A DNA stretch of 64,000 bases from NCBI RefSeq assembly GCF_001583495.1, contig NZ_LQAQ01000090.1, forward strand, positions 186,001-250,000. Direction: 5' to 3'. Of the stretch, positions 1 to 64,000 are shown piece after piece. The translations under genes were made by a program, and so were the position numbers. Every line of letters begins with the position of its first letter. The stretch's first letter is position 1. The stretch is from Flammeovirga sp. SJP92 (GTDB taxonomy: Bacteria > Bacteroidota > Bacteroidia > Cytophagales > Flammeovirgaceae). The notes beneath the pieces are model-generated. The model searched no databases. It worked only from the letters and a program-made list of their open reading frames with translations, and was not told the origin of the DNA.

Positions 1-487
1 CGGGGTTGTTTCTATATAACTTAGAAGCGTAAGCCAAGCCTACCATTCTAGGCATTTGACCCGATGTAGTAGAAACATCAGCACTTGAATTTTTTTGTTT
101 AATTAAATCTTTCCAAGAACCATCTGAATTAATACTTCTGGTAGAAAAATGAGAGTTCATACATCTACCACCACTTGATGGTTCGGCTTCTATGTCAGTA
201 TGTGCGTATAATTGAGCGTAAAACTCTTGGATAGTTAATTGATTAATTGCAAACATAAATGTTTGATCTCGATAATAGCCTGAGCGAAAATCGCCTTCTT
301 TGAAGAATTTGGCCATAGCAAGCTGAGCGACTTCTTTTCCGTCTCCAAAAATACCAAACTTGGCTTTACCCATGAAGACTTCTTTTCGACCAATCAAACT
401 CGCATGTCTACTCTCAATAGCTATTCTGAGGTCATTCACTACTTCCTCTTTCGAAAAAGTGTATTCTGAGATTTGCTTTTTTGTCAT
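1..487 (-). CDS. 2-oxoacid dehydrogenase E1 component, fused alpha/beta type (N-terminal part, cut by window edge)
   Basis: Reverse-strand frame starting at ATG 485-487 and open to base 1, so only about 162 N-terminal residues are present. The peptide has the thiamine-diphosphate E1 alpha hallmarks: GKAKFGIFGDGKEVAQ, then GYYRDQTFMFA at the substrate/TPP channel, SGGRCMNSHFS, and TTSGQMPRMVGLAYA. This is the pattern of Bacteroidota E1 proteins in which alpha and beta subunits of pyruvate/branched-chain 2-oxoacid dehydrogenase are fused; the beta half would lie beyond the left edge. Family knowledge: E1 decarboxylates a 2-oxoacid and passes the acyl group to E2 lipoyl domains. The exact substrate (branched-chain, pyruvate or 2-oxoglutarate) cannot be told from this part. 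Confidence 0.85.
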   Translation of the reverse strand, partial: MTKKQISEYTFSKEEVVNDLRIAIESRHASLIGRKEVFMGKAKFGIFGDGKEVAQLAMAKFFKEGDFRSGYYRDQTFMFAINQLTIQEFYAQLYAHTDIEAEPSSGGRCMNSHFSTRSINSDGSWKDLIKQKNSSADVSTTSGQMPRMVGLAYASKLYRNNP

Positions 488-532
488 CTTTATTTAGGAC
501 GATTTTAACTTTTCGTCATTATTGATTCGATG

Positions 533-540
533 CAAAAATA
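533..540 (-). promoter_or_regulatory. Candidate -7 promoter box of the E1 gene
   Basis: On the reverse strand this reads TATTTTTG, an exact match to the Bacteroidota -7 consensus TAnnTTTG, about 45 bases upstream of the E1 start. No good TTTG -33 partner is seen at the usual 19-base spacing, so support is from the -7 box and position only. Confidence 0.35.
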
Positions 541-662
541 AGGAAAAATGTGGTGTTTTAAACCTAAAATTCCTAAAGTGTAAAAAATACGTAAATTATT
601 TTTTAACTCTTTAGGAATTCAAAATTTACAACTACTTATAGTTGAGTGGTTTAGAAGAATTA

Positions 663-2144
663 TTAATTATTTCTTAATAATTCAATATATCTACTATGTC
701 TCTCTAAGATATTTGCAACGTAATGTACAGGTTCTTTGCCTCTAGCATAACCAAACTTAACAACTTCGTCTCTGTAATAATTCTTATTACTCTTCAATAA
801 TAAGTATTTTTCTACATTGTCGTTCCACACAAGAGGATCATGTTCATATTTCTTTGCTAAGCGTTGAGCATCTCTAACATGACCTTGTCCTGTATTATAG
901 GAAGCTAGAACAAACTTCATTCTTTCGTTTTCATCAGGAATATCTTTCCAGTATTCTTCTAACCACTTTAGGTATTTTGTACCCGCACGAAGGTTTTGAC
1001 GAGGATCACGAGGATTGTTGGCTCCATACTCTTTAGCAGTTGCAGGCATCAGTTGCATTAAACCAACGGCGCCCACCCAAGATTTTGCTTTAGGGTCAAA
1101 CTTTGATTCTTGATAAACCAATGATGCTAACATTAGCCAATCCCATCCTAACACTTCAGCTTGCTCTTTTATGATCTCATCATATTTTGATAGAAGACCT
1201 CTATGATCAACACTACTAAAGAATTCACTATCAAAACGCTTTGATTGAGCTCTGACATTTTTAAAATATTTATTATAAATAACATAGAAATCCGTGGTGT
1301 TTTTCATACTGTCCAACCAGTGATTGACTTTCGCTTTTAATTCAGGAGACTGCTTCCTTGTAGCCCAAGCTATTCTTTGAGGGAAACTGATAGCTGTCTC
1401 TATATCAATATCAGGATAATAAGTATTATTAAGCTTCGCGATATTTTCATCCGCTACCGTTAATTCAATCTCCTTATTAGCAACCTTATGAATTAATTCT
1501 TCAGTACTAGTGTTTTTATCAGCCAAAATAATATTGATGTCTTCACCCAACTCACTTTCTAGGTTTTTCAACCTTAAATGATAAGGAGTGTTCTCTCTGA
1601 CAGTTACTGTTTTACCAGCCAAATCAATCACATTTCGGATCAATTGCTTGTCCGTTTTATGTTTGGCAATTTTTCTCCAGTTATCAGGTTTTCTCTGTAC
1701 CAATACTTGTTTGATTTGAGCCAAAGAAGAAGTGAAATCAACTTTTTCTTGACGTCTTTTGGTGATAGCAAGTCCATAGGCAATCAGATCGCCATCACCC
1801 TTTTGCAATGCAAGAGAAAGGGAATCTATGCTTTTATAGACTTTCACATGTAATTCTAAACCCAAATCAGCAGCCAATTTTGAAAGGAGTTCATATTCAT
1901 ACCCCATAGTCTGACCTTTATAAATGAAATAGGATGTTGAGCTATAAGCAGTCAAGGCTATTAGCTTTCCTCTTCTTTTTATTTCTGGGAAATCTTTATT
2001 GCTGAATTTTTCTTCTTCTATCTCAGTTTCAACAATCTCTTGATTAGCATTACCGCTATTTTCTCCATTTTTAGTTGTAGTACAAGAAAAATGGAATAAT
2101 AAGAGTATTAAAAAGTATAATAGATTATGCTTACTATGATTCAT
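663..2144 (-). CDS. mltF: Membrane-bound lytic murein transglycosylase F-like lipoprotein
   Basis: 493 residues. A hydrophobic signal ends in FHFSC (Cys21), a lipoprotein-type cleavage site. Residues about 55-300 form a periplasmic solute-binding (SBP_bac_3) domain, and about 320-460 an SLT lysozyme-like domain with catalytic Glu346 in YQESKFDP followed by GAVGLMQLMPATA. This is the MltF two-domain order: an amino-acid-binding-like regulatory module plus a glycosidase that cleaves the MurNAc-GlcNAc bond to leave 1,6-anhydro-MurNAc. It acts in the periplasm, anchored to a membrane. Length matches the family. It sits alone between the E1 gene and a signalling phosphatase, both also on the reverse strand. 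Confidence 0.92.
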   Translation of the reverse strand: MNHSKHNLLYFLILLLFHFSCTTTKNGENSGNANQEIVETEIEEEKFSNKDFPEIKRRGKLIALTAYSSTSYFIYKGQTMGYEYELLSKLAADLGLELHVKVYKSIDSLSLALQKGDGDLIAYGLAITKRRQEKVDFTSSLAQIKQVLVQRKPDNWRKIAKHKTDKQLIRNVIDLAGKTVTVRENTPYHLRLKNLESELGEDINIILADKNTSTEELIHKVANKEIELTVADENIAKLNNTYYPDIDIETAISFPQRIAWATRKQSPELKAKVNHWLDSMKNTTDFYVIYNKYFKNVRAQSKRFDSEFFSSVDHRGLLSKYDEIIKEQAEVLGWDWLMLASLVYQESKFDPKAKSWVGAVGLMQLMPATAKEYGANNPRDPRQNLRAGTKYLKWLEEYWKDIPDENERMKFVLASYNTGQGHVRDAQRLAKKYEHDPLVWNDNVEKYLLLKSNKNYYRDEVVKFGYARGKEPVHYVANILERHSRYIELLRNN

Positions 2145-2216
2145 TGATCATTTGCTAGTTTATAAAAAATATTTAGGGTAAATATAATCTATAAACTTCT
2201 ATTCTCAATGAAATTC

Positions 2217-3758
2217 TTAATCCATAGTAAAACCCATTACTAACACATCATCAGTTTGTTCCTCACTTTTTTTCCAAGTAGAGAAGGTGTTTTCAAGGCT
2301 GACCAATTGCATTTTCATTTCCAATAGGCGGTTTTCAAATAAAGTATTTTTGAGTTTTTTAGGCATGAATTTCTTTAACTTCTCACCTCCAAACTGATCT
2401 TGAAAACCATCACTGTACATATAAAAACGCATATTGTCATGGTATGAGAATTCATGTTTTGTAAAAGGAGCAGGAAGTTGATCTGGATGAAACATTCCAA
2501 TAGGTTGTCGGTCTCCTTTGATGCAAATTAACTCATCGTCAGTGGTATATAATAAAGGGTTTTTAGCTCCAGAAAAAGAACAGGATTTGTTTTCACGGTC
2601 AAATACAGTAAGGGCGAGATCCATTCCATCTTTGTTGCTAGTGGTTTCTTGCCTTAATTTTTTTCGAATGGTTAGATCCAGTTCATTTAAAATCTCTGCA
2701 GAATCAAAAATTTGTCTATTGATAACAATATCGGTTAAAGCTTCAGAGCCCAGAAGAGACATAAATGCTCCAGGGACGCCATGTCCTGTGCAATCGACAG
2801 CGGCAATCACAGTATATTTTTCATGTTTGTAGAACCAATAAAAATCACCGCTAACAATATCTCTTGGTTTAAAAAAGATAAAGCCATCTTTCACAATTTC
2901 AGAAAATCGGTGGATGGAAGGAAGAAAACATCGCTGTATTTGCTGGGCATAATTTATACTTTCGACAATTGCATGATTCATGGATTCAATTTGTACATTT
3001 TTCTTTTTCTCAAGTTCCACATAAGCATCTTCAAGTTTTTTATTGCTTTCCTTGAGCATGTCATTCATCACAGAAATTTCTTCAGAGTTTTGTCGTACTT
3101 CTTCTTCTGCGGAAATAAGTTGACCGTTCGTTTCTACCAATTCATGGAGGGTTCTCAATTGCTGATCTACAAAAAACTTAGAAAGGAAGAAGAGCATTGT
3201 AGAAATCATTGAGAAATTGATCATCAATAGCATATTGAATACATGATAATTCTTTAATGACTTTGGTGTAATATGCTCAATATCATGATCAATGAGAATA
3301 ACAATCCCCATGAGGAAAACGAAGATACACAGCCAATAATAGAGCGATTTTCCTTTATAAAACGCAAGGGTTGAAGTTAAGGCAAATAAAGACCAAATCA
3401 TTACTACTCCTGTGGAACGTGTTCCTCCTAAAATTATTTGAAAGACAAAAGGGAGAAGTATTGAGAAAAAAGTCTGTAGTGCTTTACACGATCGTTTAAA
3501 ATCTTTTGTAGCCCAGAAATAGAGATTGAAGATACTGAAAACCACATAGCCACATGGAATATAACCGGCAATATTGAGATTGAAATAAAATGAAAGACCA
3601 CCCCAAGTTGCACCTCCAAAAGTCATCAGAATTGAAAATAAAAGGAAGTTTCTATCTGATTCTCTTTGGGTTACTTCTTCAAATATATCTAAGACTCTTT
3701 TTTTAGTAGATTGAAACAACGAGTAATTTATTAAAGGTATTTCAAGTTTTGTGGACAT
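2217..3758 (-). CDS. Multi-pass membrane protein with coiled coil and SpoIIE (PP2C-like) phosphatase domain
   Basis: 513 residues. Roughly six hydrophobic segments occupy residues 40-210, then a predicted coiled coil (about 215-265, rich in E, K, L, N), then a PP2C/SpoIIE serine-threonine phosphatase domain to the C-terminus. The linker SINYAQQIQRCFLP and the core motifs PRDIVSGDFYWF, AAVDCTGHGVPGAFMS (metal-binding Asp) and YMYSDGFQDQFGG with the final TDDVLVMGF Asp pair are all present, so it should be active. Family members dephosphorylate anti-sigma-antagonist-like or SiaC-like phosphoproteins. A siaB-siaC pair lies 3.4 kb away, making SiaC an obvious candidate substrate, but this is inference. 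No separate sensory domain beyond the membrane bundle is recognised. Confidence 0.88.
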   Translation of the reverse strand: MSTKLEIPLINYSLFQSTKKRVLDIFEEVTQRESDRNFLLFSILMTFGGATWGGLSFYFNLNIAGYIPCGYVVFSIFNLYFWATKDFKRSCKALQTFFSILLPFVFQIILGGTRSTGVVMIWSLFALTSTLAFYKGKSLYYWLCIFVFLMGIVILIDHDIEHITPKSLKNYHVFNMLLMINFSMISTMLFFLSKFFVDQQLRTLHELVETNGQLISAEEEVRQNSEEISVMNDMLKESNKKLEDAYVELEKKKNVQIESMNHAIVESINYAQQIQRCFLPSIHRFSEIVKDGFIFFKPRDIVSGDFYWFYKHEKYTVIAAVDCTGHGVPGAFMSLLGSEALTDIVINRQIFDSAEILNELDLTIRKKLRQETTSNKDGMDLALTVFDRENKSCSFSGAKNPLLYTTDDELICIKGDRQPIGMFHPDQLPAPFTKHEFSYHDNMRFYMYSDGFQDQFGGEKLKKFMPKKLKNTLFENRLLEMKMQLVSLENTFSTWKKSEEQTDDVLVMGFTMD

Positions 3759-3942
3759 CTGTTATTCTTAAATAATGGCCTATCTTGTTTCGTCAGAATT
3801 ACTAACAACTCTTGATAAATAGATAGGGTCAATAAATGTTATTGTAAATTTACATTGGTGTAAAATCACTGAAATACATTTAGATTAGCATTTTTAATAT
3901 TAAGTCATTAGCAAATGAGATTTTTGACTTAGTAGTTATATA

Positions 3943-3950
3943 TAATTTCG
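3943..3950 (+). promoter_or_regulatory. Weak -7-like box upstream of miaA
   Basis: TAATTTCG differs by one base from TAnnTTTG and lies 35 bases before the miaA ATG. A TTTG occurs 16 bases upstream rather than the usual 19. Weak support. Confidence 0.2.
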
Positions 3951-3984
3951 TGTTTTTTTTTATCAATAGATATCATTTATAAAT

Positions 3985-4929
3985 ATGTCACAAGAAAAAT
4001 CTTTGAATTCTCCATTAGTAGTGATCACAGGACCTACCGCAAGCGGTAAAACGTCGTTGGCAACACATTTATCTGCGGAGATAAAGGGAGAGGTGATAAG
4101 TGCAGATTCTAGACAGGTTTATAAAAGAATGGATATAGGCACGGGTAAAGATATTTCTGAATATACGGTGAACGGAAAACAGATTCCATACCACCTGATT
4201 GATATATGTGAACCTGGAGAGACTTTTAATGTTTATCAATTTCAGAAATATTACACCAATGCAATTCATACGATTCAAAGAAACAATGCAGTGCCCGTTT
4301 TAAGTGGAGGGACAGGTCTATATATTGAAGCGGTGACATTAGAAGGCTATGAACATATTTGGATTCCAAGAAACGAAGAACTACGAGCTACATTAGAAGG
4401 GAAGTCCGTTGAGGTACTTTCAAAGATCTATCATGATTTGAAAACGGATCAAAGTAATACTAAAGATATTGATCATAGAGAAAGGTCATTGATTAGAGCT
4501 ATTGAAATAGAAACGTTCTTTAATGGTGATCAGGTTTCAGAAGATCAGCCAGTAGAAATCCCAATGTTGCCCACTTATAACTTTGCAATGCTTATTGATA
4601 AAGAAACAAGATGGAGGAAAATCGAAAAGCGTTTAGATGAGAGGTTTGAGGAAGGGATGATTGATGAAGTGAAATCTTTATTGGAGGAAGTAGGTGCAGA
4701 AAAATTGAAAAGTTTTGGTTTAGAATATAGACACATCACAGAGTACCTTTTAGATGAGATCACTTTTGAAGAAATGAGAGAAATACTGATGGTTTCAATT
4801 CGCAAATTCTCTAAACGACAAATGACTTGGTTTAGAAGAATGGAAAAGAAAACGAAGATCCATTGGATTCCGGTGGAATGGGAAATGGAAAAGAAGATTG
4901 ATTTTGTTAGAAAGGAAATTCAGCTCTAA
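3985..4929 (+). CDS. miaA: tRNA dimethylallyltransferase
   Basis: 314 residues, normal for MiaA. It transfers the dimethylallyl group from DMAPP to N6 of adenosine 37 in tRNAs that read UNN codons, stabilising codon-anticodon pairing. Visible signatures are the P-loop GPTASGKT (residues 16-23), the ADSRQVYKRMDIGTGK segment that contacts the tRNA and substrate, SGGTGLYIEA, and the late FGLEYRH and KRQMTWFRR motifs. It starts at ATG after an AT-rich leader and is transcribed away from the phosphatase gene on the other strand. It appears monocistronic. Confidence 0.97.
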   Translation: MSQEKSLNSPLVVITGPTASGKTSLATHLSAEIKGEVISADSRQVYKRMDIGTGKDISEYTVNGKQIPYHLIDICEPGETFNVYQFQKYYTNAIHTIQRNNAVPVLSGGTGLYIEAVTLEGYEHIWIPRNEELRATLEGKSVEVLSKIYHDLKTDQSNTKDIDHRERSLIRAIEIETFFNGDQVSEDQPVEIPMLPTYNFAMLIDKETRWRKIEKRLDERFEEGMIDEVKSLLEEVGAEKLKSFGLEYRHITEYLLDEITFEEMREILMVSIRKFSKRQMTWFRRMEKKTKIHWIPVEWEMEKKIDFVRKEIQL

Positions 4930-5040
4930 TTTATACTCTTTCTCCTTTCATTCGATCATTCTATACGATTATGTGGGGCCTGCACATTAAGTAGTAGGAC
5001 AAAAATATCCATTTACTTTCGTCCTGGTCGTTGTATAAAA

Positions 5041-5080
5041 AAGAGAGTCGCTTTGTATGTAACAAAGTGACTCTCTTTTT
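5041..5080. terminator. Bidirectional intrinsic terminator between miaA and the DUF4834 gene
   Basis: A 16-base stem, 5041-5056 with 5062-5077, loop of 5 bases, with U-rich tails in both directions. The two converging genes end 110 bases upstream and 3 bases downstream. Confidence 0.85.
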
Positions 5081-5082
5081 GG

Positions 5083-5334
5083 TTATTTTTTCTTTTTCGG
5101 TATATAAATCGTCATATCATCATCTACCTTAATTGCCTTTTCAAAATTATTTTGTTGCTGGTAAGATGTATTGGACTGTTGTTGGTTAAAATAAGGATTA
5201 TTTTGAGCTTGTTGCTGTTGCATCTTCATTAATCTCTTTCCTAAAATGCCCATTAGAAATTTAATAATGACTTTAGAGTATCTTTTAAAAAGAAATACAA
5301 ATGCAGCGACAACAATTAATATTTTTATTAGCAT
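5083..5334 (-). CDS. DUF4834 family small membrane protein
   Basis: 83 residues. One hydrophobic helix at the N-terminus (IKILIVVAAFVFLFKRY), then an amphipathic second helix, a low-complexity Gln/Asn stretch (about residues 38-65) and a basic tail ending in four lysines. The arrangement matches the short DUF4834 proteins found widely in Bacteroidota; their function is not known. Probably inner-membrane with a cytoplasmic Gln-rich tail. It is divergently transcribed from truC, and each gene has a -7-like box in the shared 173-base spacer. Confidence 0.65.
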   Translation of the reverse strand: MLIKILIVVAAFVFLFKRYSKVIIKFLMGILGKRLMKMQQQQAQNNPYFNQQQSNTSYQQQNNFEKAIKVDDDMTIYIPKKKK

Positions 5335-5412
5335 AAGTATAATTTGTATAATTTAATTTCGTAATGTTTCTGTATTAAAGCTCCAATAATGAAAATATTG
5401 AAGACTTAAGCG

Positions 5413-5420
5413 TATATTTG
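5413..5420 (+). promoter_or_regulatory. Candidate -7 box for truC
   Basis: TATATTTG matches TAnnTTTG exactly, 88 bases before the truC ATG in the divergent spacer. No clear -33 box. Confidence 0.35.
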
Positions 5421-5428
5421 TCTTTTTG

Positions 5429-5436
5429 CAAATATA
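5429..5436 (-). promoter_or_regulatory. Candidate -7 box for the DUF4834 gene
   Basis: Reverse strand reads TATATTTG, an exact TAnnTTTG match, about 95 bases upstream of the DUF4834 start and only 8 bases from the truC box facing the other way. Confidence 0.35.
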
Positions 5437-5507
5437 AACACTTTATTATAACGGAAGATAAGGTGTGTATGTTTAATAATTGAAATTTCTTTAGGTTAAA
5501 TTAATAA

Positions 5508-6200
5508 ATGTTGGAAATCTTATATCAAGATGAACATTTTGTAGCAGTCAATAAACCCTCAGGGTTGATGGTGCACCCCTCTGAACTGACAGGACGTGAA
5601 GGAGAGTTTGCAATGTATCAATTAAGAGATCAGCTGGGGCAATATGTTTATCCTTGTCATAGATTAGATAGAGCTACCTCTGGTGTTTTGATCTTTGCAT
5701 TCAGTTCAGAAATGTGTCAGCAGTTTCAGGAGTTGAACAATGAAAATGGAGAGGTGAAAAAAGAGTACCTTTCCATTGTAAGAGGACACTTGCTAGAAGG
5801 CAAGATGCTGACTAAAGACATCAAAAACAGGTACGATAAAGTATATAAATCAGCCAAAACATATATTGAACCATTGGAAAGAGTGGAGTTGCCAATTCCG
5901 GTGGGACCTTATCAAACTTCAAGATATACTTTAGTATTGTCTCGACCTTATACAGGAAAAACACATCAAATTAGACTTCATCTCCGTGGAGAAAATCACC
6001 CTATCATTGGGGATAGAAGATATGGAGATCACCGTCATAATAATATGTTTTTAGAGAAATTTCAGTTGGACCGATTATGGTTGCACGCTTGGAAATATAG
6101 TTTTGTCCATCCCCTAACACAAAAGTTGACGGAGATTAAAGCAGAATTACCAAGCGATTTTAAAGAGGTATTAACATTAATAGATATTAATTATGAGTAA
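5508..6200 (+). CDS. truC: RluA-family pseudouridine synthase, TruC type
   Basis: 230 residues. It isomerises a uridine to pseudouridine; the TruC subgroup modifies U65 of tRNA. The catalytic aspartate is Asp54 in HRLDRATSGV; upstream is VNKPSGLMVH and downstream the KTHQIRLHLRG and HPIIGDRRYG motifs of the family. No S4 domain is present, and the length fits TruC rather than RluC/RluD. It overlaps the next gene by 8 bases, indicating a two-gene transcript with cvfB. Assignment to TruC rather than another short RluA paralogue is good but not certain. Confidence 0.85.
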   Translation: MLEILYQDEHFVAVNKPSGLMVHPSELTGREGEFAMYQLRDQLGQYVYPCHRLDRATSGVLIFAFSSEMCQQFQELNNENGEVKKEYLSIVRGHLLEGKMLTKDIKNRYDKVYKSAKTYIEPLERVELPIPVGPYQTSRYTLVLSRPYTGKTHQIRLHLRGENHPIIGDRRYGDHRHNNMFLEKFQLDRLWLHAWKYSFVHPLTQKLTEIKAELPSDFKEVLTLIDINYE

Positions 6201-7038
6201 GGTACTCGTTGGTGTATATAACGAATTGGAAGTGGCAAGGGTAACAGATTTTGGTTATTTCTTTGCAACGGATGATGGAGACGTTTTTATGCCCAAGCGA
6301 TTAGCAAAAGAAGAGCTGAAAGTAGGAGAGACTACAACCGCTTTTATTTATACAGATCAAGATAGAAGATGGGTAGCAACGCACGAAAAACCAAAAGGGA
6401 TTGTCGGTGACTTTGTTACTTTGCCTTGTAAAGATACAAACCGTATGGGTGCGTTCTTGGATTGGGGAATATCGAAAGATCTTTTTGTACCTTTTGCAGA
6501 ACAAGAAGAGGCTTTAAGAAAAAAGAAGTATTATACAGTATATATTGATCTAGATAGAAAAACAGGAAGGGTTTTTGCTTCCACAAAATTATATAAATAT
6601 TTATCCAGAGATACTTCATCTTTTTACACTGATCAGGAAGTTTTTTTATACATAGCTCATGAAGTAGAACTTGGGTACGAATGTATTGTCAATAAAAAAT
6701 GGAGAGGTTTACTGTACAAAAATAAAGTTTTCAAAACTTTGAAAGAAGGAAGTAAAGTGAAAGGCTTTGTTTCTGCCATACGCCCTGACGGTAAGCTCGA
6801 TCTAACTTTATCAAAATCTGGCTATCAATCTGATGATGTTGACAGAAAAGGAAAAGAACTAATACTTTTAATGAGAAAGAAAGGAGGTTTTATGCCTTTC
6901 AACGACAAAAGTCATCCGAAAGATATCATGCGTGAATTTCAGATGAGTAAAAAGCAGTTTAAGCAGATTTTAGGCTATTTATACAAGATTGGGGTCGTTG
7001 AATTTACAAATGAGGGGACAAAATTGGTAAATATTTAA
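6193..7038 (+). CDS. cvfB: CvfB-like S1-domain RNA-binding protein
   Basis: 281 residues. N-terminal segment VTDFGYFFATDDGDVFMPKRLA and the later GAFLDWGISKDLFVPF and GFVSAIRPDGKLDLTLS are S1-type OB folds; the C-terminus (about residues 225-281) is a winged-helix segment. This is the order in CvfB/YitL proteins, which bind RNA and affect virulence-factor expression and translation in Firmicutes; the target here is unknown. The ATG lies inside the end of truC (8-base overlap), so the two are likely translated in a coupled way. Confidence 0.85.
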   Translation: MSKVLVGVYNELEVARVTDFGYFFATDDGDVFMPKRLAKEELKVGETTTAFIYTDQDRRWVATHEKPKGIVGDFVTLPCKDTNRMGAFLDWGISKDLFVPFAEQEEALRKKKYYTVYIDLDRKTGRVFASTKLYKYLSRDTSSFYTDQEVFLYIAHEVELGYECIVNKKWRGLLYKNKVFKTLKEGSKVKGFVSAIRPDGKLDLTLSKSGYQSDDVDRKGKELILLMRKKGGFMPFNDKSHPKDIMREFQMSKKQFKQILGYLYKIGVVEFTNEGTKLVNI

Positions 7039-7144
7039 ATTTTGTAATTATTTTTAAAGAAACATTTTGAATATCAAATTAAGATGAAGTAATTGTATAA
7101 TTATAACATTTCATTTTGATATGAGATGAGTACATAGTTAAAAA

Positions 7145-7723
7145 TTGGATAACACTCTATTGAAAGTGCATTCAGAAGTCGATACACTATACCAAAAAAT
7201 GCGAGGTGCGAATGGAGAAGAACTATTTGCATTTAAAGGCATAATGAATGACGATATTCTTGGAGAGATTTTAAGTAGAGTGGAAGATACGTTGTCTGAG
7301 CATGAATCATTGATGAAGCTTCAACGCCGAATTAATGTCATTGCTGTAGAAATACTTCAAAATATATTTCATCATTTTGAAGGAGTTGATTCCACTACTG
7401 TTAGTGATCCTTCCCACAATATTGTCATGTTTTTGCTGTCTAAAGGAAAAGATGCCTACTACATCATAGCAGGGAATTATGTTCCTATAGAAACCGCAGA
7501 ATTTTTAAAAGAGAAAATAGATTCTATTAACAATCTATCTGTAGAAGAACTTAAGAAGCGTTACCGCAAAGTTCTCAGTAATGGTGATTTTTCAGAGCAG
7601 GGAGGAGCAGGCTTAGGGATAATTGATATTGCTCGAAAGTCAGGTCAAAAGCTTGACTATGATTTTGTCACTAAAGATAATAGAAACTCATTTTTTACAA
7701 TCAAAGTAAGCGTACCCGTATAA
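7145..7723 (+). CDS. siaB: SiaB-family histidine-kinase-like protein kinase
   Basis: 192 residues. A GHKL-type ATPase fold is suggested by the N-box EILQNIFHHFEG (Glu69, Asn73) and the glycine box GGAGLGIIDIARKSG (residues 153-167). This matches SiaB, which phosphorylates the partner protein SiaC in the SiaABC switch of Pseudomonas. The start is a TTG at 7145: an in-frame TAA lies one codon before it, and the next in-frame Met is residue 20, inside the conserved region, so TTG is the best choice. siaC follows 12 bases later, a clear operon. Confidence 0.85.
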   Translation: MDNTLLKVHSEVDTLYQKMRGANGEELFAFKGIMNDDILGEILSRVEDTLSEHESLMKLQRRINVIAVEILQNIFHHFEGVDSTTVSDPSHNIVMFLLSKGKDAYYIIAGNYVPIETAEFLKEKIDSINNLSVEELKKRYRKVLSNGDFSEQGGAGLGIIDIARKSGQKLDYDFVTKDNRNSFFTIKVSVPV

Positions 7724-7735
7724 TCGCACTAGAAG

Positions 7736-8116
7736 ATGAAAGATTTTCTTAAAAAAGATACTCCAAAGACACCTCTCATACAGATGGAATATGAGAGTGG
7801 TTATTTTTTAATATCAGGTAGATCGATTCCTGAAAATTCAATAGAGTTTTACAGACCATTATTTGAATGGTTGGATGAATATAATACTAAGCCACAAACG
7901 AAAACTCAATTCGATGTGAGGTTAGAATATTTTAATACAAGTTCTTCAAAATGTCTTGTAGAAGTTTTTAGAAAGTTAGAATTTTTAAAAGCTAGTGGGC
8001 ATGACGTTGAAGTAAATTGGTATTACGAAGAAGATGATGAAGATATGCAGGAATCTGGAGAAGATTTCAAAGAAGTGATCAAGTTGCCGATTCACATGCA
8101 TATTTTAGAAGAATAA
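7736..8116 (+). CDS. siaC: SiaC-family regulatory phosphoprotein (DUF1987)
   Basis: 126 residues, the usual size. The core LEYFNTSSSKCLVEVFRKLE carries Thr68, which aligns in both motif and residue number with the phosphorylated threonine of Pseudomonas SiaC. The WYYEEDDEDMQESGEDF acidic segment is also family-typical. In the known system unphosphorylated SiaC binds and activates the diguanylate cyclase SiaD; SiaB phosphorylates it and the PP2C protein SiaA reverses this. No cyclase is encoded nearby, so the output partner here is unknown. A terminator follows immediately. Confidence 0.9.
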   Translation: MKDFLKKDTPKTPLIQMEYESGYFLISGRSIPENSIEFYRPLFEWLDEYNTKPQTKTQFDVRLEYFNTSSSKCLVEVFRKLEFLKASGHDVEVNWYYEEDDEDMQESGEDFKEVIKLPIHMHILEE

Positions 8117-8118
8117 AA

Positions 8119-8153
8119 AAAGGAGAGTCTTAATTGCTCTCCTTTCTTTTTTA
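8119..8153 (+). terminator. Intrinsic terminator after siaBC
   Basis: Stem AAAGGAGAG / CTCTCCTTT (8119-8127 with 8137-8145), 9-base loop, followed by a T-rich run. It may also serve the converging gene ending at 8166. Confidence 0.85.
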
Positions 8154-8165
8154 TAGAATATTTTC

Positions 8166-9512
8166 TTAGATCTTAGGATCGTTTTCAAACGCTGTATTAA
8201 TCAAATCATCCACAAAGAACTTAGCCTTCTTAGGAAGTGAAATTACCATCTTTCCTGATTGATATAAATGCAATTGATCAAAAACCTTAGCTATCTTGTC
8301 CAATTCCTCTCTCTTGAGACTGATTTTCATTAACTGATTCTCAAAAGAAGGCTTATTTTTATAAATAGCATCCAAAAGCTCATATTGGGGATCAGTGAAA
8401 ATTAAATCACCTATTGAAGATCCAATATTATCCATTTCGTTTCTTTCAATCTGATCCATCAAATAGAAAACTTCAATGTCAATCTTACCGTCTTCATTTT
8501 CCTCTTCGTCTTCAATTAAAAATTGATTTTCATAAACCAATAAGATATGAGTGATCAATTCTTGTTGACTTTCAGAGAAGTACTTCTTGATGCTTTCCCA
8601 TTCAATTTCTTCCGTAAAAGCTTCTTTTAAACTATTGAGTTGCTTTTTGTTATATTTTGAATCACCAATCTTCACAAAAGTTTTGTTATTGAAGACCGCA
8701 TCCAATAATTTCAATTCAGCCTTCGAGAAATTATTATCTGCAAAAATTGAATTGTCCTCATTTGTACTATTGCTTGATGATTCAATCTCAAATAACTCTT
8801 GAATACTGAAAGTGTGGAATTCATTCGGCTCTTCATCATTAAGATGAGAACATTTTTCAAGAATATTTAATATAAATTGTTCCTGATCAATGTCTAATGG
8901 AGTGTTTTCCGGATACTCTAAAGTGGTGATGATTTCACGGACATAATCCAATTGAGCAAGATTGAATGTTAAGTTTCCAACTTTTACTTCTTTCTTGTTT
9001 TTGGTTTCATCCTCATGAATGATAGACAAAAATTCAAATTCATGATCTGTAAGTGTTGTGGCAGAAGTTAAATCACTATCACCAAACTCTCTTTCAATTT
9101 CATTCATCATGAAAAGAACACTGATGTTTTTGAGAGAGTCAATCAACTCCCAGCGGTTTTCATCCTCGTATTCCCAATCGGTCTCTATTTCATCAAGTTT
9201 TTCGCTTAAAGCTTTAAAAAATGAAAGCTGTTCTGCTTTTTGGATTACTTCTTGAATAGCATTGTAAACAGGAGTTCTTTTGCCTTTGCTGAAGTCAATA
9301 TTGTCAAGTATTTCTTTTACTTGGTTGATTTCGGCTGAAGTAAAAGGAGGAAATAGAGAAGAATTACTATCTTCGCTCTGATCATAAATAGATTTAAAGA
9401 ATTCAAACTCATTGAGAGAAAAAATAAAATCGCTTGCTTCAGGAGTAATATTATGAGCTTCCAGATCTAGGCGGTCACTTTTTTCTAATTGGTAGATTTC
9501 TTCAATGTGCAT
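8166..9512 (-). CDS. Acidic protein of unknown function built from four degenerate repeats
   Basis: 448 residues, strongly acidic, no signal peptide or membrane segment, so probably cytoplasmic. No family is recognised. By eye it contains four diverged units, each with a core of the form [acidic]-x-E/Y-x-F/L-L-x-x-I/V, then a short basic patch, then a helix ending in a VREI/LKEA/IAKV-like stretch: cores near residues 31 (NEFEFFKSIY), 156 (DHEFEFLSII), 263 (KAELKLLDAV) and 372 (PQYELLDAIY). Helices preceding the second and fourth cores (MNEIERE, MDQIERN) also match. The pattern suggests a helical-repeat scaffold. It ends just after the siaBC terminator on the opposite strand; any link to siaBC is only positional. 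Confidence 0.75.
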   Translation of the reverse strand: MHIEEIYQLEKSDRLDLEAHNITPEASDFIFSLNEFEFFKSIYDQSEDSNSSLFPPFTSAEINQVKEILDNIDFSKGKRTPVYNAIQEVIQKAEQLSFFKALSEKLDEIETDWEYEDENRWELIDSLKNISVLFMMNEIEREFGDSDLTSATTLTDHEFEFLSIIHEDETKNKKEVKVGNLTFNLAQLDYVREIITTLEYPENTPLDIDQEQFILNILEKCSHLNDEEPNEFHTFSIQELFEIESSSNSTNEDNSIFADNNFSKAELKLLDAVFNNKTFVKIGDSKYNKKQLNSLKEAFTEEIEWESIKKYFSESQQELITHILLVYENQFLIEDEEENEDGKIDIEVFYLMDQIERNEMDNIGSSIGDLIFTDPQYELLDAIYKNKPSFENQLMKISLKREELDKIAKVFDQLHLYQSGKMVISLPKKAKFFVDDLINTAFENDPKI

Positions 9513-9659
9513 TCTGATGAATTTTACGTTTCGTTCTTAAATACCTCCAATAATAAGGAGATAGAATTAAAATACATAGAGAAATTACAAAACAGATGTA
9601 AAAAAACGAATGTAATTTGTACTCTTACTTTCTATTTAGATGTAGTTTTTGCAGATTTG

Positions 9660-9667
9660 CAAAGTTA
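9660..9667 (-). promoter_or_regulatory. Candidate -7 box for the four-repeat protein gene
   Basis: Reverse strand reads TAACTTTG, matching TAnnTTTG, about 148 bases upstream of the start at 9512. No -33 box recognised. Confidence 0.3.
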
Positions 9668-9770
9668 ATGAATAAACTGACCTTAAAACTGTGCATAACT
9701 TCATTAAAAGTGAGGTGATTGTGATCTTTTTTATTGGACCAATAATAGAAATATACTGAAATAATAATAT

Positions 9771-10796
9771 ATGGGATTGTTTGATTTCTTTTCTAGCGAC
9801 TTGGCAATTGACTTAGGTACAGCCAACACACTCGTTATTCAGAAAGACAAGGTAGTAGTAGATGAACCTTCAATCATTGCTTTAGACCGTCAGAATGGAA
9901 AAGTCATTGCTGTTGGGACCAAGGCCATGCAAATGCACGAGAAAACGCATGAAAACATCAGAACTATTCGTCCTCTTCGCGATGGTGTAATTGCTGACTT
10001 CCACGCAGCAGAGCAGATGATACGTGGTATGATCCGTATGATCAACCAAGGTAAAAAATTCTTTACGCCTTCTCACAGAATGGTGATTTGTATTCCATCT
10101 GGTATCACAGAGGTGGAAAAACGTGCCGTACGTGACTCTGCAGAGCACGCTGGAGCAAAAGAAGTATATATGATTCCTGAACCTATTGCGGCTGCAATTG
10201 GTATTGGTATTGATATCGAACAACCTGTAGGTAGCATGATCGTTGATATCGGAGGTGGTACAACGGAAATTGCTGTCATTGCACTTTCTGGTATTGTTGG
10301 TGATCAGTCTATTAGAACTGCTGGTGATGTATTCACAAGAGATATCTTGGATTACATGCGTCGTCAACACAACTTACTGATTGGCGAGCGTTCTGCTGAA
10401 AAAATTAAAGTAGAAGTAGGTTCAGCTTTAACAGAGTTGGATGAAGAAATCGAGCCATTTGAGGTAAGAGGTAGGGACCTTATGACTGGTATTCCTAAGG
10501 TGATTACGGTTACTTACTCTGAAGTAGCTTATGCCATTGATAAATCAATTTCTAAAATTGAGGAAGCTGTATTAAGAGCTTTAGAAACTGCACCACCAGA
10601 ATTATCAGCAGATATTTATGATAGAGGTATTCATTTAACTGGTGGAGGTGCATTATTGAGAGGATTAGACAAACGTCTTTCTATCAAAACAAAACTTCCA
10701 GTGCACGTGGCGGATGATCCATTGAGAGCTGTAGTACGTGGAACTGGACAAGCATTGAAAAACTTAGATAGTTACAAAGCAGTATTGATGACTTAA
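9771..10796 (+). CDS. mreB: Rod shape-determining protein MreB
   Basis: 341 residues, actin-fold ATPase that polymerises on the inner face of the cytoplasmic membrane and guides the elongasome. Phosphate-1 motif DLGTANT (residues 14-20), phosphate-2 VDIGGGTTEIAV (158-169) and the adenosine motif LTGGGALLRGLD near residue 290 are intact. The N-terminal GLFDFFSSD is a typical short amphipathic membrane anchor. A strong terminator lies 67 bases after the stop codon and no mreC, mreD, mrdA or rodA follows, so it is transcribed alone here, unlike the usual mreBCD arrangement. Confidence 0.97.
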   Translation: MGLFDFFSSDLAIDLGTANTLVIQKDKVVVDEPSIIALDRQNGKVIAVGTKAMQMHEKTHENIRTIRPLRDGVIADFHAAEQMIRGMIRMINQGKKFFTPSHRMVICIPSGITEVEKRAVRDSAEHAGAKEVYMIPEPIAAAIGIGIDIEQPVGSMIVDIGGGTTEIAVIALSGIVGDQSIRTAGDVFTRDILDYMRRQHNLLIGERSAEKIKVEVGSALTELDEEIEPFEVRGRDLMTGIPKVITVTYSEVAYAIDKSISKIEEAVLRALETAPPELSADIYDRGIHLTGGGALLRGLDKRLSIKTKLPVHVADDPLRAVVRGTGQALKNLDSYKAVLMT

Positions 10797-10863
10797 TCAT
10801 TAATAGCTGATTGTAATGCCCTGAAAAAACGATACAGTTTTTTAGTGAATTAATTTTGATATA

Positions 10864-10898
10864 AGACTCAATAATTTAAAAATTATTGGGTCTTTTTT
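10864..10898 (+). terminator. Intrinsic terminator of mreB
   Basis: 13-bp stem (10864-10876 with 10880-10892, one G-U pair), 3-base loop, followed by six T. A strong terminator directly downstream of mreB. Confidence 0.88.
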
Positions 10899-10936
10899 AT
10901 AGGTAGCCTTCAGTTTTTATTTCGCTACCGCGAGTT

Positions 10937-11001
10937 CCTCAAATTTATTGATGCAAAATTGATTCGCTTCGCTGTCAATTTCACCTCAATAAATTTCGAG
11001 G
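10937..11001. repeat. Long imperfect inverted repeat at the edge of the IS3 element
   Basis: Arm 10937-10962 (starts CCTCAAATTTATTGATG) pairs imperfectly with arm 10975-11001 (ends CAATAAATTTCGAGG) around a 12-base loop TTCGCTTCGCTG. The arm ends lie one base from the end of transposase orfB. It could be a terminator-like barrier or part of the element end; neither can be settled from sequence alone. Confidence 0.6.
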
Positions 11002-11002
11002 C

Positions 11003-11815
11003 TTATTGTGTGACTTTTACTGTCCGATAAGTCCTTCGTTTCTTACCTCTTGTTTTATGCATCTGAATAGGAGTTCTCATATAACATGACATGTGTGGTC
11101 TTATAAAGTTATATGTTTTTATACATTCTTTTAAATAGGCTTCAAATACGATTTCATAACTGACATATTTACTTAAGTTAAAGTCATGCTTTATTGTTCT
11201 GTTAATGCGTTCTGCAATAGCATTTTTATACGGATCATAAGTTTCTGTCATACTTGTTATGATTTTCGATTTCCTAAGTAACTTCTGATAGGCTTTACTA
11301 CAATATTGGACTCCTCTATCAGAATGATGTATCAATGTTTCTCCTTTATATTCACGTTGTTTTATCGCCATTTTCAAGGCTCTAATTACTCCCTCTTTAT
11401 CTAAAGACCTAGATAAGTCGTAACCCATTATCTTCTTTGAATAGGCATCCGTTACTAATGCCAAATACCAAGGGTTGTCTCTTGTTCCTACATAAGTAAT
11501 ATCTGCTACTACAACCTGTTCAGGTCTATTTATCTCAAGACCATCTACCAAATCTGGATAAGTTTTAAATCTATGGTCTGAATCAGTTGTGACATGATAA
11601 GCTCTCTTAGCTTGTATTTCTAAGTGGTTAGCTTTCATAATTTGAAGTAGCTTATCACGACCTACACCTAAAGACTTTAATTGAGGATAGAGTAGTGAAT
11701 ACAGCATCCTATGCCCACTATTAGGAAGTTTTATCCTCTCGTTTTGTATTAGTGCTACTACTTGCTCAGAAATTTCCAGATCTTTCTTCTTACGATGGAT
11801 GGAGCGGTAGTACAC
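11003..11815 (-). CDS. IS3-family transposase orfB (DDE integrase core)
   Basis: 270 residues from a GTG at 11815; in vivo probably made as a fusion with orfA. An HTH_21 segment (YYRSIHRKK) precedes an rve integrase core with catalytic triad Asp105 (VVADITYVG), Asp166 (HHSDRGVQY) and Glu202 (NAIAERINRTIKHDF); the 35-residue spacing between the second Asp and the Glu is the IS3 signature. The same frame continues upstream of 11815 without a stop to the slippery site at 11902-11908, encoding the YSSQLLGKDRQVYYR segment that belongs to the orfB product. The reading frame is intact, so the element may be active. Confidence 0.93.
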   Translation of the reverse strand: MYYRSIHRKKKDLEISEQVVALIQNERIKLPNSGHRMLYSLLYPQLKSLGVGRDKLLQIMKANHLEIQAKRAYHVTTDSDHRFKTYPDLVDGLEINRPEQVVVADITYVGTRDNPWYLALVTDAYSKKIMGYDLSRSLDKEGVIRALKMAIKQREYKGETLIHHSDRGVQYCSKAYQKLLRKSKIITSMTETYDPYKNAIAERINRTIKHDFNLSKYVSYEIVFEAYLKECIKTYNFIRPHMSCYMRTPIQMHKTRGKKRRTYRTVKVTQ

Positions 11816-11886
11816 TTGACGATCTTTCCCAAGTAACTGACTTGAATATTCAATACTTATAGAATATCCATTTCTGAAATCATCAA

Positions 11887-12282
11887 CTACTTGGGTGAAG
11901 AGTTTTTTCTTATGTCAATTTTATACTCTTTTTCGGCCAGGTCAATCATCATATCGAAAATGATGGCCTTATGATCTGCTTTCTCAGCTTCTGCTTCTAA
12001 TCTATTGATTTTCTTTTTGGCGGTTTCCAATTCCAGTTTGAGCTCTAACAGTTCTTGTTCAGGTGTTTTCTTCTTCATGGTACTGACTTTATGGTTCCAG
12101 TCAAAGTTACCATATTTTTGTAACCAAACCTTTACTGTTCTATCTCCCTGTATTCCATATTTACGTGTAGCTCCTTTTAAACTTAATTGACCACTTTCAA
12201 CTTCTGAGACAATTTGAAGTTTTAAGGACATTGAATAATCCTTCTGAGTTCTTTTAACATATTGACTTTTATTGTCTTCCAT
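11887..12282 (-). CDS. IS3-family transposase orfA (helix-turn-helix protein)
   Basis: 131 residues. An N-terminal HTH (about 15-60, with IVSEVESGQLSLKGATRKYG) that recognises the element ends, followed by a leucine-zipper coiled coil (LLELKLELETAKKKINRLEAE, about 74-95) used for multimerisation. It ends in RKNSSPK at a TAG. The heptamer that allows -1 frameshifting into orfB overlaps codons for Arg-Lys-Asn seven codons before the stop. Confidence 0.9.
   Translation of the reverse strand: MEDNKSQYVKRTQKDYSMSLKLQIVSEVESGQLSLKGATRKYGIQGDRTVKVWLQKYGNFDWNHKVSTMKKKTPEQELLELKLELETAKKKINRLEAEAEKADHKAIIFDMMIDLAEKEYKIDIRKNSSPK
11902..11908 (-). promoter_or_regulatory. Programmed -1 frameshift heptamer A AAA AAC
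   Basis: On the reverse strand, in the orfA frame, the codons AGA AAA AAC give the canonical heptamer A-AAA-AAC. Slipping back one base moves ribosomes into the orfB frame, which is open across the junction. OrfB is in the -1 frame relative to orfA, as required. Confidence 0.85.
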
Positions 12283-12337
12283 AATAACGATTGTTTTAGT
12301 GTATCGTTATTTTAGGACTTTACAGATTTTATAGAAG

Positions 12338-12372
12338 AAAAGCCCTGAAATTAAAGTTTCAGGGCTTTTTTG
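12338..12372. terminator. Intrinsic terminator between the IS and the M48 peptidase gene
   Basis: 13-bp perfect stem AAAAGCCCTGAAA / TTTCAGGGCTTTT (12338-12350, 12358-12370), T tract on both strands. On the reverse strand it can end the M48 gene transcript. Confidence 0.85.
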
Positions 12373-12427
12373 TTGAATGTTTTATTTGCTTTAAAATTGA
12401 TACACTGTAAACTCGTTATTGTAAGTT

Positions 12428-13393
12428 TTAATCCTTGAAAATTCCCTTTACGAAATCTTTCGCATCTTTTACTTTCTCATTGATAGGGTCAGTATACTCT
12501 TTAAAGTCTTCTTTGAAGTCGTAAGTCTTGCCATTTTCAGTTGTGATAGGAGAGTTGTCATAATTCCCATTTAAGATATTTTCATAATCTCCACTCTGTA
12601 TCCATTTCAATAATTCAGCAATACGAGTAACTGGAAAAGGGTGGGACTGAAAAATGGTATTCAAGAATTTATGTGTTTTGTTTACAAGCCCCGATTGTTG
12701 CTCATACTCTTCTGCTTGTTTGATAAACTCCCCAAGGTTCATTTCACTGATCATGCCACCACCTGCAAGTTTCATCAATAAATGAATGCAAGTTTCAGGA
12801 TTTTGAGAAACCAATAATCCTGCTCTGTCTGCAGAAAGTTCGCTCTTACGTTCCCACTCTTTCAATGCCATAATTATTCCAAGGATAACAGTTTTTCCTA
12901 AAGGAATACCAAGGTCAACAACTGATACTTTCAAAAGCACACTTAATAAAGTGTGATAGAGCACATGACCAGAAACAATATGACCTAATTCATGACCAAT
13001 TACCGTTAATAATTCTTCTTCATTGAGCGTTTCAACGATGCTTGAATTAAGAACAATAAAGGGATTGTCAACACCAATTGCACCTGCATTTAAAATGGGA
13101 CTTTGTGAGACATAAAGTTCTGGAACTTCTTTTATATCGAGAATTTCACAAGCTTCAATCAGTAAGCGGTGAACATCTGAAAATTGATTTTCATTCACAC
13201 GTACAGAAGAAGCAAGTGTCATCATTCTTAATGACTTTTCAGTGGTATTACTGATGATAAATTTAAGCAGTGTATCAAAGCCAGTCATTTTTTGTAATGC
13301 AGATAATGCCAGCTTGTCAGTCGGATGCTCCCAAGTGTTGGGATTAATGCTTGGGAACTTTTTTTTATGGATTTTTAGTGCTTCTGAGCTCAT
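12428..13393 (-). CDS. M48 family zinc metallopeptidase
   Basis: 321 residues. The zinc motif HELGH (His134-His138) and the downstream third-ligand segment ERKSELSADRAGLL (Glu185, Asp189) are those of M48 peptidases (HtpX/Oma1 type). A hydrophobic stretch lies between them (about 145-178), suggesting membrane association, but there is no N-terminal signal or multi-pass anchor like that of HtpX. The substrate is unknown; family members degrade damaged membrane proteins. The C-terminus is charged and Asp/Lys-rich. It is transcribed divergently from the TamA-like gene. Confidence 0.9.
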   Translation of the reverse strand: MSSEALKIHKKKFPSINPNTWEHPTDKLALSALQKMTGFDTLLKFIISNTTEKSLRMMTLASSVRVNENQFSDVHRLLIEACEILDIKEVPELYVSQSPILNAGAIGVDNPFIVLNSSIVETLNEEELLTVIGHELGHIVSGHVLYHTLLSVLLKVSVVDLGIPLGKTVILGIIMALKEWERKSELSADRAGLLVSQNPETCIHLLMKLAGGGMISEMNLGEFIKQAEEYEQQSGLVNKTHKFLNTIFQSHPFPVTRIAELLKWIQSGDYENILNGNYDNSPITTENGKTYDFKEDFKEYTDPINEKVKDAKDFVKGIFKD

Positions 13394-13505
13394 ATAGATT
13401 CTTTCTTATTGCTTTTTTATTTCCAATTTATCATTAATATTTTAAAACTTTTCTATTTGAATGTGATATTTCAACCATAGGAATATAAAAAGTGTTTATA
13501 ATAGG

Positions 13506-13513
13506 TATATTTG
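13506..13513 (+). promoter_or_regulatory. Candidate -7 box upstream of the TamA-like gene
   Basis: TATATTTG, an exact TAnnTTTG match, 12 bases before a possible GTG start and 54 bases before the preferred TTG start. Confidence 0.4.
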
Positions 13514-13566
13514 CTTTTTAAATAGTGTCAATAGAGATACATTTTTTCACTGTAGTAATTACTCAA

Positions 13567-16122
13567 TTGAGAAATAACTTAAACATATTTATCATCTTCA
13601 TCTCCACCCTTTTATTGGTTTCCGGCTGTGTTTCTTATAAGAAATTAGAGCAGGATAGAAGCCTTTTGGTAGATCAGAGTATTGAAGGTGCAAAAGCTGT
13701 TGATAAATCTACACTTGATTCTTACATCCGGTTAAAACCCAATCGATCTTTCCTGAAATCAGAAATCCGTTTACCGCTTTACTTCTACATGAGGGGCGAA
13801 AAATACTATAAAAGAAACTATCAAAAAGATAGTATCAAGTATGCGGATATGACGGAATATTATGACGAGGTTGTCAGAGCATTAGAAGACGAATGGAAAG
13901 AGGATGTGATCTATAATAGAACGGTATTAGACAGCCTGTATAATGAGAATGTCTATTTAGTTTATAAAGACTTAAAAAAGGCAGAGAAACAGGCCGTAAG
14001 AGATTCTGTTCGAGGTATCAGAAAGTTGAGGAAAATCAAGTCTAAATCTATTAGTAAGACAGAAAAAATTGCAGAGAGAGTGGAGAAAGGAAACTGGTGG
14101 ATGAGATCGGCTGGTGAACCTCCCGCTTATTTTGATTTAGAGGAATCTCAGAACAATCAGAAATTACTAGAAAGGACACTTCATGCTAAGGGTTTTCTAA
14201 ATGCTTCTGTAGATTTGGACGTAGATACGGTCATGTATAAAAATTATCCTCTGATTACTGAGAAATATATCATTAATGAAGGGGAACAATGGAAAGTGCA
14301 TTCTGTAAAGTATAAAACACCGAGTTATAGTATTTACAATGAATTGTTGACTTACAGCAGAAAAAGCTTTTTAAAAGAAAATGGACCTTACTCAGAAACG
14401 AGCCTTCAGCTGGAAAGAAATAGACTTTCAAAAGTCTTAAAAAATGGCGGTTATTTTGATTTTGCATCAAATTATATTCACTATGAAGTAGATACTAATA
14501 ATGTTCACGGAGAAGTGGATATTTTAATCTTAGTGGACCCTCCCAAGACGGGTGAAAGGCATACTAGATATTATATCAATGACATTACTTTTGAAACGGA
14601 CCCCAATGATCCTGCACTTGCAGATACTGTAGAATATGAAGATGTAACTTATATTCAACATGCCAAAAAATACAAACCTAAAATTCTAGATGGTAAATTG
14701 GCACTCAAAGAAAGTACACCTTTCAATGAATTATTATCCAACGATACTAGGCGATTTTTAAGTCAGATGGATGCCTTTAAGTTTGTGAATATTGAGTACG
14801 TGAAAACCGGAAAAGATTCACTGAATGTATTCATTTACCCTAGTTCTTTTGATAAATATCAATATGCATTTGAAACAGGTTTAAACGTAAGCCGATCTTT
14901 ACCAGGACCATTTGCCAGCGTTTCCCTCAAGTCAAGAAACATTTTCAGAGGAGCAGAATCGTTGGAATTTAGAGGCCGTTTCTCTTTAGAGGCTCAGGCC
15001 AGTGTTTCCGAAAGCAGCAATGATATTTATAATGGTACAGAATATGGATTTAGTACTATTTTAAATATTCCAAGACCATTAATTCCTTTTTATAATAAGG
15101 TTAACGAATCGTATTATATCAGAAATGCGAAAACAAAAATACTAGCGGATGTCTCTTATGTGAGCAGGCCAGAATATACCCGTTTGAATTTAAAGGGACT
15201 TTTTGGTTATGACTGGAGAAACCGTAAGGAAGATCTATTTGAGTTGTCATTAGCCGATCTGAACGTTGTAAGAACGCCATTTTTGAGCAATGATTTTAGA
15301 ATTCGTTTACAACAGTTAGCAGAGCAAGGCAATACCCTTCATTATTCTTTTGATAATTCCTTTGTATCGAGTACGCACTTAAGTATGTCGCGTATGAGAG
15401 GGGATTATATGACGAGTTCTTCAAAAGCGTCTTATGTGAAGCTCTTTGGAGAAGTCGGTGGTAATATGTTGGATTTAGTAAATCAATGGACAGGCAGTGA
15501 GGCAGGTTCAATTTATGGCCTTCGTTACTACAAGTTTTTCAAATTTTATTATGACTACCGCAAAGTGACGCCTATTGGGAGTAAGAAAAAACATTTCTTT
15601 GCTTCAAGAATTCATATGGGAGTCGCTAAATCCTATGGAGAAGTTGGTGCATTGCCGTATGAAAAATATTTCTTCTCTGGTGGTGGTAACAGTAATAGAG
15701 CTTGGAGGCCAAGACGTTTGGGACCAGGATCATATACACCACCACAAAATAGTGATGGAACTTTCAACTATAGTTTTGAACAGCCGGGTGATATGATCAT
15801 TGAGCTGAATGTGGAATGGAGGTACAAAATATCCAAATTATTCCAATGGGCATTTTTTATTGATGCTACCAATGTATGGTTATTAGAAGAAGACAATACT
15901 AGACCGGGGGGTGATTTTGATGTCACTCGATTCTGGAAGGAGTTTGGAATAGGAGCAGGACTTGGTGCAAGAATCGATTTCTCCTTCTTGTTGATTCGTT
16001 TAGATATTGGGACCAAGATTTATGATCCAGCTCGAAGAGAAGGAGATCGGTTTGTGGCAGGGTATGATTTTCTTGGAAAAGGAACAACGGAATTTAATAT
16101 TGGTATTGGATACCCTTTCTAG
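13567..16122 (+). CDS. Omp85/TamA-like outer-membrane lipoprotein (BamA superfamily)
   Basis: About 851 residues from TTG 13567; an in-frame GTG at 13525 would add 14 residues. TTG is preferred because it gives a compact signal peptide (RNNLNIFIIFISTLLLVSGC) with a lipobox Cys. POTRA-like segments fill roughly residues 170-420 and a 16-strand-type Omp85 barrel the C-terminal half, ending EFNIGIGYPF with the terminal aromatic residue needed for outer-membrane insertion. Motifs such as FSGGGNSNRAWRPRRLGPG (the surface-loop-6 RGF-like region) are typical. Members insert or translocate proteins across the outer membrane. Lipid-modified TamA-like proteins of this kind are characteristic of Bacteroidota; substrate unknown. 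Confidence 0.85.
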   Translation: MRNNLNIFIIFISTLLLVSGCVSYKKLEQDRSLLVDQSIEGAKAVDKSTLDSYIRLKPNRSFLKSEIRLPLYFYMRGEKYYKRNYQKDSIKYADMTEYYDEVVRALEDEWKEDVIYNRTVLDSLYNENVYLVYKDLKKAEKQAVRDSVRGIRKLRKIKSKSISKTEKIAERVEKGNWWMRSAGEPPAYFDLEESQNNQKLLERTLHAKGFLNASVDLDVDTVMYKNYPLITEKYIINEGEQWKVHSVKYKTPSYSIYNELLTYSRKSFLKENGPYSETSLQLERNRLSKVLKNGGYFDFASNYIHYEVDTNNVHGEVDILILVDPPKTGERHTRYYINDITFETDPNDPALADTVEYEDVTYIQHAKKYKPKILDGKLALKESTPFNELLSNDTRRFLSQMDAFKFVNIEYVKTGKDSLNVFIYPSSFDKYQYAFETGLNVSRSLPGPFASVSLKSRNIFRGAESLEFRGRFSLEAQASVSESSNDIYNGTEYGFSTILNIPRPLIPFYNKVNESYYIRNAKTKILADVSYVSRPEYTRLNLKGLFGYDWRNRKEDLFELSLADLNVVRTPFLSNDFRIRLQQLAEQGNTLHYSFDNSFVSSTHLSMSRMRGDYMTSSSKASYVKLFGEVGGNMLDLVNQWTGSEAGSIYGLRYYKFFKFYYDYRKVTPIGSKKKHFFASRIHMGVAKSYGEVGALPYEKYFFSGGGNSNRAWRPRRLGPGSYTPPQNSDGTFNYSFEQPGDMIIELNVEWRYKISKLFQWAFFIDATNVWLLEEDNTRPGGDFDVTRFWKEFGIGAGLGARIDFSFLLIRLDIGTKIYDPARREGDRFVAGYDFLGKGTTEFNIGIGYPF

Positions 16123-16200
16123 CAAGCCCAAGGGTAAAAGTAAATTGTTGTTATCATTTGCCAGTTGACGAAAATTGTGGTTTACAATGCACTTAATTCT

Positions 16201-16208
16201 TATTTTTG
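16201..16208 (+). promoter_or_regulatory. Candidate -7 box for folK
   Basis: TATTTTTG matches TAnnTTTG, 24 bases before the folK ATG. A TTG lies about 23 bases upstream, so the -33 element is imperfect. Confidence 0.4.
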
Positions 16209-16231
16209 TGCGAAATTTTTAAAAAGAGTAA

Positions 16232-16726
16232 ATGTCAGAAAAGAATATTGTCCTTTTATTAGGAGCCAATCTTGGAGATAAAGAAGAAACGCTCCGTAAT
16301 GCTGTAATAGAGATCAATGAAGGTGTTGGAGAGGTAGTGAGCATTTCACATTTTTATGAAACAGCGGCGTGGGGAAAAGAAGATCAACCAAGTTATTACA
16401 ATCAGGTTTTAGTATGCAAGTCGTCCTTAGATCCTCAAAATCTATTGAAGACGACGCAAAATATAGAACAGAAATTAGGAAGGGTTAGAAAAGAAAAGTG
16501 GGGTGCAAGAATTATTGATGTCGATATATTGTTTATTGAAAGGGAGAAGATTTCAGAGGAAAACTTAAAAGTACCACACCCTTTTATACAAGAGAGAAGG
16601 TTCACATTAGAACCACTAAAAGAAATATTACCTCACTTTGTTCATCCGGTTTTAAATCAAACATTAAGTGATTTGCTTTTGAACTGTAAAGATCCTCTTC
16701 CAGTAAAAAAGTTGTCAATGAAATAG
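16232..16726 (+). CDS. folK: 2-amino-4-hydroxy-6-hydroxymethyldihydropteridine diphosphokinase
   Basis: 164 residues. Catalyses ATP-dependent pyrophosphorylation of the pterin alcohol, the step before dihydropteroate synthase in folate synthesis. Signatures: LLLGANLGDKEETL at the N-terminus, YNQVL, LGRVRKEKWGARIIDVDILF (the HPPK signature with the metal-binding DVD aspartates), and VPHPFIQERRFTLEPL. Monocistronic, with its own -7 box and a terminator. Confidence 0.96.
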   Translation: MSEKNIVLLLGANLGDKEETLRNAVIEINEGVGEVVSISHFYETAAWGKEDQPSYYNQVLVCKSSLDPQNLLKTTQNIEQKLGRVRKEKWGARIIDVDILFIEREKISEENLKVPHPFIQERRFTLEPLKEILPHFVHPVLNQTLSDLLLNCKDPLPVKKLSMK

Positions 16727-16755
16727 GTTTGTCTTTAGATAGAATAACTTATATG

Positions 16756-16800
16756 AGCCATAAAATCTTCATAATTTGAGGGTTTTATGGCTTAAATTTT
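16756..16800 (+). terminator. Intrinsic terminator of folK
   Basis: Stem AGCCATAAAA / TTTTATGGCT (16756-16765 with 16783-16792), 17-base loop, AT-rich tail containing a short T run. Confidence 0.7.
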
Positions 16801-16853
16801 ATGTTCTTATTGCTCGTGATATATAATAACTATCCCAGCATTTGAAAGGAGTT

Positions 16854-16974
16854 TCGTGCACCATAGTATGGGTAGGTGATAATTCAACCTTATAAAGACT
16901 TAAGTCATGAAGGTAACACTTTAGTGTTGTTAGAGTCAATATCACTAGCCTATGATTTCAATCATGGAGCACGA
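16854..16974. repeat. Structured repeat, copy 1 (branched hairpins, possible REP element or ncRNA)
   Basis: Shares a 59-base block (16915-16973) with 17955-18013, 52 of 59 bases identical, and weaker similarity upstream. Predicted pairings: outer stem TCGTGC 16854-16859 with GCACGA 16969-16974; hairpin CCATA-g-TATGG at 16861-16871; stem GGTGATA 16875-16881 with TATCACT 16940-16946; hairpin ACACTTTAGTGT; hairpin ATGATttcaATCAT 16952-16965. Together this is a cloverleaf-like fold. It does not have tRNA anticodon or TPsiC features. Function unknown. Confidence 0.6.
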
Positions 16975-17235
16975 TATTGAAAGAAGAAAAAATTAAGAGG
17001 AGTAAAGCTCTAAAGTGAAATATCAAAAGGTTACATCAATTTTAACTGAGGATTGATCTAAATATAGGGTATTATAATGTATCAAAGTCTAACAGATTGA
17101 ATACAAATAAACAGTAGAGTTACTTTTAATATTTCAATTATTTTTGGTCCTTTGTAAGACAAAAAATAAAGTAAACTAAGTACTGATCTATTCATAAAAA
17201 ATTTAAGCATTATTATTCTATAAGTTCTTCTTTCA

Positions 17236-17709
17236 TTGACTTCATGTATGTCAAGAAAGGCGATATTAAATCAAAACTATGAGATAGGTCCTTTAATCAT
17301 TGCGGGTGCTATTAATGAGATAAAAATACAGGATTTTAGAAATGATGTTACTCCAGGTGAAATTAACTTTCCGATATTTTCTTTTCCAGGGCAACGGATC
17401 AAAAAGTCTCCTGAACTAAGTCCAATTCATCAAAAACTTATTTTTGATCAGATAAGTAATTACTTTAATCATTCAGGCAATGTGTTCAATATCACATGTA
17501 AAGTGGTAAGAGGGTATAAGGAGTTTTCTGCTACGGTATCACATGAAAGAGAATATGTTCATTTTGAAATACAGTTAGAATTATTTAACCTAGATGGAGA
17601 ACTCCAAAAGTTATGTTCTTCCACTGCGTATTATAAGGTGACATCAATGGATGCTAAGGAGAAGTTCTCAGAGCAATTATATCAGAAAGCAAAAAATCCC
17701 AAACTTTAG
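17236..17709 (+). CDS. Hypothetical protein, lipoprotein gene with a broken signal peptide
   Basis: 157 residues from a TTG, or 153 from ATG 17248. No family recognised. The preceding codons in the same frame (from 17194) read IKNLSIII-L-stop-VLLSLTSC, i.e. a classic lipoprotein signal peptide in which the expected ATG is ATA and a TAA (17221-17223) cuts the hydrophobic core. The body is a beta-rich-looking 150-residue domain (GPLIIAGAINEIKIQDF ..., VFNITCKVVRGY, FEIQLELFNLDG). As it stands the product would be cytoplasmic and is probably non-functional, or the gene is decaying. It lies between two copies of a structured repeat. Confidence 0.5.
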   Translation: MTSCMSRKAILNQNYEIGPLIIAGAINEIKIQDFRNDVTPGEINFPIFSFPGQRIKKSPELSPIHQKLIFDQISNYFNHSGNVFNITCKVVRGYKEFSATVSHEREYVHFEIQLELFNLDGELQKLCSSTAYYKVTSMDAKEKFSEQLYQKAKNPKL

Positions 17710-17735
17710 TTTTTCGACTAGGGTTTGTTTTTTTA
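17700..17735 (+). terminator. Intrinsic terminator overlapping the stop codon of the 17236 gene
   Basis: 10-bp stem with two G-U pairs (CAAACTTTAG 17700-17709, CTAGGGTTTG 17718-17727), then seven T. Confidence 0.75.
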
Positions 17736-17900
17736 TCAACCTTATTTAAGAAGGGGAGTGCGATAGAACATCTCAACAGTACTACATTAAAGTAGTATCA
17801 GTCACTAAGTCATTTATTCGAGAAAGAAACTATAAAGAGTACAAGTATCCGGTGTACCATGTTAAGGGCATCTCTTAAACATGTTCTAAAACGATGAGCA

Positions 17901-18013
17901 GGTGGTAGAGTCCTTTTTTCAAGACTTCAGTCTTGAAGACCTCCAAGCGAAGACATCACTTTAGTGTTGTTGGAGTTGGTATCACCAGCCCATGATTTCA
18001 ATCATGGAGCACG
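17901..18013. repeat. Structured repeat, copy 2
   Basis: Second copy of the element at 16854-16974. The closing stem is GGTGGTA 17901-17907 with TATCACC 17980-17986; relative to copy 1 the bases changed on both sides but pairing is kept. It also contains CAAGACT-tc-AGTCTTG, CACTTTAGTG and ATGATttcaATCAT. The outermost stem of copy 1 is not preserved here. Confidence 0.6.
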
Positions 18014-18052
18014 TTAAAATTGAAATTAGTTTTTTTCTGTGTTCAGTCATAT

Positions 18053-18372
18053 GTCCCAGCATGTACGGAAGTAAGTGTTAGCGTGTACACATCGTAGGTC
18101 CCAGCATGTACGGAAGTAAGTGCTAGCGTGTGCACATCATAGATCCTAGCATGTACGGTATGTAAGTGCTAGCGTGTGCACATCGTAGATCCTAGCATGT
18201 ACGGTATGTAAGTGCTAGCGTGTGCACATCGTAGATCCTAGCATGTACGGTATGTAAGTGCTAGCGTGTACACATCGTAGGTCTTAGTATGTATGGTATA
18301 TAAGTGCTAGCGTGCACACATCGTAGTTCCTAGCATGTACGGTATGTAAGTGCTAGTATGTATACCTCTGTA
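18053..18372. repeat. Tandem array of seven 45-46 bp units
   Basis: Units start near 18053, 18098, 18143, 18189, 18235, 18281 and 18327. The consensus begins ATCCTAGCATGTACGG, continues with TATGTAAGTGCTAGCG and ends TGTGCACATCGTAG. Each unit contains the inverted pair CTAGCA ... TGCTAG and a GTGCAC or GTACAC palindrome. Units 3-5 are nearly identical; units 1-2 lack one base and units 6-7 are more diverged, as expected for a slippage-expanded array. There are no variable spacers, so it is not CRISPR. No reading frame of note runs through it. Confidence 0.93.
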
Positions 18373-18384
18373 CCTTCTTAAAAG

Positions 18385-18426
18385 CATTAAAAGCCCCTTT
18401 TATATCCGAATGACATAAAAAGGGGC
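18385..18426 (-). terminator. Intrinsic terminator for the reverse-strand HU/DUF4469 remnant
   Basis: Stem GCCCCTTTTAT 18393-18403 with ATAAAAAGGGGC 18415-18426; on the reverse strand followed by CTTTTAATGCTTTT. It survives although the gene is broken. Confidence 0.7.
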
Positions 18427-18456
18427 AATTCCAAAAAACTGCATTTCAAAGACATT

Positions 18457-19027
18457 TTAGTTGATAATTAGCACAGTTGTCAATTTTTCAGAACGAGGTG
18501 TTTTGAGTAAAGCATTTCGATTACGTTGAGTGACTAACTCGAGTTCATAATTGACTTTACTTAATGCAGGCGTCATAAAGATAACTGCTTTATTTTCATT
18601 ATTGATCAGTTGCGTTATTTTCGTACGGCTTTGATTATCAAGGTTGATAAAGAATAGTCCTGCTTCATCCTTGAATTCTTCAGAAATTTTAATTTTTATA
18701 CGGTCACCATAGACGGTTATATGAGCATTGACTTCCCCCTTAAAACTGTCCATTACCTTCATTAAACAGGACATGTCTGTTCTTGACCTAGGGCTGTAAC
18801 TTTAGTGTCATCAATCAAATCTCTACTATTTGAAGATAGATTAATGCTAGCATTCAGTTGATGTATTTTAGGATCGAAAACCTCATCATAAAATATACCG
18901 CTCACGCTCAGTCTTGCTTTGATGAAACATGTATTAACATTGTAGCTTGTACCAAACCTTCTCCCTTGATACGGTCTGCACGATTAAGAAATTCAATAAT
19001 TGTTTCAGCTTGGTATTCCAAAACCTC
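18457..19027 (-). pseudogene. Frameshifted HU-like DNA-binding / DUF4469 protein
   Basis: Three consecutive reverse-strand segments in different frames together resemble one Bacteroidota HU-like/DUF4469 protein. (a) 19027 to about 18920: EVLEYQAETIIEFLNRADRI, helical DNA-binding part. (b) about 18940-18770: NVNTCFIKARLSVSGIFYD and FDPKIHQLNASINL, matching the beta region (usually V-N-t-x-F-x-x-R-x-S-x-x-G-x-F). (c) the open frame 18457-18774, 105 residues, with the Ig-like DUF4469 end ELELVTQRNRNALLKTPRS. Two frame changes and the lack of an N-terminus make it a pseudogene. Family knowledge: intact members are nucleoid-type proteins often found next to mobile DNA. Confidence 0.7.
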
Positions 19028-19097
19028 TTTTTAAATTTATGAATTTAGAGAGGGTAGCTAAAAATTTGTATCTTTTTTTGTTGCTATTTCAGAAATT

Positions 19098-19249
19098 TAT
19101 GAAGACTTTTTAGAAACAGAAATTAAGAATGGAAACACCAATTAAATTCTAACATGATGAACACTATTTTATACAAGTATCGTAGTTTAGACAACTTCAA
19201 GTTTTTAGTAGATATTTTTTTAAATAAGAGGCTTTATGCTGGGGATTAT
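19098..19249 (+). repeat. Source copy of a duplicated segment (promoter region and 5' end of the DUF2971 gene)
   Basis: About 150 bases, starting 56 bases before the DUF2971 ATG and including roughly its first 32 codons, are repeated with point changes at 19853-20008. Confidence 0.85.
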
Positions 19250-19732
19250 AAATCGATGAATGATCCAATGGAAGGGGTGTACCGCTTTAATAAGCATAAA
19301 GTGTCAGCTGAATTTAGAGCAACGATTCTTGGGGATAAAAGGGATCTTAGATTCTGCTCACTTTCTGCAGATGCAGATAATAAATTGCTATGGGCGCATT
19401 ATGCCAATGGCCACAATGGGATTTCTATTGGGGTATTACCTCAAGATATAGATGATTCAGATATTAGAGCAATGAATTATAGTCCTGATCCTTTAAAAAT
19501 TACAGAAGAGAGTGAGCATGTAGATGCCAGAAAAGTTCTAAGTTATAAAAATGAAATTTGGGTGTATGAGAATGAGGTTAGAGTGTTTACCATGCGAGAC
19601 TTTGTTGAAGTGAAAATTGTAGAAGTAATATTTGGTAAAAGAGTTAGCCATAGTGATAAACAAATGCTCAAAAAACTTATCAGTACTATTGATAATCAAA
19701 TAGCTTTTAGAGACGAGGATGAAAGTAAATAG
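19154..19732 (+). CDS. DUF2971 domain-containing protein
   Basis: 192 residues (a second ATG follows immediately). The sequence LYKYRSLDNFKFLVDIFLNKRLYAGDYKSMNDPMEG at the N-terminus (positions about 5-40), RFCSLSADADNKLLWAHYANGHNGISIG in the middle and SYKNEIWVYENEVR later are the three blocks that define DUF2971. The function of the family is unknown; members often occur in accessory regions. Soluble, no signal peptide. The gene lies in the island of broken genes and its 5' end is duplicated downstream. It seems intact. Confidence 0.85.
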   Translation: MMNTILYKYRSLDNFKFLVDIFLNKRLYAGDYKSMNDPMEGVYRFNKHKVSAEFRATILGDKRDLRFCSLSADADNKLLWAHYANGHNGISIGVLPQDIDDSDIRAMNYSPDPLKITEESEHVDARKVLSYKNEIWVYENEVRVFTMRDFVEVKIVEVIFGKRVSHSDKQMLKKLISTIDNQIAFRDEDESK

Positions 19733-19852
19733 TTAATACCTATTATTTTCATGAGCTCAGAAAACTTCGAAGGGTTCTTGTGATGTAAAAGAGGAGTTTT
19801 CTTTATTAAAGATAGTCTGTTTGACTAACTTTAAAGTATTCTTAACTGAAAT

Positions 19853-20008
19853 TGATGAAGACTATTTTAGAAATAGGAATTAAGAATGAAAACACCAATT
19901 AAATTATAATATGATGAACACTACTCTATGACAAGTATTGCAGTTTATACAACTTCAAGTTTTTAGTTGATATTATTTTTAATAAGAGGCTTTATGCTGG
20001 GGATTATT
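19853..20008 (+). pseudogene. Truncated, frameshifted copy of the DUF2971 gene 5' end
   Basis: Aligns with 19098-19249 across the leader and first codons (ATGATGAACACTA at 19911 onward). An inserted G after the sixth codon gives an immediate TGA, and similarity stops after GGGGATTAT at 20008. It cannot code for a useful protein. It records a partial duplication, not a whole paralogue. Confidence 0.85.
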
Positions 20009-20226
20009 AGTTATCAAAAAGCAAATAATTTTGATATAAGTACAAATTCAAAATTATCTAATACTAGTTTATTGTTTTGCGATTACTTCCTTCAAAAAAC
20101 GTATTAATAGTGGTTCTATTAAAAGTTTTTTAGCGTTGTACTCACAAAAAATAAATTTGAATTAACTATGATTTATTTTTGACTTAGTACTTAAAATAGA
20201 GTAGATCCTTTAAATCTTTGAACTAG

Positions 20227-20439
20227 TTATTCATTGAAGTAGGTAATAAATTTAAAAATAAGCATGAATTCCCATCAGATCCTTTAAAAAAGAAAAGAGA
20301 AGATGAAGAAATTTCCTTTAAAGAATTAATTTTGCAAAAACTGTCTAAAGGTAAATCTGAATTAAAAGATTTAATATCGAATCAGTTTTATAACCAAATG
20401 TCAATTGCAGGTATTGGTATAGAAATACTAATACTTTAA
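20227..20439 (+). pseudogene. Gene fragment without a start codon
   Basis: 71 codons open after a TAG (20224-20226) with no ATG, GTG or TTG near the beginning. The peptide is coding-like: NKHEFPSDPLKKKREDEE, then SFKELILQKLSKGKSELKDL and NQFYNQMSIAGIGIEI. It is probably the C-terminal remnant of a helical protein. Family not recognised. The preceding 20009-20226 shows nothing recognisable. Confidence 0.4.
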
Positions 20440-20481
20440 AGCGATTGAAATAGAGGTGATTATAGGGAATTACATACTTTA

Positions 20482-21891
20482 ATGGGAAGAAGAAAAAAAA
20501 ATATAGTTTTAGAAAACGTCAATATCATTGATGTTGGAAGTGAAGGAAAAGCAATTGCAAAGACAGAAGACAATATGACTGTTTTTGTAACAGGTGCTGT
20601 AACAGGTGACGTTTGTGACCTTCAAGTCACTAAAAAAAGAAGAGCTTATATGGAAGCTCGTCCAATTCAATTCCATGAACTATCTGATCAAAGAATTGAG
20701 CCTTTCTGTGAGCACTTTGGTACTTGCGGAGGATGCAAGTGGCAAATGTTGGATTACAAATGGCAGTTACACTATAAGCAAAAGCAAGTAGTGGATCAAT
20801 TGTCAAGAATTGGAAAAGTGGAACTTCCTGAAATTACGCCAATTTTTGCTTCTGAAGAAACTTTTGAATACCGTAACAAAATGGAATTTACCTTTACGGG
20901 TAACCGTTGGTTGACAAAAGAGGAAATGGAATCCAATACTGAAGGAATTGAAAAAAGAGGCGTAGGACTTCACTTGCCAGGGATGTGGAACAAGATTCTA
21001 CACCTAAACAATTGCTACCTTCAAAATAAACCATCTGATGATATTAGAAAATCGGTGTATGATTTTATCGTGAAGAATGATTACACTGTTTATGATCAGA
21101 AAGAAGAGGACGGTTTCTTAAGAAATATGGTGATCAGAACGTCTTCAACAGGAGATATTATGGTGATGTTATTGTTCTTCAAAGATGATGAAGAAAAACG
21201 TAATGCCCTTTTAGACCATATCAAAGAACAGTTCCCGGAAATCACATCATTACTTTATGTGATTAATGGTAAGAGGAATGATAGCTACCATGATCTAGAT
21301 GTAATCACTTACCATGGTTTACCTTACATTGAGGAAGAAATGGAAGGCTTGCGTTTTAGAGTAGGACCAAAGTCATTCTACCAAACGAACTCAAAACAAG
21401 CTTACAATTTATATAAAGTTGCCCGTGATTTTGCAGAGCTGACTGGTGAGGAAAAAGTATATGACCTTTATACAGGTACAGGTACTATTGCTCAGTTTGT
21501 TTCTAAAAAAGCAAAAGAGGTAATTGGTATTGAGTATGTGAAGGATGCTATTAAGGATGCGAAAGTCAATACGGACTTGAACGGTATTGAAAACTGTAAG
21601 TTCTTTGCTGGTGATATGAAAGATATTTTGGTGCCTTCTTTCATTAAGAAGCATGGTGAACCTGATGTCATCATCACTGACCCGCCAAGAGCTGGTATGG
21701 ATGAGAAGGTAGTAGCTCAAATCTTAAAGGTGGCTCCAAAACGTATCGTTTATATTAGTTGTAACCCAGCAACGCAAGCGAGAGATTTGGCATTATTAGA
21801 TGAAAAGTATAAAGTGACTAAGGTAATGCCGGTAGATATGTTCCCGCATACTTATCATGTTGAGAACGTTGTCGCTTTAGAATTAAAATAA
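20482..21891 (+). CDS. rlmD: 23S rRNA (uracil-5-)-methyltransferase, RlmD type
   Basis: 469 residues. An N-terminal TRAM OB domain (about 8-62) is followed by a [4Fe-4S] cysteine set (Cys76, Cys82, Cys85 in FCEHFGTCGGCKWQM, with a fourth near residue 170), then a Rossmann SAM domain with DLYTGTGTIAQF and the DPPRAGMD motif, and the catalytic SCNPATQARDL near residue 425. It methylates C5 of a uridine in rRNA or tRNA using SAM. The specific target (U1939 or another uridine) is assumed from the family. Monocistronic with a terminator. Confidence 0.93.
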   Translation: MGRRKKNIVLENVNIIDVGSEGKAIAKTEDNMTVFVTGAVTGDVCDLQVTKKRRAYMEARPIQFHELSDQRIEPFCEHFGTCGGCKWQMLDYKWQLHYKQKQVVDQLSRIGKVELPEITPIFASEETFEYRNKMEFTFTGNRWLTKEEMESNTEGIEKRGVGLHLPGMWNKILHLNNCYLQNKPSDDIRKSVYDFIVKNDYTVYDQKEEDGFLRNMVIRTSSTGDIMVMLLFFKDDEEKRNALLDHIKEQFPEITSLLYVINGKRNDSYHDLDVITYHGLPYIEEEMEGLRFRVGPKSFYQTNSKQAYNLYKVARDFAELTGEEKVYDLYTGTGTIAQFVSKKAKEVIGIEYVKDAIKDAKVNTDLNGIENCKFFAGDMKDILVPSFIKKHGEPDVIITDPPRAGMDEKVVAQILKVAPKRIVYISCNPATQARDLALLDEKYKVTKVMPVDMFPHTYHVENVVALELK

Positions 21892-21897
21892 ATAAGG

Positions 21898-21936
21898 AAG
21901 AGAAGTTTGAAAAAAGCTTCTCTTTTTTGTTTTTAA
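21898..21936 (+). terminator. Intrinsic terminator of rlmD
   Basis: Stem AAGAGAAG 21898-21905 with CTTCTCTT 21917-21924, followed by a T-rich tract. Confidence 0.85.
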
Positions 21937-22037
21937 TAAAAATTAAAAGACTTTATTACTAAATTTGAATCAGAATCAAGGAATAGGTGTAAGATATGTA
22001 ATACATCTTAAATTTTGGTTTGATTTAGTAGATTTTT

Positions 22038-22053
22038 TACGTAAATTTACGTA
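22038..22053. promoter_or_regulatory. 16-bp perfect palindrome in the acnB leader region
   Basis: TACGTAAATTTACGTA is fully self-complementary. It lies 340 bases upstream of acnB in a 500-base spacer without genes. A dimeric transcription factor site is plausible; no factor is identified. Confidence 0.4.
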
Positions 22054-22268
22054 GTAATACTTAAGAGAGCATTCAAACAAACTTCAATTTAAGAATTGAG
22101 TCAATTATGAATTGATTTGATGTTGGTTCTCTATAAATGAATATTGCTTCAAAATTGTAATAATTTATTAATGCAATTTTAGGGTAAATTCTAAAATTAG
22201 AATAGGATATTAAGTGGTATGATATCTTAATATACTCGGTTGGTGGATAAAATATTAAATTTTATTTG

Positions 22269-22292
22269 TATTTTTGCACTGCGAAATCGCAG
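22269..22292 (+). promoter_or_regulatory. Candidate acnB promoter and start-proximal hairpin
   Basis: TATTTTTG (22269-22276) matches TAnnTTTG. Three bases on is the perfect hairpin CTGCGA-aa-TCGCAG (22279-22292), which would lie at the very 5' end of the transcript, about 105 bases before the ATG. The rest of the spacer (21937-22268) is AT-rich and otherwise featureless apart from the palindrome at 22038. Confidence 0.4.
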
Positions 22293-22393
22293 ATAAATAT
22301 ATTTATCTATCGAATAATCAGTAATATACATATTTTACTAATTTACATAAAACAAACTTATAAACTACCTTTTACACCACAAAGAGAATTTTT

Positions 22394-25171
22394 ATGAGCA
22401 GATATAACGAATACCTCAAGGAAATTGAAGAGAGAAAAGCACAAGGACTTCACCCGAAACCGATCGATGATGCAGAGTTGCTTTCTGAAGTAATTGAACA
22501 AATCAAAGATACTGGAAACGAACACCGTGAAGGTTCTCTTAACTTTTTTATTTACAACACATTACCTGGTACTACGAGTGCGGCAGGTGTAAAAGCGAAG
22601 TTTTTAAAAGAGATTATTCTTGGAGAAGCAACTGTAGCTGAAATTTCTTCTGAGTTTGCATTTGAGCAATTGTCACACATGAAAGGTGGTCCTTCTATTG
22701 AAGTACTTTTAGACCTTGCTTTAGGTGCTGATGCTAAGATTGCTGAAGAAGCTTCAAAAGTATTGAAAACACAAGTTTTCTTATATGAAGCGGATATGGA
22801 GCGTTTAGAGGTTGCTTTCAAAGAGGGTAACGCTATCGCAAAAGATATCTTAGAAAGCTATGCTAATGCTGAATTCTTCACAAAACTTCCTGAAGTGGAT
22901 GAAGAAATCAAAATCGTAACGTTTATTGCAGGAACAGGTGATATCTCTACAGATTTACTTTCTCCTGGTGCTGACGCTCACTCTAGATCAGACCGTGAAT
23001 TACACGGACAATGTATCTTCGAACACAACAAAGAGCAACAAGCGGCACTTTCAGCATTAAAAGAGCAACACCCTGACAAGCGTGTGATGTTAATTGCTGA
23101 GAAAGGTACAATGGGTGTAGGTTCTTCAAGAATGTCAGGTGTAAACAACGTGGCATTATGGACAGGTATTCCTGGTAGCCCATATGTTCCATTTGTCAAC
23201 ATCGCTCCAATTATTGCTGGTACAAACGGTATTTCACCAATCTTCTTAACTACAGTAGGAGTAACAGGTGGTATTGGTATTGACCTTCAAAACTGGGTGA
23301 AGAAAAAAGATGCTGATGGTAATACAGTATTAGACGCTGAAGGCGAGCCAGTTTTAGAGCAGGCTTACTCAGTAGAAACTGGTACGGTGCTAACAATCAA
23401 CACTAAGACTAAAAAATTATACAACGGTGATCAAGAATTAATCGACATCTCAGCTTCATTAACTCCACAAAAAGTAGAGTTTATCAAAGCAGGTGGTTCT
23501 TATGCAGTTGTATTTGGTAAGAAATTACAATCTTTCGCAGCTAAAACATTAGGAGTTGAGGCTCCAGTAGTATTTGCTCCATCTAAAGAAATCTCTGTTG
23601 ATGGTCAAGGTTTAACAGCTGTTGAAAAGATCTTTAATAAAAATGCAGTAGGAACTACTCCAGGTGTTACTTTACACTCAGGTTCAGATGTTCGTGTAGA
23701 AGTGAACATCGTTGGTTCTCAAGATACTACTGGTTTGATGACTTCTCAAGAATTAGAGTCAATGGCTGCTACAGTTATTTCTCCAATCGTTGACGGTGCT
23801 TATCAATCAGGTTGTCATACTGCCTCTGTTTGGGATAAGAAAGCACAAGCAAACATTCCTAAGTTGATGAAATTCATGAACGACTTCGGTTTGATTACTG
23901 CTCGTGACCCTAAGCATGTTTACCACTCAATGACAGACGTTATTCATAAAGTATTGAATGACATTACTGTTTCTGATTGGGATATCATCATCGGTGGTGA
24001 CTCACATACAAGAATGTCAAAAGGTGTTGCATTTGGTGCCGATTCAGGTACAGTAGCATTAGCTTTGGCAACAGGTGAGGCAACTATGCCAATTCCTGAG
24101 TCTGTAAAGGTGACTTTCAAAGGTGAAATGAAGCCTTACATGGACTTCCGTGATGTGGTTCACGCTACACAACAACAAATGTTGAAGCAATTTGGTGGTG
24201 ATAACGTATTCCAAGGTAGAGTAATTGAAGTGCACATTGGTACTTTGACAGCTGACCAAGCGTTTACTTTCACGGATTGGACTGCAGAGATGAAAGCGAA
24301 AGCGTCTATCTGTATTTCAGAAGATGAGACATTAGTAGAATCATTGGAGATTGCGAAGTCTAGAATCCAGATCATGATTGAGAAGGGTATGGACAACGAA
24401 AAAGGAGTGCTTCAAGGATTGATCGATAAGGCGAATAAGAGAATTGAGGAAGTGAAGACAGGTGTTAAACCTCCATTGACTCCAGATGCTGACGCGAAGT
24501 ACTTTGCTGAAGTTGAAGTGAACCTTGATGAGATTGATGAGCCAATGATCGCTGATCCTGATGTATACAACGAGGACGTATCGAAGCGTTACACGCACGA
24601 TACAATCAGACCTCTTTCTTACTACGGTGGAGACAGACAAGTAGACTTAGGTTTCGTAGGTTCTTGTATGGTTCACAAAGGTGATATGAAGATCCTTGCT
24701 CAAATGTTGAAAAATATTGAAGAGTTACACGGTAAAGTTGAATTCAAAGCTCCTCTAGTAGTAGCTCCTCCTACATACAACATTGTAGATGAGTTAAAAG
24801 CTGAAGGAGACTGGGAAGTACTTCAAAAGTACTCTGGTTTTGAATTTGATGATGATGCTCCAAAAGGTGCTGCTCGTACGAAGTATGAGAACATGCTTTA
24901 CTTAGAGCGTCCTGGATGTAACCTTTGTATGGGTAACCAAGAGAAAGCGGAGCCAGGTGATACAGTAATGGCGACTTCAACTCGTTTATTCCAAGGTAGA
25001 GTTGTAAAAGATTCTTCTGAGAAGAAAGGGGAGTCATTATTATCTTCTACTCCAGTGGTAGTACTTTCAACTATTTTAGGTAGAACTCCTGATTTAGCCG
25101 AGTACCAAGCAGCAGTAAAAGGTATCAACTTAACGAAGTTCAAGCCATCATCTAAGTTGTTAACTTCTTAA
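22394..25171 (+). CDS. acnB: Bifunctional aconitate hydratase 2 / 2-methylisocitrate dehydratase
   Basis: 925 residues, the AcnB form with an extra N-terminal HEAT-like domain (SRYNEYLKEIEERKAQGLHPKPIDDAELL) and swivelling domain first, unlike AcnA. It isomerises citrate to isocitrate through cis-aconitate using a [4Fe-4S] cluster; the ligand cysteines are in SGCHTASVWD and in GCNLCMGNQ near the C-terminus. IIGGDSHTRMSKGVAFGADSG is the substrate-site block. In other bacteria the apo form binds mRNAs. Codon use is that of a highly expressed gene. The isocitrate dehydrogenase gene lies 1.9 kb downstream on the other strand. Confidence 0.97.
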   Translation: MSRYNEYLKEIEERKAQGLHPKPIDDAELLSEVIEQIKDTGNEHREGSLNFFIYNTLPGTTSAAGVKAKFLKEIILGEATVAEISSEFAFEQLSHMKGGPSIEVLLDLALGADAKIAEEASKVLKTQVFLYEADMERLEVAFKEGNAIAKDILESYANAEFFTKLPEVDEEIKIVTFIAGTGDISTDLLSPGADAHSRSDRELHGQCIFEHNKEQQAALSALKEQHPDKRVMLIAEKGTMGVGSSRMSGVNNVALWTGIPGSPYVPFVNIAPIIAGTNGISPIFLTTVGVTGGIGIDLQNWVKKKDADGNTVLDAEGEPVLEQAYSVETGTVLTINTKTKKLYNGDQELIDISASLTPQKVEFIKAGGSYAVVFGKKLQSFAAKTLGVEAPVVFAPSKEISVDGQGLTAVEKIFNKNAVGTTPGVTLHSGSDVRVEVNIVGSQDTTGLMTSQELESMAATVISPIVDGAYQSGCHTASVWDKKAQANIPKLMKFMNDFGLITARDPKHVYHSMTDVIHKVLNDITVSDWDIIIGGDSHTRMSKGVAFGADSGTVALALATGEATMPIPESVKVTFKGEMKPYMDFRDVVHATQQQMLKQFGGDNVFQGRVIEVHIGTLTADQAFTFTDWTAEMKAKASICISEDETLVESLEIAKSRIQIMIEKGMDNEKGVLQGLIDKANKRIEEVKTGVKPPLTPDADAKYFAEVEVNLDEIDEPMIADPDVYNEDVSKRYTHDTIRPLSYYGGDRQVDLGFVGSCMVHKGDMKILAQMLKNIEELHGKVEFKAPLVVAPPTYNIVDELKAEGDWEVLQKYSGFEFDDDAPKGAARTKYENMLYLERPGCNLCMGNQEKAEPGDTVMATSTRLFQGRVVKDSSEKKGESLLSSTPVVVLSTILGRTPDLAEYQAAVKGINLTKFKPSSKLLTS

Positions 25172-25228
25172 TTCTATTGAATTAAATTTAATTTGTAATC
25201 AGAATTAATGATTGCATATTTATATAAG

Positions 25229-25268
25229 TCCCGGTAGAAAGATTATTTCTTTTTGTCGGGATTTTTTT
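25229..25268 (+). terminator. Intrinsic terminator of acnB
   Basis: TCCCG 25229-25233 pairs with CGGGA 25257-25261, with further pairing AAAGA/TCTTT inside, followed by seven T. Confidence 0.75.
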
Positions 25269-25269
25269 G

Positions 25270-25415
25270 TTTGAACTTTAGTAGCGAGTTTAAAATCATT
25301 GAGGCGAAAGGAATTTAGCTTTTGACTTCAAAGCCTAGATTTTTTGCTTCGTTTTTCATCAATGGAAAAATGAAGAAGAAAGAAGCTTGTAAGTAGATCA
25401 TGAAAAGCTTGTAAA
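25270..25415 (+). repeat. Dispersed direct repeat, copy A
   Basis: About 145 bases aligning with 26820-26967 in the same orientation. Shared blocks include AGCGAGTTTAAAATCATTGA, TTTAGCTTTTGA, ATTTTTTGCTTCGTTTTT and AATGAAGAAGAAAGAAGCTT, with small insertions between. No coding frame. Together with copy B it brackets the membrane-protein gene. The remaining spacer to 25514 is AT-rich and shows nothing else. Confidence 0.85.
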
Positions 25416-25514
25416 ATATTGATTGAAAGTTGACAATAATTTAGTTTATATTGTATTAATTGATTTAATATACTTGAAACGTAAACTATTATAAATACAC
25501 TTTTTTAGACTAAA

Positions 25515-26681
25515 ATGAGAAAACTATTATTTTTTGTATCACTTTTATTGCCATCTATTGTATTTGCACAAGAACATTTGGAGGATGTTACACAAACCGT
25601 GGCATCAAATGCATTACTAATTGATCAGTTTACCCTACTGACGCCTATGAGCATTAATCCTTATACATCAATTTTTGTAACAGCCCTTTTTTCAAAAATG
25701 GGTTACCATAATGACTTTGTAGCCACAAACCCCTTTTTTGATAACTGGGTTATTCTTATCACATTTGGTATCTTATTTTTATTTACGTCTATCATGAGAC
25801 CTTCCCTTGGTTCAAATCAAATTACAGGTATTCTTGTAAAAGTAGACGAGTATTTAGAAAGTAAAGCTGCTATTGTTATTAATATCTTAGTGATACTATT
25901 CCCAGTCTTATTAAGTGATGTTCCAGGAACTGAGGAAGTAGTATTCCGAGCTAGCTTCCTAACAGTGAGTCTTAAAACATTGATGGTTGTAATTGTATCC
26001 ACTTATGCGTTAACTGTACTTATGACTATCCGCTTTTTTGTGGACACATTAATTTATTTGTCACCGATCCCTTTAGTAGATACTGGGTTGCAAATCTTTA
26101 AAATTATATTGTCTGTAGTACTTGTTGTTATCGGAATTGTGAGTCCAACATTTTCATTTGTTATTCTTCTCTTGATGCTTTTAGTATCACTTTTTTTCTA
26201 CAAAAAGGCTAAAATTCAGCTGAATAAAATGAAATACTTTTTAATTCTTCCAGTGATTAATTTATTCATCAAGAAAAGTATTAAGGATAAAAACATCAAT
26301 GATCTGTCATTGCCTGTATTTTTAGGAAAACAAACTTCTAAGTTCTCAAAAGGTAAAATTGTCAGGTTAGAAAAGGAAAATGATGTATTCTACCTTGTGA
26401 AAGAACGATTTATTTTACCTAAAGTGAAAGAGAAAATTCTTCTAGAAGATTTCACTTTGATACAAAACAGATTTGATATTGCTTTAACGGATCAAGAGAA
26501 GACCTTTGAAATATTTATAAATAGGTCTTATCATTCATTGGTAGAGGAGATTTCAGTGGCATTAAATGTACCTGTAATTCAGGAAGAAGAAATCAACGAA
26601 GTAAGCGGGAATAGCTTATTGAAAAAAGTAAAAAGCTTATTTAGTAAAAAAGACTTATCTCAAATGAAGTCAATGGCTTAG
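25515..26681 (+). CDS. Membrane protein of unknown function with signal peptide
   Basis: 388 residues. Signal peptide MRKLLFFVSLLLPSIVFAQ, then about five hydrophobic segments between residues 75 and 230 (for example NWVILITFGILFLFTSIM and SVVLVVIGIVSPTFSFVI), then a charged C-terminal domain of about 140 residues that ends basic (KKVKSLFSKKDLSQ). The region NPYTSIFVTALFSKMGYHND to about residue 130 faintly resembles DUF4126 membrane proteins, but I would not assign it. Function unknown. The gene is flanked by direct copies of a ~150-bp repeat. Confidence 0.7.
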   Translation: MRKLLFFVSLLLPSIVFAQEHLEDVTQTVASNALLIDQFTLLTPMSINPYTSIFVTALFSKMGYHNDFVATNPFFDNWVILITFGILFLFTSIMRPSLGSNQITGILVKVDEYLESKAAIVINILVILFPVLLSDVPGTEEVVFRASFLTVSLKTLMVVIVSTYALTVLMTIRFFVDTLIYLSPIPLVDTGLQIFKIILSVVLVVIGIVSPTFSFVILLLMLLVSLFFYKKAKIQLNKMKYFLILPVINLFIKKSIKDKNINDLSLPVFLGKQTSKFSKGKIVRLEKENDVFYLVKERFILPKVKEKILLEDFTLIQNRFDIALTDQEKTFEIFINRSYHSLVEEISVALNVPVIQEEEINEVSGNSLLKKVKSLFSKKDLSQMKSMA

Positions 26682-26819
26682 ATAAGTACCAAATCAAAAT
26701 TATCTGTGATCTAGCCAGTGCAGCGGGCTTTCTACCTAATTTGTTTATAGCACCTCCCTGGCCTTGAAGGGAAAAGCGTTAAGAATTTCATGTATTGAGC
26801 CGTTAAAAATGATTTTCTT

Positions 26820-26967
26820 GTTTGAGCAAAGCGAGTTTAAAATCATTGAGGCGAGTGGAATGAAATTTAGCTTTTGAATTCAAAGCCTTGAATTTTTTGC
26901 TTCGTTTTTGTTTCAAGACAAAATGAAGAAGAAAGAAGCTTGGAAGTAGAACATAGAAAACTTGTAG
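26820..26967 (+). repeat. Dispersed direct repeat, copy B
   Basis: See copy A at 25270-25415. This copy has a few extra bases (GTGGAATGAAATTTAG against AAGGAATTTAG). The preceding 26682-26819 holds no gene; it includes a relatively GC-rich patch near 26715-26770 of unknown nature. Confidence 0.85.
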
Positions 26968-26998
26968 GAATACCAATTGTTAGCGTTTTAAATAGATG

Positions 26999-27047
26999 AA
27001 AAAATCTCGATGAATCAATGTGTATCATAATTCATCGAGATTTTTTT
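26999..27047. terminator. Bidirectional terminator between the membrane-protein gene and icd
   Basis: Perfect 15-plus-bp stem (AATCTCGATGAAT with ATTCATCGAGATT) extended by A/T runs, 14-base loop, T tracts on both strands. Confidence 0.88.
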
Positions 27048-27092
27048 CAATAAAACATTGTGAGGATTAATATTTGTCTGAGAGTAAACGAG

Positions 27093-28613
27093 TTATTCTC
27101 CTTGACCTAAAGAGAACCCTCTTACATCATCAAATTCATAAAGATTTTCCGTTTTAATAACGTCATAACCCATGTGATGTAAAATGGATTGGAGTGCTAA
27201 AATATGCTCAAAATCAATGAGCTTATAATCTGGTTCATCTTTATTGATTTTGGCGTTGGTACTTACAAATCTACATCTCCAATGGTCTGTACAATAGGTC
27301 TCACTAAGTCCTTCAGGATACACTTTTACACCTCTATTTGTGATCATTTTAAGTTTTAATTGATAAATATTTAGTTTGGAAAGTGCAAAACCAAGTTTGT
27401 TTGGGTCGTCTTCTTTCCAGTCAAGAAAAACATCAACTCCAACCAATTCTTTGTGCTGCTCTTTTCTGCTATAATCTGGAATTTGAATGCTATCTTCTCC
27501 ACTTTTTATATGGCTTGCCTTTAAAAGATTGGGTGTGCGACCCAGGTTAGAGATAATGATATTTGAAAACTCTTCTGTCCCTACTTTTTTTCTACTGACG
27601 CCTTCTCTATAAATATCTGCGGTATGATAACCTTGCTCAATGGTACATAACCAAGCATTTTTGATTTTATCTCCAATCTCAGGTTGTCCAATATGTGCCA
27701 GCATTGAGATCGCTGCATTTAAAAGCCCTGAAGGATTTGCCCTATTTTGCCCTGCAATATCAGGGGCAGAACCGTGGATGGCTTCAAACATGGCGACTTC
27801 TTTTCCGATATTAGAAGAACCACACATTCCTACTGAGCCTCCAATTTCAGCTGCGATGTCTGAAATAATATCACCATATAAGTTTGAGGTGACAATGACA
27901 TCATAGTCTTCAGGTTGGGCGGCAAGTTTCGCTGATCCTATATCAATAATTTGGACATCATTTTCTATTTCAGGGTATTCAAGAGCTATTTCATCAAAAA
28001 CTTTATGAAATAAACCATCTGTGATTTTCATGATGTTGTCTTTTACCATGCAGGTAACCTTTCTTCGATGATAGACTTTGGCATATTCAAAGGCATATCT
28101 TATAATTCTCTCACAGCCTGGTCTTGTGATTAGTTTCAGACATTGATACACATCTTGTGTCTGTCTATGTTCAATTCCAGCGTATAAATCTTCCTCATTT
28201 TCTCTGATGATGACTACATCCATATTGGGGAAATGAGTAGGAATGAATGGAGAGTAAGCTTCTACGGGCCTTACATTGGCAAATAATCCCAGAGTTTTTC
28301 TTAATGTCACATTAAGGCTTTTATATCCTTTTCCTTGAGGTGTTGTAATAGGTGCCTTTAAAATTACTTTATTCTTTTTGATGATGTCCCAGGCGTCGTC
28401 ATCTATTCCTGCTGTTTTGCCAGAAAGATAGGCTTTCTCACCAAGTTCAATAAATTCGGGCTCAATTTCAGCTCCAGCTTTTTCTAGTATTCTTAAGGAA
28501 GCCTTCATGATTTCTGGTCCGATACCATCACCAGAGGCAACAGCTATCTTAACAGGGGTCTTGATTTTCTTTTCTTCTTTTTTACTTATTAATTCTAAAG
28601 TGCTCATGTGCAA
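27093..28613 (-). CDS. icd: NADP-dependent isocitrate dehydrogenase, long C-terminal-domain type
   Basis: 506 residues. Oxidatively decarboxylates isocitrate to 2-oxoglutarate. The isopropylmalate/isocitrate dehydrogenase fold is plain: GDGIGPEIM near residue 30, substrate-binding LRKTLGLFANVRPVEAY, IRENEEDLYAG, the NLYGDIISDIAAEIGGSVG metal-site block and FEAIHGSAPDIAGQNRANPSG. An additional ~150-residue C-terminal domain (FLDWKEDDPNKLGFALS to the end) marks the Rickettsia/Thermus-type IDH rather than the E. coli type. Start is ATG 28613; a second ATG two codons later is possible. Terminator downstream at 26999. Confidence 0.93.
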   Translation of the reverse strand: MHMSTLELISKKEEKKIKTPVKIAVASGDGIGPEIMKASLRILEKAGAEIEPEFIELGEKAYLSGKTAGIDDDAWDIIKKNKVILKAPITTPQGKGYKSLNVTLRKTLGLFANVRPVEAYSPFIPTHFPNMDVVIIRENEEDLYAGIEHRQTQDVYQCLKLITRPGCERIIRYAFEYAKVYHRRKVTCMVKDNIMKITDGLFHKVFDEIALEYPEIENDVQIIDIGSAKLAAQPEDYDVIVTSNLYGDIISDIAAEIGGSVGMCGSSNIGKEVAMFEAIHGSAPDIAGQNRANPSGLLNAAISMLAHIGQPEIGDKIKNAWLCTIEQGYHTADIYREGVSRKKVGTEEFSNIIISNLGRTPNLLKASHIKSGEDSIQIPDYSRKEQHKELVGVDVFLDWKEDDPNKLGFALSKLNIYQLKLKMITNRGVKVYPEGLSETYCTDHWRCRFVSTNAKINKDEPDYKLIDFEHILALQSILHHMGYDVIKTENLYEFDDVRGFSLGQGE

Positions 28614-28718
28614 TAGGTTTTAATGGTTACATGACAAATATGAAGAATTTTAATCATAAGTTTTTATTTATACTTTTTATGATAAGCATAATATATTTTT
28701 ATTTATATAAATTTAAAT

Positions 28719-28752
28719 CAAAAAAAACCGCCTTCATTTATCATGAAGACGG
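28719..28752 (-). terminator. Intrinsic terminator of the second TonB receptor gene
   Basis: CCGCCTTCAT 28728-28737 with ATGAAGACGG 28743-28752, one mismatch, 5-base loop; on the reverse strand followed by seven T. Confidence 0.85.
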
Positions 28753-28776
28753 CTCTGAAAAGGAGTGTGTATTATT

Positions 28777-31329
28777 TTAGAAACTTAGCTTTAAGCCCAT
28801 GCTATAAGTGGTTCCGAGTCCATAGTAAACTTCTGCTGTTTGCATACTATGATCAAATCCATCTGTTGCATCTGAAATATATTTTTCACCAAAAATATTA
28901 TCCACATTGGCGGTGAAAAGTGTATTTACATTACCGATATCGAATCTGTAACTTAGGTTTAAGTCAACAATGTTATAATCTGGAATTTTCCATGAGTCAC
29001 TTTTATCATCTTGATTGCCTCTTCTTGTAGGATCAAAGTCTGAATAGTTATTGCCAAAGTAGTTATAGTCAACCCCTAATTTAAAGCCAGTAAGGAATTC
29101 ATAAGATAAACCTACTGCAGCGGTGGTTTGTGCTGCATTACCTACTTTCAAACCAGCAATATATACGTTTACAGTATCTACTGGATTCTGGTTTTCATCA
29201 AATATAACAACACCTTCAACATCATTGTCCCATGTCCAATCTCCGATGGATGCCATTGCAGTAATGGTTAGCTTTTGGGTAGGCTGAAAACGTGCGTCAA
29301 ACTCAAAACCCATGTGAGTGGCATTTACCCCTAGAAGGTTCGCGAAACTATCATTTTGTTGGCCGTTGTCGGGATCAGCAGGAATGGTTCGAGTAAAGGC
29401 ACGATCCATCCATTTTGTATAATAGAAGTTGCCATTCAAGGCCCATTTAGAATGTCTATATCCATAACCAACTTCTACAGAGTAGATCTTCTCATTAACC
29501 GCATCTTTATTACCTTCATTTCTAAAGTTAGGAAATACAGTTCTGAAGAAAGGAGCTCTTGAAAGATATCCCGTATTTAAAAAGACATTGTTATGTTCGT
29601 CGATATTGTAGTTCAAACCCCCTTTAATACTATAACCTAAGAAATTGAAACTGTCTGATTTTTGATTTTCAGGAGTGTAATTAAAGTAATCATATCTATA
29701 GTAAGTGGTATTAGAAAGTGCTGCTGAAACAAAAGCAGCAAGATTGTCATTGGAATATTCTAATTGTGCAAAACCACCGACCCAATATACTTCACCATCA
29801 TTATTATAACCTACTTTCTGTCCCTCAACGGCTTGCTTATTAGGTTCGTTAATGTCATTATCGGAAGCAAAGAAACTACCACCTAGAAGGTCTACAACTT
29901 CTTGATAATGTAGTCCTTTGTAATATCTAAAGTCTACACCACCTAAGAAAGTTAAACGATCGGAGAGTTGGTTGTCATATACAGAAAGGATTCCATACCA
30001 GTTGTGATTATTGACCGATGCTCTTAAAATAGTTTCAGAACCTGTTCCATTTAATGTGTCACCAGCTACGTTTTCAGCTCTGATTCTTTCCCAGTCAAGT
30101 AAACCATCGTTTCTTCTGTAATTGTCATCAAAAACTTTACCTGCACCGAGTGTTCCTGTTCCTCCACCTCGGCCAATGGAAACATAAGCTGAAGTAGATA
30201 AATTAGAATGGTCATTGATGGTCCAGTAGTGGTTTAATGATATTTGAGGTTTATGGTAATAATTAGTATTTAGATTATACGTTTGTCCATCTAAGTAACC
30301 CCAGTCAGGATTGGCTTGGATACCATAATCATCATAAAAATCTATCGTTTTTCTTGTTCTACGTTGTCCGTGTGATTGAGGTGCTCCAAATGCAGTAAAT
30401 GAAAGTAAGTGATTGGAATTGATTTCCTTTGAAACGTTTAAGAAGTAGGAGTAACCCTCAAATTGAGTGGCATCTACCCATCCAAGGCCAGTAGTTCTTG
30501 ATCCCGAGAATGTAACAGCCCACCCATTGTTCATCTTACCAGTTGAGAGTGTTAGACCAATTTTTTCTCTTCCATTATTACCCACTCCATAGTAAATATT
30601 TCCACCTTTTTCTGCATCGGTAGTTTTAGTAAGAATATTAATAGTACCACCAATGGAAGGGACGGCTACTTTTGAAGCCCCAAGACCTCTTTGCACTTGC
30701 ATAGATCTTGTTACATCCGAAAGTCCGGCCCAGTTGGACCAATAGACATTGCCATTTTCCATGTCATTTACAGGAACGCCGTTGATCAATACTGCTACAT
30801 TGACATCACTGAATCCCCTAAGGTTGATTCGTGAATCTCCAAAACCACCACCTTGTTTGGTAGCATAAACACCTGGTGTAGATTTTAAAATTTCGGGGAA
30901 TTCTTTTGTGCCAAGCTTTTCTTCAATAGCTTCAGACTTTACAGTTGAAACCGCCACAGGAGTTTTACGGTCAATGGCAACGGAAGCAATGACTTCTACC
31001 TCTGCCAAACCTATTGCATCTGAACCCATGTATTGAGTCCCTAAGTCTTTTTCACCTCCATTTAAAGTAACTTTTTGCTCGACAGACTGTAAGCCGACAA
31101 AAGATATAATTAATGTTACATCACCTGTTTTTGAAGTTTTGAGGGAGAAATTACCATCGAAATCTGATGTAGTACCAATTGTTGTGCCTTTAATTACTAT
31201 CGATGCACCAATTACAGGCTGGTCAACATCTTGTTCAATAACAGTTCCTTTAATAACAGTGGTAACTTCTTGGGCATAAAGCGAAAGACTTGCTATTATG
31301 GAAAGAAGCAGCAATGTAGCCTTTTTCAT
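28777..31329 (-). CDS. TonB-dependent receptor with carboxypeptidase-regulatory-like N-terminal domain (paralogue 2)
   Basis: 850 residues. Signal peptide ends at SLYAQ; residues about 20-105 form the CarboxypepD_reg-like domain (IKGTVIEQDVDQPVIGASI); a plug domain follows (INLRGFSDVNVAVLINGVPV, GGTINILTK) and then a 22-strand barrel ending GLKLSF. Such receptors import siderophores, vitamins, peptides or glycans across the outer membrane with TonB energy. It is clearly paralogous to the gene at 33250-35775, with long near-identical stretches in the plug (VYWSNWAGLSDVTRSMQVQR). The ligand is not evident: no glycoside hydrolase or SusD lies nearby. Confidence 0.93.
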   Translation of the reverse strand: MKKATLLLLSIIASLSLYAQEVTTVIKGTVIEQDVDQPVIGASIVIKGTTIGTTSDFDGNFSLKTSKTGDVTLIISFVGLQSVEQKVTLNGGEKDLGTQYMGSDAIGLAEVEVIASVAIDRKTPVAVSTVKSEAIEEKLGTKEFPEILKSTPGVYATKQGGGFGDSRINLRGFSDVNVAVLINGVPVNDMENGNVYWSNWAGLSDVTRSMQVQRGLGASKVAVPSIGGTINILTKTTDAEKGGNIYYGVGNNGREKIGLTLSTGKMNNGWAVTFSGSRTTGLGWVDATQFEGYSYFLNVSKEINSNHLLSFTAFGAPQSHGQRRTRKTIDFYDDYGIQANPDWGYLDGQTYNLNTNYYHKPQISLNHYWTINDHSNLSTSAYVSIGRGGGTGTLGAGKVFDDNYRRNDGLLDWERIRAENVAGDTLNGTGSETILRASVNNHNWYGILSVYDNQLSDRLTFLGGVDFRYYKGLHYQEVVDLLGGSFFASDNDINEPNKQAVEGQKVGYNNDGEVYWVGGFAQLEYSNDNLAAFVSAALSNTTYYRYDYFNYTPENQKSDSFNFLGYSIKGGLNYNIDEHNNVFLNTGYLSRAPFFRTVFPNFRNEGNKDAVNEKIYSVEVGYGYRHSKWALNGNFYYTKWMDRAFTRTIPADPDNGQQNDSFANLLGVNATHMGFEFDARFQPTQKLTITAMASIGDWTWDNDVEGVVIFDENQNPVDTVNVYIAGLKVGNAAQTTAAVGLSYEFLTGFKLGVDYNYFGNNYSDFDPTRRGNQDDKSDSWKIPDYNIVDLNLSYRFDIGNVNTLFTANVDNIFGEKYISDATDGFDHSMQTAEVYYGLGTTYSMGLKLSF

Positions 31330-31683
31330 ATGAAATAGTTAATTAAGAATTGAAGAGTAATTTTAATAGTTAATTTCTGAAAATTTCCTCTTTGAAAATT
31401 TTAACCTAATATAAATATTAAAAAGTAGTTCTTTGTTAGGAGGGTGTATTGTTTGCGGAATAATAAAACGATAACATGATATAGTTACATGTTGGCTGAG
31501 ATTTTTACTATAATAATTGGTATGTAATGTAAGTAATTGATAATAAAGAAGGTAAAACAGGGGAGTAGTGTCAATTTAAAAAAGTTCTTCAGATGTAACT
31601 TTCATTGAGAAATACTTTTAATTAGTCACTTAACATTGATAATGTAAAAATGTGTATTCCTTAGTATCCTTATTAAATGGAAC
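31330..31683. other. Intergenic spacer upstream of the second TonB receptor
   Basis: 354 AT-rich bases between the receptor start and the lipoprotein terminator. No open frame, TAnnTTTG box or repeat was seen. Confidence 0.5.
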
Positions 31684-31739
31684 AAAAAAATCCCTGGAAC
31701 TTCAATTTCAAATTCATGAAAAAGATTTTCCAGGGATTT
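31684..31739 (-). terminator. Intrinsic terminator of the receptor-lipoprotein pair
   Basis: 12-bp perfect stem AAATCCCTGGAA 31688-31699 with TTCCAGGGATTT 31728-31739, T run on the reverse strand. It separates the upstream pair from the second receptor. Confidence 0.88.
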
Positions 31740-31785
31740 AGAGCTTGTTTGGAACATGCTCTTGTATATCTATACTATAATCAGA

Positions 31786-33225
31786 TTATTGGCGTACCCA
31801 AGTCTCTGAAGCTGCATCATAGATGAAGTTTCTAGATACAGTGTTAGTACCATTGTCATAATACTGGTAGAATACACTTACTTCTTGATCGGCAACATTA
31901 ATGTCCTCATAGTTCTCTTTCAAGATATGATTAATTTTTGCATCAATCACGTTTTCAACAGCTGTACCTTCAGGGTATTCGCCTTCTACGTTATCATAGT
32001 AACCGAAGTTGTTGTATTTGTCATCACCAGTTAACTTGTAATCTTCCGTTTCAAGTTCAATAACGATAGCTTGTGATAAAACCCAAGTTGTTTCAGCATG
32101 CTTATACTTGAATTTGTCCATATTAGAAATTTCTTCTGCATAAGGAGCAACTTGCTTCCACATGCTATTCATAAATGTATACTCTACAATATGCTCGTTA
32201 GTACTACCGCTGTAGTAGTCATATTTGATTCTTAAATTATCACCTTCTTGAGCGTAAGGATATTTGTTAGTTAAGAATCTCGGTAGGTAATTCTCCTGAG
32301 GTGTTGAGCTTGAGAAGTTAGGGTATTTGAAACCAAAACTATCATAATCAGCTTGTTCTAAAATGTAATAGTCTTGTGTTAAATCTTCTTCTGCAATCAT
32401 TTTCCAAACTTGTGCTTCCTCATTCTCGAAGAAGTTAGTGTGCTCTGTGATATCACCTCCAATTTCACCTACTTTATAAACAGCTGCACTTTGTGTGTCT
32501 TTTACTTGATCAGGATACTTAGTATTAAAGATAGTTGTAACTTTTGCTTCAATATCATCAGCAGGTAAGAAGTGATAAGCACAACCTTTTAAAGTATCTG
32601 CTTTGAACACTAGTGTATCTGTATAAGATTTACCGTCATACACATCAAAGATTACAGCAGTAGATTTTGTTCTGTCAGCTTTACGTTGTGTCACAAGAAC
32701 ATCACTGATCATCGCTTCAATTCTGCTTGAATAAGTGTAACCTTGGTAAGAGCCTTCATCAAAATCATCATCGCTGAAGTTGGGATATCTAAAACCTAAG
32801 TAATCATAATCAGCTTGTTCTAATATGATTTCTACATCAGCATCTTCAAATTTCAAAGTGTCGATTAACCAACCTTCACCTTCTTTACAAAACTCATTAC
32901 CTGCAATTTCATAATCTGAATCAGTAAAGAAGCTTTTTGGTGTCATGTTTTTTGCTTCAACTGTGTAAGACACCTCTACCACTCTACCATCTGTATGACT
33001 ATTTGCTTGATAGTTCTCATCAAGATATGAAGGGATAAATGCTTGAGCTTCTTTCATACTGAAGAATACTTGATCATCAGCAGAGATTTCAATAGAAGCA
33101 GGGATAGCATCGTTGTCTCTTTGATCACGAAGATCATCTTGAACTGAGTCATGTAAATCCTTGTAAGGGTCACATGAATAAAGACCAGCAGCAACGGCTA
33201 AAATATATAATATTGATTTTTTCAT
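31786..33225 (-). CDS. Surface lipoprotein with repeated ADYD/YPNF modules
   Basis: 479 residues. Lipoprotein signal MKKSILYILAVAAGLYSC with Cys18. Acidic mature protein with internal repeats: LEQADYDYLGFRYPNF near residue 135, LEQADYDSFGFKYPNF near 290, and a looser unit LETEDYKLTGDDKYNNFGYY near 397; each is followed by a [Y/F]-rich stretch with a K-Y-P or H-I-L-K-E-N-Y segment and then a beta-hairpin V-x-Y-x-Y-Y. It lies 24 bases after the TonB receptor stop, so it is probably co-transcribed and may be the receptor's surface-exposed ligand-binding partner, in place of a SusD. That role is inference; no named family is claimed. Confidence 0.75.
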   Translation of the reverse strand: MKKSILYILAVAAGLYSCDPYKDLHDSVQDDLRDQRDNDAIPASIEISADDQVFFSMKEAQAFIPSYLDENYQANSHTDGRVVEVSYTVEAKNMTPKSFFTDSDYEIAGNEFCKEGEGWLIDTLKFEDADVEIILEQADYDYLGFRYPNFSDDDFDEGSYQGYTYSSRIEAMISDVLVTQRKADRTKSTAVIFDVYDGKSYTDTLVFKADTLKGCAYHFLPADDIEAKVTTIFNTKYPDQVKDTQSAAVYKVGEIGGDITEHTNFFENEEAQVWKMIAEEDLTQDYYILEQADYDSFGFKYPNFSSSTPQENYLPRFLTNKYPYAQEGDNLRIKYDYYSGSTNEHIVEYTFMNSMWKQVAPYAEEISNMDKFKYKHAETTWVLSQAIVIELETEDYKLTGDDKYNNFGYYDNVEGEYPEGTAVENVIDAKINHILKENYEDINVADQEVSVFYQYYDNGTNTVSRNFIYDAASETWVRQ

Positions 33226-33249
33226 TTTTCTAATTAATTGGCGTGTTGA

Positions 33250-35775
33250 TTAGAATTTAAGTTTCATACCCATATTCCAAGTTCTACCTGAACCATAGAA
33301 CACTTGTGCAGTTTGAGCAGTGTGATCAGAACCATCACGAGCATCAGATACATATTCAACATTCAATAAGTTGTCTACGTTACCGTAGATTGTAGAGTTG
33401 AAGCTTCCGATTTTGAAGTTATATCTAACGTTTACGTCAACAATGTTGAAGTCTTTCATCTTCCAAGCTTCGCTTCTGTCTTCAGAGTCATTACGACGAG
33501 TAGGATCAAACTCAGCGTAGTTGTCACCAAAGAAGTTGTAGTCAGCTCCGATTTTCAAACCTTTCACTAATTCGTAGTCTAAGCCAAGAGCAGCTGTAGT
33601 TTGAGCGGCGTTACCAACGTGTAAATCTTTGATAAATACATTTACTGTTTCAACAACTTGATTGTTTTGGTCATAAATTGGAATATCCACTAAGTCATTA
33701 TCCCATCTCCAATCACCAATTGATAGCATACCAGTAAATGATAATTTGTGGTTTACTTTATATCTAGCATCAAACTCAATACCTTGGTGAGTTGCATTTA
33801 CACCTAATAAGTTGGCCGTGAATTCTTGGTTTACGCTTCTTGTGAATGATCTATCTTTCCATTGTGTATGGTAAACGTTTACGTTTGCATTGAACTTAGC
33901 AGAACGGTAACCGTAACCTAATTCGAATGATAAGATTTTTTCATTTTCAGCTTCTTTGTTACCGTCGTTTGTGTAGTTAGGGAATACAGAACGGAAGAAT
34001 GGAGCTCTTGAAATGTAACCTGTATTGAAGAATACATTGTGGTTGTCAGTCAAGTTGTAGTTTACACCACCTTTAACATTGAAACCTAAGAAGTCATAGT
34101 TGTCAGACTTTTGTTGGTCTGGCGTATAGTTGAAGTAGTCGTAACGGATGTATGTAGTGTTTGAAACTGAACCTGAAACGAATGCAGATAAACGATCTTT
34201 AGAGTATTCTAACTGACCAAATGCACCTAACCAGTATACTTCTCCATCATTATGATAAGCAACTTTATCACCAACAACTGCTTTTTTGTTAGGGTTGTTT
34301 ACATCGTTAGTTTCTAAGAAGAAATTACCTCCTAATAGATCTTCAGCTTGACGGTAGTGCTCACCTAAGTAATAACGAACGTCTAAACCTCCCATAAATG
34401 TAAGGGCATCAGTAAGTTTGTTGTCATAAACTGATAGTGCACCAAACCAAGTGTGGTTGTTAACAGATGATCTAAGAATAGTTTCAGCACCTTCGCCATT
34501 TTCAGCTAAAGCAATGTTTTCATCTCTAATTCTTTCAAAATCGATCAAACCAGCAGAAGTTCTGTATGCTTCAGTATCTTTTGAAGTACCAAGGAAACCA
34601 GTACCGCCACCGTTACCGATAGATACATAAGCTGAAGTTGAAAGGTTAGATTTTTCATTAATTGTCCAATAGTGGTTTAATGAAATTTGAGGTTTATGAT
34701 AGAAGTTTGTATTCAAGTTATACTGTTGACCATCTAAGTAACCCCAATCTGAGTTGTAAGTGATACCACCATATTTTTGGTAATATTCAATTTCTCTGTA
34801 AGTTCTTCTTTGACCGTGAGTTTGAGGAGCACCAAATGCTGTGAAAGATAGCATGTGGCTTTTGTTGATTTCTTTAGAAACGTTTAAGAAGTAAGAATAT
34901 CCTTCGAAATCTGTTGCATCAACAAAACCTTGTCCTTTTGTTCTTGATCCTGCAAAAGTTACGGCAAAACCATTATCCATTTTACCTGTAGATAATGTTA
35001 CTCCAATTTTTTCTCTACCATTGTTACCAATACCGTAGAAGATGTTACCACCTTTCTCTGCGTCAGTAGTTTTAGTAAGAATGTTGATAGTACCACCAAT
35101 AGAAGGTACAGCAACTTTAGAAGCACCTAAACCTCTTTGTACTTGCATTGATCTAGTTACGTCAGATAAACCTGCCCAGTTTGACCAATATACAGTACCA
35201 CTTTCCATATCGTTAACAGGAACACCATTGATCATTACGGCAATGTTTGCAGAACTAAAACCACGAAGGTTAATTCTTGAATCACCGTATCCACCACCTT
35301 GTTTTGTAGCATAAACACCAGGTGTAGATTTTAAGATCTCAGGAAATTCTTTTGTTCCTAATTTTGTCTCTATTGATTCGGGATTGATTGTTGATACCGC
35401 AACAGGAGTTTTACGATCGATAGCAACTGAAGCAATCACCTCTACTTCTGCTAATCCAATAGCATCAGATTTTAAATTTAAGTTACCGAAGTCAATTGTA
35501 GTACCATTAAGGGTAACTTCTTTTTCGATTGAAGTGAAGCCAACAAATGAAATTACAACTGTTTGGGTTCCACTTTTTGAAGTTTTTAATTTAAACTCTC
35601 CATCGAAATCAGAGATTGTACCAGTAGTTGTTCCTTTTAGTACAATTGAAGCACCGATAACAGCATCACCAGTAGCTTCGTCGATAACTTTACCTTCAAT
35701 AGTTGTTGAAACCTCTTGTGCGAAAAGAGATAATGAAACTATGAATGATAGAAGTAACATAAACGACTTTTTCAT
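33250..35775 (-). CDS. TonB-dependent receptor with carboxypeptidase-regulatory-like N-terminal domain (paralogue 1)
   Basis: 841 residues, same architecture as its paralogue at 28777: signal peptide (SLSLFAQ), CarboxypepD_reg-like domain (residues 20-105), plug with INLRGFSSANIAVMINGVPV, 22-strand barrel ending GMKLKF. Codon choice is more regular than in the second copy (many GTT, GAA, TTC), suggesting higher expression. First gene of a two-gene transcript with the lipoprotein at 31786. The two receptors probably arose by duplication. Ligand unknown. Confidence 0.94.
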   Translation of the reverse strand: MKKSFMLLLSFIVSLSLFAQEVSTTIEGKVIDEATGDAVIGASIVLKGTTTGTISDFDGEFKLKTSKSGTQTVVISFVGFTSIEKEVTLNGTTIDFGNLNLKSDAIGLAEVEVIASVAIDRKTPVAVSTINPESIETKLGTKEFPEILKSTPGVYATKQGGGYGDSRINLRGFSSANIAVMINGVPVNDMESGTVYWSNWAGLSDVTRSMQVQRGLGASKVAVPSIGGTINILTKTTDAEKGGNIFYGIGNNGREKIGVTLSTGKMDNGFAVTFAGSRTKGQGFVDATDFEGYSYFLNVSKEINKSHMLSFTAFGAPQTHGQRRTYREIEYYQKYGGITYNSDWGYLDGQQYNLNTNFYHKPQISLNHYWTINEKSNLSTSAYVSIGNGGGTGFLGTSKDTEAYRTSAGLIDFERIRDENIALAENGEGAETILRSSVNNHTWFGALSVYDNKLTDALTFMGGLDVRYYLGEHYRQAEDLLGGNFFLETNDVNNPNKKAVVGDKVAYHNDGEVYWLGAFGQLEYSKDRLSAFVSGSVSNTTYIRYDYFNYTPDQQKSDNYDFLGFNVKGGVNYNLTDNHNVFFNTGYISRAPFFRSVFPNYTNDGNKEAENEKILSFELGYGYRSAKFNANVNVYHTQWKDRSFTRSVNQEFTANLLGVNATHQGIEFDARYKVNHKLSFTGMLSIGDWRWDNDLVDIPIYDQNNQVVETVNVFIKDLHVGNAAQTTAALGLDYELVKGLKIGADYNFFGDNYAEFDPTRRNDSEDRSEAWKMKDFNIVDVNVRYNFKIGSFNSTIYGNVDNLLNVEYVSDARDGSDHTAQTAQVFYGSGRTWNMGMKLKF

Positions 35776-35828
35776 AAAAGAATAAGTTTGTTTAATTAGA
35801 TAAATAAATTTGAATTAGATTTCGTGGG

Positions 35829-35836
35829 CAAAGCTA
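35829..35836 (-). promoter_or_regulatory. Candidate -7 box for the receptor-lipoprotein transcript
   Basis: Reverse strand reads TAGCTTTG, matching TAnnTTTG, 54 bases upstream of the receptor start. Confidence 0.4.
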
Positions 35837-36490
35837 TGTTATATTTTCACAATAATTACCATAATTAATACAACTTATTCTATGATTAATTACATAGTGT
35901 TGATAATGAGGTAGTTATAACTACTAAACAAACGTTAATTCATGTGTGCGTAACATTGAAATTTTAGTAAATTAATATAATTTAATTCAAATGTCATCTG
36001 ATTAATTCTATTTATAGGAGTTTTTACGAAATAATATTCTGCAGAATGGTTAATTATAATGTTAAATCATTATTTATTAACATAATGAGTAAATATTCAT
36101 TTAAAAACTATTAAAAGTCGCTTTTTTACAGAGGGAAAGTATTTGTAATTACCTCGATTTTAACACTCAATTGTACTTGATTTATTTGTAATAGTTTGAA
36201 TTTGAGGGAAATATATAATGTATTACTTGTTTTCTTTGATAAGAAACTCTTAAAGCAGTTTTTAAATACAATAAATCATAGTGAAATCAATCATTTGGAT
36301 TATTTGAAGATAAATAAATTGGTTTTTTCTATAAATGTTACTAAGTGTATGATAAAAATATGATTATGGAGTCTTTTAATGTTCGTTGTTAAACAACTGT
36401 AAAAACTATACTGTGTTATCTTCTAGAGTTTTTAATTTGATGTTAACAGTGGAAATAAACGTTTCTGTTTGGAGGTGAAAAATATTTGGG
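35837..36490. other. Long AT-rich intergenic spacer between rpsA and the TonB receptor
   Basis: About 650 bases with very high A+T and no supported reading frame on either strand. A weak inverted pair (ATGTTAA near 36058, TTAACAT near 36077) is the only local structure noticed. It could hold a small RNA or long 5' regulatory region, but nothing specific is visible. Confidence 0.4.
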
Positions 36491-36530
36491 CAAAAAATAA
36501 CCCTCCCAGTTACCGTCGTAACTAGGAGGG
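36491..36530 (-). terminator. Intrinsic terminator of rpsA
   Basis: 13-bp stem CCCTCCCAGTTAC 36501-36513 with GTAACTAGGAGGG 36518-36530, one mismatch/wobble, 4-base loop, followed on the reverse strand by TTATTTTTTG. Confidence 0.88.
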
Positions 36531-36570
36531 ACCTATAGCTTATAAAAGACTAATAATTAAGAGATCTTAA

Positions 36571-38355
36571 TTATTTGTTGTCTTTCATTTGACTTTTCAA
36601 GTTTGCAAGAGCATCTAAATCACCTAATGAAGTAGTTGCCTCTTCGTTTGAAGCTGCAGCAGGCTTAGCACCTTTTTTAGCAGCACCACCTTTCTTAGGA
36701 GCGGCAGTGTTAGCAGCAGATTCGTTGTAAACGTGAACGTGAGAAAGGATGATCTTCTTGTCCTCTTTAGAGAATTCTAAAACTTTGAAGTCTAATGACT
36801 CACCAGTTTCAGGATTAGATCCGTCCTCTTTCTTAAGGTTCTTAGAGATTGAGAATCCTTCGATACCGTAAGGTAACTCGATCACACCACCTTTATCTGA
36901 CTTAGAGATAATAGTACCTTTATGTACAGAATCAGGAGTAAATACTGTTTCGAAGTGTTCCCAAGGGTTCTCTTCTAACTGCTTGTGACCTAACGCTAAA
37001 CGACGCTCTTCAGGGTTGATTTCAAGAACAACAACATCTAATTTTTCACCTTGTTTGATGAATTCAGATGGGTGCTTGATTTTCTTAGTCCATGAAAGGT
37101 CAGAAACGTGTACTAAACCGTCGATACCTTCTTCTAACTCAAGGAATAAACCGAAGTTAGTTAAGTTACGAACAACACCTGAGTGCTTAGTACCTACAGC
37201 ATACTTCTCTAAAAGATCTTTCTTAGTCCAAGGATCTTCAGTTAATTGCTTGATACCTAATGACATCTTACGCTCGTCACGATCGATAGTTAATACAACT
37301 GCTTCGATTTCGTCACCAACTTTGATGAAGTCTTGAGGGTTACGTAAGTGTTGTGACCATGACATTTCAGAAACGTGGATCAGACCTTCAACGCCTGGCA
37401 TGATTTCTAAGAACGCACCGTAATCAGCAACGTTTACGATTTTACCTTTAACTTTAGCTCCAACTTCAACATCAGCACCAAGAGAATCCCAAGGGTGTGA
37501 AGTAAGTTGTTTCATACCTAATGAGATACGCTTCTTATCATCATCAAAGTCAAGTACAACAACGTTAACTTTTTGGTCAAGCTGCAATACTTCCTCTGGA
37601 TGAGAGATACGTCCCCAAGAGATGTCTGTAATGTGAAGAAGACCATCTACACCACCTAAATCGATGAATACACCGAAGTTTGTCATGTTTTTGATCACAC
37701 CTTCCAAGATTTGACCTCTTTCTAGGTTGTTCAAGATGCGTTGCTTTTGCTCCTCCAAATCCTTCTCGATAAGGATCTTATGAGAAACTACAACGTTATC
37801 GTTAGCGTAGTTAATTTTAACTACTTTCAATTCCATCTTCTTACCTACAAATACGTCGAAGTCACGGATAGGCTTCACATCAATTTGAGAACCTGGCAAG
37901 AACGCCTCGATTCCGAAAATATCAGTGATAAGACCACCTTTAGTTCTACGCTTAACAACACCTTCGATAACAACGTCGTTATCAAGAGCATTTTGGATAT
38001 TCTCCCAAGCGCGAACGATTTTTGCTTTTCTTCTAGAAAGAACAAGTTGACCGTTGTTGTCTTCTTGTTGCTCAACAAATACCTCAACTTCATCACCTAC
38101 TTTTAGGTCTGGAGTGTCACGGAATTCGTTTGAAGGAACTAAACCATCAGATTTGAAACCGATGTTTAATACTACATCACGGTCAGTAATAGATACTACA
38201 GATGCTTTAACAACTTCTTTTTCATTAAGTTGGTTTAATGTACCTTCGTACATTTTAAGCATTTCTTCTTTTTCTGCTGCTGAGTAACCATCGCCGAATG
38301 CCGATTGTGAGTTTTCAAACTCGTCCCAGTTGAAGTCTTGTGATTGTTCTGACAT
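36571..38355 (-). CDS. rpsA: 30S ribosomal protein S1
   Basis: 594 residues from ATG 38355 (MSEQSQDFNWDEFE); an upstream in-frame GTG at 38370 is less likely. Six S1 OB repeats are visible, for example GLVPSNEF, EAFLPGSQID, VFIDLGGVDGLLHITDISWG, AFLEIMPGVEGLIHVSEMSW, LFLELEEGIDGLVHVSDLSW and VIELPYGIEGFSIS. S1 recruits mRNA to the 30S subunit. The C-terminal tail is Ala/Lys-rich (PKKGGAAKKGAKPAAA). In Bacteroidota, where Shine-Dalgarno sites are weak, S1-dependent initiation on AT-rich leaders is thought important. Highly expressed codon use. Confidence 0.97.
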   Translation of the reverse strand: MSEQSQDFNWDEFENSQSAFGDGYSAAEKEEMLKMYEGTLNQLNEKEVVKASVVSITDRDVVLNIGFKSDGLVPSNEFRDTPDLKVGDEVEVFVEQQEDNNGQLVLSRRKAKIVRAWENIQNALDNDVVIEGVVKRRTKGGLITDIFGIEAFLPGSQIDVKPIRDFDVFVGKKMELKVVKINYANDNVVVSHKILIEKDLEEQKQRILNNLERGQILEGVIKNMTNFGVFIDLGGVDGLLHITDISWGRISHPEEVLQLDQKVNVVVLDFDDDKKRISLGMKQLTSHPWDSLGADVEVGAKVKGKIVNVADYGAFLEIMPGVEGLIHVSEMSWSQHLRNPQDFIKVGDEIEAVVLTIDRDERKMSLGIKQLTEDPWTKKDLLEKYAVGTKHSGVVRNLTNFGLFLELEEGIDGLVHVSDLSWTKKIKHPSEFIKQGEKLDVVVLEINPEERRLALGHKQLEENPWEHFETVFTPDSVHKGTIISKSDKGGVIELPYGIEGFSISKNLKKEDGSNPETGESLDFKVLEFSKEDKKIILSHVHVYNESAANTAAPKKGGAAKKGAKPAAASNEEATTSLGDLDALANLKSQMKDNK

Positions 38356-38493
38356 AATAATTATGAGCACTGTTTACGCTCTTACGCTAGTGCTATGACG
38401 CAAGAGATTTATGATTAAATTATTAATGAAAATCCAGAGCTTGTACGTGGATTAACAACTGTCTTACAGAGCTAGTACGTGTAATTCAGCACG

Positions 38494-38501
38494 CAAAGGT
38501 A
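38494..38501 (-). promoter_or_regulatory. Candidate -7 box for rpsA
   Basis: Reverse strand reads TACCTTTG, a TAnnTTTG match, about 140 bases upstream of the rpsA ATG. The leader contains an imperfect duplication (GAGCTTGTACGTGGATTAAC / GAGCTAGTACGTGTAATTCA on the forward strand near 38437 and 38470). Confidence 0.4.
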
Positions 38502-38575
38502 GGAAATTAATTTTGTAATCGGAAGAATTGAAGAGGATTAAAGCGTTAAGGAGTAATAATAAAGCAAGAAATATC

Positions 38576-38583
38576 TAACTTTG
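38576..38583 (+). promoter_or_regulatory. Candidate -7 box for the NADAR gene
   Basis: TAACTTTG matches TAnnTTTG, 30 bases before the ATG at 38613. Confidence 0.4.
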
Positions 38584-38612
38584 GGTATTCATAAACTAAT
38601 CATAAACATAAA

Positions 38613-39221
38613 ATGAAAGCAAATTATAGTTTGGAATGGCTTCAAAACAAAGTCAACAATAATGAATCTGTAAAATATCTCTTCTTTTGGGGACATACTA
38701 AATCAAAAAATCAGGAAGTAGGTAATTTCTGTTTTAGTCAGTGGTTTGAAAGTGACTTTGAAGTGGATGGTATTACATTTAAATCTACTGAGCATTGGAT
38801 GATGGCTCAAAAGGCAAAACTATTTAATGATACGGAGATTTATGATCAAATTATCAATTGTAATAAGCCTGGTGAAGCCAAAGCATTAGGAAGGAAAGTA
38901 AGAAATTTTGATGAATCTTTATGGAAACAGCATCGATATGAAATTGTCACCAAAGGAAATATTTATAAATTCACTCAAAATCCAGCGTTAGGTCAATACT
39001 TATTAAGTACTCAATCGAGAGTTTTGGTAGAAGCAAGTCCTGTAGATACTATATGGGGTATTGGTTTGACGAAAGATAGCGAGAGTGCAAATGATGTAAA
39101 TAGCTGGAGAGGATTAAATTTGTTAGGTTTCGCTTTGATGGAAACTCGAGACTTTATTAATGAGATAGGTTTTGATATTGAGAAGGTGAAGAAAGCTCTT
39201 TCTGAATCCGTGACGAAATAA
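38613..39221 (+). CDS. NADAR family protein (YbiA-like N-glycosidase)
   Basis: 202 residues. Conserved NADAR blocks: YLFFWGHT near residue 22, FSQWFESDFEVDGITFKSTEHWMMAQKA (about 41-68), GRKVRNFDESLWKQHRYEIV, and WGIGLTKDSESANDVNSWRGLNLLG. Known members cleave N-glycosidic bonds, removing damaged riboflavin intermediates or ADP-ribose from modified guanine in DNA. No DarT-like ADP-ribosyltransferase or riboflavin gene is adjacent, so which activity applies is open. Monocistronic, own promoter box and terminator. Confidence 0.92.
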   Translation: MKANYSLEWLQNKVNNNESVKYLFFWGHTKSKNQEVGNFCFSQWFESDFEVDGITFKSTEHWMMAQKAKLFNDTEIYDQIINCNKPGEAKALGRKVRNFDESLWKQHRYEIVTKGNIYKFTQNPALGQYLLSTQSRVLVEASPVDTIWGIGLTKDSESANDVNSWRGLNLLGFALMETRDFINEIGFDIEKVKKALSESVTK

Positions 39222-39238
39222 AGAAGTATTCCATCATT

Positions 39239-39263
39239 AGCCCACGACTTAAATTGTGGACTG
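39239..39263. repeat. REP-like hairpin related to the structured repeats at 16.9 and 18.0 kb
   Basis: AGCCCACGACTTAAATTGTGG forms CCACGA/TTGTGG with one G-U pair. It resembles the 3' hairpin of the structured repeats (AGCCCATGATTTCAATCATG), with changes that keep pairing. Only the hairpin part is present here. Confidence 0.45.
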
Positions 39264-39292
39264 ATGATGGTTAAGAAATATCTTCAATAATA

Positions 39293-39334
39293 AATGCCCC
39301 TTTGTCTGAAATATTCAACAAAGGGGCATTTTTA
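39293..39334. terminator. Bidirectional terminator between the NADAR and amidohydrolase genes
   Basis: 13-bp perfect stem AATGCCCCTTTGT 39293-39305 with ACAAAGGGGCATT 39318-39330 and T-rich tails; converging genes end on both sides. Confidence 0.88.
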
Positions 39335-39349
39335 TATTAATATCAAATC

Positions 39350-42300
39350 TTAATGCAAGCTACAGCCACATTTCGGAACTGTAAAACCTTGTGAGGCTTC
39401 ATGCCAAGGGAAAGAAGCATTATAGCTTTCCTCTTCCCAATAGAATTTATGACGCTCCTCGCCATTTAAATTATGCATTGTTTCAGCATCATAAAGCTCA
39501 CCATTGATCATTACTTTATCAATGAATTCAGAATTATGGATATCTTCCAATGGATTTTTATCCATGATGATAAGGTCAGCCAATTTTCCTTCTTCTAAAG
39601 AACCAACATCTCCATCTAAACCTAAATAATGAGCACCATTATAAGTAGCAGAACGGATTGCTTCCAAAGGAGACATTCCACCTTGTGCTAACATCCAAAG
39701 TTCCCAATGAGCACCAATACCTTGAATTTGACCGTGTGCCCCAAGGTTCACTTTCACACCTTTGTCAGATAACATTTTTGCAGATTCAGAAGTGGCGATA
39801 TGACCAATTTTGTATTCGCTTTCTGGAACCATCGTTCTATGTCTTGATCGGCTGTCAATGATTGCTCTTGGAGTAAAGTTCAATAATCTTTCTTTCTCCC
39901 AAACGTTGGTATGTTGGTACCAGTAATATTCACCGTTGATACCGCCATAGTTTACAATCAAAGTAGGAGTATAGCCCACTTCTGTTTTTGCCCAAAGATT
40001 TTGAACATCATTGAAAACAGGAGTGATTGGAATATTATGTTCAACACCTGTGTGACCATCTAAAATCATGGTCATATTATGGTAGAAAGTAGAACCACCT
40101 TCTGGAACCACCATGATTCCTTCTTCTTCCGCTGCTTTGATGACTTGTTGTCTTTGCTCACGTCTTGGTTGATTGTAAGACTTTACAGAAATTGCTCCCC
40201 ATGCTTTTGTTCTTCTGATCGCCGAACGAGCATCTTCTAATGAATTGATATTGGCTTTGAAGTCACCATCAGCACCATAAAGGATTACACCTGTAGAGTA
40301 AATTCTAGGTCCAACCATTGCACCTGTTCTTACCATTTCCGATTGGTTGAATACCATTTCAGAGTTAGCAGATGGATCGTGCGTTGTAGTGACCCCGTAA
40401 GCAAGATTGGCATAATAAGGCCAGTTTTGCTGTGCACTCATTCCTAAACGGAAAGCACCCAAGTGAGCGTGAGCATCCACAATACCTGGCATAATTGTTT
40501 TTCCTTTACAGTCGATCACTTTAGCGCCAGATGGAACTTGAACATTAGTTCCAATAGCTACAATTCTATTTTCCTTAACAACTACAGTCGCATTTTCCAG
40601 TACCTCATCTTTAGCATTTACCGTGATCACTCTTGCATTTGTTAAAGCATAAGTGGTAGAAGGTTTAGCACTTTCCAATTCAAGGTTTATTTCGATACCT
40701 TCCGACTTAGGTTCTACTGCTTTCTCATTTCCACCTTCTACAAAAGAGAAGACTTCTTGAAGTGATGTAGTGAAATATTCATTACCCAATGACCAATGTA
40801 ATTTTTGGCTATCACCTGACCAATGAATATTATAACCCGCATCTTTAGCTACTTGGGCAACAGGAACTGCTTTTGTGCCAGACGATAAATCAATTGCTTT
40901 ACCTGCCATTGGCATTGGAGCAATATAGACTTTAAATAACTCTGTAAATGCAATCCATTTGTTGTCAGGAGACGGAACGAACTGATTCGTATATTTTGTA
41001 GTGAAATGCACTCTTTTGTCTTTGCCATTTAGATCAACACTTTTGAAAGCTTTCTTTAAACTACCAAAGAAGAAACCACCGGTTTGATAGAATACACGAT
41101 CGCCTGAAGTATTAAACTGAGGGAAATCGCCTTCTTCAACGACCCTTTTCAGCGTACTAACATCATTGATGTTAACGGTATAAATACCTGTTTCTTTAGT
41201 ATAAGCAAAACCTTGTTGGTTGTTTCCTCTTTCTTTCACAAAAACAATAGTAGAATTGTCTTTAGAGAATTGAGGTTTTCTATAAATTCCTTTAGGTAAG
41301 TCTAATGTAATAGGATTGACTTTCTTAGCCGTTAAATCAATTACATGTACTTTGCCTTTTTCGCTGTCTGACCATGAAACATAAACCATTTTAGTTCCGT
41401 CAGGTGAAATATTAGGCTCGTATTCAAAAGCATCATTTTGAGAAGTCAGACGAATAGGTTTGCCTTTTGGTAATTTCTTCTCATAAAGGTAACCTGCTGC
41501 ATGGAAATAGATCTTCTTTCCGTCTTTTGAAGTAATGACATTTCTTAATGCTTTCGCTGTAAAGTTCTCAGGAGCCACTTCCTGTTTGAAACGCAATGAA
41601 GCTGTAAATTCTTGGTGAACTTTTGCTTTGAAAGGAATGATTTCTCCTTTTCCAGTAGCAACATCTACTTTCCAGATTTTACCGCCTTTACCCCAAAGCA
41701 CAATGTATTTGTCATCAGGAGTCCAAGCATATTTTGGAGAAGGACCGAAAATAGCCCATGCTTCTTGTTGATCTTTTTCTAATTGATCAAAAAGAGGACG
41801 TTGACTGTTCATCTCAAAATCATGGATAAATAACACAGACTTGTCACGAACTCTTCTAATAAAAGAAAGTTTTTTGCCATCATGTGAAGGCATTGGGCCA
41901 ATCGCACCGCCAGGACCGCTAACTACAGTTTTGATTTCGCCATTAATTCTATTGTAAGACTTAATGATGTAAATCTGACTGTTAGGATCTTTGTTGTATT
42001 GGAAGAAACCACCTGGATAAACGTCTTCAACATAATACATATATTTTCCATCCGCAGAAACGACAGGTTGGTTGATATCCTGTTGCTCATTTTTACGAGG
42101 AACTAATTCGATACCTTCACCACCAGAAATGTGATACATCCATAGTGCACCAGCTCCCAAAGACCTTGTGAAAGTATAGTGTTTACGAGCAATAATATAC
42201 TGTCCGTCTTCACTCCAAGTAGGATTGTTGGTCAATCGGAATTTTTCTTTAGTGACTTGCTTAGGATTTTGAGCATCGCTGTCCATTACCCAAATGTTGT

Positions 42301-42625
42301 CACCACCGCCAGCATCCGAAGTGAAAACGATTTTCTTGCCATCAGGAGAAAACTTAGGTTGTGATTCCCAAGCCAAACCACCACGAAACAATTTTGCTTC
42401 ACCTCCTGTGATCGGCATTGAGTAAATATCACCTAACATATCAAAAACGATAGTTTTTCCGTCAGGGCTGATATCCAAATTCATCCATGTGCCTTCATCT
42501 GTTTCGAAGTCTACACTTTTAACCTCACGTTGAGGTTTCGTAATATCCCATTTCTCTTCTTTTTCCTGAGCGAAAGTCGCCAAAGCAAAGAGCAGGATTA
42601 ATAAATTGGTTAATTGAAATTTCAT
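39350..42625 (-). CDS. Secreted beta-propeller / amidohydrolase fusion protein
   Basis: 1091 residues. Signal peptide MKFQLTNLLILLFALATFAQ, then a TolB/PD40-type propeller (about 45-620) with repeats such as ISPDGKTIVFDMLGD, FSPDGKKIVFTSDAGG and ISPDGTKMVYVSW. An amidohydrolase domain follows (about 660-1075) with MPGIVDAHAHLG near residue 712, a candidate carboxylated Lys in AISVKSYNQ, and the GSLEEGKLADLIIMDKNPL end block. Family knowledge suggests a periplasmic metal-dependent hydrolase of cyclic amides or peptides, with the propeller shaping substrate access. Substrate unknown. The C-terminus PKCGCSLH carries an unusual Cys-x-Cys pair. Confidence 0.92.
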   Translation of the reverse strand: MKFQLTNLLILLFALATFAQEKEEKWDITKPQREVKSVDFETDEGTWMNLDISPDGKTIVFDMLGDIYSMPITGGEAKLFRGGLAWESQPKFSPDGKKIVFTSDAGGGDNIWVMDSDAQNPKQVTKEKFRLTNNPTWSEDGQYIIARKHYTFTRSLGAGALWMYHISGGEGIELVPRKNEQQDINQPVVSADGKYMYYVEDVYPGGFFQYNKDPNSQIYIIKSYNRINGEIKTVVSGPGGAIGPMPSHDGKKLSFIRRVRDKSVLFIHDFEMNSQRPLFDQLEKDQQEAWAIFGPSPKYAWTPDDKYIVLWGKGGKIWKVDVATGKGEIIPFKAKVHQEFTASLRFKQEVAPENFTAKALRNVITSKDGKKIYFHAAGYLYEKKLPKGKPIRLTSQNDAFEYEPNISPDGTKMVYVSWSDSEKGKVHVIDLTAKKVNPITLDLPKGIYRKPQFSKDNSTIVFVKERGNNQQGFAYTKETGIYTVNINDVSTLKRVVEEGDFPQFNTSGDRVFYQTGGFFFGSLKKAFKSVDLNGKDKRVHFTTKYTNQFVPSPDNKWIAFTELFKVYIAPMPMAGKAIDLSSGTKAVPVAQVAKDAGYNIHWSGDSQKLHWSLGNEYFTTSLQEVFSFVEGGNEKAVEPKSEGIEINLELESAKPSTTYALTNARVITVNAKDEVLENATVVVKENRIVAIGTNVQVPSGAKVIDCKGKTIMPGIVDAHAHLGAFRLGMSAQQNWPYYANLAYGVTTTHDPSANSEMVFNQSEMVRTGAMVGPRIYSTGVILYGADGDFKANINSLEDARSAIRRTKAWGAISVKSYNQPRREQRQQVIKAAEEEGIMVVPEGGSTFYHNMTMILDGHTGVEHNIPITPVFNDVQNLWAKTEVGYTPTLIVNYGGINGEYYWYQHTNVWEKERLLNFTPRAIIDSRSRHRTMVPESEYKIGHIATSESAKMLSDKGVKVNLGAHGQIQGIGAHWELWMLAQGGMSPLEAIRSATYNGAHYLGLDGDVGSLEEGKLADLIIMDKNPLEDIHNSEFIDKVMINGELYDAETMHNLNGEERHKFYWEEESYNASFPWHEASQGFTVPKCGCSLH

Positions 42626-42662
42626 TTATAATAATTAGAAGTTAATTGAATTGTTTCCGTAG

Positions 42663-42684
42663 GGGCAGACCTATGTGTCTGCCC
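42663..42684. repeat. GC-rich hairpin between the amidohydrolase gene and nadE
   Basis: GGGCAGAC 42663-42670 with GTCTGCCC 42677-42684, 6-base loop. It lacks a T run in either direction, so it is more like a REP-type palindrome than a terminator. The neighbourhood (42655-42745) is richer in GC than the surroundings. Confidence 0.5.
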
Positions 42685-42789
42685 GTCCAGAGTCCAAGCG
42701 TCTACCAATGCAAAAAATGCAGGTGTCAGCCCTTATTGTATTAATGTACATTCCCCATGAATTGGTAAAAAAGAGAATGATGTTGTTTT

Positions 42790-44784
42790 TTATTTCAAAT
42801 CAGAAAGCTCAGATGCAAACCCACCACTTAAAATAGGGAATCTGCACCAAGTCTTAGGATCAAGGTTTTTATCGTCTAAATGGAAAGAAGGAGCATAACG
42901 CTCACGTTTCCATTGATTTCTACTCCAAAGTCTAAAGAACTTTGTAATCCATTGATGTACCGCTTCTCTAGGAGTATCAGGATGATTGGCTTGCACAAAT
43001 AGAAGGCATTCTTGAGGTGATTTCTTATCACGAATGGCTAACTTTTCAATTTCTTCCAATACATCATAAGGCATTAAATCCGCTTCATCTGTTTGTTTAG
43101 AATCCGCAGGACGAAGCTCTGCAGTTGGCTGTTGTTCATTGACGAAAGAAAGGGCAGGGATATTCCATTTACCATCCAAACCGTCTTTTTCCATCCATCT
43201 CAACCAGCTTCTCAAGTAATTTTTATCAATGCCAGCAATCGGGCTTAAACCTCCACTCGTATCACCATCCATAGTAGCATAACCCACGGCAGCTTCAGAA
43301 CGGTTGGAAGTAGAAAGGAGTAAGGCTCCGTTTATATTCGCTAACATCCAAACTGAAGGGGCACGTACCCTCGCTTGTATATTTTGTAAAGTAATATCGT
43401 CTTGTTCCCAAGTCAATTCACGGTCGATCGCTGTTTCAATGGCGTTCAAATACCCTTTGAACATTGGGTTGACATTCACATTATAGAATGTTGCTCCAAC
43501 TGCTTCCGCTAATGACTTTGCAGCGTTGAAAGTGACATCGCCACTGTTTTCAGTCGGTTGGTAAGCTGTAGTCAACACTTTATTACAAATTTCTTTGATG
43601 GAGTTGCAGTCCTTTAAAGAAGCGAAATAGCCTAATTTTTCTTTAAACCCTTCCAATCCTAAATCTTCAACGCCCATCTCAATCATCAAGTGAATCAATG
43701 TCACTATTGCAGAAGAATCGGCACCGCCAGAAAGAGAAACAACGAATCCTTTTGAATAACTTTTTCGCATATAATCAAAAAGACCTAAAGCTACTGCTCT
43801 TCCAAATTCTTCCTCTTTAATATACTTTGAATGCTCCCAGGATGCTTCAGAAGGTGAATGCTTTTCAGGTACAGTTTGAGGGATGGTAAAGTCAGAATTG
43901 ATCACTTCAATATTGGAAGTTCCTGTATTAGAAGTATGACTTTGAATTTGAGCTAAACGAGCAATGTCTAAATCAAAAGTAGCTGTAGTGACTTTACAGT
44001 TTTTGAAAGAGAAACGCTTACTGATGGCCAAAAGATTCCCAGATAAAGCAATCATTACACCACCGTCATAGATCGCTCTTCCAGATTCATTTCCTAAAAG
44101 ATTGGCATAAATATATCCCACACCATACGCTCTTGAACCTTCCAAAACAAAACGCTTACGAACATCCAATTTATCAAAAGCAAAGTGACTCGCTGAAGGG
44201 TTTAAGATAATATCAACCCCATTTTGATAAAGAGAACGACCCGGGCGATTGGCTACCCAAGCATCTTCACAAATTTCAAAACCAATACGAACACCGTTGA
44301 CATCGAATAATAAATCCCCGATAGGGAAAGTAGAAGCCCCTAAAGTATTTTCGTAAGATTTATCTAATTTGATTTTTGAAACTTCGCCACCTTCCCAAGG
44401 CGTAAACCATCTTGGTTCATAATGAATGCCGTTTCCTGCTAAATGTTTCTTGGCTACAAAACCTAGAATTTTCTGGTCTGCAATTAATGCAACAGTATTA
44501 TATAATTTGTTTTTATGACGTAATGGAAGTCCTACAGAAATAACAATGTCTTTGGTGTGAGGCAATAAATCACCTAGTAATTTTAGAGACTGTTGTTCTG
44601 TATTGGGAGAATAAAAAGCATCTTCACATCCGTAACCTGATAAACATAATTCGGGAAGGCATAAGATACTTACATTTTCTTCTTTGGCAGTCGTAATTGC
44701 CTGTAATATATTTTGAAAGTTGTTGTTCCAATCTAAAGGAGTCTGATTCAGCTCAGCACCACCAACTTTATATAAATTCATCAT
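42790..44784 (-). CDS. nadE: Glutamine-dependent NAD+ synthase
   Basis: 664 residues. An N-terminal carbon-nitrogen-hydrolase glutaminase domain (about 1-300) with triad Glu45 (LPELCLSGYG), Lys112/113 (VAKKHLAGNG) and Cys172 (FEICEDAW) supplies ammonia through a tunnel. The C-terminal synthetase has the PP-loop SLSGGADSSAIV near residue 355 and the STSNRSEAAVGYATMDGDTSG block. It converts deamido-NAD+ to NAD+ with ATP and glutamine. Start ATG 44784 is followed directly by a second ATG. Full length for the two-domain form. Confidence 0.96.
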   Translation of the reverse strand: MMNLYKVGGAELNQTPLDWNNNFQNILQAITTAKEENVSILCLPELCLSGYGCEDAFYSPNTEQQSLKLLGDLLPHTKDIVISVGLPLRHKNKLYNTVALIADQKILGFVAKKHLAGNGIHYEPRWFTPWEGGEVSKIKLDKSYENTLGASTFPIGDLLFDVNGVRIGFEICEDAWVANRPGRSLYQNGVDIILNPSASHFAFDKLDVRKRFVLEGSRAYGVGYIYANLLGNESGRAIYDGGVMIALSGNLLAISKRFSFKNCKVTTATFDLDIARLAQIQSHTSNTGTSNIEVINSDFTIPQTVPEKHSPSEASWEHSKYIKEEEFGRAVALGLFDYMRKSYSKGFVVSLSGGADSSAIVTLIHLMIEMGVEDLGLEGFKEKLGYFASLKDCNSIKEICNKVLTTAYQPTENSGDVTFNAAKSLAEAVGATFYNVNVNPMFKGYLNAIETAIDRELTWEQDDITLQNIQARVRAPSVWMLANINGALLLSTSNRSEAAVGYATMDGDTSGGLSPIAGIDKNYLRSWLRWMEKDGLDGKWNIPALSFVNEQQPTAELRPADSKQTDEADLMPYDVLEEIEKLAIRDKKSPQECLLFVQANHPDTPREAVHQWITKFFRLWSRNQWKRERYAPSFHLDDKNLDPKTWCRFPILSGGFASELSDLK

Positions 44785-44809
44785 AAATAATCTGTAATTC
44801 TATTTTGTG

Positions 44810-44817
44810 CAAATGTA
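44810..44817 (-). promoter_or_regulatory. Candidate -7 box for nadE
   Basis: Reverse strand reads TACATTTG, an exact TAnnTTTG match, 26 bases upstream of the nadE start. Confidence 0.4.
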
Positions 44818-44920
44818 CGATTTATTTAGATGAAAATGGAGTAGGTAATAATAAGTCGATAACAAAGAAAAGAGACATGTTTGATGCATGCCTCTAATTA
44901 TCACTATTATTTCAAAAGAT

Positions 44921-46201
44921 TTATACCTTTTTGAAAGTTTCTTTTAAGCTAATCGAACAGATACAAGCTAAAATAAAGGCAATTGGCATAACCCATATTG
45001 CAGCTTGGAAAGCGGTTTGTAATGCTTCAGGAGTAGAATTTTCATGACCTCCAAAATAAGAGACTAACCACCCAAATAATGGTTGTCCTACAGCACCAAT
45101 CCCCATTAAGACTACTGCTGATAAACCATTTGCAGTACCTAATACTTCGTCATTGTTGGATTCTCCAATGACTGGGTAGCCGATTGTTTGTGCGGCAGTA
45201 ATGATTCCTAGTAATAAAAATAAAGTATAGAAGTAGGTAGCCCCTGTTGAGATAGGGAACATGATCAATAGCATAATCGCTAATGATAACACTGCTCCGC
45301 CTAACATCGCTTTCTTTCTAGATTGTAGTTGATCTGAAATCCATCCACACAAAGGTGAACCGATCATAGTACCGATAAAAATCATCCCGATAATACCAGT
45401 AGAAGTAGCTTCTGAAAAATCTGGATTGACGAATTTAAGATATGTGGTTCCCCAAACTGCTCCTAGTAAAAGAACAGAAAGATTAAGTAAACCGATATAA
45501 AGACCCGCTAGCCAATTTTGAGAATTTGAAGCAGCTAATTTTAAACCTTCAATAAGAGATAATCCATTATCTTCTTCTTGGTTTCCGTTTTCATCTTCAG
45601 GGCTGTCTTTGACAAAAAGTGCAATCAAGATGAATATAACAATACCAATGCCTCCATTGATGAGCATGGTCGTTTGTCCACCAAATGTATCTAAAAGCAT
45701 TAAAACAGGAGCCCCTGAAACCCATCCGCCGAATACTGCAAATGTCACCAAAAGGCCTGAAATTAAGGCTAATTTTGATGAAGGAAACCATCTTGGAGCC
45801 AATCGGAAAGGAGCCATAAATGCTACACAATGAGCTATTCCAAGTGTGAATCGTAGGACAGAGGCAATTAAAACGTTATCCGTTAATGCAGTTCCAAAAA
45901 CACAAACCACAGCAACGGCACACATACTTAATACCACTTTTTTGACAGAAACTTTATCGAGAAGCACACCAACAGGAATTAATAATAATACCGTTCCGTA
46001 AAGAAAAGTACCTGCAAAAGATCCAAATTCTGAAACTGTACTTAATGCCAATTTGTCCATGAAAAAACCTTTCATCGCTTCAGTACTAAAAAGCGTCATT
46101 TGTATGAAGCTGTAAAAAAAGAAGGCTCCTGCTGAAAAAACAGCTAGAATTGATTTTAATGAAATGGATTGTTGTTCCTGTTGTGTCGCTACCGTTGCCA
46201 T
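44921..46201 (-). CDS. Major facilitator superfamily transporter
   Basis: 426 residues with twelve predicted membrane helices in two bundles around a charged central loop (KDSPEDENGNQEEDNG, about residues 198-215). The loop 2-3 motif is LLDKVSVKKVVL, a variant of the MFS motif A, with a second copy SDQLQSRKKAMLGG in the C-terminal half. GRF-like motifs are absent, so the substrate class cannot be stated; the overall look is that of the anion/organic-acid or nitrate-like MFS proteins. It is not in an operon. Confidence 0.85.
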   Translation of the reverse strand: MATVATQQEQQSISLKSILAVFSAGAFFFYSFIQMTLFSTEAMKGFFMDKLALSTVSEFGSFAGTFLYGTVLLLIPVGVLLDKVSVKKVVLSMCAVAVVCVFGTALTDNVLIASVLRFTLGIAHCVAFMAPFRLAPRWFPSSKLALISGLLVTFAVFGGWVSGAPVLMLLDTFGGQTTMLINGGIGIVIFILIALFVKDSPEDENGNQEEDNGLSLIEGLKLAASNSQNWLAGLYIGLLNLSVLLLGAVWGTTYLKFVNPDFSEATSTGIIGMIFIGTMIGSPLCGWISDQLQSRKKAMLGGAVLSLAIMLLIMFPISTGATYFYTLFLLLGIITAAQTIGYPVIGESNNDEVLGTANGLSAVVLMGIGAVGQPLFGWLVSYFGGHENSTPEALQTAFQAAIWVMPIAFILACICSISLKETFKKV

Positions 46202-46480
46202 AAAAAAAATGTTTGTTGAAATAATTCATGCTTCAAACAAATATCCCTTTTACAGCTTAAAATAATTGGTACTGATTTAACGAATAGTAGTATGATTTTA
46301 GCCAAAGAGAAGTCTCTTGTTCTGTTTTTCTTTGAAATAGATATATAATTACATGAATTAAGAGTAATTTTCCCCTCATTACATTTTGATTTATGAATTA
46401 AGGGGAATTAATCTAGTTAAAAATTGTAGTACTTAAATTATTTTTAATTTGTCATGGAATGAAGTTCCGTTTCTAACTGA

Positions 46481-47071
46481 ATGCATGTATTTATGATTAT
46501 TTTAATAGTCTTAACCATAATGCTGGTTTTACTTTGTTTGATTTGGGGACATTTCCTTTTTATCAATATTATGAAAAAACGGTATACTTGGTCTGCTTTT
46601 TTGGTGAGCATCACTGTCTTTCTTTTTTGGAAGTTGCTATCTTTTTTTTACTTAACAAGTTATTCTAGAGAGGTTTGGTGGGAGGAAAATAGTAGAGATA
46701 TTCTTGGTGTTGAAGCTGATTTTGAGGAACAGGATTATATAAATATCAACTTTTTGGGTTCTTCTGTAGGTAAATATCAGATTGAAACTATTAGCCCTCA
46801 AAATATTGTAAATAGTGATTTTGTTAAATACTTTCCCTCGTTTTCCTTTGCAAATCATAAGTGGAAAGGAACGCCAGTTTTTGTAACCTATGATATGGAA
46901 AAATGTCTTGAAAATGGGGGGAGTTTAGGGGAAGAAATAAAAGAGAAGTTAGAGTCAATGGGTTATTACTATGCTTATAAAGAGGGGGATATTGAAGGAT
47001 CAATAGAGAACCTGTTTTTATTTGATCCGGAAGAAAAGAATTTTTATTTTTTATCCAATTTTAAAAAATAA
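46481..47071 (+). CDS. Hypothetical membrane protein
   Basis: 196 residues. Two membrane segments at the N-terminus (about 3-32 and 40-58, MIILIVLTIMLVLLCLIW and SAFLVSITVFLFWKLLSFFY), then a soluble acidic domain of about 135 residues with WWEENSRDILGVEADFEEQDY and a tail FLFDPEEKNFYFLSNF. Likely anchored with the domain outside the cytoplasm. No family recognised. The spacer before it (46202-46480) is AT-rich with no other visible feature. It stands alone between reverse-strand genes. Confidence 0.6.
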   Translation: MHVFMIILIVLTIMLVLLCLIWGHFLFINIMKKRYTWSAFLVSITVFLFWKLLSFFYLTSYSREVWWEENSRDILGVEADFEEQDYININFLGSSVGKYQIETISPQNIVNSDFVKYFPSFSFANHKWKGTPVFVTYDMEKCLENGGSLGEEIKEKLESMGYYYAYKEGDIEGSIENLFLFDPEEKNFYFLSNFKK

Positions 47072-47096
47072 AAAAAGCCATCAAAATCATGATGGC
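47070..47096 (-). terminator. Possible reverse-strand terminator
   Basis: GCCATC 47077-47082 with GATGGC 47091-47096, with a run of seven A on the left that is a T tract on the reverse strand. It is 270 bases past the end of the NlpC/P60 gene, so its use is uncertain. 47097-47367 shows nothing else. Confidence 0.35.
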
Positions 47097-47367
47097 CACG
47101 GCTAGTTCCGGCTAAATTGTTGAAAGTAATTTCATCAATAAGTGATGTTAACTTAAATTTCTCATGATTTCAGGTAAAAATCGGTGAGAACATGATTAAC
47201 CATTTTTGCAGTAACATATTGATGTTAATACAATTTAAACATTTTTAAAGCTTTAATCCAAATCAATGATTTATAAATTTGCTAAAAAATGAGTATTTCT
47301 TTTATGGAATTGACAATTTATGTGTATACACATTGTTAGTAGTATTGTGAAAATATTTAAAAATTCC

Positions 47368-48150
47368 TTAAATAAATTTTTTAGATATTCTCATGATATG
47401 AGAAAGTTCATGAGTTTGCTTTCCTTCTCTATTACTAAATATGCCTTTCGTATTTAAAATATCTTCTCTTACAAAGTGAGAGGAGTGAATTATTTTACCT
47501 TCACCTGATATTATACCAACGTGTGTTATCCTTCCTTTCTCATTGTGAAAGTAGGCAAGATCACCCGGTTTAGCATCAGCGAATGATACTTTTGTTCCAA
47601 TTTCTGCTTGCTGATAGGCATCTCTTGGAAGTGTGATTCCATGAGCTCCCATTACAGTTTGTGCAAAACCTGAACAATCAATGCCAAAAATAGATCGACC
47701 TCCCCAAAGGTAAGGTACCCCCATATACTTTTCAGCCGTACTTAAAGGGTGGTCTTCATTTTTAGAAGGCATTACGCTGTGCAGTTGAGCATATTTCAAT
47801 TGCATCGAATTGCACTTTTCATAATGAAAAGGCAGGGTAGAGCCAACAGATAAATGAATGGTTTTCTGATTGTCAAAAATGGGATAAATCAATCGAGTGA
47901 CAACAGGATGCTCCTCTTTTATATATCTTTCTGCATATTCAGGGGCAACTTCATTATGTTGGCCGTAAGTGATCCATCCTTCGTAATTATCTTTGATCAT
48001 TTTGATATGGATCCACTCTTTTTTTTCATCAATGGATAAAACTTTATACAATTCTCCATACAACAACTGTGTTGTCATTTCTGAAGAATGTGCAGCTTCT
48101 CCTCTTACCGCTAGGGTACTATATATACAAAGTCCAAATGTTGGCTTCAT
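47368..48150 (-). CDS. NlpC/P60 (C40) cell-wall hydrolase with SH3-like domain
   Basis: 260 residues. An SH3b-like region (about 10-120, YGELYKVLSIDEKKEWIHIKM and GWITYGQH) precedes the C40 catalytic domain with Cys in GIDCSGFAQTV (about residue 161), His in THVGIISG and an Asp/His third position in KIIHSS. These enzymes cut gamma-D-Glu-meso-DAP bonds in peptidoglycan. No signal peptide is evident, which fits cytoplasmic recycling enzymes of the YkfC type. Start and upstream stop overlap by 4 bases (ATGA), so it is coupled to the OM-protein gene. Confidence 0.9.
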   Translation of the reverse strand: MKPTFGLCIYSTLAVRGEAAHSSEMTTQLLYGELYKVLSIDEKKEWIHIKMIKDNYEGWITYGQHNEVAPEYAERYIKEEHPVVTRLIYPIFDNQKTIHLSVGSTLPFHYEKCNSMQLKYAQLHSVMPSKNEDHPLSTAEKYMGVPYLWGGRSIFGIDCSGFAQTVMGAHGITLPRDAYQQAEIGTKVSFADAKPGDLAYFHNEKGRITHVGIISGEGKIIHSSHFVREDILNTKGIFSNREGKQTHELSHIMRISKKFI

Positions 48151-48815
48151 TGAATTCTATTTTTTTTCTTTGTGGCAAAGCTGATACTGGCTGTAATACT
48201 AAAATTACTAGAAGTATTCGGTACAGTGTAAATATCATAATGACTTTCGATGTAATAGTAATTCAGAACAATCTCAAGTGAGACTCTGGGTGTCCAGAAA
48301 TTACCAAATCCAAGACTCACACCATATACATTTCCATAGCCATCAAACTTTGCTGTATTATCTTGTACGGTGTAGGTAACGCGTGTTTTACTTCTCGCGT
48401 AGGATAACTCTCCAAAAATACCATTTTTTAAGTATTTTCTCACCCTTGGACCTCCACCTAAAAAAGTTTCTATGTTTTTATTATCGTAAGTAAAAGATAA
48501 AGTTCTCAATCCTCCATGAACAAAACCACCAATCATCAGTTCATCAATAATAAAATAACCAGCATATAGATTTCCAAATGCGTCAATCAGTACATTACTG
48601 TTTGTGAAACCTAAATTTCGGTTTTGATAAGCAAAGCCTAGACCGTAGCCAAAGCCCGTTAATATTTGTTTCTTGGAAGTTTGGACAATAAAGTTCTCGT
48701 CCTCATCGGAATGAGCTAGCGTTTGAGATCTATCTTTGTTTTGTGCTAATCCAATTGTGCTGAAAATCAGAAGACAGATAAATAAAAAAGGGAGTAATAA
48801 ATTTTTGTAGTTCAT
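48147..48815 (-). CDS. Outer-membrane beta-barrel-like protein of unknown function
   Basis: 222 residues. Signal peptide ending IGLAQ, then alternating beta strands with aromatic residues (GFGYGLGFAYQNRNLGF, NLYAGYFIIDELMIGGFVHG, GVSLGFGNFWTPRVSLEIVL), as in small eight-stranded barrel proteins. The C-terminus is basic rather than aromatic (ATKKKNRIQ), slightly atypical. Directly follows the K+ channel stop with no spacer and overlaps the NlpC/P60 gene by 4 bases. No named family. Confidence 0.75.
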   Translation of the reverse strand: MNYKNLLLPFLFICLLIFSTIGLAQNKDRSQTLAHSDEDENFIVQTSKKQILTGFGYGLGFAYQNRNLGFTNSNVLIDAFGNLYAGYFIIDELMIGGFVHGGLRTLSFTYDNKNIETFLGGGPRVRKYLKNGIFGELSYARSKTRVTYTVQDNTAKFDGYGNVYGVSLGFGNFWTPRVSLEIVLNYYYIESHYDIYTVPNTSSNFSITASISFATKKKNRIQ

Positions 48816-49829
48816 CTAAATCTTTGATAAGCGTTCTTGAATATACGCTTTTTCCTCCGAATTTGTCATAATCACCAATACAGATTCACTTTTTAATACC
48901 GTATTGATGTCTGGTTTGAATTGCCAATCGTCACCATTTCTTATAGCCAAAATCAGTGTAGATGGAAGGTTATGAATTTCTAAAGCTTCAAGTTTATGAC
49001 CAGAACACGATTCATTAACGTGAATTTCTTCTAGCCTGAAAAACTCTGTCTTTTCCCTTCTAATGGCATCAATAAATGTAGTGATAGTAGGGCGAAGCAT
49101 TTCCATGGCCATTCTTCGGCCTCCAATAGAGTGAGGGGATACAACCTCATTGGCTCCAACTGAAATCAACTTTTCTTTGAAAGATGGAAATTTATTGGCA
49201 GAAACAATTCGAGTAGTGGCATTGAGTTGTCTGGAAGATAATGTAGTTACAAGATTGAGATTGTCATCATTTGTGCAGACAAATACTCCTTCTGCTTTTT
49301 CGATTCCTGCAGAAATTAAAGTGTCATCAACAGTACAATCACCAACAATTCCGTAAGCATGTTTATAGCTCTTTCTATGTTTAAGATAAACTTCATTGTC
49401 TTTTTCTATAAAAACAAATGGTTTTTCCCTTTTATCAAGCTCTTCTGCGATTTTTAATCCTACTCTTCCTAAACCGCATATAATGAGATGTTTGTCTAGT
49501 TTATTGATCATGCGTAAACTTCGTCTTTTGATAAACTCCTCTTGAATATGACCTTCTAAAAAGAAAGCAGATAAAGAGGTGGCAATATAGGTGAAAGTAC
49601 CAATTCCACTAAATGCTATAAAAATAGCAAAAAACCTTCCAATGGGGTTATTGTCCAACGGAATAACCTCACCATAACCGATAGTGGTGATAGTGATTGC
49701 AGTCATGAAGAATGCGTCAATTGGTTCTACAGGTGTACTGGATGTAGCCATAAAACCAATTGTTCCCATTAGCAGTATAAAGAGAATAACTCCAAAGGCA
49801 GGTAATATTTTGGATATTATGGGTCTCAT
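48816..49829 (-). CDS. Two-helix potassium channel with RCK (TrkA-N/TrkA-C) domains
   Basis: 337 residues. Two membrane helices flank a pore with selectivity filter TTIGYGE (about residue 50), followed by a Rossmann RCK domain (ICGLGRVGLKIAEEL, about 115-130) and a TrkA-C domain (about 250-337, SVLVIMTNSEEK). This is the MthK/Kch plan: cytoplasmic RCK rings gate the channel in response to ions or nucleotides. The gene abuts murB (murB stop at 49830) and the OM-protein start, an unusual partnership with cell-wall genes. Confidence 0.93.
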   Translation of the reverse strand: MRPIISKILPAFGVILFILLMGTIGFMATSSTPVEPIDAFFMTAITITTIGYGEVIPLDNNPIGRFFAIFIAFSGIGTFTYIATSLSAFFLEGHIQEEFIKRRSLRMINKLDKHLIICGLGRVGLKIAEELDKREKPFVFIEKDNEVYLKHRKSYKHAYGIVGDCTVDDTLISAGIEKAEGVFVCTNDDNLNLVTTLSSRQLNATTRIVSANKFPSFKEKLISVGANEVVSPHSIGGRRMAMEMLRPTITTFIDAIRREKTEFFRLEEIHVNESCSGHKLEALEIHNLPSTLILAIRNGDDWQFKPDINTVLKSESVLVIMTNSEEKAYIQERLSKI

Positions 49830-50837
49830 CTAGATTATATTCACTTCGGGTTCAATGCTGATACCAAATTGCGTTTTTACATCCTTTTGAATTTGTAGAG
49901 CCAATGCCCAAGCTTCTTCTCCTGTAGCTCCGCCATTGTTTACCAATACAAGTGCCTGTTTAGGATATGTACCAACATTACCTAATGATTTTCCTTTCCA
50001 TCCTGCAGTTTGAATCAACCACCCGGCAGGGATTTTTATTGTTTCCTCATTGACAATGTAGTGTGGTGCTTCTGGAAATTTTTCTATGATTGATAATGCT
50101 TCTTTTTTTGGTAATACAGGATTTTTAAAAAAGCTTCCGCAATTACCAATCTTTTTCGGATCAGGAAGTTTGGACTCTCTGATTTTGATGATGACATTGG
50201 CTAAATCAAGAGGAGTGAGGGTTTCAATTCCTTGTGTTTTAATTTCCTCTTCAATTGCTCCATAACTTGTATTGAAGTTCCATTGCTTGTTGAGTTGAAT
50301 GGTAATGGAAAGAACGGCTATTTTACCTTTTAAAGCATTTTTGAAAATGCTGTTTCTATAACCAAATTGACACTCTTGATTGGTATATTCAAAAGTCTCT
50401 CCTTTTTCAAAATGATAAAATTCAACTCTTTGAAGCACATCTTTCACTTCAACGCCGTAAGCTCCAATATTCTGAATAGGACTTGCTCCAACAGTACCAG
50501 GAATCAAAGCAAGGTTTTCAATGCCCTGCCATCCATTGCTTACTGTTTTCATTACAGTATCATGCCAATTCTCACCTGCACCTATTTTTACAGTGACATT
50601 ATTTTCATCTTCATGAACTACTTCAAAGCCTTTGATTTCATTTTTAATAATCATTCCATGGAAGTCTTGAGTGAAAAGAATGTTACTTCCACCTCCAAGA
50701 ATGATAAAGTTTTGGTCTTTAGGTTTTTGTTGAAGTATTGTTTTTAATTCTTCTTTGTTAGAAAAAGTTGTAAAGAAATCAGCATTTACTTTTGCTCCAA
50801 ATGTATGGTAAGGTAGGAGTGAAATATTTGTTTTCAT
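49830..50837 (-). CDS. murB: UDP-N-acetylenolpyruvoylglucosamine reductase
   Basis: 335 residues, FAD-dependent. It reduces the enolpyruvyl group to lactyl with NADPH, giving UDP-MurNAc. FAD-binding ILGGGSNILF, the E. coli-type (type I) YRNSIFK loop, catalytic Ser in NCGSFFKNP and the catalytic Glu near the end (SIEPEVNII) are present. It follows mpl on the same strand, though a terminator hairpin separates them. The stop abuts the K+ channel start, so the four downstream genes probably share its transcript. Confidence 0.95.
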   Translation of the reverse strand: MKTNISLLPYHTFGAKVNADFFTTFSNKEELKTILQQKPKDQNFIILGGGSNILFTQDFHGMIIKNEIKGFEVVHEDENNVTVKIGAGENWHDTVMKTVSNGWQGIENLALIPGTVGASPIQNIGAYGVEVKDVLQRVEFYHFEKGETFEYTNQECQFGYRNSIFKNALKGKIAVLSITIQLNKQWNFNTSYGAIEEEIKTQGIETLTPLDLANVIIKIRESKLPDPKKIGNCGSFFKNPVLPKKEALSIIEKFPEAPHYIVNEETIKIPAGWLIQTAGWKGKSLGNVGTYPKQALVLVNNGGATGEEAWALALQIQKDVKTQFGISIEPEVNII

Positions 50838-50853
50838 AGGTCTTAAAAAAAAT

Positions 50854-50897
50854 AAGGCGTTAGGTTGTTTTTCGAATTGAAATCAACCCAACGCCTT
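50854..50897 (-). terminator. Intrinsic terminator between mpl and murB
   Basis: 14-base stem AAGGCGTTAGGTTG 50854-50867 with CAACCCAACGCCTT 50884-50897, one wobble; reverse strand continues with ATTTTTTTT. Implies murB has its own promoter or depends on read-through. Confidence 0.85.
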
Positions 50898-50922
50898 TTA
50901 ATGTTATGTATAGAGAAAAGTA

Positions 50923-52287
50923 CTATTTTGTAATCTCTTCCACTAGCTCATCAATTGGCATTTTGTTGAATTGTCCTGAAGACATTAAAAGAAGATTCTT
51001 CTTGTTCCATTCAATTTCAGATAATCTATCTTGAAGTGCTTTCTCATCAGTGAAAACTTCAACATTTTTCTGTTTGAAAGCATTGAAAACATCTTCTTTA
51101 GAAATAGAATTCAAACCTTTGTTTTCAACTACTTTAGGGTTGAAATAAACCAAAGGAATGTCAGCTTCTTTTAGTGTTTTTTCATATTCAGATAAGAATG
51201 ATGAAGTTAAACTGCTGAAAGTATGCAACTCTAAACAAGCTACAAGCTTTTCTTTAGGATATTGTTTTGCCAAAGCATGTACTGTAGCTTGAACCTTAGA
51301 AGGTGAGTGTGCAAAATCTCTGAACACTTTAGTAGATGGTGTTTCTTTGATCAATTGCATTCTTAAAGCTGCACCCTCAAAAGAAGCAATAGCTTCAATG
51401 AATTCATCTTTGCTTACGTTCAGACGTTTACAAACTTCCATTGCAGCGGACATATTCTGTAAATTGTGATCACCAAAAACTTTTGTTTCAGTATTCACAT
51501 GTCCAGCAGTAATGATAGTCTTGCCGTCTTTTACTTTTGACTTTAATTTATCGTAAGGAATTACATCAACATCTCCAGAGATGTCAAGTCTTTTTACTAA
51601 TTTTTTCAAGGCTTTATCATCCGCACTATAAATGATTACACCTGCCTTTGGAGAGTTTTCTACAAACAGCTCAAACTGCTTCTCATACTCCTCGTATTTA
51701 GGGTATACATTTACGTGATCCCAGGCGATACCTGTAATAACGCCGATGTGATGATGATAATTTAAAAACTTAGGTTTAGCATCCAACGGTGATGATAAAT
51801 ACTCATCTCCCTCTAGAATGACTACAGGAGCACTATCAGTAATTTTTACAGGTCTTTCAACACCTTTCAATGAAGCTCCTACAAGATAATCACATTCAAT
51901 GTTCCAGTAATTAAGTACGTGGATGATCATTGAAGTAACAGATGTTTTACCATGGCTACCAGCCACTACAACACGTTGCTTATTCTTAGTCTGAGAGTAG
52001 ATATATTCAGGGAAAGAATAAATATTAAGTCCTAATTGTTTAGCTTTTACTAATTCTGGATTGTCTTTTTGAGCGTGCATCCCCAAAATTACGGCGTTGA
52101 TATCCTTTGTAATTTTTTCAGGGTGCCATCCCATTTCAGCAGGAAGTAAATCAAACTCCTTAAGGTTAGAATATGCAGGTTCATAAATGTGATCATCAGA
52201 ACCACTCACGTTGTAACCTTTTTGCTGTAATGTGATTGCTAGGTTGTGCATAATGCTACCACCTATTGCAATAAAATGAACTCTCAT
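50923..52287 (-). CDS. mpl: UDP-N-acetylmuramate:L-alanyl-gamma-D-glutamyl-meso-DAP ligase (Mpl-type Mur ligase)
   Basis: 454 residues. Mur-ligase order: an N-terminal Rossmann domain starting VHFIAIGGSIMHNLA, central ATPase with VVAGSHGKTSVTSM, DHVNVYPKYEEYEKQF and a C-terminal domain with FRDFAHSPSKVQATVHAL. The N-terminal IGGSIMHNLA and HAQKDNPELVKA blocks and the length distinguish Mpl from MurC. It re-attaches recycled murein tripeptide to UDP-MurNAc, which goes well with MltF and the NlpC/P60 hydrolase as recycling suppliers. A MurC function cannot be fully excluded from sequence alone. Confidence 0.88.
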   Translation of the reverse strand: MRVHFIAIGGSIMHNLAITLQQKGYNVSGSDDHIYEPAYSNLKEFDLLPAEMGWHPEKITKDINAVILGMHAQKDNPELVKAKQLGLNIYSFPEYIYSQTKNKQRVVVAGSHGKTSVTSMIIHVLNYWNIECDYLVGASLKGVERPVKITDSAPVVILEGDEYLSSPLDAKPKFLNYHHHIGVITGIAWDHVNVYPKYEEYEKQFELFVENSPKAGVIIYSADDKALKKLVKRLDISGDVDVIPYDKLKSKVKDGKTIITAGHVNTETKVFGDHNLQNMSAAMEVCKRLNVSKDEFIEAIASFEGAALRMQLIKETPSTKVFRDFAHSPSKVQATVHALAKQYPKEKLVACLELHTFSSLTSSFLSEYEKTLKEADIPLVYFNPKVVENKGLNSISKEDVFNAFKQKNVEVFTDEKALQDRLSEIEWNKKNLLLMSSGQFNKMPIDELVEEITK

Positions 52288-52374
52288 GTATATCTATTGT
52301 AGAATAAATTATTCAAATATTATGATGTATTAAAAGTAATTCTAAAAAGGAAGCCTTCTTTTACTTTTGAACTG

Positions 52375-52382
52375 CAAATTTA
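52375..52382 (-). promoter_or_regulatory. Candidate -7 box for mpl
   Basis: Reverse strand reads TAAATTTG, matching TAnnTTTG, 88 bases upstream of the mpl start. The 353-base divergent spacer (52288-52640) otherwise holds only the dnaB promoter box and a weak CAACA/TGTTG hairpin near 52516. Confidence 0.35.
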
Positions 52383-52627
52383 TTAAATTTTGATGAATAG
52401 ACTACTATTCGTATTGAAATCAATCCATCATATTGTAAATCTTTATAAATAAGCCCCCTTTTACTCATCTAAAAATAATGATAGTTTATGTTTGTAAATT
52501 AAAATATTGCATACAACACAAACATGTTGTTATAGGAATCTTTTTAAGATCAATAAATTAGTACACAATCTTACACTTATTTGCACATCTATTCGTGTAA
52601 AACCTAAATTATTAGAATAAATCTCCT

Positions 52628-52635
52628 TAATTTTG
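52628..52635 (+). promoter_or_regulatory. Candidate -7 box for dnaB, almost on the start codon
   Basis: TAATTTTG matches TAnnTTTG and ends 5 bases before the dnaB ATG, so initiation at the usual distance would give a leaderless or nearly leaderless mRNA. Confidence 0.35.
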
Positions 52636-52640
52636 TAGCT

Positions 52641-54323
52641 ATGGAGAAGTCTAGTAGTAAAAGTAGTTTAATACAATCTGCTTTTAATCAAAATAAACCA
52701 GACAATGTTGGTCTAGAATTAATGAATGCCAAAAAAAGGCCATGTGATCACGAGTTAGAACGTGTGACCTTGGGAGCATTGATTCTAGAAAAGGAAGCCC
52801 TCAATGAAGTGATTGAGGTGCTGAAGACGGATACTTTTGATAGAGAAGCACATCAATATATATATAATGCAATTGTAGGTATTTTCAACAGAAGTGAACC
52901 TGTTGATCATATGACAATTGTAACTGAGTTAAGGAAGTCAGGAGAGTTAGAAAAGGTGGGAGGGGTAAGTTATATTGCTCGTCTTACTCAAAGTGTAACT
53001 TCTTCTGCCAATGTCCTTCATTATGCACGTATTTTACAAGAATACTCGATCAAAAGAAAGTTGATCAGTGTTTCAAATGAGATTCAAGTAAAAGCATATG
53101 AGGATACCACAGATGTTTTTGATCTTTTAGATAAAATGGAAACATCACTTTTTGAAGTGTCTGAAGAAAATGTACGTAAAAACTACATGGGCATGAATGA
53201 AGTGGTGAAAGAAGTATTCCATGAACTAGAAGAACTGAGAGATAACGATAATGATTTTACAGGTGTACCTTCTGGTTTTACAAACTTAGATAGGGTGACT
53301 TCAGGATGGCAGCCATCAGATCTAATTATTATTGCAGCACGTCCTGCCATGGGTAAGACAGCCTTTATCTTATCGGCTTGTAGAAATGCGTCTGTTGGTT
53401 TTGGAAAACCTACTGCAATATTCTCATTAGAGATGTCTGCTGCACAGTTGGTAAAACGTTTGGTTTCCGCTGAAGCAGAGTTGGAAAGTGAGAAATTAAA
53501 GAAAGGTAACCTTACAGATGAGGAATGGAGAAGACTTGTGGACAAGACCTCAAGTTTGTCTTCAGCACCAATCTATATTGATGATACGCCAGCATTAACC
53601 GTGCTTGAATTAAGAGCAAAGTGTAGAAGGTTAAAAGCACAGCATGATATACAAATGATTGTGATTGATTACCTTCAACTAATGAGTGGTGGTGACAGTA
53701 AATCCAAAGGTAACCGTGAACAGGAAATTGCCTTTATTTCCCGTTCATTAAAACAAATTGCCAAGGAATTGAATGTCCCTGTAATTGCACTTTCACAGTT
53801 GAGCCGTGCGGTTGAAACCAGAGGTGGTGATAAAAGACCACAGCTTTCCGACCTTCGTGAATCAGGGTCTATTGAGCAAGATGCCGATATGGTAATGTTC
53901 TTGTACCGTCCTGAATATTACGGTTTGGATGAGGATGAAGAGGGCAACTCAACAAAAGGTATGGGTGAGGTGATCATTTCTAAAAACCGTAGTGGTGGCT
54001 TGGAAAATGTACGTTTAAAATTCATTGGACAATTTACCAAATTTGCGGATTGGGAAGATGGGTCGTTTATGTCTACTGAAGATATGATGTCCGGTATGCA
54101 CGGTGGTTTTGCCGGAGCACCAGCTATTCCGTCAAGCCTTCCTGATCAGGGAGGAAGCATGCCAGGAGAAGTAACCTTCGATCAGATGAATGCCATGCCT
54201 CCAGATATTGATTTTAATGAAGGAGGAGACGATGGAGGACAAGAGTTTCAAACACTTCCTTCAAAGTTGAATAGAGATAATGATGGGGGGGCACCTCCTC
54301 CGTCCAATGATCCTCCTTTCTAA
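52641..54323 (+). CDS. dnaB: Replicative DNA helicase DnaB
   Basis: 560 residues. N-terminal collar domain (about 35-140, DHELERVTLGALIL), a linker helix, and the RecA-like motor with Walker A ARPAMGKTA (about residue 240), Walker B IVIDYLQLMSG, DnaB-type LSRAVETR and the arginine-finger region LRESGSIEQDADMVMFLYRPEYY. Unwinds DNA 5'-3' as a hexamer at the replication fork. No intein interrupts the P-loop. The C-terminal ~90 residues are Gly/Pro/Met-rich and disordered, longer than in E. coli DnaB. Divergent from mpl. Confidence 0.96.
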   Translation: MEKSSSKSSLIQSAFNQNKPDNVGLELMNAKKRPCDHELERVTLGALILEKEALNEVIEVLKTDTFDREAHQYIYNAIVGIFNRSEPVDHMTIVTELRKSGELEKVGGVSYIARLTQSVTSSANVLHYARILQEYSIKRKLISVSNEIQVKAYEDTTDVFDLLDKMETSLFEVSEENVRKNYMGMNEVVKEVFHELEELRDNDNDFTGVPSGFTNLDRVTSGWQPSDLIIIAARPAMGKTAFILSACRNASVGFGKPTAIFSLEMSAAQLVKRLVSAEAELESEKLKKGNLTDEEWRRLVDKTSSLSSAPIYIDDTPALTVLELRAKCRRLKAQHDIQMIVIDYLQLMSGGDSKSKGNREQEIAFISRSLKQIAKELNVPVIALSQLSRAVETRGGDKRPQLSDLRESGSIEQDADMVMFLYRPEYYGLDEDEEGNSTKGMGEVIISKNRSGGLENVRLKFIGQFTKFADWEDGSFMSTEDMMSGMHGGFAGAPAIPSSLPDQGGSMPGEVTFDQMNAMPPDIDFNEGGDDGGQEFQTLPSKLNRDNDGGAPPPSNDPPF

Positions 54324-54335
54324 AATATTATACAC

Positions 54336-54370
54336 AAATGGTTATTAGTTTATTTCTAATAGCCATTTTT
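54336..54370 (+). terminator. Intrinsic terminator of dnaB
   Basis: AAATGGTTATTAG 54336-54348 with CTAATAGCCATTT 54356-54368, 7-base loop, followed by T residues. Confidence 0.8.
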
Positions 54371-54395
54371 ACTTTTTAAAATATATCAGAATAAT

Positions 54396-54441
54396 AAAAA
54401 AGTGGCTGTTAGATCAATTAAAAACTAACAGCCACTTTTTG
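54396..54441. terminator. Bidirectional terminator between dnaB and the phosphatase gene
   Basis: Perfect stem of about 16 bp (AAAAAGTGGCTGTTAG with CTAACAGCCACTTTTT), T runs on both strands. It is a second hairpin for dnaB and the main one for the reverse-strand gene ending at 54461. Confidence 0.9.
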
Positions 54442-54460
54442 CTTAATAAATACTACAAAC

Positions 54461-56128
54461 CTACTTCAATGGAATCAAAATAGGGTTTGAATAACAACCT
54501 GAAGGATAGTTCATATTTAAGAACGAGCAGATTGTTGGTGCAATCTCTGTGATAGTATGAGGTGCATGAGTTTCTCCTGCTTGAATATCCCATCCATAAA
54601 ATAAGATAGGTACATGAGTGTCATATTTGTAAGGAGAGAAGTGAGTTGTACCTGTTGGGCCGTAATCAACATAATGTGATCTTAGTACACCAAATACATC
54701 TGGAGAAAATCTTGGATTGAAGGCATTGTAAATTAAACCTTTATATCCTTGAGTATACTCATTGCGTTCTAAGTCTTTACCCAATAATGCATGAGCATAT
54801 TGTGGCATTTCCATAAACGCTTCAGCTGTTGCTTTTTGCACTTCTTCTAATTCAAGGCCTTTTTCTTTAATCAATGCTCTGTTTAAGTACAGTTGACCAG
54901 AGTAGTTTGAAGAAACATATTTACCTTCACCGAAACGAGCATTTAAAGCTTTTTCAATGTATTCCGTATCTTCCTTGCTTTTGATATTTTTTGCTTCAAA
55001 GTTCATACGCTCACGCATGAAAGCCGCATTTTGAGCACCCGCATGATCGGCTGTTAAGAAGATGACATATTGTCCCTTCCCAACTTTCTCATCCAAGTGA
55101 TTGATCAAGTTGGCAATTTCTTGATCTAGCTTAATGTACATATCTTCCACTTCAATGGCTTGAGGACCGTAAGCGTGACCTGCGTAATCTGTAGAGGAAT
55201 AACTTACTGCTAATAAATCAGTGAAGTTGTCTTGTCCAATATTTTCATTGTCAATAATACTCATTGCCATTTCAGTAACAATAGTATTACCATATGGAGT
55301 ACCTTTAATAATGTCGTACTTTTTTCCAGTTTTTGCTCTTACCCTGTCTGCAGCAACTGCTTTTTTGATGCTGTAAGGAAAGGTAGGTGTTTGCATACCA
55401 GGAAATAAAGATTCGTAAGGAGTATCATCTTCTGTTGAAGCAGTATATTTTTCGATGGGTAATGAAAGTGTCCAATCCGATTTCATGTATTCATCGATAG
55501 GTCTTTTCTTGCCTTCATTTAGAGCAGTAACCCATTCTGGAAGTTTTTCAGTATAGAATGAAGATGTAATCCAATTACCATTTTTTTCATCTAACCAATA
55601 AGCGGCGTCAGCTTTGTGTCCTGCAGGAAGAACCGCCGATCTATCTTTGATTGAGACAGCAATGACTTTTGATCTAAAATTACTTGCCCATTTGATTTCA
55701 TCTGAAAGGTTAGTTACTGCTAGACGGTAAGGTGACTTTTGACCATTTTTACTGTCAGATCCTACGGTTTGATATCTTTTGTCATCGACACAGTAAACTG
55801 TTTTACCCATTTCTCTATCCCAAAAGTGGTTATTGACAATAGAGTGATAAGCTGGTGAAGTACCTGCATAAACTGAAGCGTGACCAGGCCCTGTTACAGT
55901 TGGGGCGTAATTGTATTGGCCATTTCTAACTGTGTACCCATCGTTGACTAATTTCTTAAAACCATCTTCTCCGAAGTTATCCCAATATCTTGAGATGTAA
56001 TCATACTTCATTTGATCGACGATAATTCCAACGACAGCTTTGGGTTTGTCCTCAGTAAATTGAGCAAAAGTACTTAGAGTACTACCCAAAGAAAGGACAG
56101 TAGTGGCTAGTAATTTTTTAACATTCAT
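54461..56128 (-). CDS. pafA: PafA-type alkaline phosphatase family protein
   Basis: 555 residues. Signal peptide ends at STFAQ. Type I phosphodiesterase/alkaline phosphatase fold: metal ligand Asp39 in GIIVDQMKYDY, nucleophile Thr79 (Thr77 is the alternative) in PTVTGPGHASVYAG, and the later DYAGHAYGP and FLTADHAGA metal-site blocks. This is the PafA pattern, a periplasmic, calcium/zinc-dependent phosphomonoesterase widespread in Bacteroidota and not inhibited by phosphate. Length matches. It is likely monocistronic; no Pho-box could be recognised. Confidence 0.88.
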   Translation of the reverse strand: MNVKKLLATTVLSLGSTLSTFAQFTEDKPKAVVGIIVDQMKYDYISRYWDNFGEDGFKKLVNDGYTVRNGQYNYAPTVTGPGHASVYAGTSPAYHSIVNNHFWDREMGKTVYCVDDKRYQTVGSDSKNGQKSPYRLAVTNLSDEIKWASNFRSKVIAVSIKDRSAVLPAGHKADAAYWLDEKNGNWITSSFYTEKLPEWVTALNEGKKRPIDEYMKSDWTLSLPIEKYTASTEDDTPYESLFPGMQTPTFPYSIKKAVAADRVRAKTGKKYDIIKGTPYGNTIVTEMAMSIIDNENIGQDNFTDLLAVSYSSTDYAGHAYGPQAIEVEDMYIKLDQEIANLINHLDEKVGKGQYVIFLTADHAGAQNAAFMRERMNFEAKNIKSKEDTEYIEKALNARFGEGKYVSSNYSGQLYLNRALIKEKGLELEEVQKATAEAFMEMPQYAHALLGKDLERNEYTQGYKGLIYNAFNPRFSPDVFGVLRSHYVDYGPTGTTHFSPYKYDTHVPILFYGWDIQAGETHAPHTITEIAPTICSFLNMNYPSGCYSNPILIPLK

Positions 56129-56258
56129 TTAATCGAATTCTTTAGTAATTATATTGGATTGTAGTCAACATGTTTGATGTGTAAACATGTTATATTAAAT
56201 TCAGCCCCAAAAAAGAGTACTATTTAAGGAATAAAAAAATAACAATTGTGAATTATCT

Positions 56259-57242
56259 TTAATTTATCCTTTGTTCAATTTCATTTATTAAATCGTTAAC
56301 ATTAATCTCCTTGATGGACTTGCTTATTTGTAATAATTTATGGAGAAACTTCTGATGCGGGGCACTTTGCGAGTTGAAAGGTCTATGATTCAAGCCTCGG
56401 GTTATTTTTTCTAATTTTTGACGAGTATCATGGGTTTTTGCATCAATCAAAGCTTCATCAAAGTAAGACCAAATATATTCTTGGGCAAGTGTTGACGGAT
56501 GTACAAGATCATCCGTATAAAAACGATAATCTCTCAATTCATCAATCATGATTTCATAGGCAGGGAAATAGAAACAGTTCTGATATTGAGAAGTTATCAA
56601 ATGTGTGAAATATCTCAAGATCGACTTGCTTAAGCTATTGTCCACTAGTCCATTTCTGAAATGTCTTATGGGAGAGACTGTAAAAATAATGTTACATGAC
56701 TTAGGGAGGTAAGAATGAAGTTCTTGAAAGGAAGCTAACATTCTATCTATCTCTAATAACTCCTGTGTAAATTCTTTGGAAGGGATCTTATGGCAATTGG
56801 CGACTAATTGTTGGCTTTCATTATGTCTGAAAACAAAAGAAGTCCCTAAAGTGATGATTAGAAAATCAACATTTTTTAATCTGCCGTGAATTTGTTGTTG
56901 AATACTTTGAATTTGCTCAACGAGTTCCTTTTTTGTAGAGGCCGAAATATCAGAGTGAAAATTGAAGTGTTTGAAAACCTCTTCATTCTCTATAATCAAG
57001 TGCTCATCCACGTTCTCATATCCTTCAAAAGCTTGAATCAAATTATTAAAAATACTAATAGGATTATAAAGTACTCCATAAGGATTAATACTGATATCAA
57101 ACCTGTTTTCTTGGAGCTTTGATCCAATATTTTGAGCAAAGCAAGATCCGATACTTAAAATAGTACTGTCAAAATTGATCTTTTCCTCAAAATTTAGAGG
57201 GTTAATAGGGGTTCTGAACGTCTCATTATGCAACATTTTCAC
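56259..57242 (-). CDS. GSCFA domain protein (SGNH-hydrolase-like)
   Basis: 327 residues. The defining motif SIGSCFAQNIG gives Ser33/Cys34; ITLGTSFVFRH near residue 125 and the DDLVHPSTLAQEYIW end block carry the Asp and His expected of an SGNH-type catalytic set. GSCFA proteins are thought to be esterase or acyltransferase-like enzymes acting on carbohydrates, but no substrate is established. No signal peptide. It shares a 104-base divergent promoter region with the transketolase gene. Confidence 0.9.
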   Translation of the reverse strand: MKMLHNETFRTPINPLNFEEKINFDSTILSIGSCFAQNIGSKLQENRFDISINPYGVLYNPISIFNNLIQAFEGYENVDEHLIIENEEVFKHFNFHSDISASTKKELVEQIQSIQQQIHGRLKNVDFLIITLGTSFVFRHNESQQLVANCHKIPSKEFTQELLEIDRMLASFQELHSYLPKSCNIIFTVSPIRHFRNGLVDNSLSKSILRYFTHLITSQYQNCFYFPAYEIMIDELRDYRFYTDDLVHPSTLAQEYIWSYFDEALIDAKTHDTRQKLEKITRGLNHRPFNSQSAPHQKFLHKLLQISKSIKEINVNDLINEIEQRIN

Positions 57243-57269
57243 AATATACGCTTTTGTATTCGAAATAAT

Positions 57270-57300
57270 TTTGTCCGATTAAAGACAAACCTTAGATTTG
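57270..57300 (+). promoter_or_regulatory. Well-formed Bacteroidota promoter for the transketolase gene
   Basis: TTTG (57270-57273), exactly 19 bases, then TAGATTTG (57293-57300): a full match to the TTTG-N19-TAnnTTTG consensus used by the primary sigma factor of Bacteroidota. The start codon lies 46 bases downstream of the -7 box. This is the clearest promoter in the window. Confidence 0.75.
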
Positions 57301-57346
57301 TACTCGAATTTATTTGAAAGAATCATAAATCGCTTCAAACATTAAA

Positions 57347-58300
57347 ATGAAGAAGTATACATACACAGAGAAAAAAGACACGCGCTCAGGATTTGGTGCG
57401 GGCTTACATGAGCTAGGTAAAACGAACGAGGATGTAGTAGCATTATGTGCTGACTTAACAGGTTCTCTAAAAATGGATGCATTCAAAAATGATTTCCCTG
57501 AGAGATTCTTTCAAATGGGTATCGCTGAAGCAAACATGATCAACGTAGCAGCAGGTATGACAGTAGGTGGTAAAATTCCTTTCACAGGTACTTTTGCCAA
57601 CTTCTCAACAAGCCGTGTTTACGATCAGATCCGTCAATCAATTGCTTACTCTGGAAAGAACGTAAAAATTGCCGCTTCTCACTCAGGTCTTACTTTAGGA
57701 GAAGATGGAGCAACTCACCAAGTTTTAGAAGACATTGGTATGATGAAAATGTTGCCAAACATGACTGTAATCAACACTTGTGATTACAACCAAACAAAGG
57801 CAGCAACAATCGCAGCAGCGAAACACGATGGTCCTGTATACTTACGTTTCGGACGTCCTTCGATTCCTGTTTTCATGCCGGAAGGTGATTTTGAAATTGG
57901 AAAAGCTGTAATGCTAAACGAAGGAACTGACGTTACTATCATAGCTACAGGTCACTTAGTATGGGAAGCAATTCAAGCAGGTGAGAAATTAGCAGAGGAA
58001 GGTATTTCTGCTGAGATCATCAACATTCACACCATCAAACCACTAGATGAAGAGGCAATCTTGAAATCAGTAGGTAAAACAGGTTGTGTTGTTACTGCTG
58101 AAGAGCACCAAATTGCAGGTGGTTTAGGAGAAAGCGTTTCTGCTTGTCTTACTAGAAACCTATTAGCTCCACAAGAGTTTGTAGCAGTAAATGATACGTT
58201 TGGTGAATCAGGTACTCCTGCACAATTAATGGAAAAATACGGATTAACTGCAAGTGATGTAGTTGCAGCCGCTAAGAAAGCAATTGCTAGAAAAGGTTAA
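57347..58300 (+). CDS. Transketolase C-terminal (beta) subunit of a split enzyme
   Basis: 317 residues, corresponding to the second half of a transketolase: the pyrimidine-binding domain (about 1-170) with CADLTGSLKMDAF, FFQMGIAEANMINVAAGM (conserved Glu for TPP activation) and SHSGLTLGEDGATHQ, plus the C-terminal domain (about 180-317). The N-terminal TPP-binding half is not adjacent on either side, so the partner subunit must be encoded elsewhere. Split transketolases occur in many Bacteroidota. Strongly biased codon use suggests high expression. Terminator follows. Confidence 0.92.
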   Translation: MKKYTYTEKKDTRSGFGAGLHELGKTNEDVVALCADLTGSLKMDAFKNDFPERFFQMGIAEANMINVAAGMTVGGKIPFTGTFANFSTSRVYDQIRQSIAYSGKNVKIAASHSGLTLGEDGATHQVLEDIGMMKMLPNMTVINTCDYNQTKAATIAAAKHDGPVYLRFGRPSIPVFMPEGDFEIGKAVMLNEGTDVTIIATGHLVWEAIQAGEKLAEEGISAEIINIHTIKPLDEEAILKSVGKTGCVVTAEEHQIAGGLGESVSACLTRNLLAPQEFVAVNDTFGESGTPAQLMEKYGLTASDVVAAAKKAIARKG

Positions 58301-58353
58301 TCTTTAGCATAAAACTTGTGATAGTTGGAGTGAAAACTTCAAACTGTCTACAT

Positions 58354-58392
58354 AAAGCCCAATATTAGTACTAATGTTGGGCTTTTGTTTTA
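58354..58392 (+). terminator. Intrinsic terminator of the transketolase gene
   Basis: AAAGCCCAATATTAG 58354-58368 with CTAATGTTGGGCTTT 58371-58385, 2-3 base loop, one wobble/mismatch, then TGTTTT. Confidence 0.85.
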
Positions 58393-58565
58393 GGGTAATG
58401 TAATTTTATTTATTTTTATGAACCCAATCAAATTCGGCTACTAGAGCTGTAACTGATTGAGTATGTTACGGTAGATGAAAAAACATAATTTTTGTCTTTT
58501 TTAATTTATATAATTTTTTGATACTATCACTCTGCATAAAGTGTTGTGTCTTTAGGCTATTCTAG

Positions 58566-60581
58566 ATGAAAACTTTCTTTACTTTATTATTAATTTACAT
58601 ATCAATATTTTCTTTTTCATACCCAAAAACGGTGGATAAGATCCCAAAGTTTGACAGCCTTTTAACTGTTTTTGAAAGTAAGGAAACTAGTGATTCTGTA
58701 AGAATTGGAACAGCGTTGCAATTAGCATGGTTATACAGAAATGTATCGCCGGATAATGCGTATTTGTATGCAAAAATTGCTGAAGACCTTAGCAAACAAG
58801 GTAAATTTGAAAAGTATGAAATCAGAGCAATCAGTTATGGTGGTATTGCTCTAAGAAATAGAGGTGAATATCAAAATGCCATGAACCTCTTTATGAAAGC
58901 ACTTGAAAAAGCAACTACTATTCAATCACTTGAAGATGAAGGGTATGCACATATCAATATTGCAAGTGTCAACATCTATCAAAATAATTATAATGAAGCC
59001 ATTATTCATCTTGAGTTAGCAGAGGTGATTAGCAAACAATTGAAAGACAATAGAATGTTCGGTTATGTCTTGACAAATTATGGCCGTGTCTATTTTGCAA
59101 CAGAATTGTTTAAAAAGGCGGTTGATAGTTTTAATGAGGCATTAGATTTAAGAAAAAAAGAAGATGACCTGTATGGACAAATCGTAACCTATTCTGATAT
59201 GGGAACAGTCTATGCTGAAACAGGCCAATATGAAGAAGCTTTGAGGTATTTACAACTTTCATTGGAATTGAACGAGAAAAACAATGAAGATGCTGATACA
59301 ATGGTGGGAACTTTGATTGATATGGCCCGAATCTATAGAAACCAAGGTAATTATACCAAAGCAAAGCAACTAGCGGAAAAAGCAGCTGATATTTGTGTGA
59401 AAATTAGAGCCAAGCATATGGCTTTAAATGCTTTTTTAGAGCTTAAAACTATTGAAAGAGCAAAGGGGAGATATAAAAAAGCATTGGAGTATGATGATCT
59501 GATTGAAGCGTATAAAGATTCTATTTTTAATGAAGAGATCCGTTTGAAGCTGGCAGAGATCAATGTAAGATATCTTGTTGCACAAAGAGAAAAGGAAAAT
59601 GAGATTTTAAAGAAAGATCAAAAAATCAATGAGATCATTATTGAAAGACATACGATCATCATGTTTGGTTCTTTCATCTTGATCATCGTTTTATGTCTTT
59701 TTGTGTATTACTTATATAGAGAAAATAAGAATAAAAAAGTCATTAATCATACGTTACATATCCAGAAATCTGAACTGGAACTTCAGTCAAAAGAAATTCA
59801 TCGTATTAACGATTTACTTCAGGCAAAGTCGCAAGATATTATGGATAGTATCAATTACGCTAAAGGTATACAAAAAGCGATTCTTCCAAGTTGGGCGCAT
59901 GTGAAAACATTCTTGCCGAATTCCTTTGTCTATTTTGAGCCAAGAGATATTGTATCGGGTGATTTTTACTGGTTTAAAAATATCGATAACTCAAAAGGAA
60001 TTCTAATAGCGGCCGATTGTACAGGTCATGGTGTTCCAGGAGGTTTTATGAGTATGGTAGGAGAAACGGCATTGGAGTACATTGTTGATTCTCAAAAAGT
60101 ATATTATCCTTCGAAGATCCTTGAAGAGTTGCATGCTCGTCTTTCAAGTATCTTAAGACAGAAAAAATCAGGAAATATGGATGGTATGGATGTTTCTGTT
60201 TGTTTGATCGACAATAAAAACAATACAGTCCAATATGCTGGTGCAGGAATGTCTATGACTATTGTAGATAATAATAAGCATCAAATTATAAAAGGAGCCT
60301 CAAGAGGTGTTGGAGGTGTTTCTACTTTTTCTACTTGTGAGACACACACTTTCGAGTTTACATCACAGAAAATGTTCTTCATCTATTCTGATGGTTACGC
60401 TGATCAATTTGGCGGTCCAAAAGGCAAAAAGCTGAAAAGCCCTAATTTCAGAAAGATTCTTGAAGCTTGTTCTTCACTTCCTATCAAAGATCAAAAACAG
60501 TTTATGAAGACTCAATTTGAAAGCTGGAAACAAGATGAGGAACAAGTGGACGATGTAATGATTATTGGTTTTACGAGGTAA
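58566..60581 (+). CDS. TPR-repeat transmembrane SpoIIE (PP2C-like) phosphatase
   Basis: 671 residues. Signal-like N-terminus, then about six tetratricopeptide repeats (residues 45-330; for example GEYQNAMNLFMKALEKA, NYNEAIIHLELAE, GQYEEALRYLQLSLEL), one membrane helix (about 360-383, IIMFGSFILIIVLCLFVYYLY), a short coiled coil, and a SpoIIE phosphatase domain with PRDIVSGDFYWF, AADCTGHGVPGGFMS, YSDGYADQFGG and the C-terminal VDDVMIIGF. Periplasmic TPRs would sense a ligand and control cytoplasmic phosphatase activity. The linker SINYAKGIQKAILP matches the one in the phosphatase at 2217. Candidate partner for SiaC-like phosphoproteins, by inference. Confidence 0.92.
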   Translation: MKTFFTLLLIYISIFSFSYPKTVDKIPKFDSLLTVFESKETSDSVRIGTALQLAWLYRNVSPDNAYLYAKIAEDLSKQGKFEKYEIRAISYGGIALRNRGEYQNAMNLFMKALEKATTIQSLEDEGYAHINIASVNIYQNNYNEAIIHLELAEVISKQLKDNRMFGYVLTNYGRVYFATELFKKAVDSFNEALDLRKKEDDLYGQIVTYSDMGTVYAETGQYEEALRYLQLSLELNEKNNEDADTMVGTLIDMARIYRNQGNYTKAKQLAEKAADICVKIRAKHMALNAFLELKTIERAKGRYKKALEYDDLIEAYKDSIFNEEIRLKLAEINVRYLVAQREKENEILKKDQKINEIIIERHTIIMFGSFILIIVLCLFVYYLYRENKNKKVINHTLHIQKSELELQSKEIHRINDLLQAKSQDIMDSINYAKGIQKAILPSWAHVKTFLPNSFVYFEPRDIVSGDFYWFKNIDNSKGILIAADCTGHGVPGGFMSMVGETALEYIVDSQKVYYPSKILEELHARLSSILRQKKSGNMDGMDVSVCLIDNKNNTVQYAGAGMSMTIVDNNKHQIIKGASRGVGGVSTFSTCETHTFEFTSQKMFFIYSDGYADQFGGPKGKKLKSPNFRKILEACSSLPIKDQKQFMKTQFESWKQDEEQVDDVMIIGFTR

Positions 60582-60787
60582 GGTTTTTTCTGTGAATTTA
60601 GTTCGTTTGTAAACGCTAAATAATATATGTCAATAAGAATCAACTACGATAAATACAAGAAACAAAGAGTAGGGTAATACGTTTTTTAATTGTGTATTAT
60701 ATAGATACAAATAAAAAGCTTTCTCTAGAATATGTAAAATACTATCATTTTTACATTTCATTAATAGAGGACTAAAATCCTACTGCT

Positions 60788-61117
60788 ATGAACATATTTA
60801 TCAATAAAACAATTACTTCAAGAGTCAATAATACTTGTACAATCTACTTTGAATTCTTTTTACAAAAAGAAAATAATTCTTGGTTAGAGCCACTTTATAA
60901 GACAGAGTGTTATACTTGTATTGAAAACCAAGATCTAAATCAATTGAATGAAAGTGCTAAGTTATTTGCGAAATATCTTTGTAAACTATCAGATCATATG
61001 AAGGAGCTAACGGAATCGGAATTCTATATTCTTTTTGAGAAAATGCCTGAAATCCGTTCAGTAGAAGATTTTAATTACACATTAATGAGTCTGAGAGAAA
61101 GAAGTAAAGTAGCTTAA
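60788..61117 (+). CDS. Hypothetical protein
   Basis: 109 residues, no signal peptide or membrane segment. Contains FEFFLQKENNSWLEPLYKTECYTC and a helical middle (NQLNESAKLFAKYLCKLSDHM). Three cysteines, one in an ECYTC pair. No family recognised. The 206-base leader upstream is AT-rich; a well-formed terminator follows the gene, which supports it being a real transcribed unit. Confidence 0.55.
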   Translation: MNIFINKTITSRVNNTCTIYFEFFLQKENNSWLEPLYKTECYTCIENQDLNQLNESAKLFAKYLCKLSDHMKELTESEFYILFEKMPEIRSVEDFNYTLMSLRERSKVA

Positions 61118-61138
61118 CTTATATCAAAAAAATACAAA

Positions 61139-61175
61139 AAGGCGACCAACAAAAAAAGGTCGCCTTGATTTTTTA
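61139..61175. terminator. Intrinsic terminator after the 60788 gene
   Basis: AAGGCGACC 61139-61147 with GGTCGCCTT 61158-61166, A-rich 10-base loop, followed by GATTTTTTA; A run on the left makes it usable from both strands. Confidence 0.85.
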
Positions 61176-61220
61176 TAATCAGACAACCTTTCTTTTGAAA
61201 ACAAGCAAGTCACAATTTAT

Positions 61221-61613
61221 TTATTGATATAGTTTTGAGGGATTAATGTCTACTCTCTGTTCTAGAAAACGATAGCGTACATTCATTAATGCACTTTTCA
61301 TTTTTCTAAGGAAATCCGTCCAAGCTTCTTCTACCTCCTCAAGATACTTTTGAGCATCTTTTTCTGCTGTGTGCTTGAAGGAATACCCTGCTTCAACTAA
61401 AAGTTGATCTGCACTGAATTTTGTATTAAAATTCTCCTGAATAAATTTATCTTTATCCTTGAATAGTTGGCTTAAGGCCAATAGTGCGAATTTGTTTGTT
61501 GGAAAACTCATGTAGTTGACCAATTCACTTAATGTTAACGGCATTTTTGTTGTTTCAGGAACTGCCATAACTTTACCAAGTTGGATTTCCTTCTTTAGAA
61601 TTAAATGCTTCAT
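61221..61613 (-). CDS. Hypothetical protein
   Basis: 130 residues, basic N-terminus, mainly helical in appearance (FALLALSQLFKDKDKFIQ, YLEEVEEAWTDFLRKMKSAL). No signal peptide. The middle TKFSADQLLVEAGYSFKHTAE has a faint HTH look but no family can be assigned. Shares a 135-base divergent spacer with the MOSC gene. Confidence 0.5.
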   Translation of the reverse strand: MKHLILKKEIQLGKVMAVPETTKMPLTLSELVNYMSFPTNKFALLALSQLFKDKDKFIQENFNTKFSADQLLVEAGYSFKHTAEKDAQKYLEEVEEAWTDFLRKMKSALMNVRYRFLEQRVDINPSKLYQ

Positions 61614-61748
61614 GGCTTTAGGTTTAAAAGTGAAATACGTTTTTGTATTAAACGTTATTGAATAGAAATAGGATTCATGAAATACGTATTATTTTACGTT
61701 TTTTAATGAAAAAGCCCTTATTTGGGCAAAAAAATAGAAAAATGCCTT

Positions 61749-62525
61749 ATGGAATTAAAGAAAATAAATGTATTTCCAATTAAATCATTGGACTCAATAG
61801 TACTGGATGAGGTTGAAATCTCTGAAGGAGCAACGTTAAAATGGGATAGAAGGTGGGGAATTCACCGCAAAAGTGATGGTAGAACCGTCAATGGAAAAAA
61901 ATATCCTACAATCCATAAACTAAGAACAAAGTATGACTTGGAAGATCTCAGAGTAGAGATATCAAGTGCTAAAGTTGGAATCGGTTCATTTGTGCTAGAA
62001 GGTGATTATACACAAATAAATCAGTATTTGTCCGACTATTTTGAAGAGGAAGTTTGTGTTTTAGAAAATGCCAAGACGGGTTTTCCAGATCATAGTGGAG
62101 GAAATGTAGGAGCATCGTTGGTTTCGATACAGACTTTGGAGAAAGTGGGCGAGTGGTTTGATTTACCTGTTGATGAGGTGGAGCGAAGAATGAGAATGAA
62201 CTTTATTATAGATAACGAATCTGCTTTTGGAGAAGATAACTTGATGGGTCCTTCTAAAAGTGAACCGAGGTCGTTCTTCATCAATGATACTGAATTGAGA
62301 GGGTATAAGCCTTGTGAGCGTTGTCCTGTACCTACAAGAGATTCCATTACAGGTGAAGCCATGAAAGGTTTTCAAAAAGCATTTTTAAATAAACGAAAGG
62401 AGTTACAGCCAAGTATTTTAGACAACGAGCTCTATGCTCACGCTTACATGTGCGGTATTGTCTTGAATATTCCAGGACAATCTGTTGGGAAGTTGGTGAA
62501 AAGTGGAATGCCAATCACTTTTTAA
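61749..62525 (+). CDS. MOSC domain protein with N-terminal beta-barrel domain
   Basis: About 258 residues from ATG 61749 (MELKKINVFPIKS); an upstream start is possible but would precede the conserved beginning. The MOSC N-terminal domain (FPIKSLDSIVLDEVEIS, DRRWGI) is followed by a MOSC domain with VSIQTLEKVGEWFDLPVDEVE, RMRMNFIIDNE and the metal/cofactor region GYKPCERCPVPTRDS with conserved cysteines. Related to mARC and YcbX proteins that bind molybdenum cofactor and reduce N-hydroxylated compounds. No ferredoxin domain is fused, so the electron partner is separate. Confidence 0.88.
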   Translation: MELKKINVFPIKSLDSIVLDEVEISEGATLKWDRRWGIHRKSDGRTVNGKKYPTIHKLRTKYDLEDLRVEISSAKVGIGSFVLEGDYTQINQYLSDYFEEEVCVLENAKTGFPDHSGGNVGASLVSIQTLEKVGEWFDLPVDEVERRMRMNFIIDNESAFGEDNLMGPSKSEPRSFFINDTELRGYKPCERCPVPTRDSITGEAMKGFQKAFLNKRKELQPSILDNELYAHAYMCGIVLNIPGQSVGKLVKSGMPITF

Positions 62526-62536
62526 ATTAAAAATTT

Positions 62537-62564
62537 CACCTTTATTCACAAAAAAATAAAGGTG
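62537..62564. terminator. Hairpin after the MOSC gene
   Basis: CACCTTTATT 62537-62546 with AATAAAGGTG 62555-62564. There is no clear T tract on the forward side, so termination is uncertain. Confidence 0.4.
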
Positions 62565-62813
62565 ATAAAGGGCCTTTTGGACACTATTGTAAATAGTTGA
62601 ATACTAAACATATCCTTTTTGATCTCGATTGTAAATTACTGATAACAAAGTTTTAAAGTGTCATTTCAACGAAAGGGAGTTGTCAAAAGTCCTATTTTGT
62701 TATCCAATAATAATGTAAATTGTATCAATTACTTCACCGTGGTACTTTATTTGTTTCCTATGGTAAAGTAATAACTATTACATATAAAAATTCACTTAAA
62801 AAATAAGATTAAT

Positions 62814-63824
62814 ATGAAAGTTGCTGTCTTTGGTACAAAATCATACGATAAAGAGTTTTTTAAACTTGAAGGAGTAAATACTACACACGAATTAGTTTTC
62901 TTTGAATCCCGCTTAAGAGTGAAGACTGCTCCACTTGCAAGAGGATTTGATGCTGTATGTGTATTTGTGAATGATGTAGTAGATACAGAAACAGTTAAAA
63001 TGTTAGGTGAATTTGGTATCAAAGTAATTGCATTACGTTGTGCTGGTTTTAATAACGTTGACTTGATTGAGGCAGAGAAGCAAGGTATTGAAGTGTTAAG
63101 AGTACCAGCTTATTCTCCTTATGCAGTTGCAGAGCATACATTAGCATTAATTCTTACATTAAATAGAAAAACACACAAAGCCTACAACCGTGTTCGTGAA
63201 GGTAATTTCTCTTTAGACAGATTAACGGGATTTGATATTTACGGTAAAACTGTTGGTGTCATTGGTACTGGTAAAATCGGTCAGATTTTCGCTAGAATCA
63301 TGAAAGGTATGGGTTGTAAAGTAGTGGGCTTTGATTTATACCCTAACAAAGAATTTGAAAAAGAAGGTGTTTTAGAATATGTGACATTAAATGAGTTGTT
63401 AGAAAATTCTGATATTATCTCATTACACTGTCCATTAACACCTCAAACACATCATATCATCAATGATCACTCTATCTGGAGAATGAAGAAAGGAGCGATG
63501 TTGATCAACACTTCAAGAGGTCGTTTAATTGATACAGAATCAGCTATTCGTGCTTTATCAAAAGGTCACTTAGGTTACCTTGGTATTGACGTGTATGAGC
63601 AAGAAGAGAAATTATTCTTCAGAGACTTATCAGAAACATTGATCAGAGATGAAAAAATGATGAATTTGATGTCATTCCCTAATGTATTAGTAACAGGTCA
63701 CCAAGCCTTTTTCACGGATACAGCCTTAACTCAAATTGCTAGAGTGACGCTTGGTAACTTAACTGCCTTTGAAAAAGGAGAAGAGTTAGTCAATAGAGTT
63801 GGTTCTGAAGCAATAAAAGGTTAA
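62814..63824 (+). CDS. ldhA: D-lactate dehydrogenase (2-hydroxyacid dehydrogenase family)
   Basis: 336 residues. Reduces pyruvate to D-lactate with NADH. Rossmann motif GTGKIG (151-156), NAD-binding Asp in VVGFDLYPN, and the catalytic set Arg in INTSRGRLID, Glu in YEQEEKLFF and His in VTGHQAFFTD. The RCAGFNNVDL and YSPYAVAEHTLALIL blocks and the YEQEEKLFFRD loop place it with LdhA/fermentative D-LDH rather than glycerate or formate dehydrogenases. Highly biased codon use. Monocistronic, terminator downstream; the 62565-62813 leader has no obvious box. Confidence 0.93.
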   Translation: MKVAVFGTKSYDKEFFKLEGVNTTHELVFFESRLRVKTAPLARGFDAVCVFVNDVVDTETVKMLGEFGIKVIALRCAGFNNVDLIEAEKQGIEVLRVPAYSPYAVAEHTLALILTLNRKTHKAYNRVREGNFSLDRLTGFDIYGKTVGVIGTGKIGQIFARIMKGMGCKVVGFDLYPNKEFEKEGVLEYVTLNELLENSDIISLHCPLTPQTHHIINDHSIWRMKKGAMLINTSRGRLIDTESAIRALSKGHLGYLGIDVYEQEEKLFFRDLSETLIRDEKMMNLMSFPNVLVTGHQAFFTDTALTQIARVTLGNLTAFEKGEELVNRVGSEAIKG

Positions 63825-63847
63825 ATTGTTATAGGATAAAATTATAT

Positions 63848-63882
63848 AAGGTATCAGTAGTTAATATTGATACCTTTTTTTA
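63848..63882 (+). terminator. Intrinsic terminator of ldhA
   Basis: AAGGTATCA 63848-63856 with TGATACCTT 63868-63876, 11-base loop, then T residues. The last 118 bases of the window hold nothing recognisable. Confidence 0.85.
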
Positions 63883-64000
63883 TAAACAGAAGTTGAGGCA
63901 TCTTATAAATGTACAATTTCTGTTGAAGTACTAAGCCAAAAATAATATGAATTAGTGTTATATACTTTTGTCATAGTACTTAACACAAAATAAAACTTAA

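Follow-up and report, generated by a model that had tools for sequence, protein, structure and literature searches.

Flammeovirga sp. SJP92 and its relatives encode a soluble, highly acidic protein built from four diverged copies of a single small domain, a domain absent from the family libraries we searched. We place the probability of this four-repeat anatomy at about 95%. The gene lies at 8166..9512 on the minus strand of the window, the whole stretch of 64,000 nucleotides analysed here; its ORF has exactly these bounds, starts at ATG and encodes 448 amino acids, with homologues in 10 further genomes. The protein contains 97 D/E residues against 43 K/R residues, with a pI of 4.35 and a net charge of -54. 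Its highest 19-residue Kyte-Doolittle mean is 0.62, and across all 11 homologues these maxima reach only 0.62-1.07, from which we conclude that the protein is soluble; by the same measure, no transmembrane helix was found in any of the 11. The sequence-only reading of this DNA, which had called the protein very acidic and cytoplasmic, was thus right on both counts. For six of the seven species pairs tried, dN/dS was 0.015-0.055 by a rough NG86 estimate in which dS is saturated (>1), and the seventh pair returned no value. We regard the ORF as a real gene under purifying selection.

The four repeats follow one another on the minus strand. R1 (residues 1-107, 9192..9512) has predicted helices at residues 3-19, 33-43, 59-71 and 93-112 and no predicted hairpin. 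It is joined to R2 by a tryptophan-rich and acidic linker (residues 108-128, 9129..9191) with the pattern E-x-x-W-E-[YF]-x-D-x-x-x-W-E. R2 (residues 129-228, 8829..9128) has helices at 125-143, 156-166, 185-197 and 208-225 and a hairpin at 175-178/181-184, and R3 (residues 233-332, 8517..8816) has helices at 237-246, 264-274, 289-300 and 314-328 and a hairpin at 280-282/285-287. A second acidic linker (residues 333-344, 8481..8516) leads to R4 (residues 345-446, 8175..8480), with helices at 346-363, 374-384, 401-412 and 428-443 and a hairpin at 389-392/397-400. Each assignment rests on profile alignment, structural models and a tree of the repeats. The four core motifs that had been placed at about residues 31, 156, 263 and 372 are all present, although their positions required adjustment to 34, 156, 264 and 375, a spacing of 122, 108 and 111 residues.

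To compare the repeats, the 11-row homologue alignment was split into four registers (1-128, 129-232, 233-344 and 345-448), which were aligned profile to profile with hhalign. All six pairs aligned, with probabilities of 94.6-98.1% and scores of 47.5-75.7. Column-shuffled partners (99 per pair, 594 in total) gave mean scores of 11.4-12.1 and a maximum of 21.6, and reversed partners (one per pair, six in total) scored 10.7-20.9. The two halves of the protein, 1-232 and 233-448, also aligned with each other across 199 columns with a score of 108. Identity between repeats is low (15-23%), as would be expected if the periodicity were a chance product of amphipathic acidic helices, but even the weakest real pair has more than double the highest score reached by any shuffled or reversed control, and the repeats fall into two supported types; we consider chance periodicity to be almost certainly wrong. 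The self-alignment thus bears out the claim of four degenerate ~110-residue repeats.

These repeats are not four equivalent copies, which amends the earlier reading. In a tree of 44 repeats (four registers from 11 proteins), the 11 copies of each register grouped together, and R1 and R3 (type A) were split from R2 and R4 (type B) with support of 96/85, in a tree in which long branches that meet are flagged. Judged from these sequences, the order is A-B-A-B, which is best explained by duplication of an A-B pair. In the simplest history, a single domain would have given rise to A-B and then to A-B-A-B before the three genera that carry the protein parted.

An AlphaFold2 model of the full-length protein, made from the 11-row alignment, had a mean pLDDT of 76.7 and a pTM of 0.31. 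In this model R2, R3 and R4 each comprise helix, helix, beta-hairpin, helix and helix, and R1 comprises four helices, so the same helix order recurs four times even though the input alignment carried no cross-repeat information. Modelled singly with the 44 repeats as its alignment, R2 reached a pLDDT of 85.5 and a pTM of 0.76. Residues with pLDDT <50 (111-117, 227-233, 249-258 and 331-342) lie at or near repeat borders, except for 249-258 within R3. The flexible acidic linkers and low pTM suggest, within the reach of a shallow 11-sequence alignment, compact domains strung together like beads and not packed into a rigid solenoid. The repeats of the proposed helical-repeat scaffold stand, but in this provisional model they appear as separate small domains, of which three contain a hairpin, and not as a continuous helical solenoid.

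Conservation is uneven along the protein. Among the proteins of SJP92 and of G010 and G012, one genome each of two other genera of the same family, the first helix of R2 is the best-conserved stretch (59% of residues identical), followed by the first helix of R4 (42%), the R1-R2 linker (38%) and the first helix of R1 (35%); the first helix of R3 (15%) and the repeat cores (14-23%) are far more variable. Linker residues E110, W113, E114, D117, W121 and E122 are invariant. The first helices of R1, R2 and R4, together with the Trp/acidic linker, are the likeliest contact surfaces.

That no family could be recognised in the protein was upheld: Pfam, NCBIfam, PHROGs and PADLOC yielded no credible match. 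The only Pfam match to the whole protein was HTH_40 at E 0.21, below the cut-off, and the best to any of the 44 single repeats had an E of 0.017; neither search produced a TPR-, HEAT- or ARM-type or other solenoid repeat profile, nor a winged-helix or MerR family above the cut-off. Against PDB sequences, the repeat profile reached at best E 0.15 and the whole-protein profile had no match at E 10. Structural searches of PDB and viral folds with the full model and with one repeat found nothing at E 0.001 or better with Foldseek; the best VIA Z scores were 4.3 for the full model, to a Fic-domain protein (56 residues, rmsd 2.8), and 2.5 for the single repeat, to an unrelated chain (64 residues, rmsd 5.8). 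A PHROG match to the G010 homologue (E 2.2e-4) spans only 16 residues, and Cas6-type matches at E 0.21 and 0.055 were too weak to retain. Among the open-licence PMC articles that our literature searches listed, none had a title or abstract opening on this protein or on a second MreB in Flammeovirga; three articles name Flammeovirga together with MreB. We therefore class the repeat domain, by sequence, as a family absent from the libraries searched, and the protein in general terms as a duplicated-domain adaptor.

To assess the distribution of the protein, we searched progressively wider sets of genomes. A protein search found homologues in 11 of 38 related genomes, SJP92 included, and a search limited to the family returned the same 11 among 18 genomes: all nine Flammeovirga, G010 and G012. 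The ten other homologues are 33-94% identical to the SJP92 protein. At E 0.01, the whole-protein profile matched 14 of 390 order genomes, comprising the 11 carriers and three genomes outside the family with weak matches. Two of these were inspected and judged unrelated, L014 being a TolC-like outer-membrane factor and L015 an M14-like peptidase; the third (L016, E 0.005) matches the same profile region with the same frame length as L015 and is presumed unrelated too. Beyond the family, the 372 remaining genomes of the order yielded no convincing homologue. A profile of the single repeat gave strong matches only in the same 11 carriers among the 390 order genomes (25 at E 0.1). In the class sample (395 genomes; 34 at E 0.1) and the phylum sample (395 genomes; 4 at E 0.01), SJP92 alone gave strong matches; the three samples overlap. 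Recovery of the 44 repeats by the A2 repeat model, which derives from those same repeats, is circular and not used as proof.

Other candidates were rejected. A second match in G004 (L017) is a short frame without a family, L040 is a MerR-like regulator, L029 an integrase-like protein, L135 an efflux-type protein, and L133 and L134 a RecO-like protein (E 8.3e-4 and 2.3e-3 per genome, 395 genomes searched); all were judged unrelated. Presumed unrelated are the remaining weak matches in the class (E 0.0097 or weaker) and order (E 0.0115 or weaker) samples, a second G982 match in the phylum sample (E 0.0056) and the weak matches of the A2 model (E 0.1 or weaker). The family names of these out-of-family loci (TolC-, M14-, MerR-, integrase- and RecO-like, efflux-type) are presumptive, assigned from sequence motifs.

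We then analysed the genomic context of the gene. Its divergent neighbour is a second, solitary mreB (9771..10796, plus strand; MreB_Mbl, E 1e-127) that has neither mreC nor mreD beside it and is 82.7% identical to this genome's other copy, the one located with mreC. The two genes share a 258-bp intergenic region (9513..9770), some blocks of which are conserved in the nine Flammeovirga; a scan of this region with a Bacteroidota-type promoter consensus did no better than on 60 shuffles of one sequence. The divergent pair occurs in 10 of the 11 carriers, that is, in every Flammeovirga and in G010. The repeat proteins of G010 and Flammeovirga are 35% identical and their MreBs 88%; apart from this pair, nothing in the 17-kb G010 stretch clusters with genes of the three Flammeovirga stretches compared. 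In G012, the repeat gene is far from either mreB and adjoins a LepA-like gene, named from its sequence, and a gene for a regulator-propeller protein. G001 and G008 have other genes on the right-hand side of mreB, so rearrangement has occurred there. Just right of the solitary mreB in the window is an IS3-like transposase pair (11003-12282) with an integrase core (E 9.5e-22) and a helix-turn-helix match (E 9.8e-5) under the curated cut-off.

The presence of the repeat gene coincides with that of an extra MreB. With the neighbouring MreB as query, the 18 genomes of the family gave two close copies in every one of the 11 carriers and one in each of the seven others. The mreB flanks were read in five carriers (G000, G001 and G008 among the Flammeovirga, plus G010 and G012) and the seven non-carriers. 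In each of the five, one copy lies with MreC-like and MreD-like genes and the other copy lies without them: the mreB beside the repeat gene lacks such neighbours in G000, G001, G008 and G010, and the other copy has them in these four and in G012. The single mreB of all seven non-carriers lies with an MreC-like gene, and in five of the seven with the MreD-like cluster as well. In one genome a Pfam match (E 1.3e-36) confirmed MreC; the MreD-like protein there had no Pfam match and was named by position. The SJP92 genome also holds a third MreB-like gene (L074 1441-2460; G000 contig C62 27335-28288), 31% identical to the solitary MreB and detected at E 1e-30 in this genome only among the 18; the protein adjoining it is presumably SPFH-like.

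In an MreB tree, the solitary copies lie on one side of a branch (82/78) and the single copies of non-carriers on another (86/86). No single group unites the operon copies (two changes in the best tree, one in 30% of bootstraps), and any duplication history read from this tree is provisional. Branches are longest for the G010 and G012 operon copies (L082 and L084; 0.27 and 0.28) against 0.08-0.09 for their solitary counterparts, and in these two genera the operon gene appears to have changed faster. A tree of MreC, the MreD-like protein and one more protein, built from 12 genomes (five carriers and seven non-carriers, with the G013 row 37% filled and G014 on a long branch), places the carriers on one side of a branch (95/98). 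The residues shared by all solitary MreBs and seen only there number just two (V48 and T189), and solitary and operon copies show fixed differences at no more than four positions, so little marks a dedicated docking site on the solitary protein. A wider search covered 157 genomes of the order; of the 145 that lie outside the family, 12 had two MreB copies at E 1e-120, 124 had one and nine had none. The 12 are G040, G045, G055, G068, G114, G127, G139, G143, G148, G150, G155 and G161.

What might the protein do? The possible reading that we tentatively put forward, drawn from neighbourhood and co-occurrence, is that the protein could act in the cytoplasm as a multivalent adaptor of the solitary MreB. 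Docking would fall to the first helices of the repeats and the R1-R2 linker, and with its four domains strung on flexible acidic linkers one molecule could touch several subunits of an MreB filament or, alternatively, tie the filament to other partners; this could put the second MreB under control separate from that of the mreC-linked copy. The perfect match, among the 18 family genomes, between repeat gene and second MreB and the divergent pair in all carriers but one favour this adaptor, and the unlinked genes of G012 count against it. At least as probable, if still short of even odds, since few independent events lie behind the genomic evidence, is a scaffold or binding protein, multivalent and specific to this lineage, that has nothing to do with MreB; its gene would have arisen in the same ancestor, taken its position by chance and kept an inherited divergent order. 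As the carriers lie on one side of one branch, linkage and co-occurrence each count about once, and the co-occurrence is probably one event rather than 11; the gain of the repeat gene and of the second mreB may have been a single ancestral event. The separation in G012 also fits such a scaffold, as do the 12 two-MreB genomes elsewhere in the order, in which no homologue was detected and which indicate that a second MreB needs no repeat protein. Against it, G010 has kept the pair although none of the other genes read around it clusters with those of Flammeovirga, and G000 also has a different gene from G001/G008 on the right-hand side of mreB. The weight we give to the kept G010 pair is a judgement. 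A tie to the extra MreB is plausible on this indirect evidence, and the link to mreB suggested by the sequence-only reading survives in amended form, as one to the second mreB and not to the copy with mreC. The fullest version of the adaptor idea, a new class of bacterial-actin accessory protein that is A-B-A-B and acidic, arose with a duplicated stand-alone MreB and binds along its filament through several subunits to form a second, independently controlled actin system, is improbable as a whole.

Two further roles have less in their favour. A nucleic-acid-linked protein, with winged-helix-like repeats or acting as an acidic DNA mimic, would account for the net charge and for a helix-helix-hairpin-helix-helix order that resembles that of MerR-type winged helices; the best out-of-family order match of the repeat profile is also a MerR-like protein (E 0.004, G145, named from sequence), with a weaker match in another genome of the same genus (G164, E 0.0135). 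However, no HTH family passed its cut-off, HTH_40 included, no fold matched at E 0.001 or better and the acidic charge is unsuited to DNA binding. DNA mimics are usual in viruses, phages and plasmids, and our searches of viral contigs, phages and plasmids found no homologue. We regard this role as quite unlikely. Less likely again is a part in SiaB/SiaC switch signalling, for example as a scaffold for the kinase and its phosphoprotein, even though siaB (DUF6272, E 3.5e-35) and siaC (E 1.5e-42) adjoin the gene at 7145-8116, siaC is only ~50 bp away and a SiaC-like gene occupies that flank in all nine Flammeovirga. The siaC and repeat genes are convergent and so do not form an operon, another gene intervenes in three of the nine (L005-L007), and no member of the siaB or siaC clusters occurs in the 16-17 kb around the repeat gene in G010 or G012. 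The suggested link to siaBC thus reflects a neighbourhood seen in Flammeovirga only, and has lost support. The intervening ORFs of L005 and L007 are alike and secreted-looking, and that of L006 is different.

Collectively, these results describe a domain for which our searches gave no credible sequence or fold match, in a protein apparently assembled through two successive duplications. It marks an unusual situation, in which Flammeovirga and its two related genera keep two closely similar MreBs; where flanks were read, one copy lies with mreC and the other stands alone. Should the protein serve the solitary MreB, the pair would offer a simple two-gene system for how cells run two near-identical actins; if it has no MreB role, it still represents a domain family missing from the libraries searched.

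Several known systems invite comparison. RodZ has a helix-turn-helix domain and a membrane helix, whereas the repeat protein has no membrane helix and no Pfam or NCBIfam match to a RodZ-type helix-turn-helix domain, carries four repeats and is restricted to one lineage. Like TPR- and HEAT-type scaffolds, it is soluble and made of tandem, mostly helical repeats, but its units are ~100 amino acids long, three of the four contain a hairpin, none matches a Pfam repeat, and the model from the 11-sequence alignment predicts flexible linkers in place of a packed superhelix. In MerR-like winged helices a hairpin precedes the third helix, and the repeats share this order; they differ in belonging to an acidic protein without a family or fold match, with only weak hits, in two of 390 genomes. 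If the MreB-partner reading is right, the closest functional likeness would be to RodZ, described in the part of PMC12372405 consulted as binding MreB and tuning its filaments. The same part of that source describes several MreB paralogues with specialised roles in one cell, MreB, Mbl and MreBH in Bacillus and MreB1-5 in Spiroplasma, and no such repeat protein. Flammeovirga and its two related genera resemble these systems in having more than one MreB in a cell and differ in that their two copies, in the three genomes compared, remain 80.6-82.7% identical to each other.
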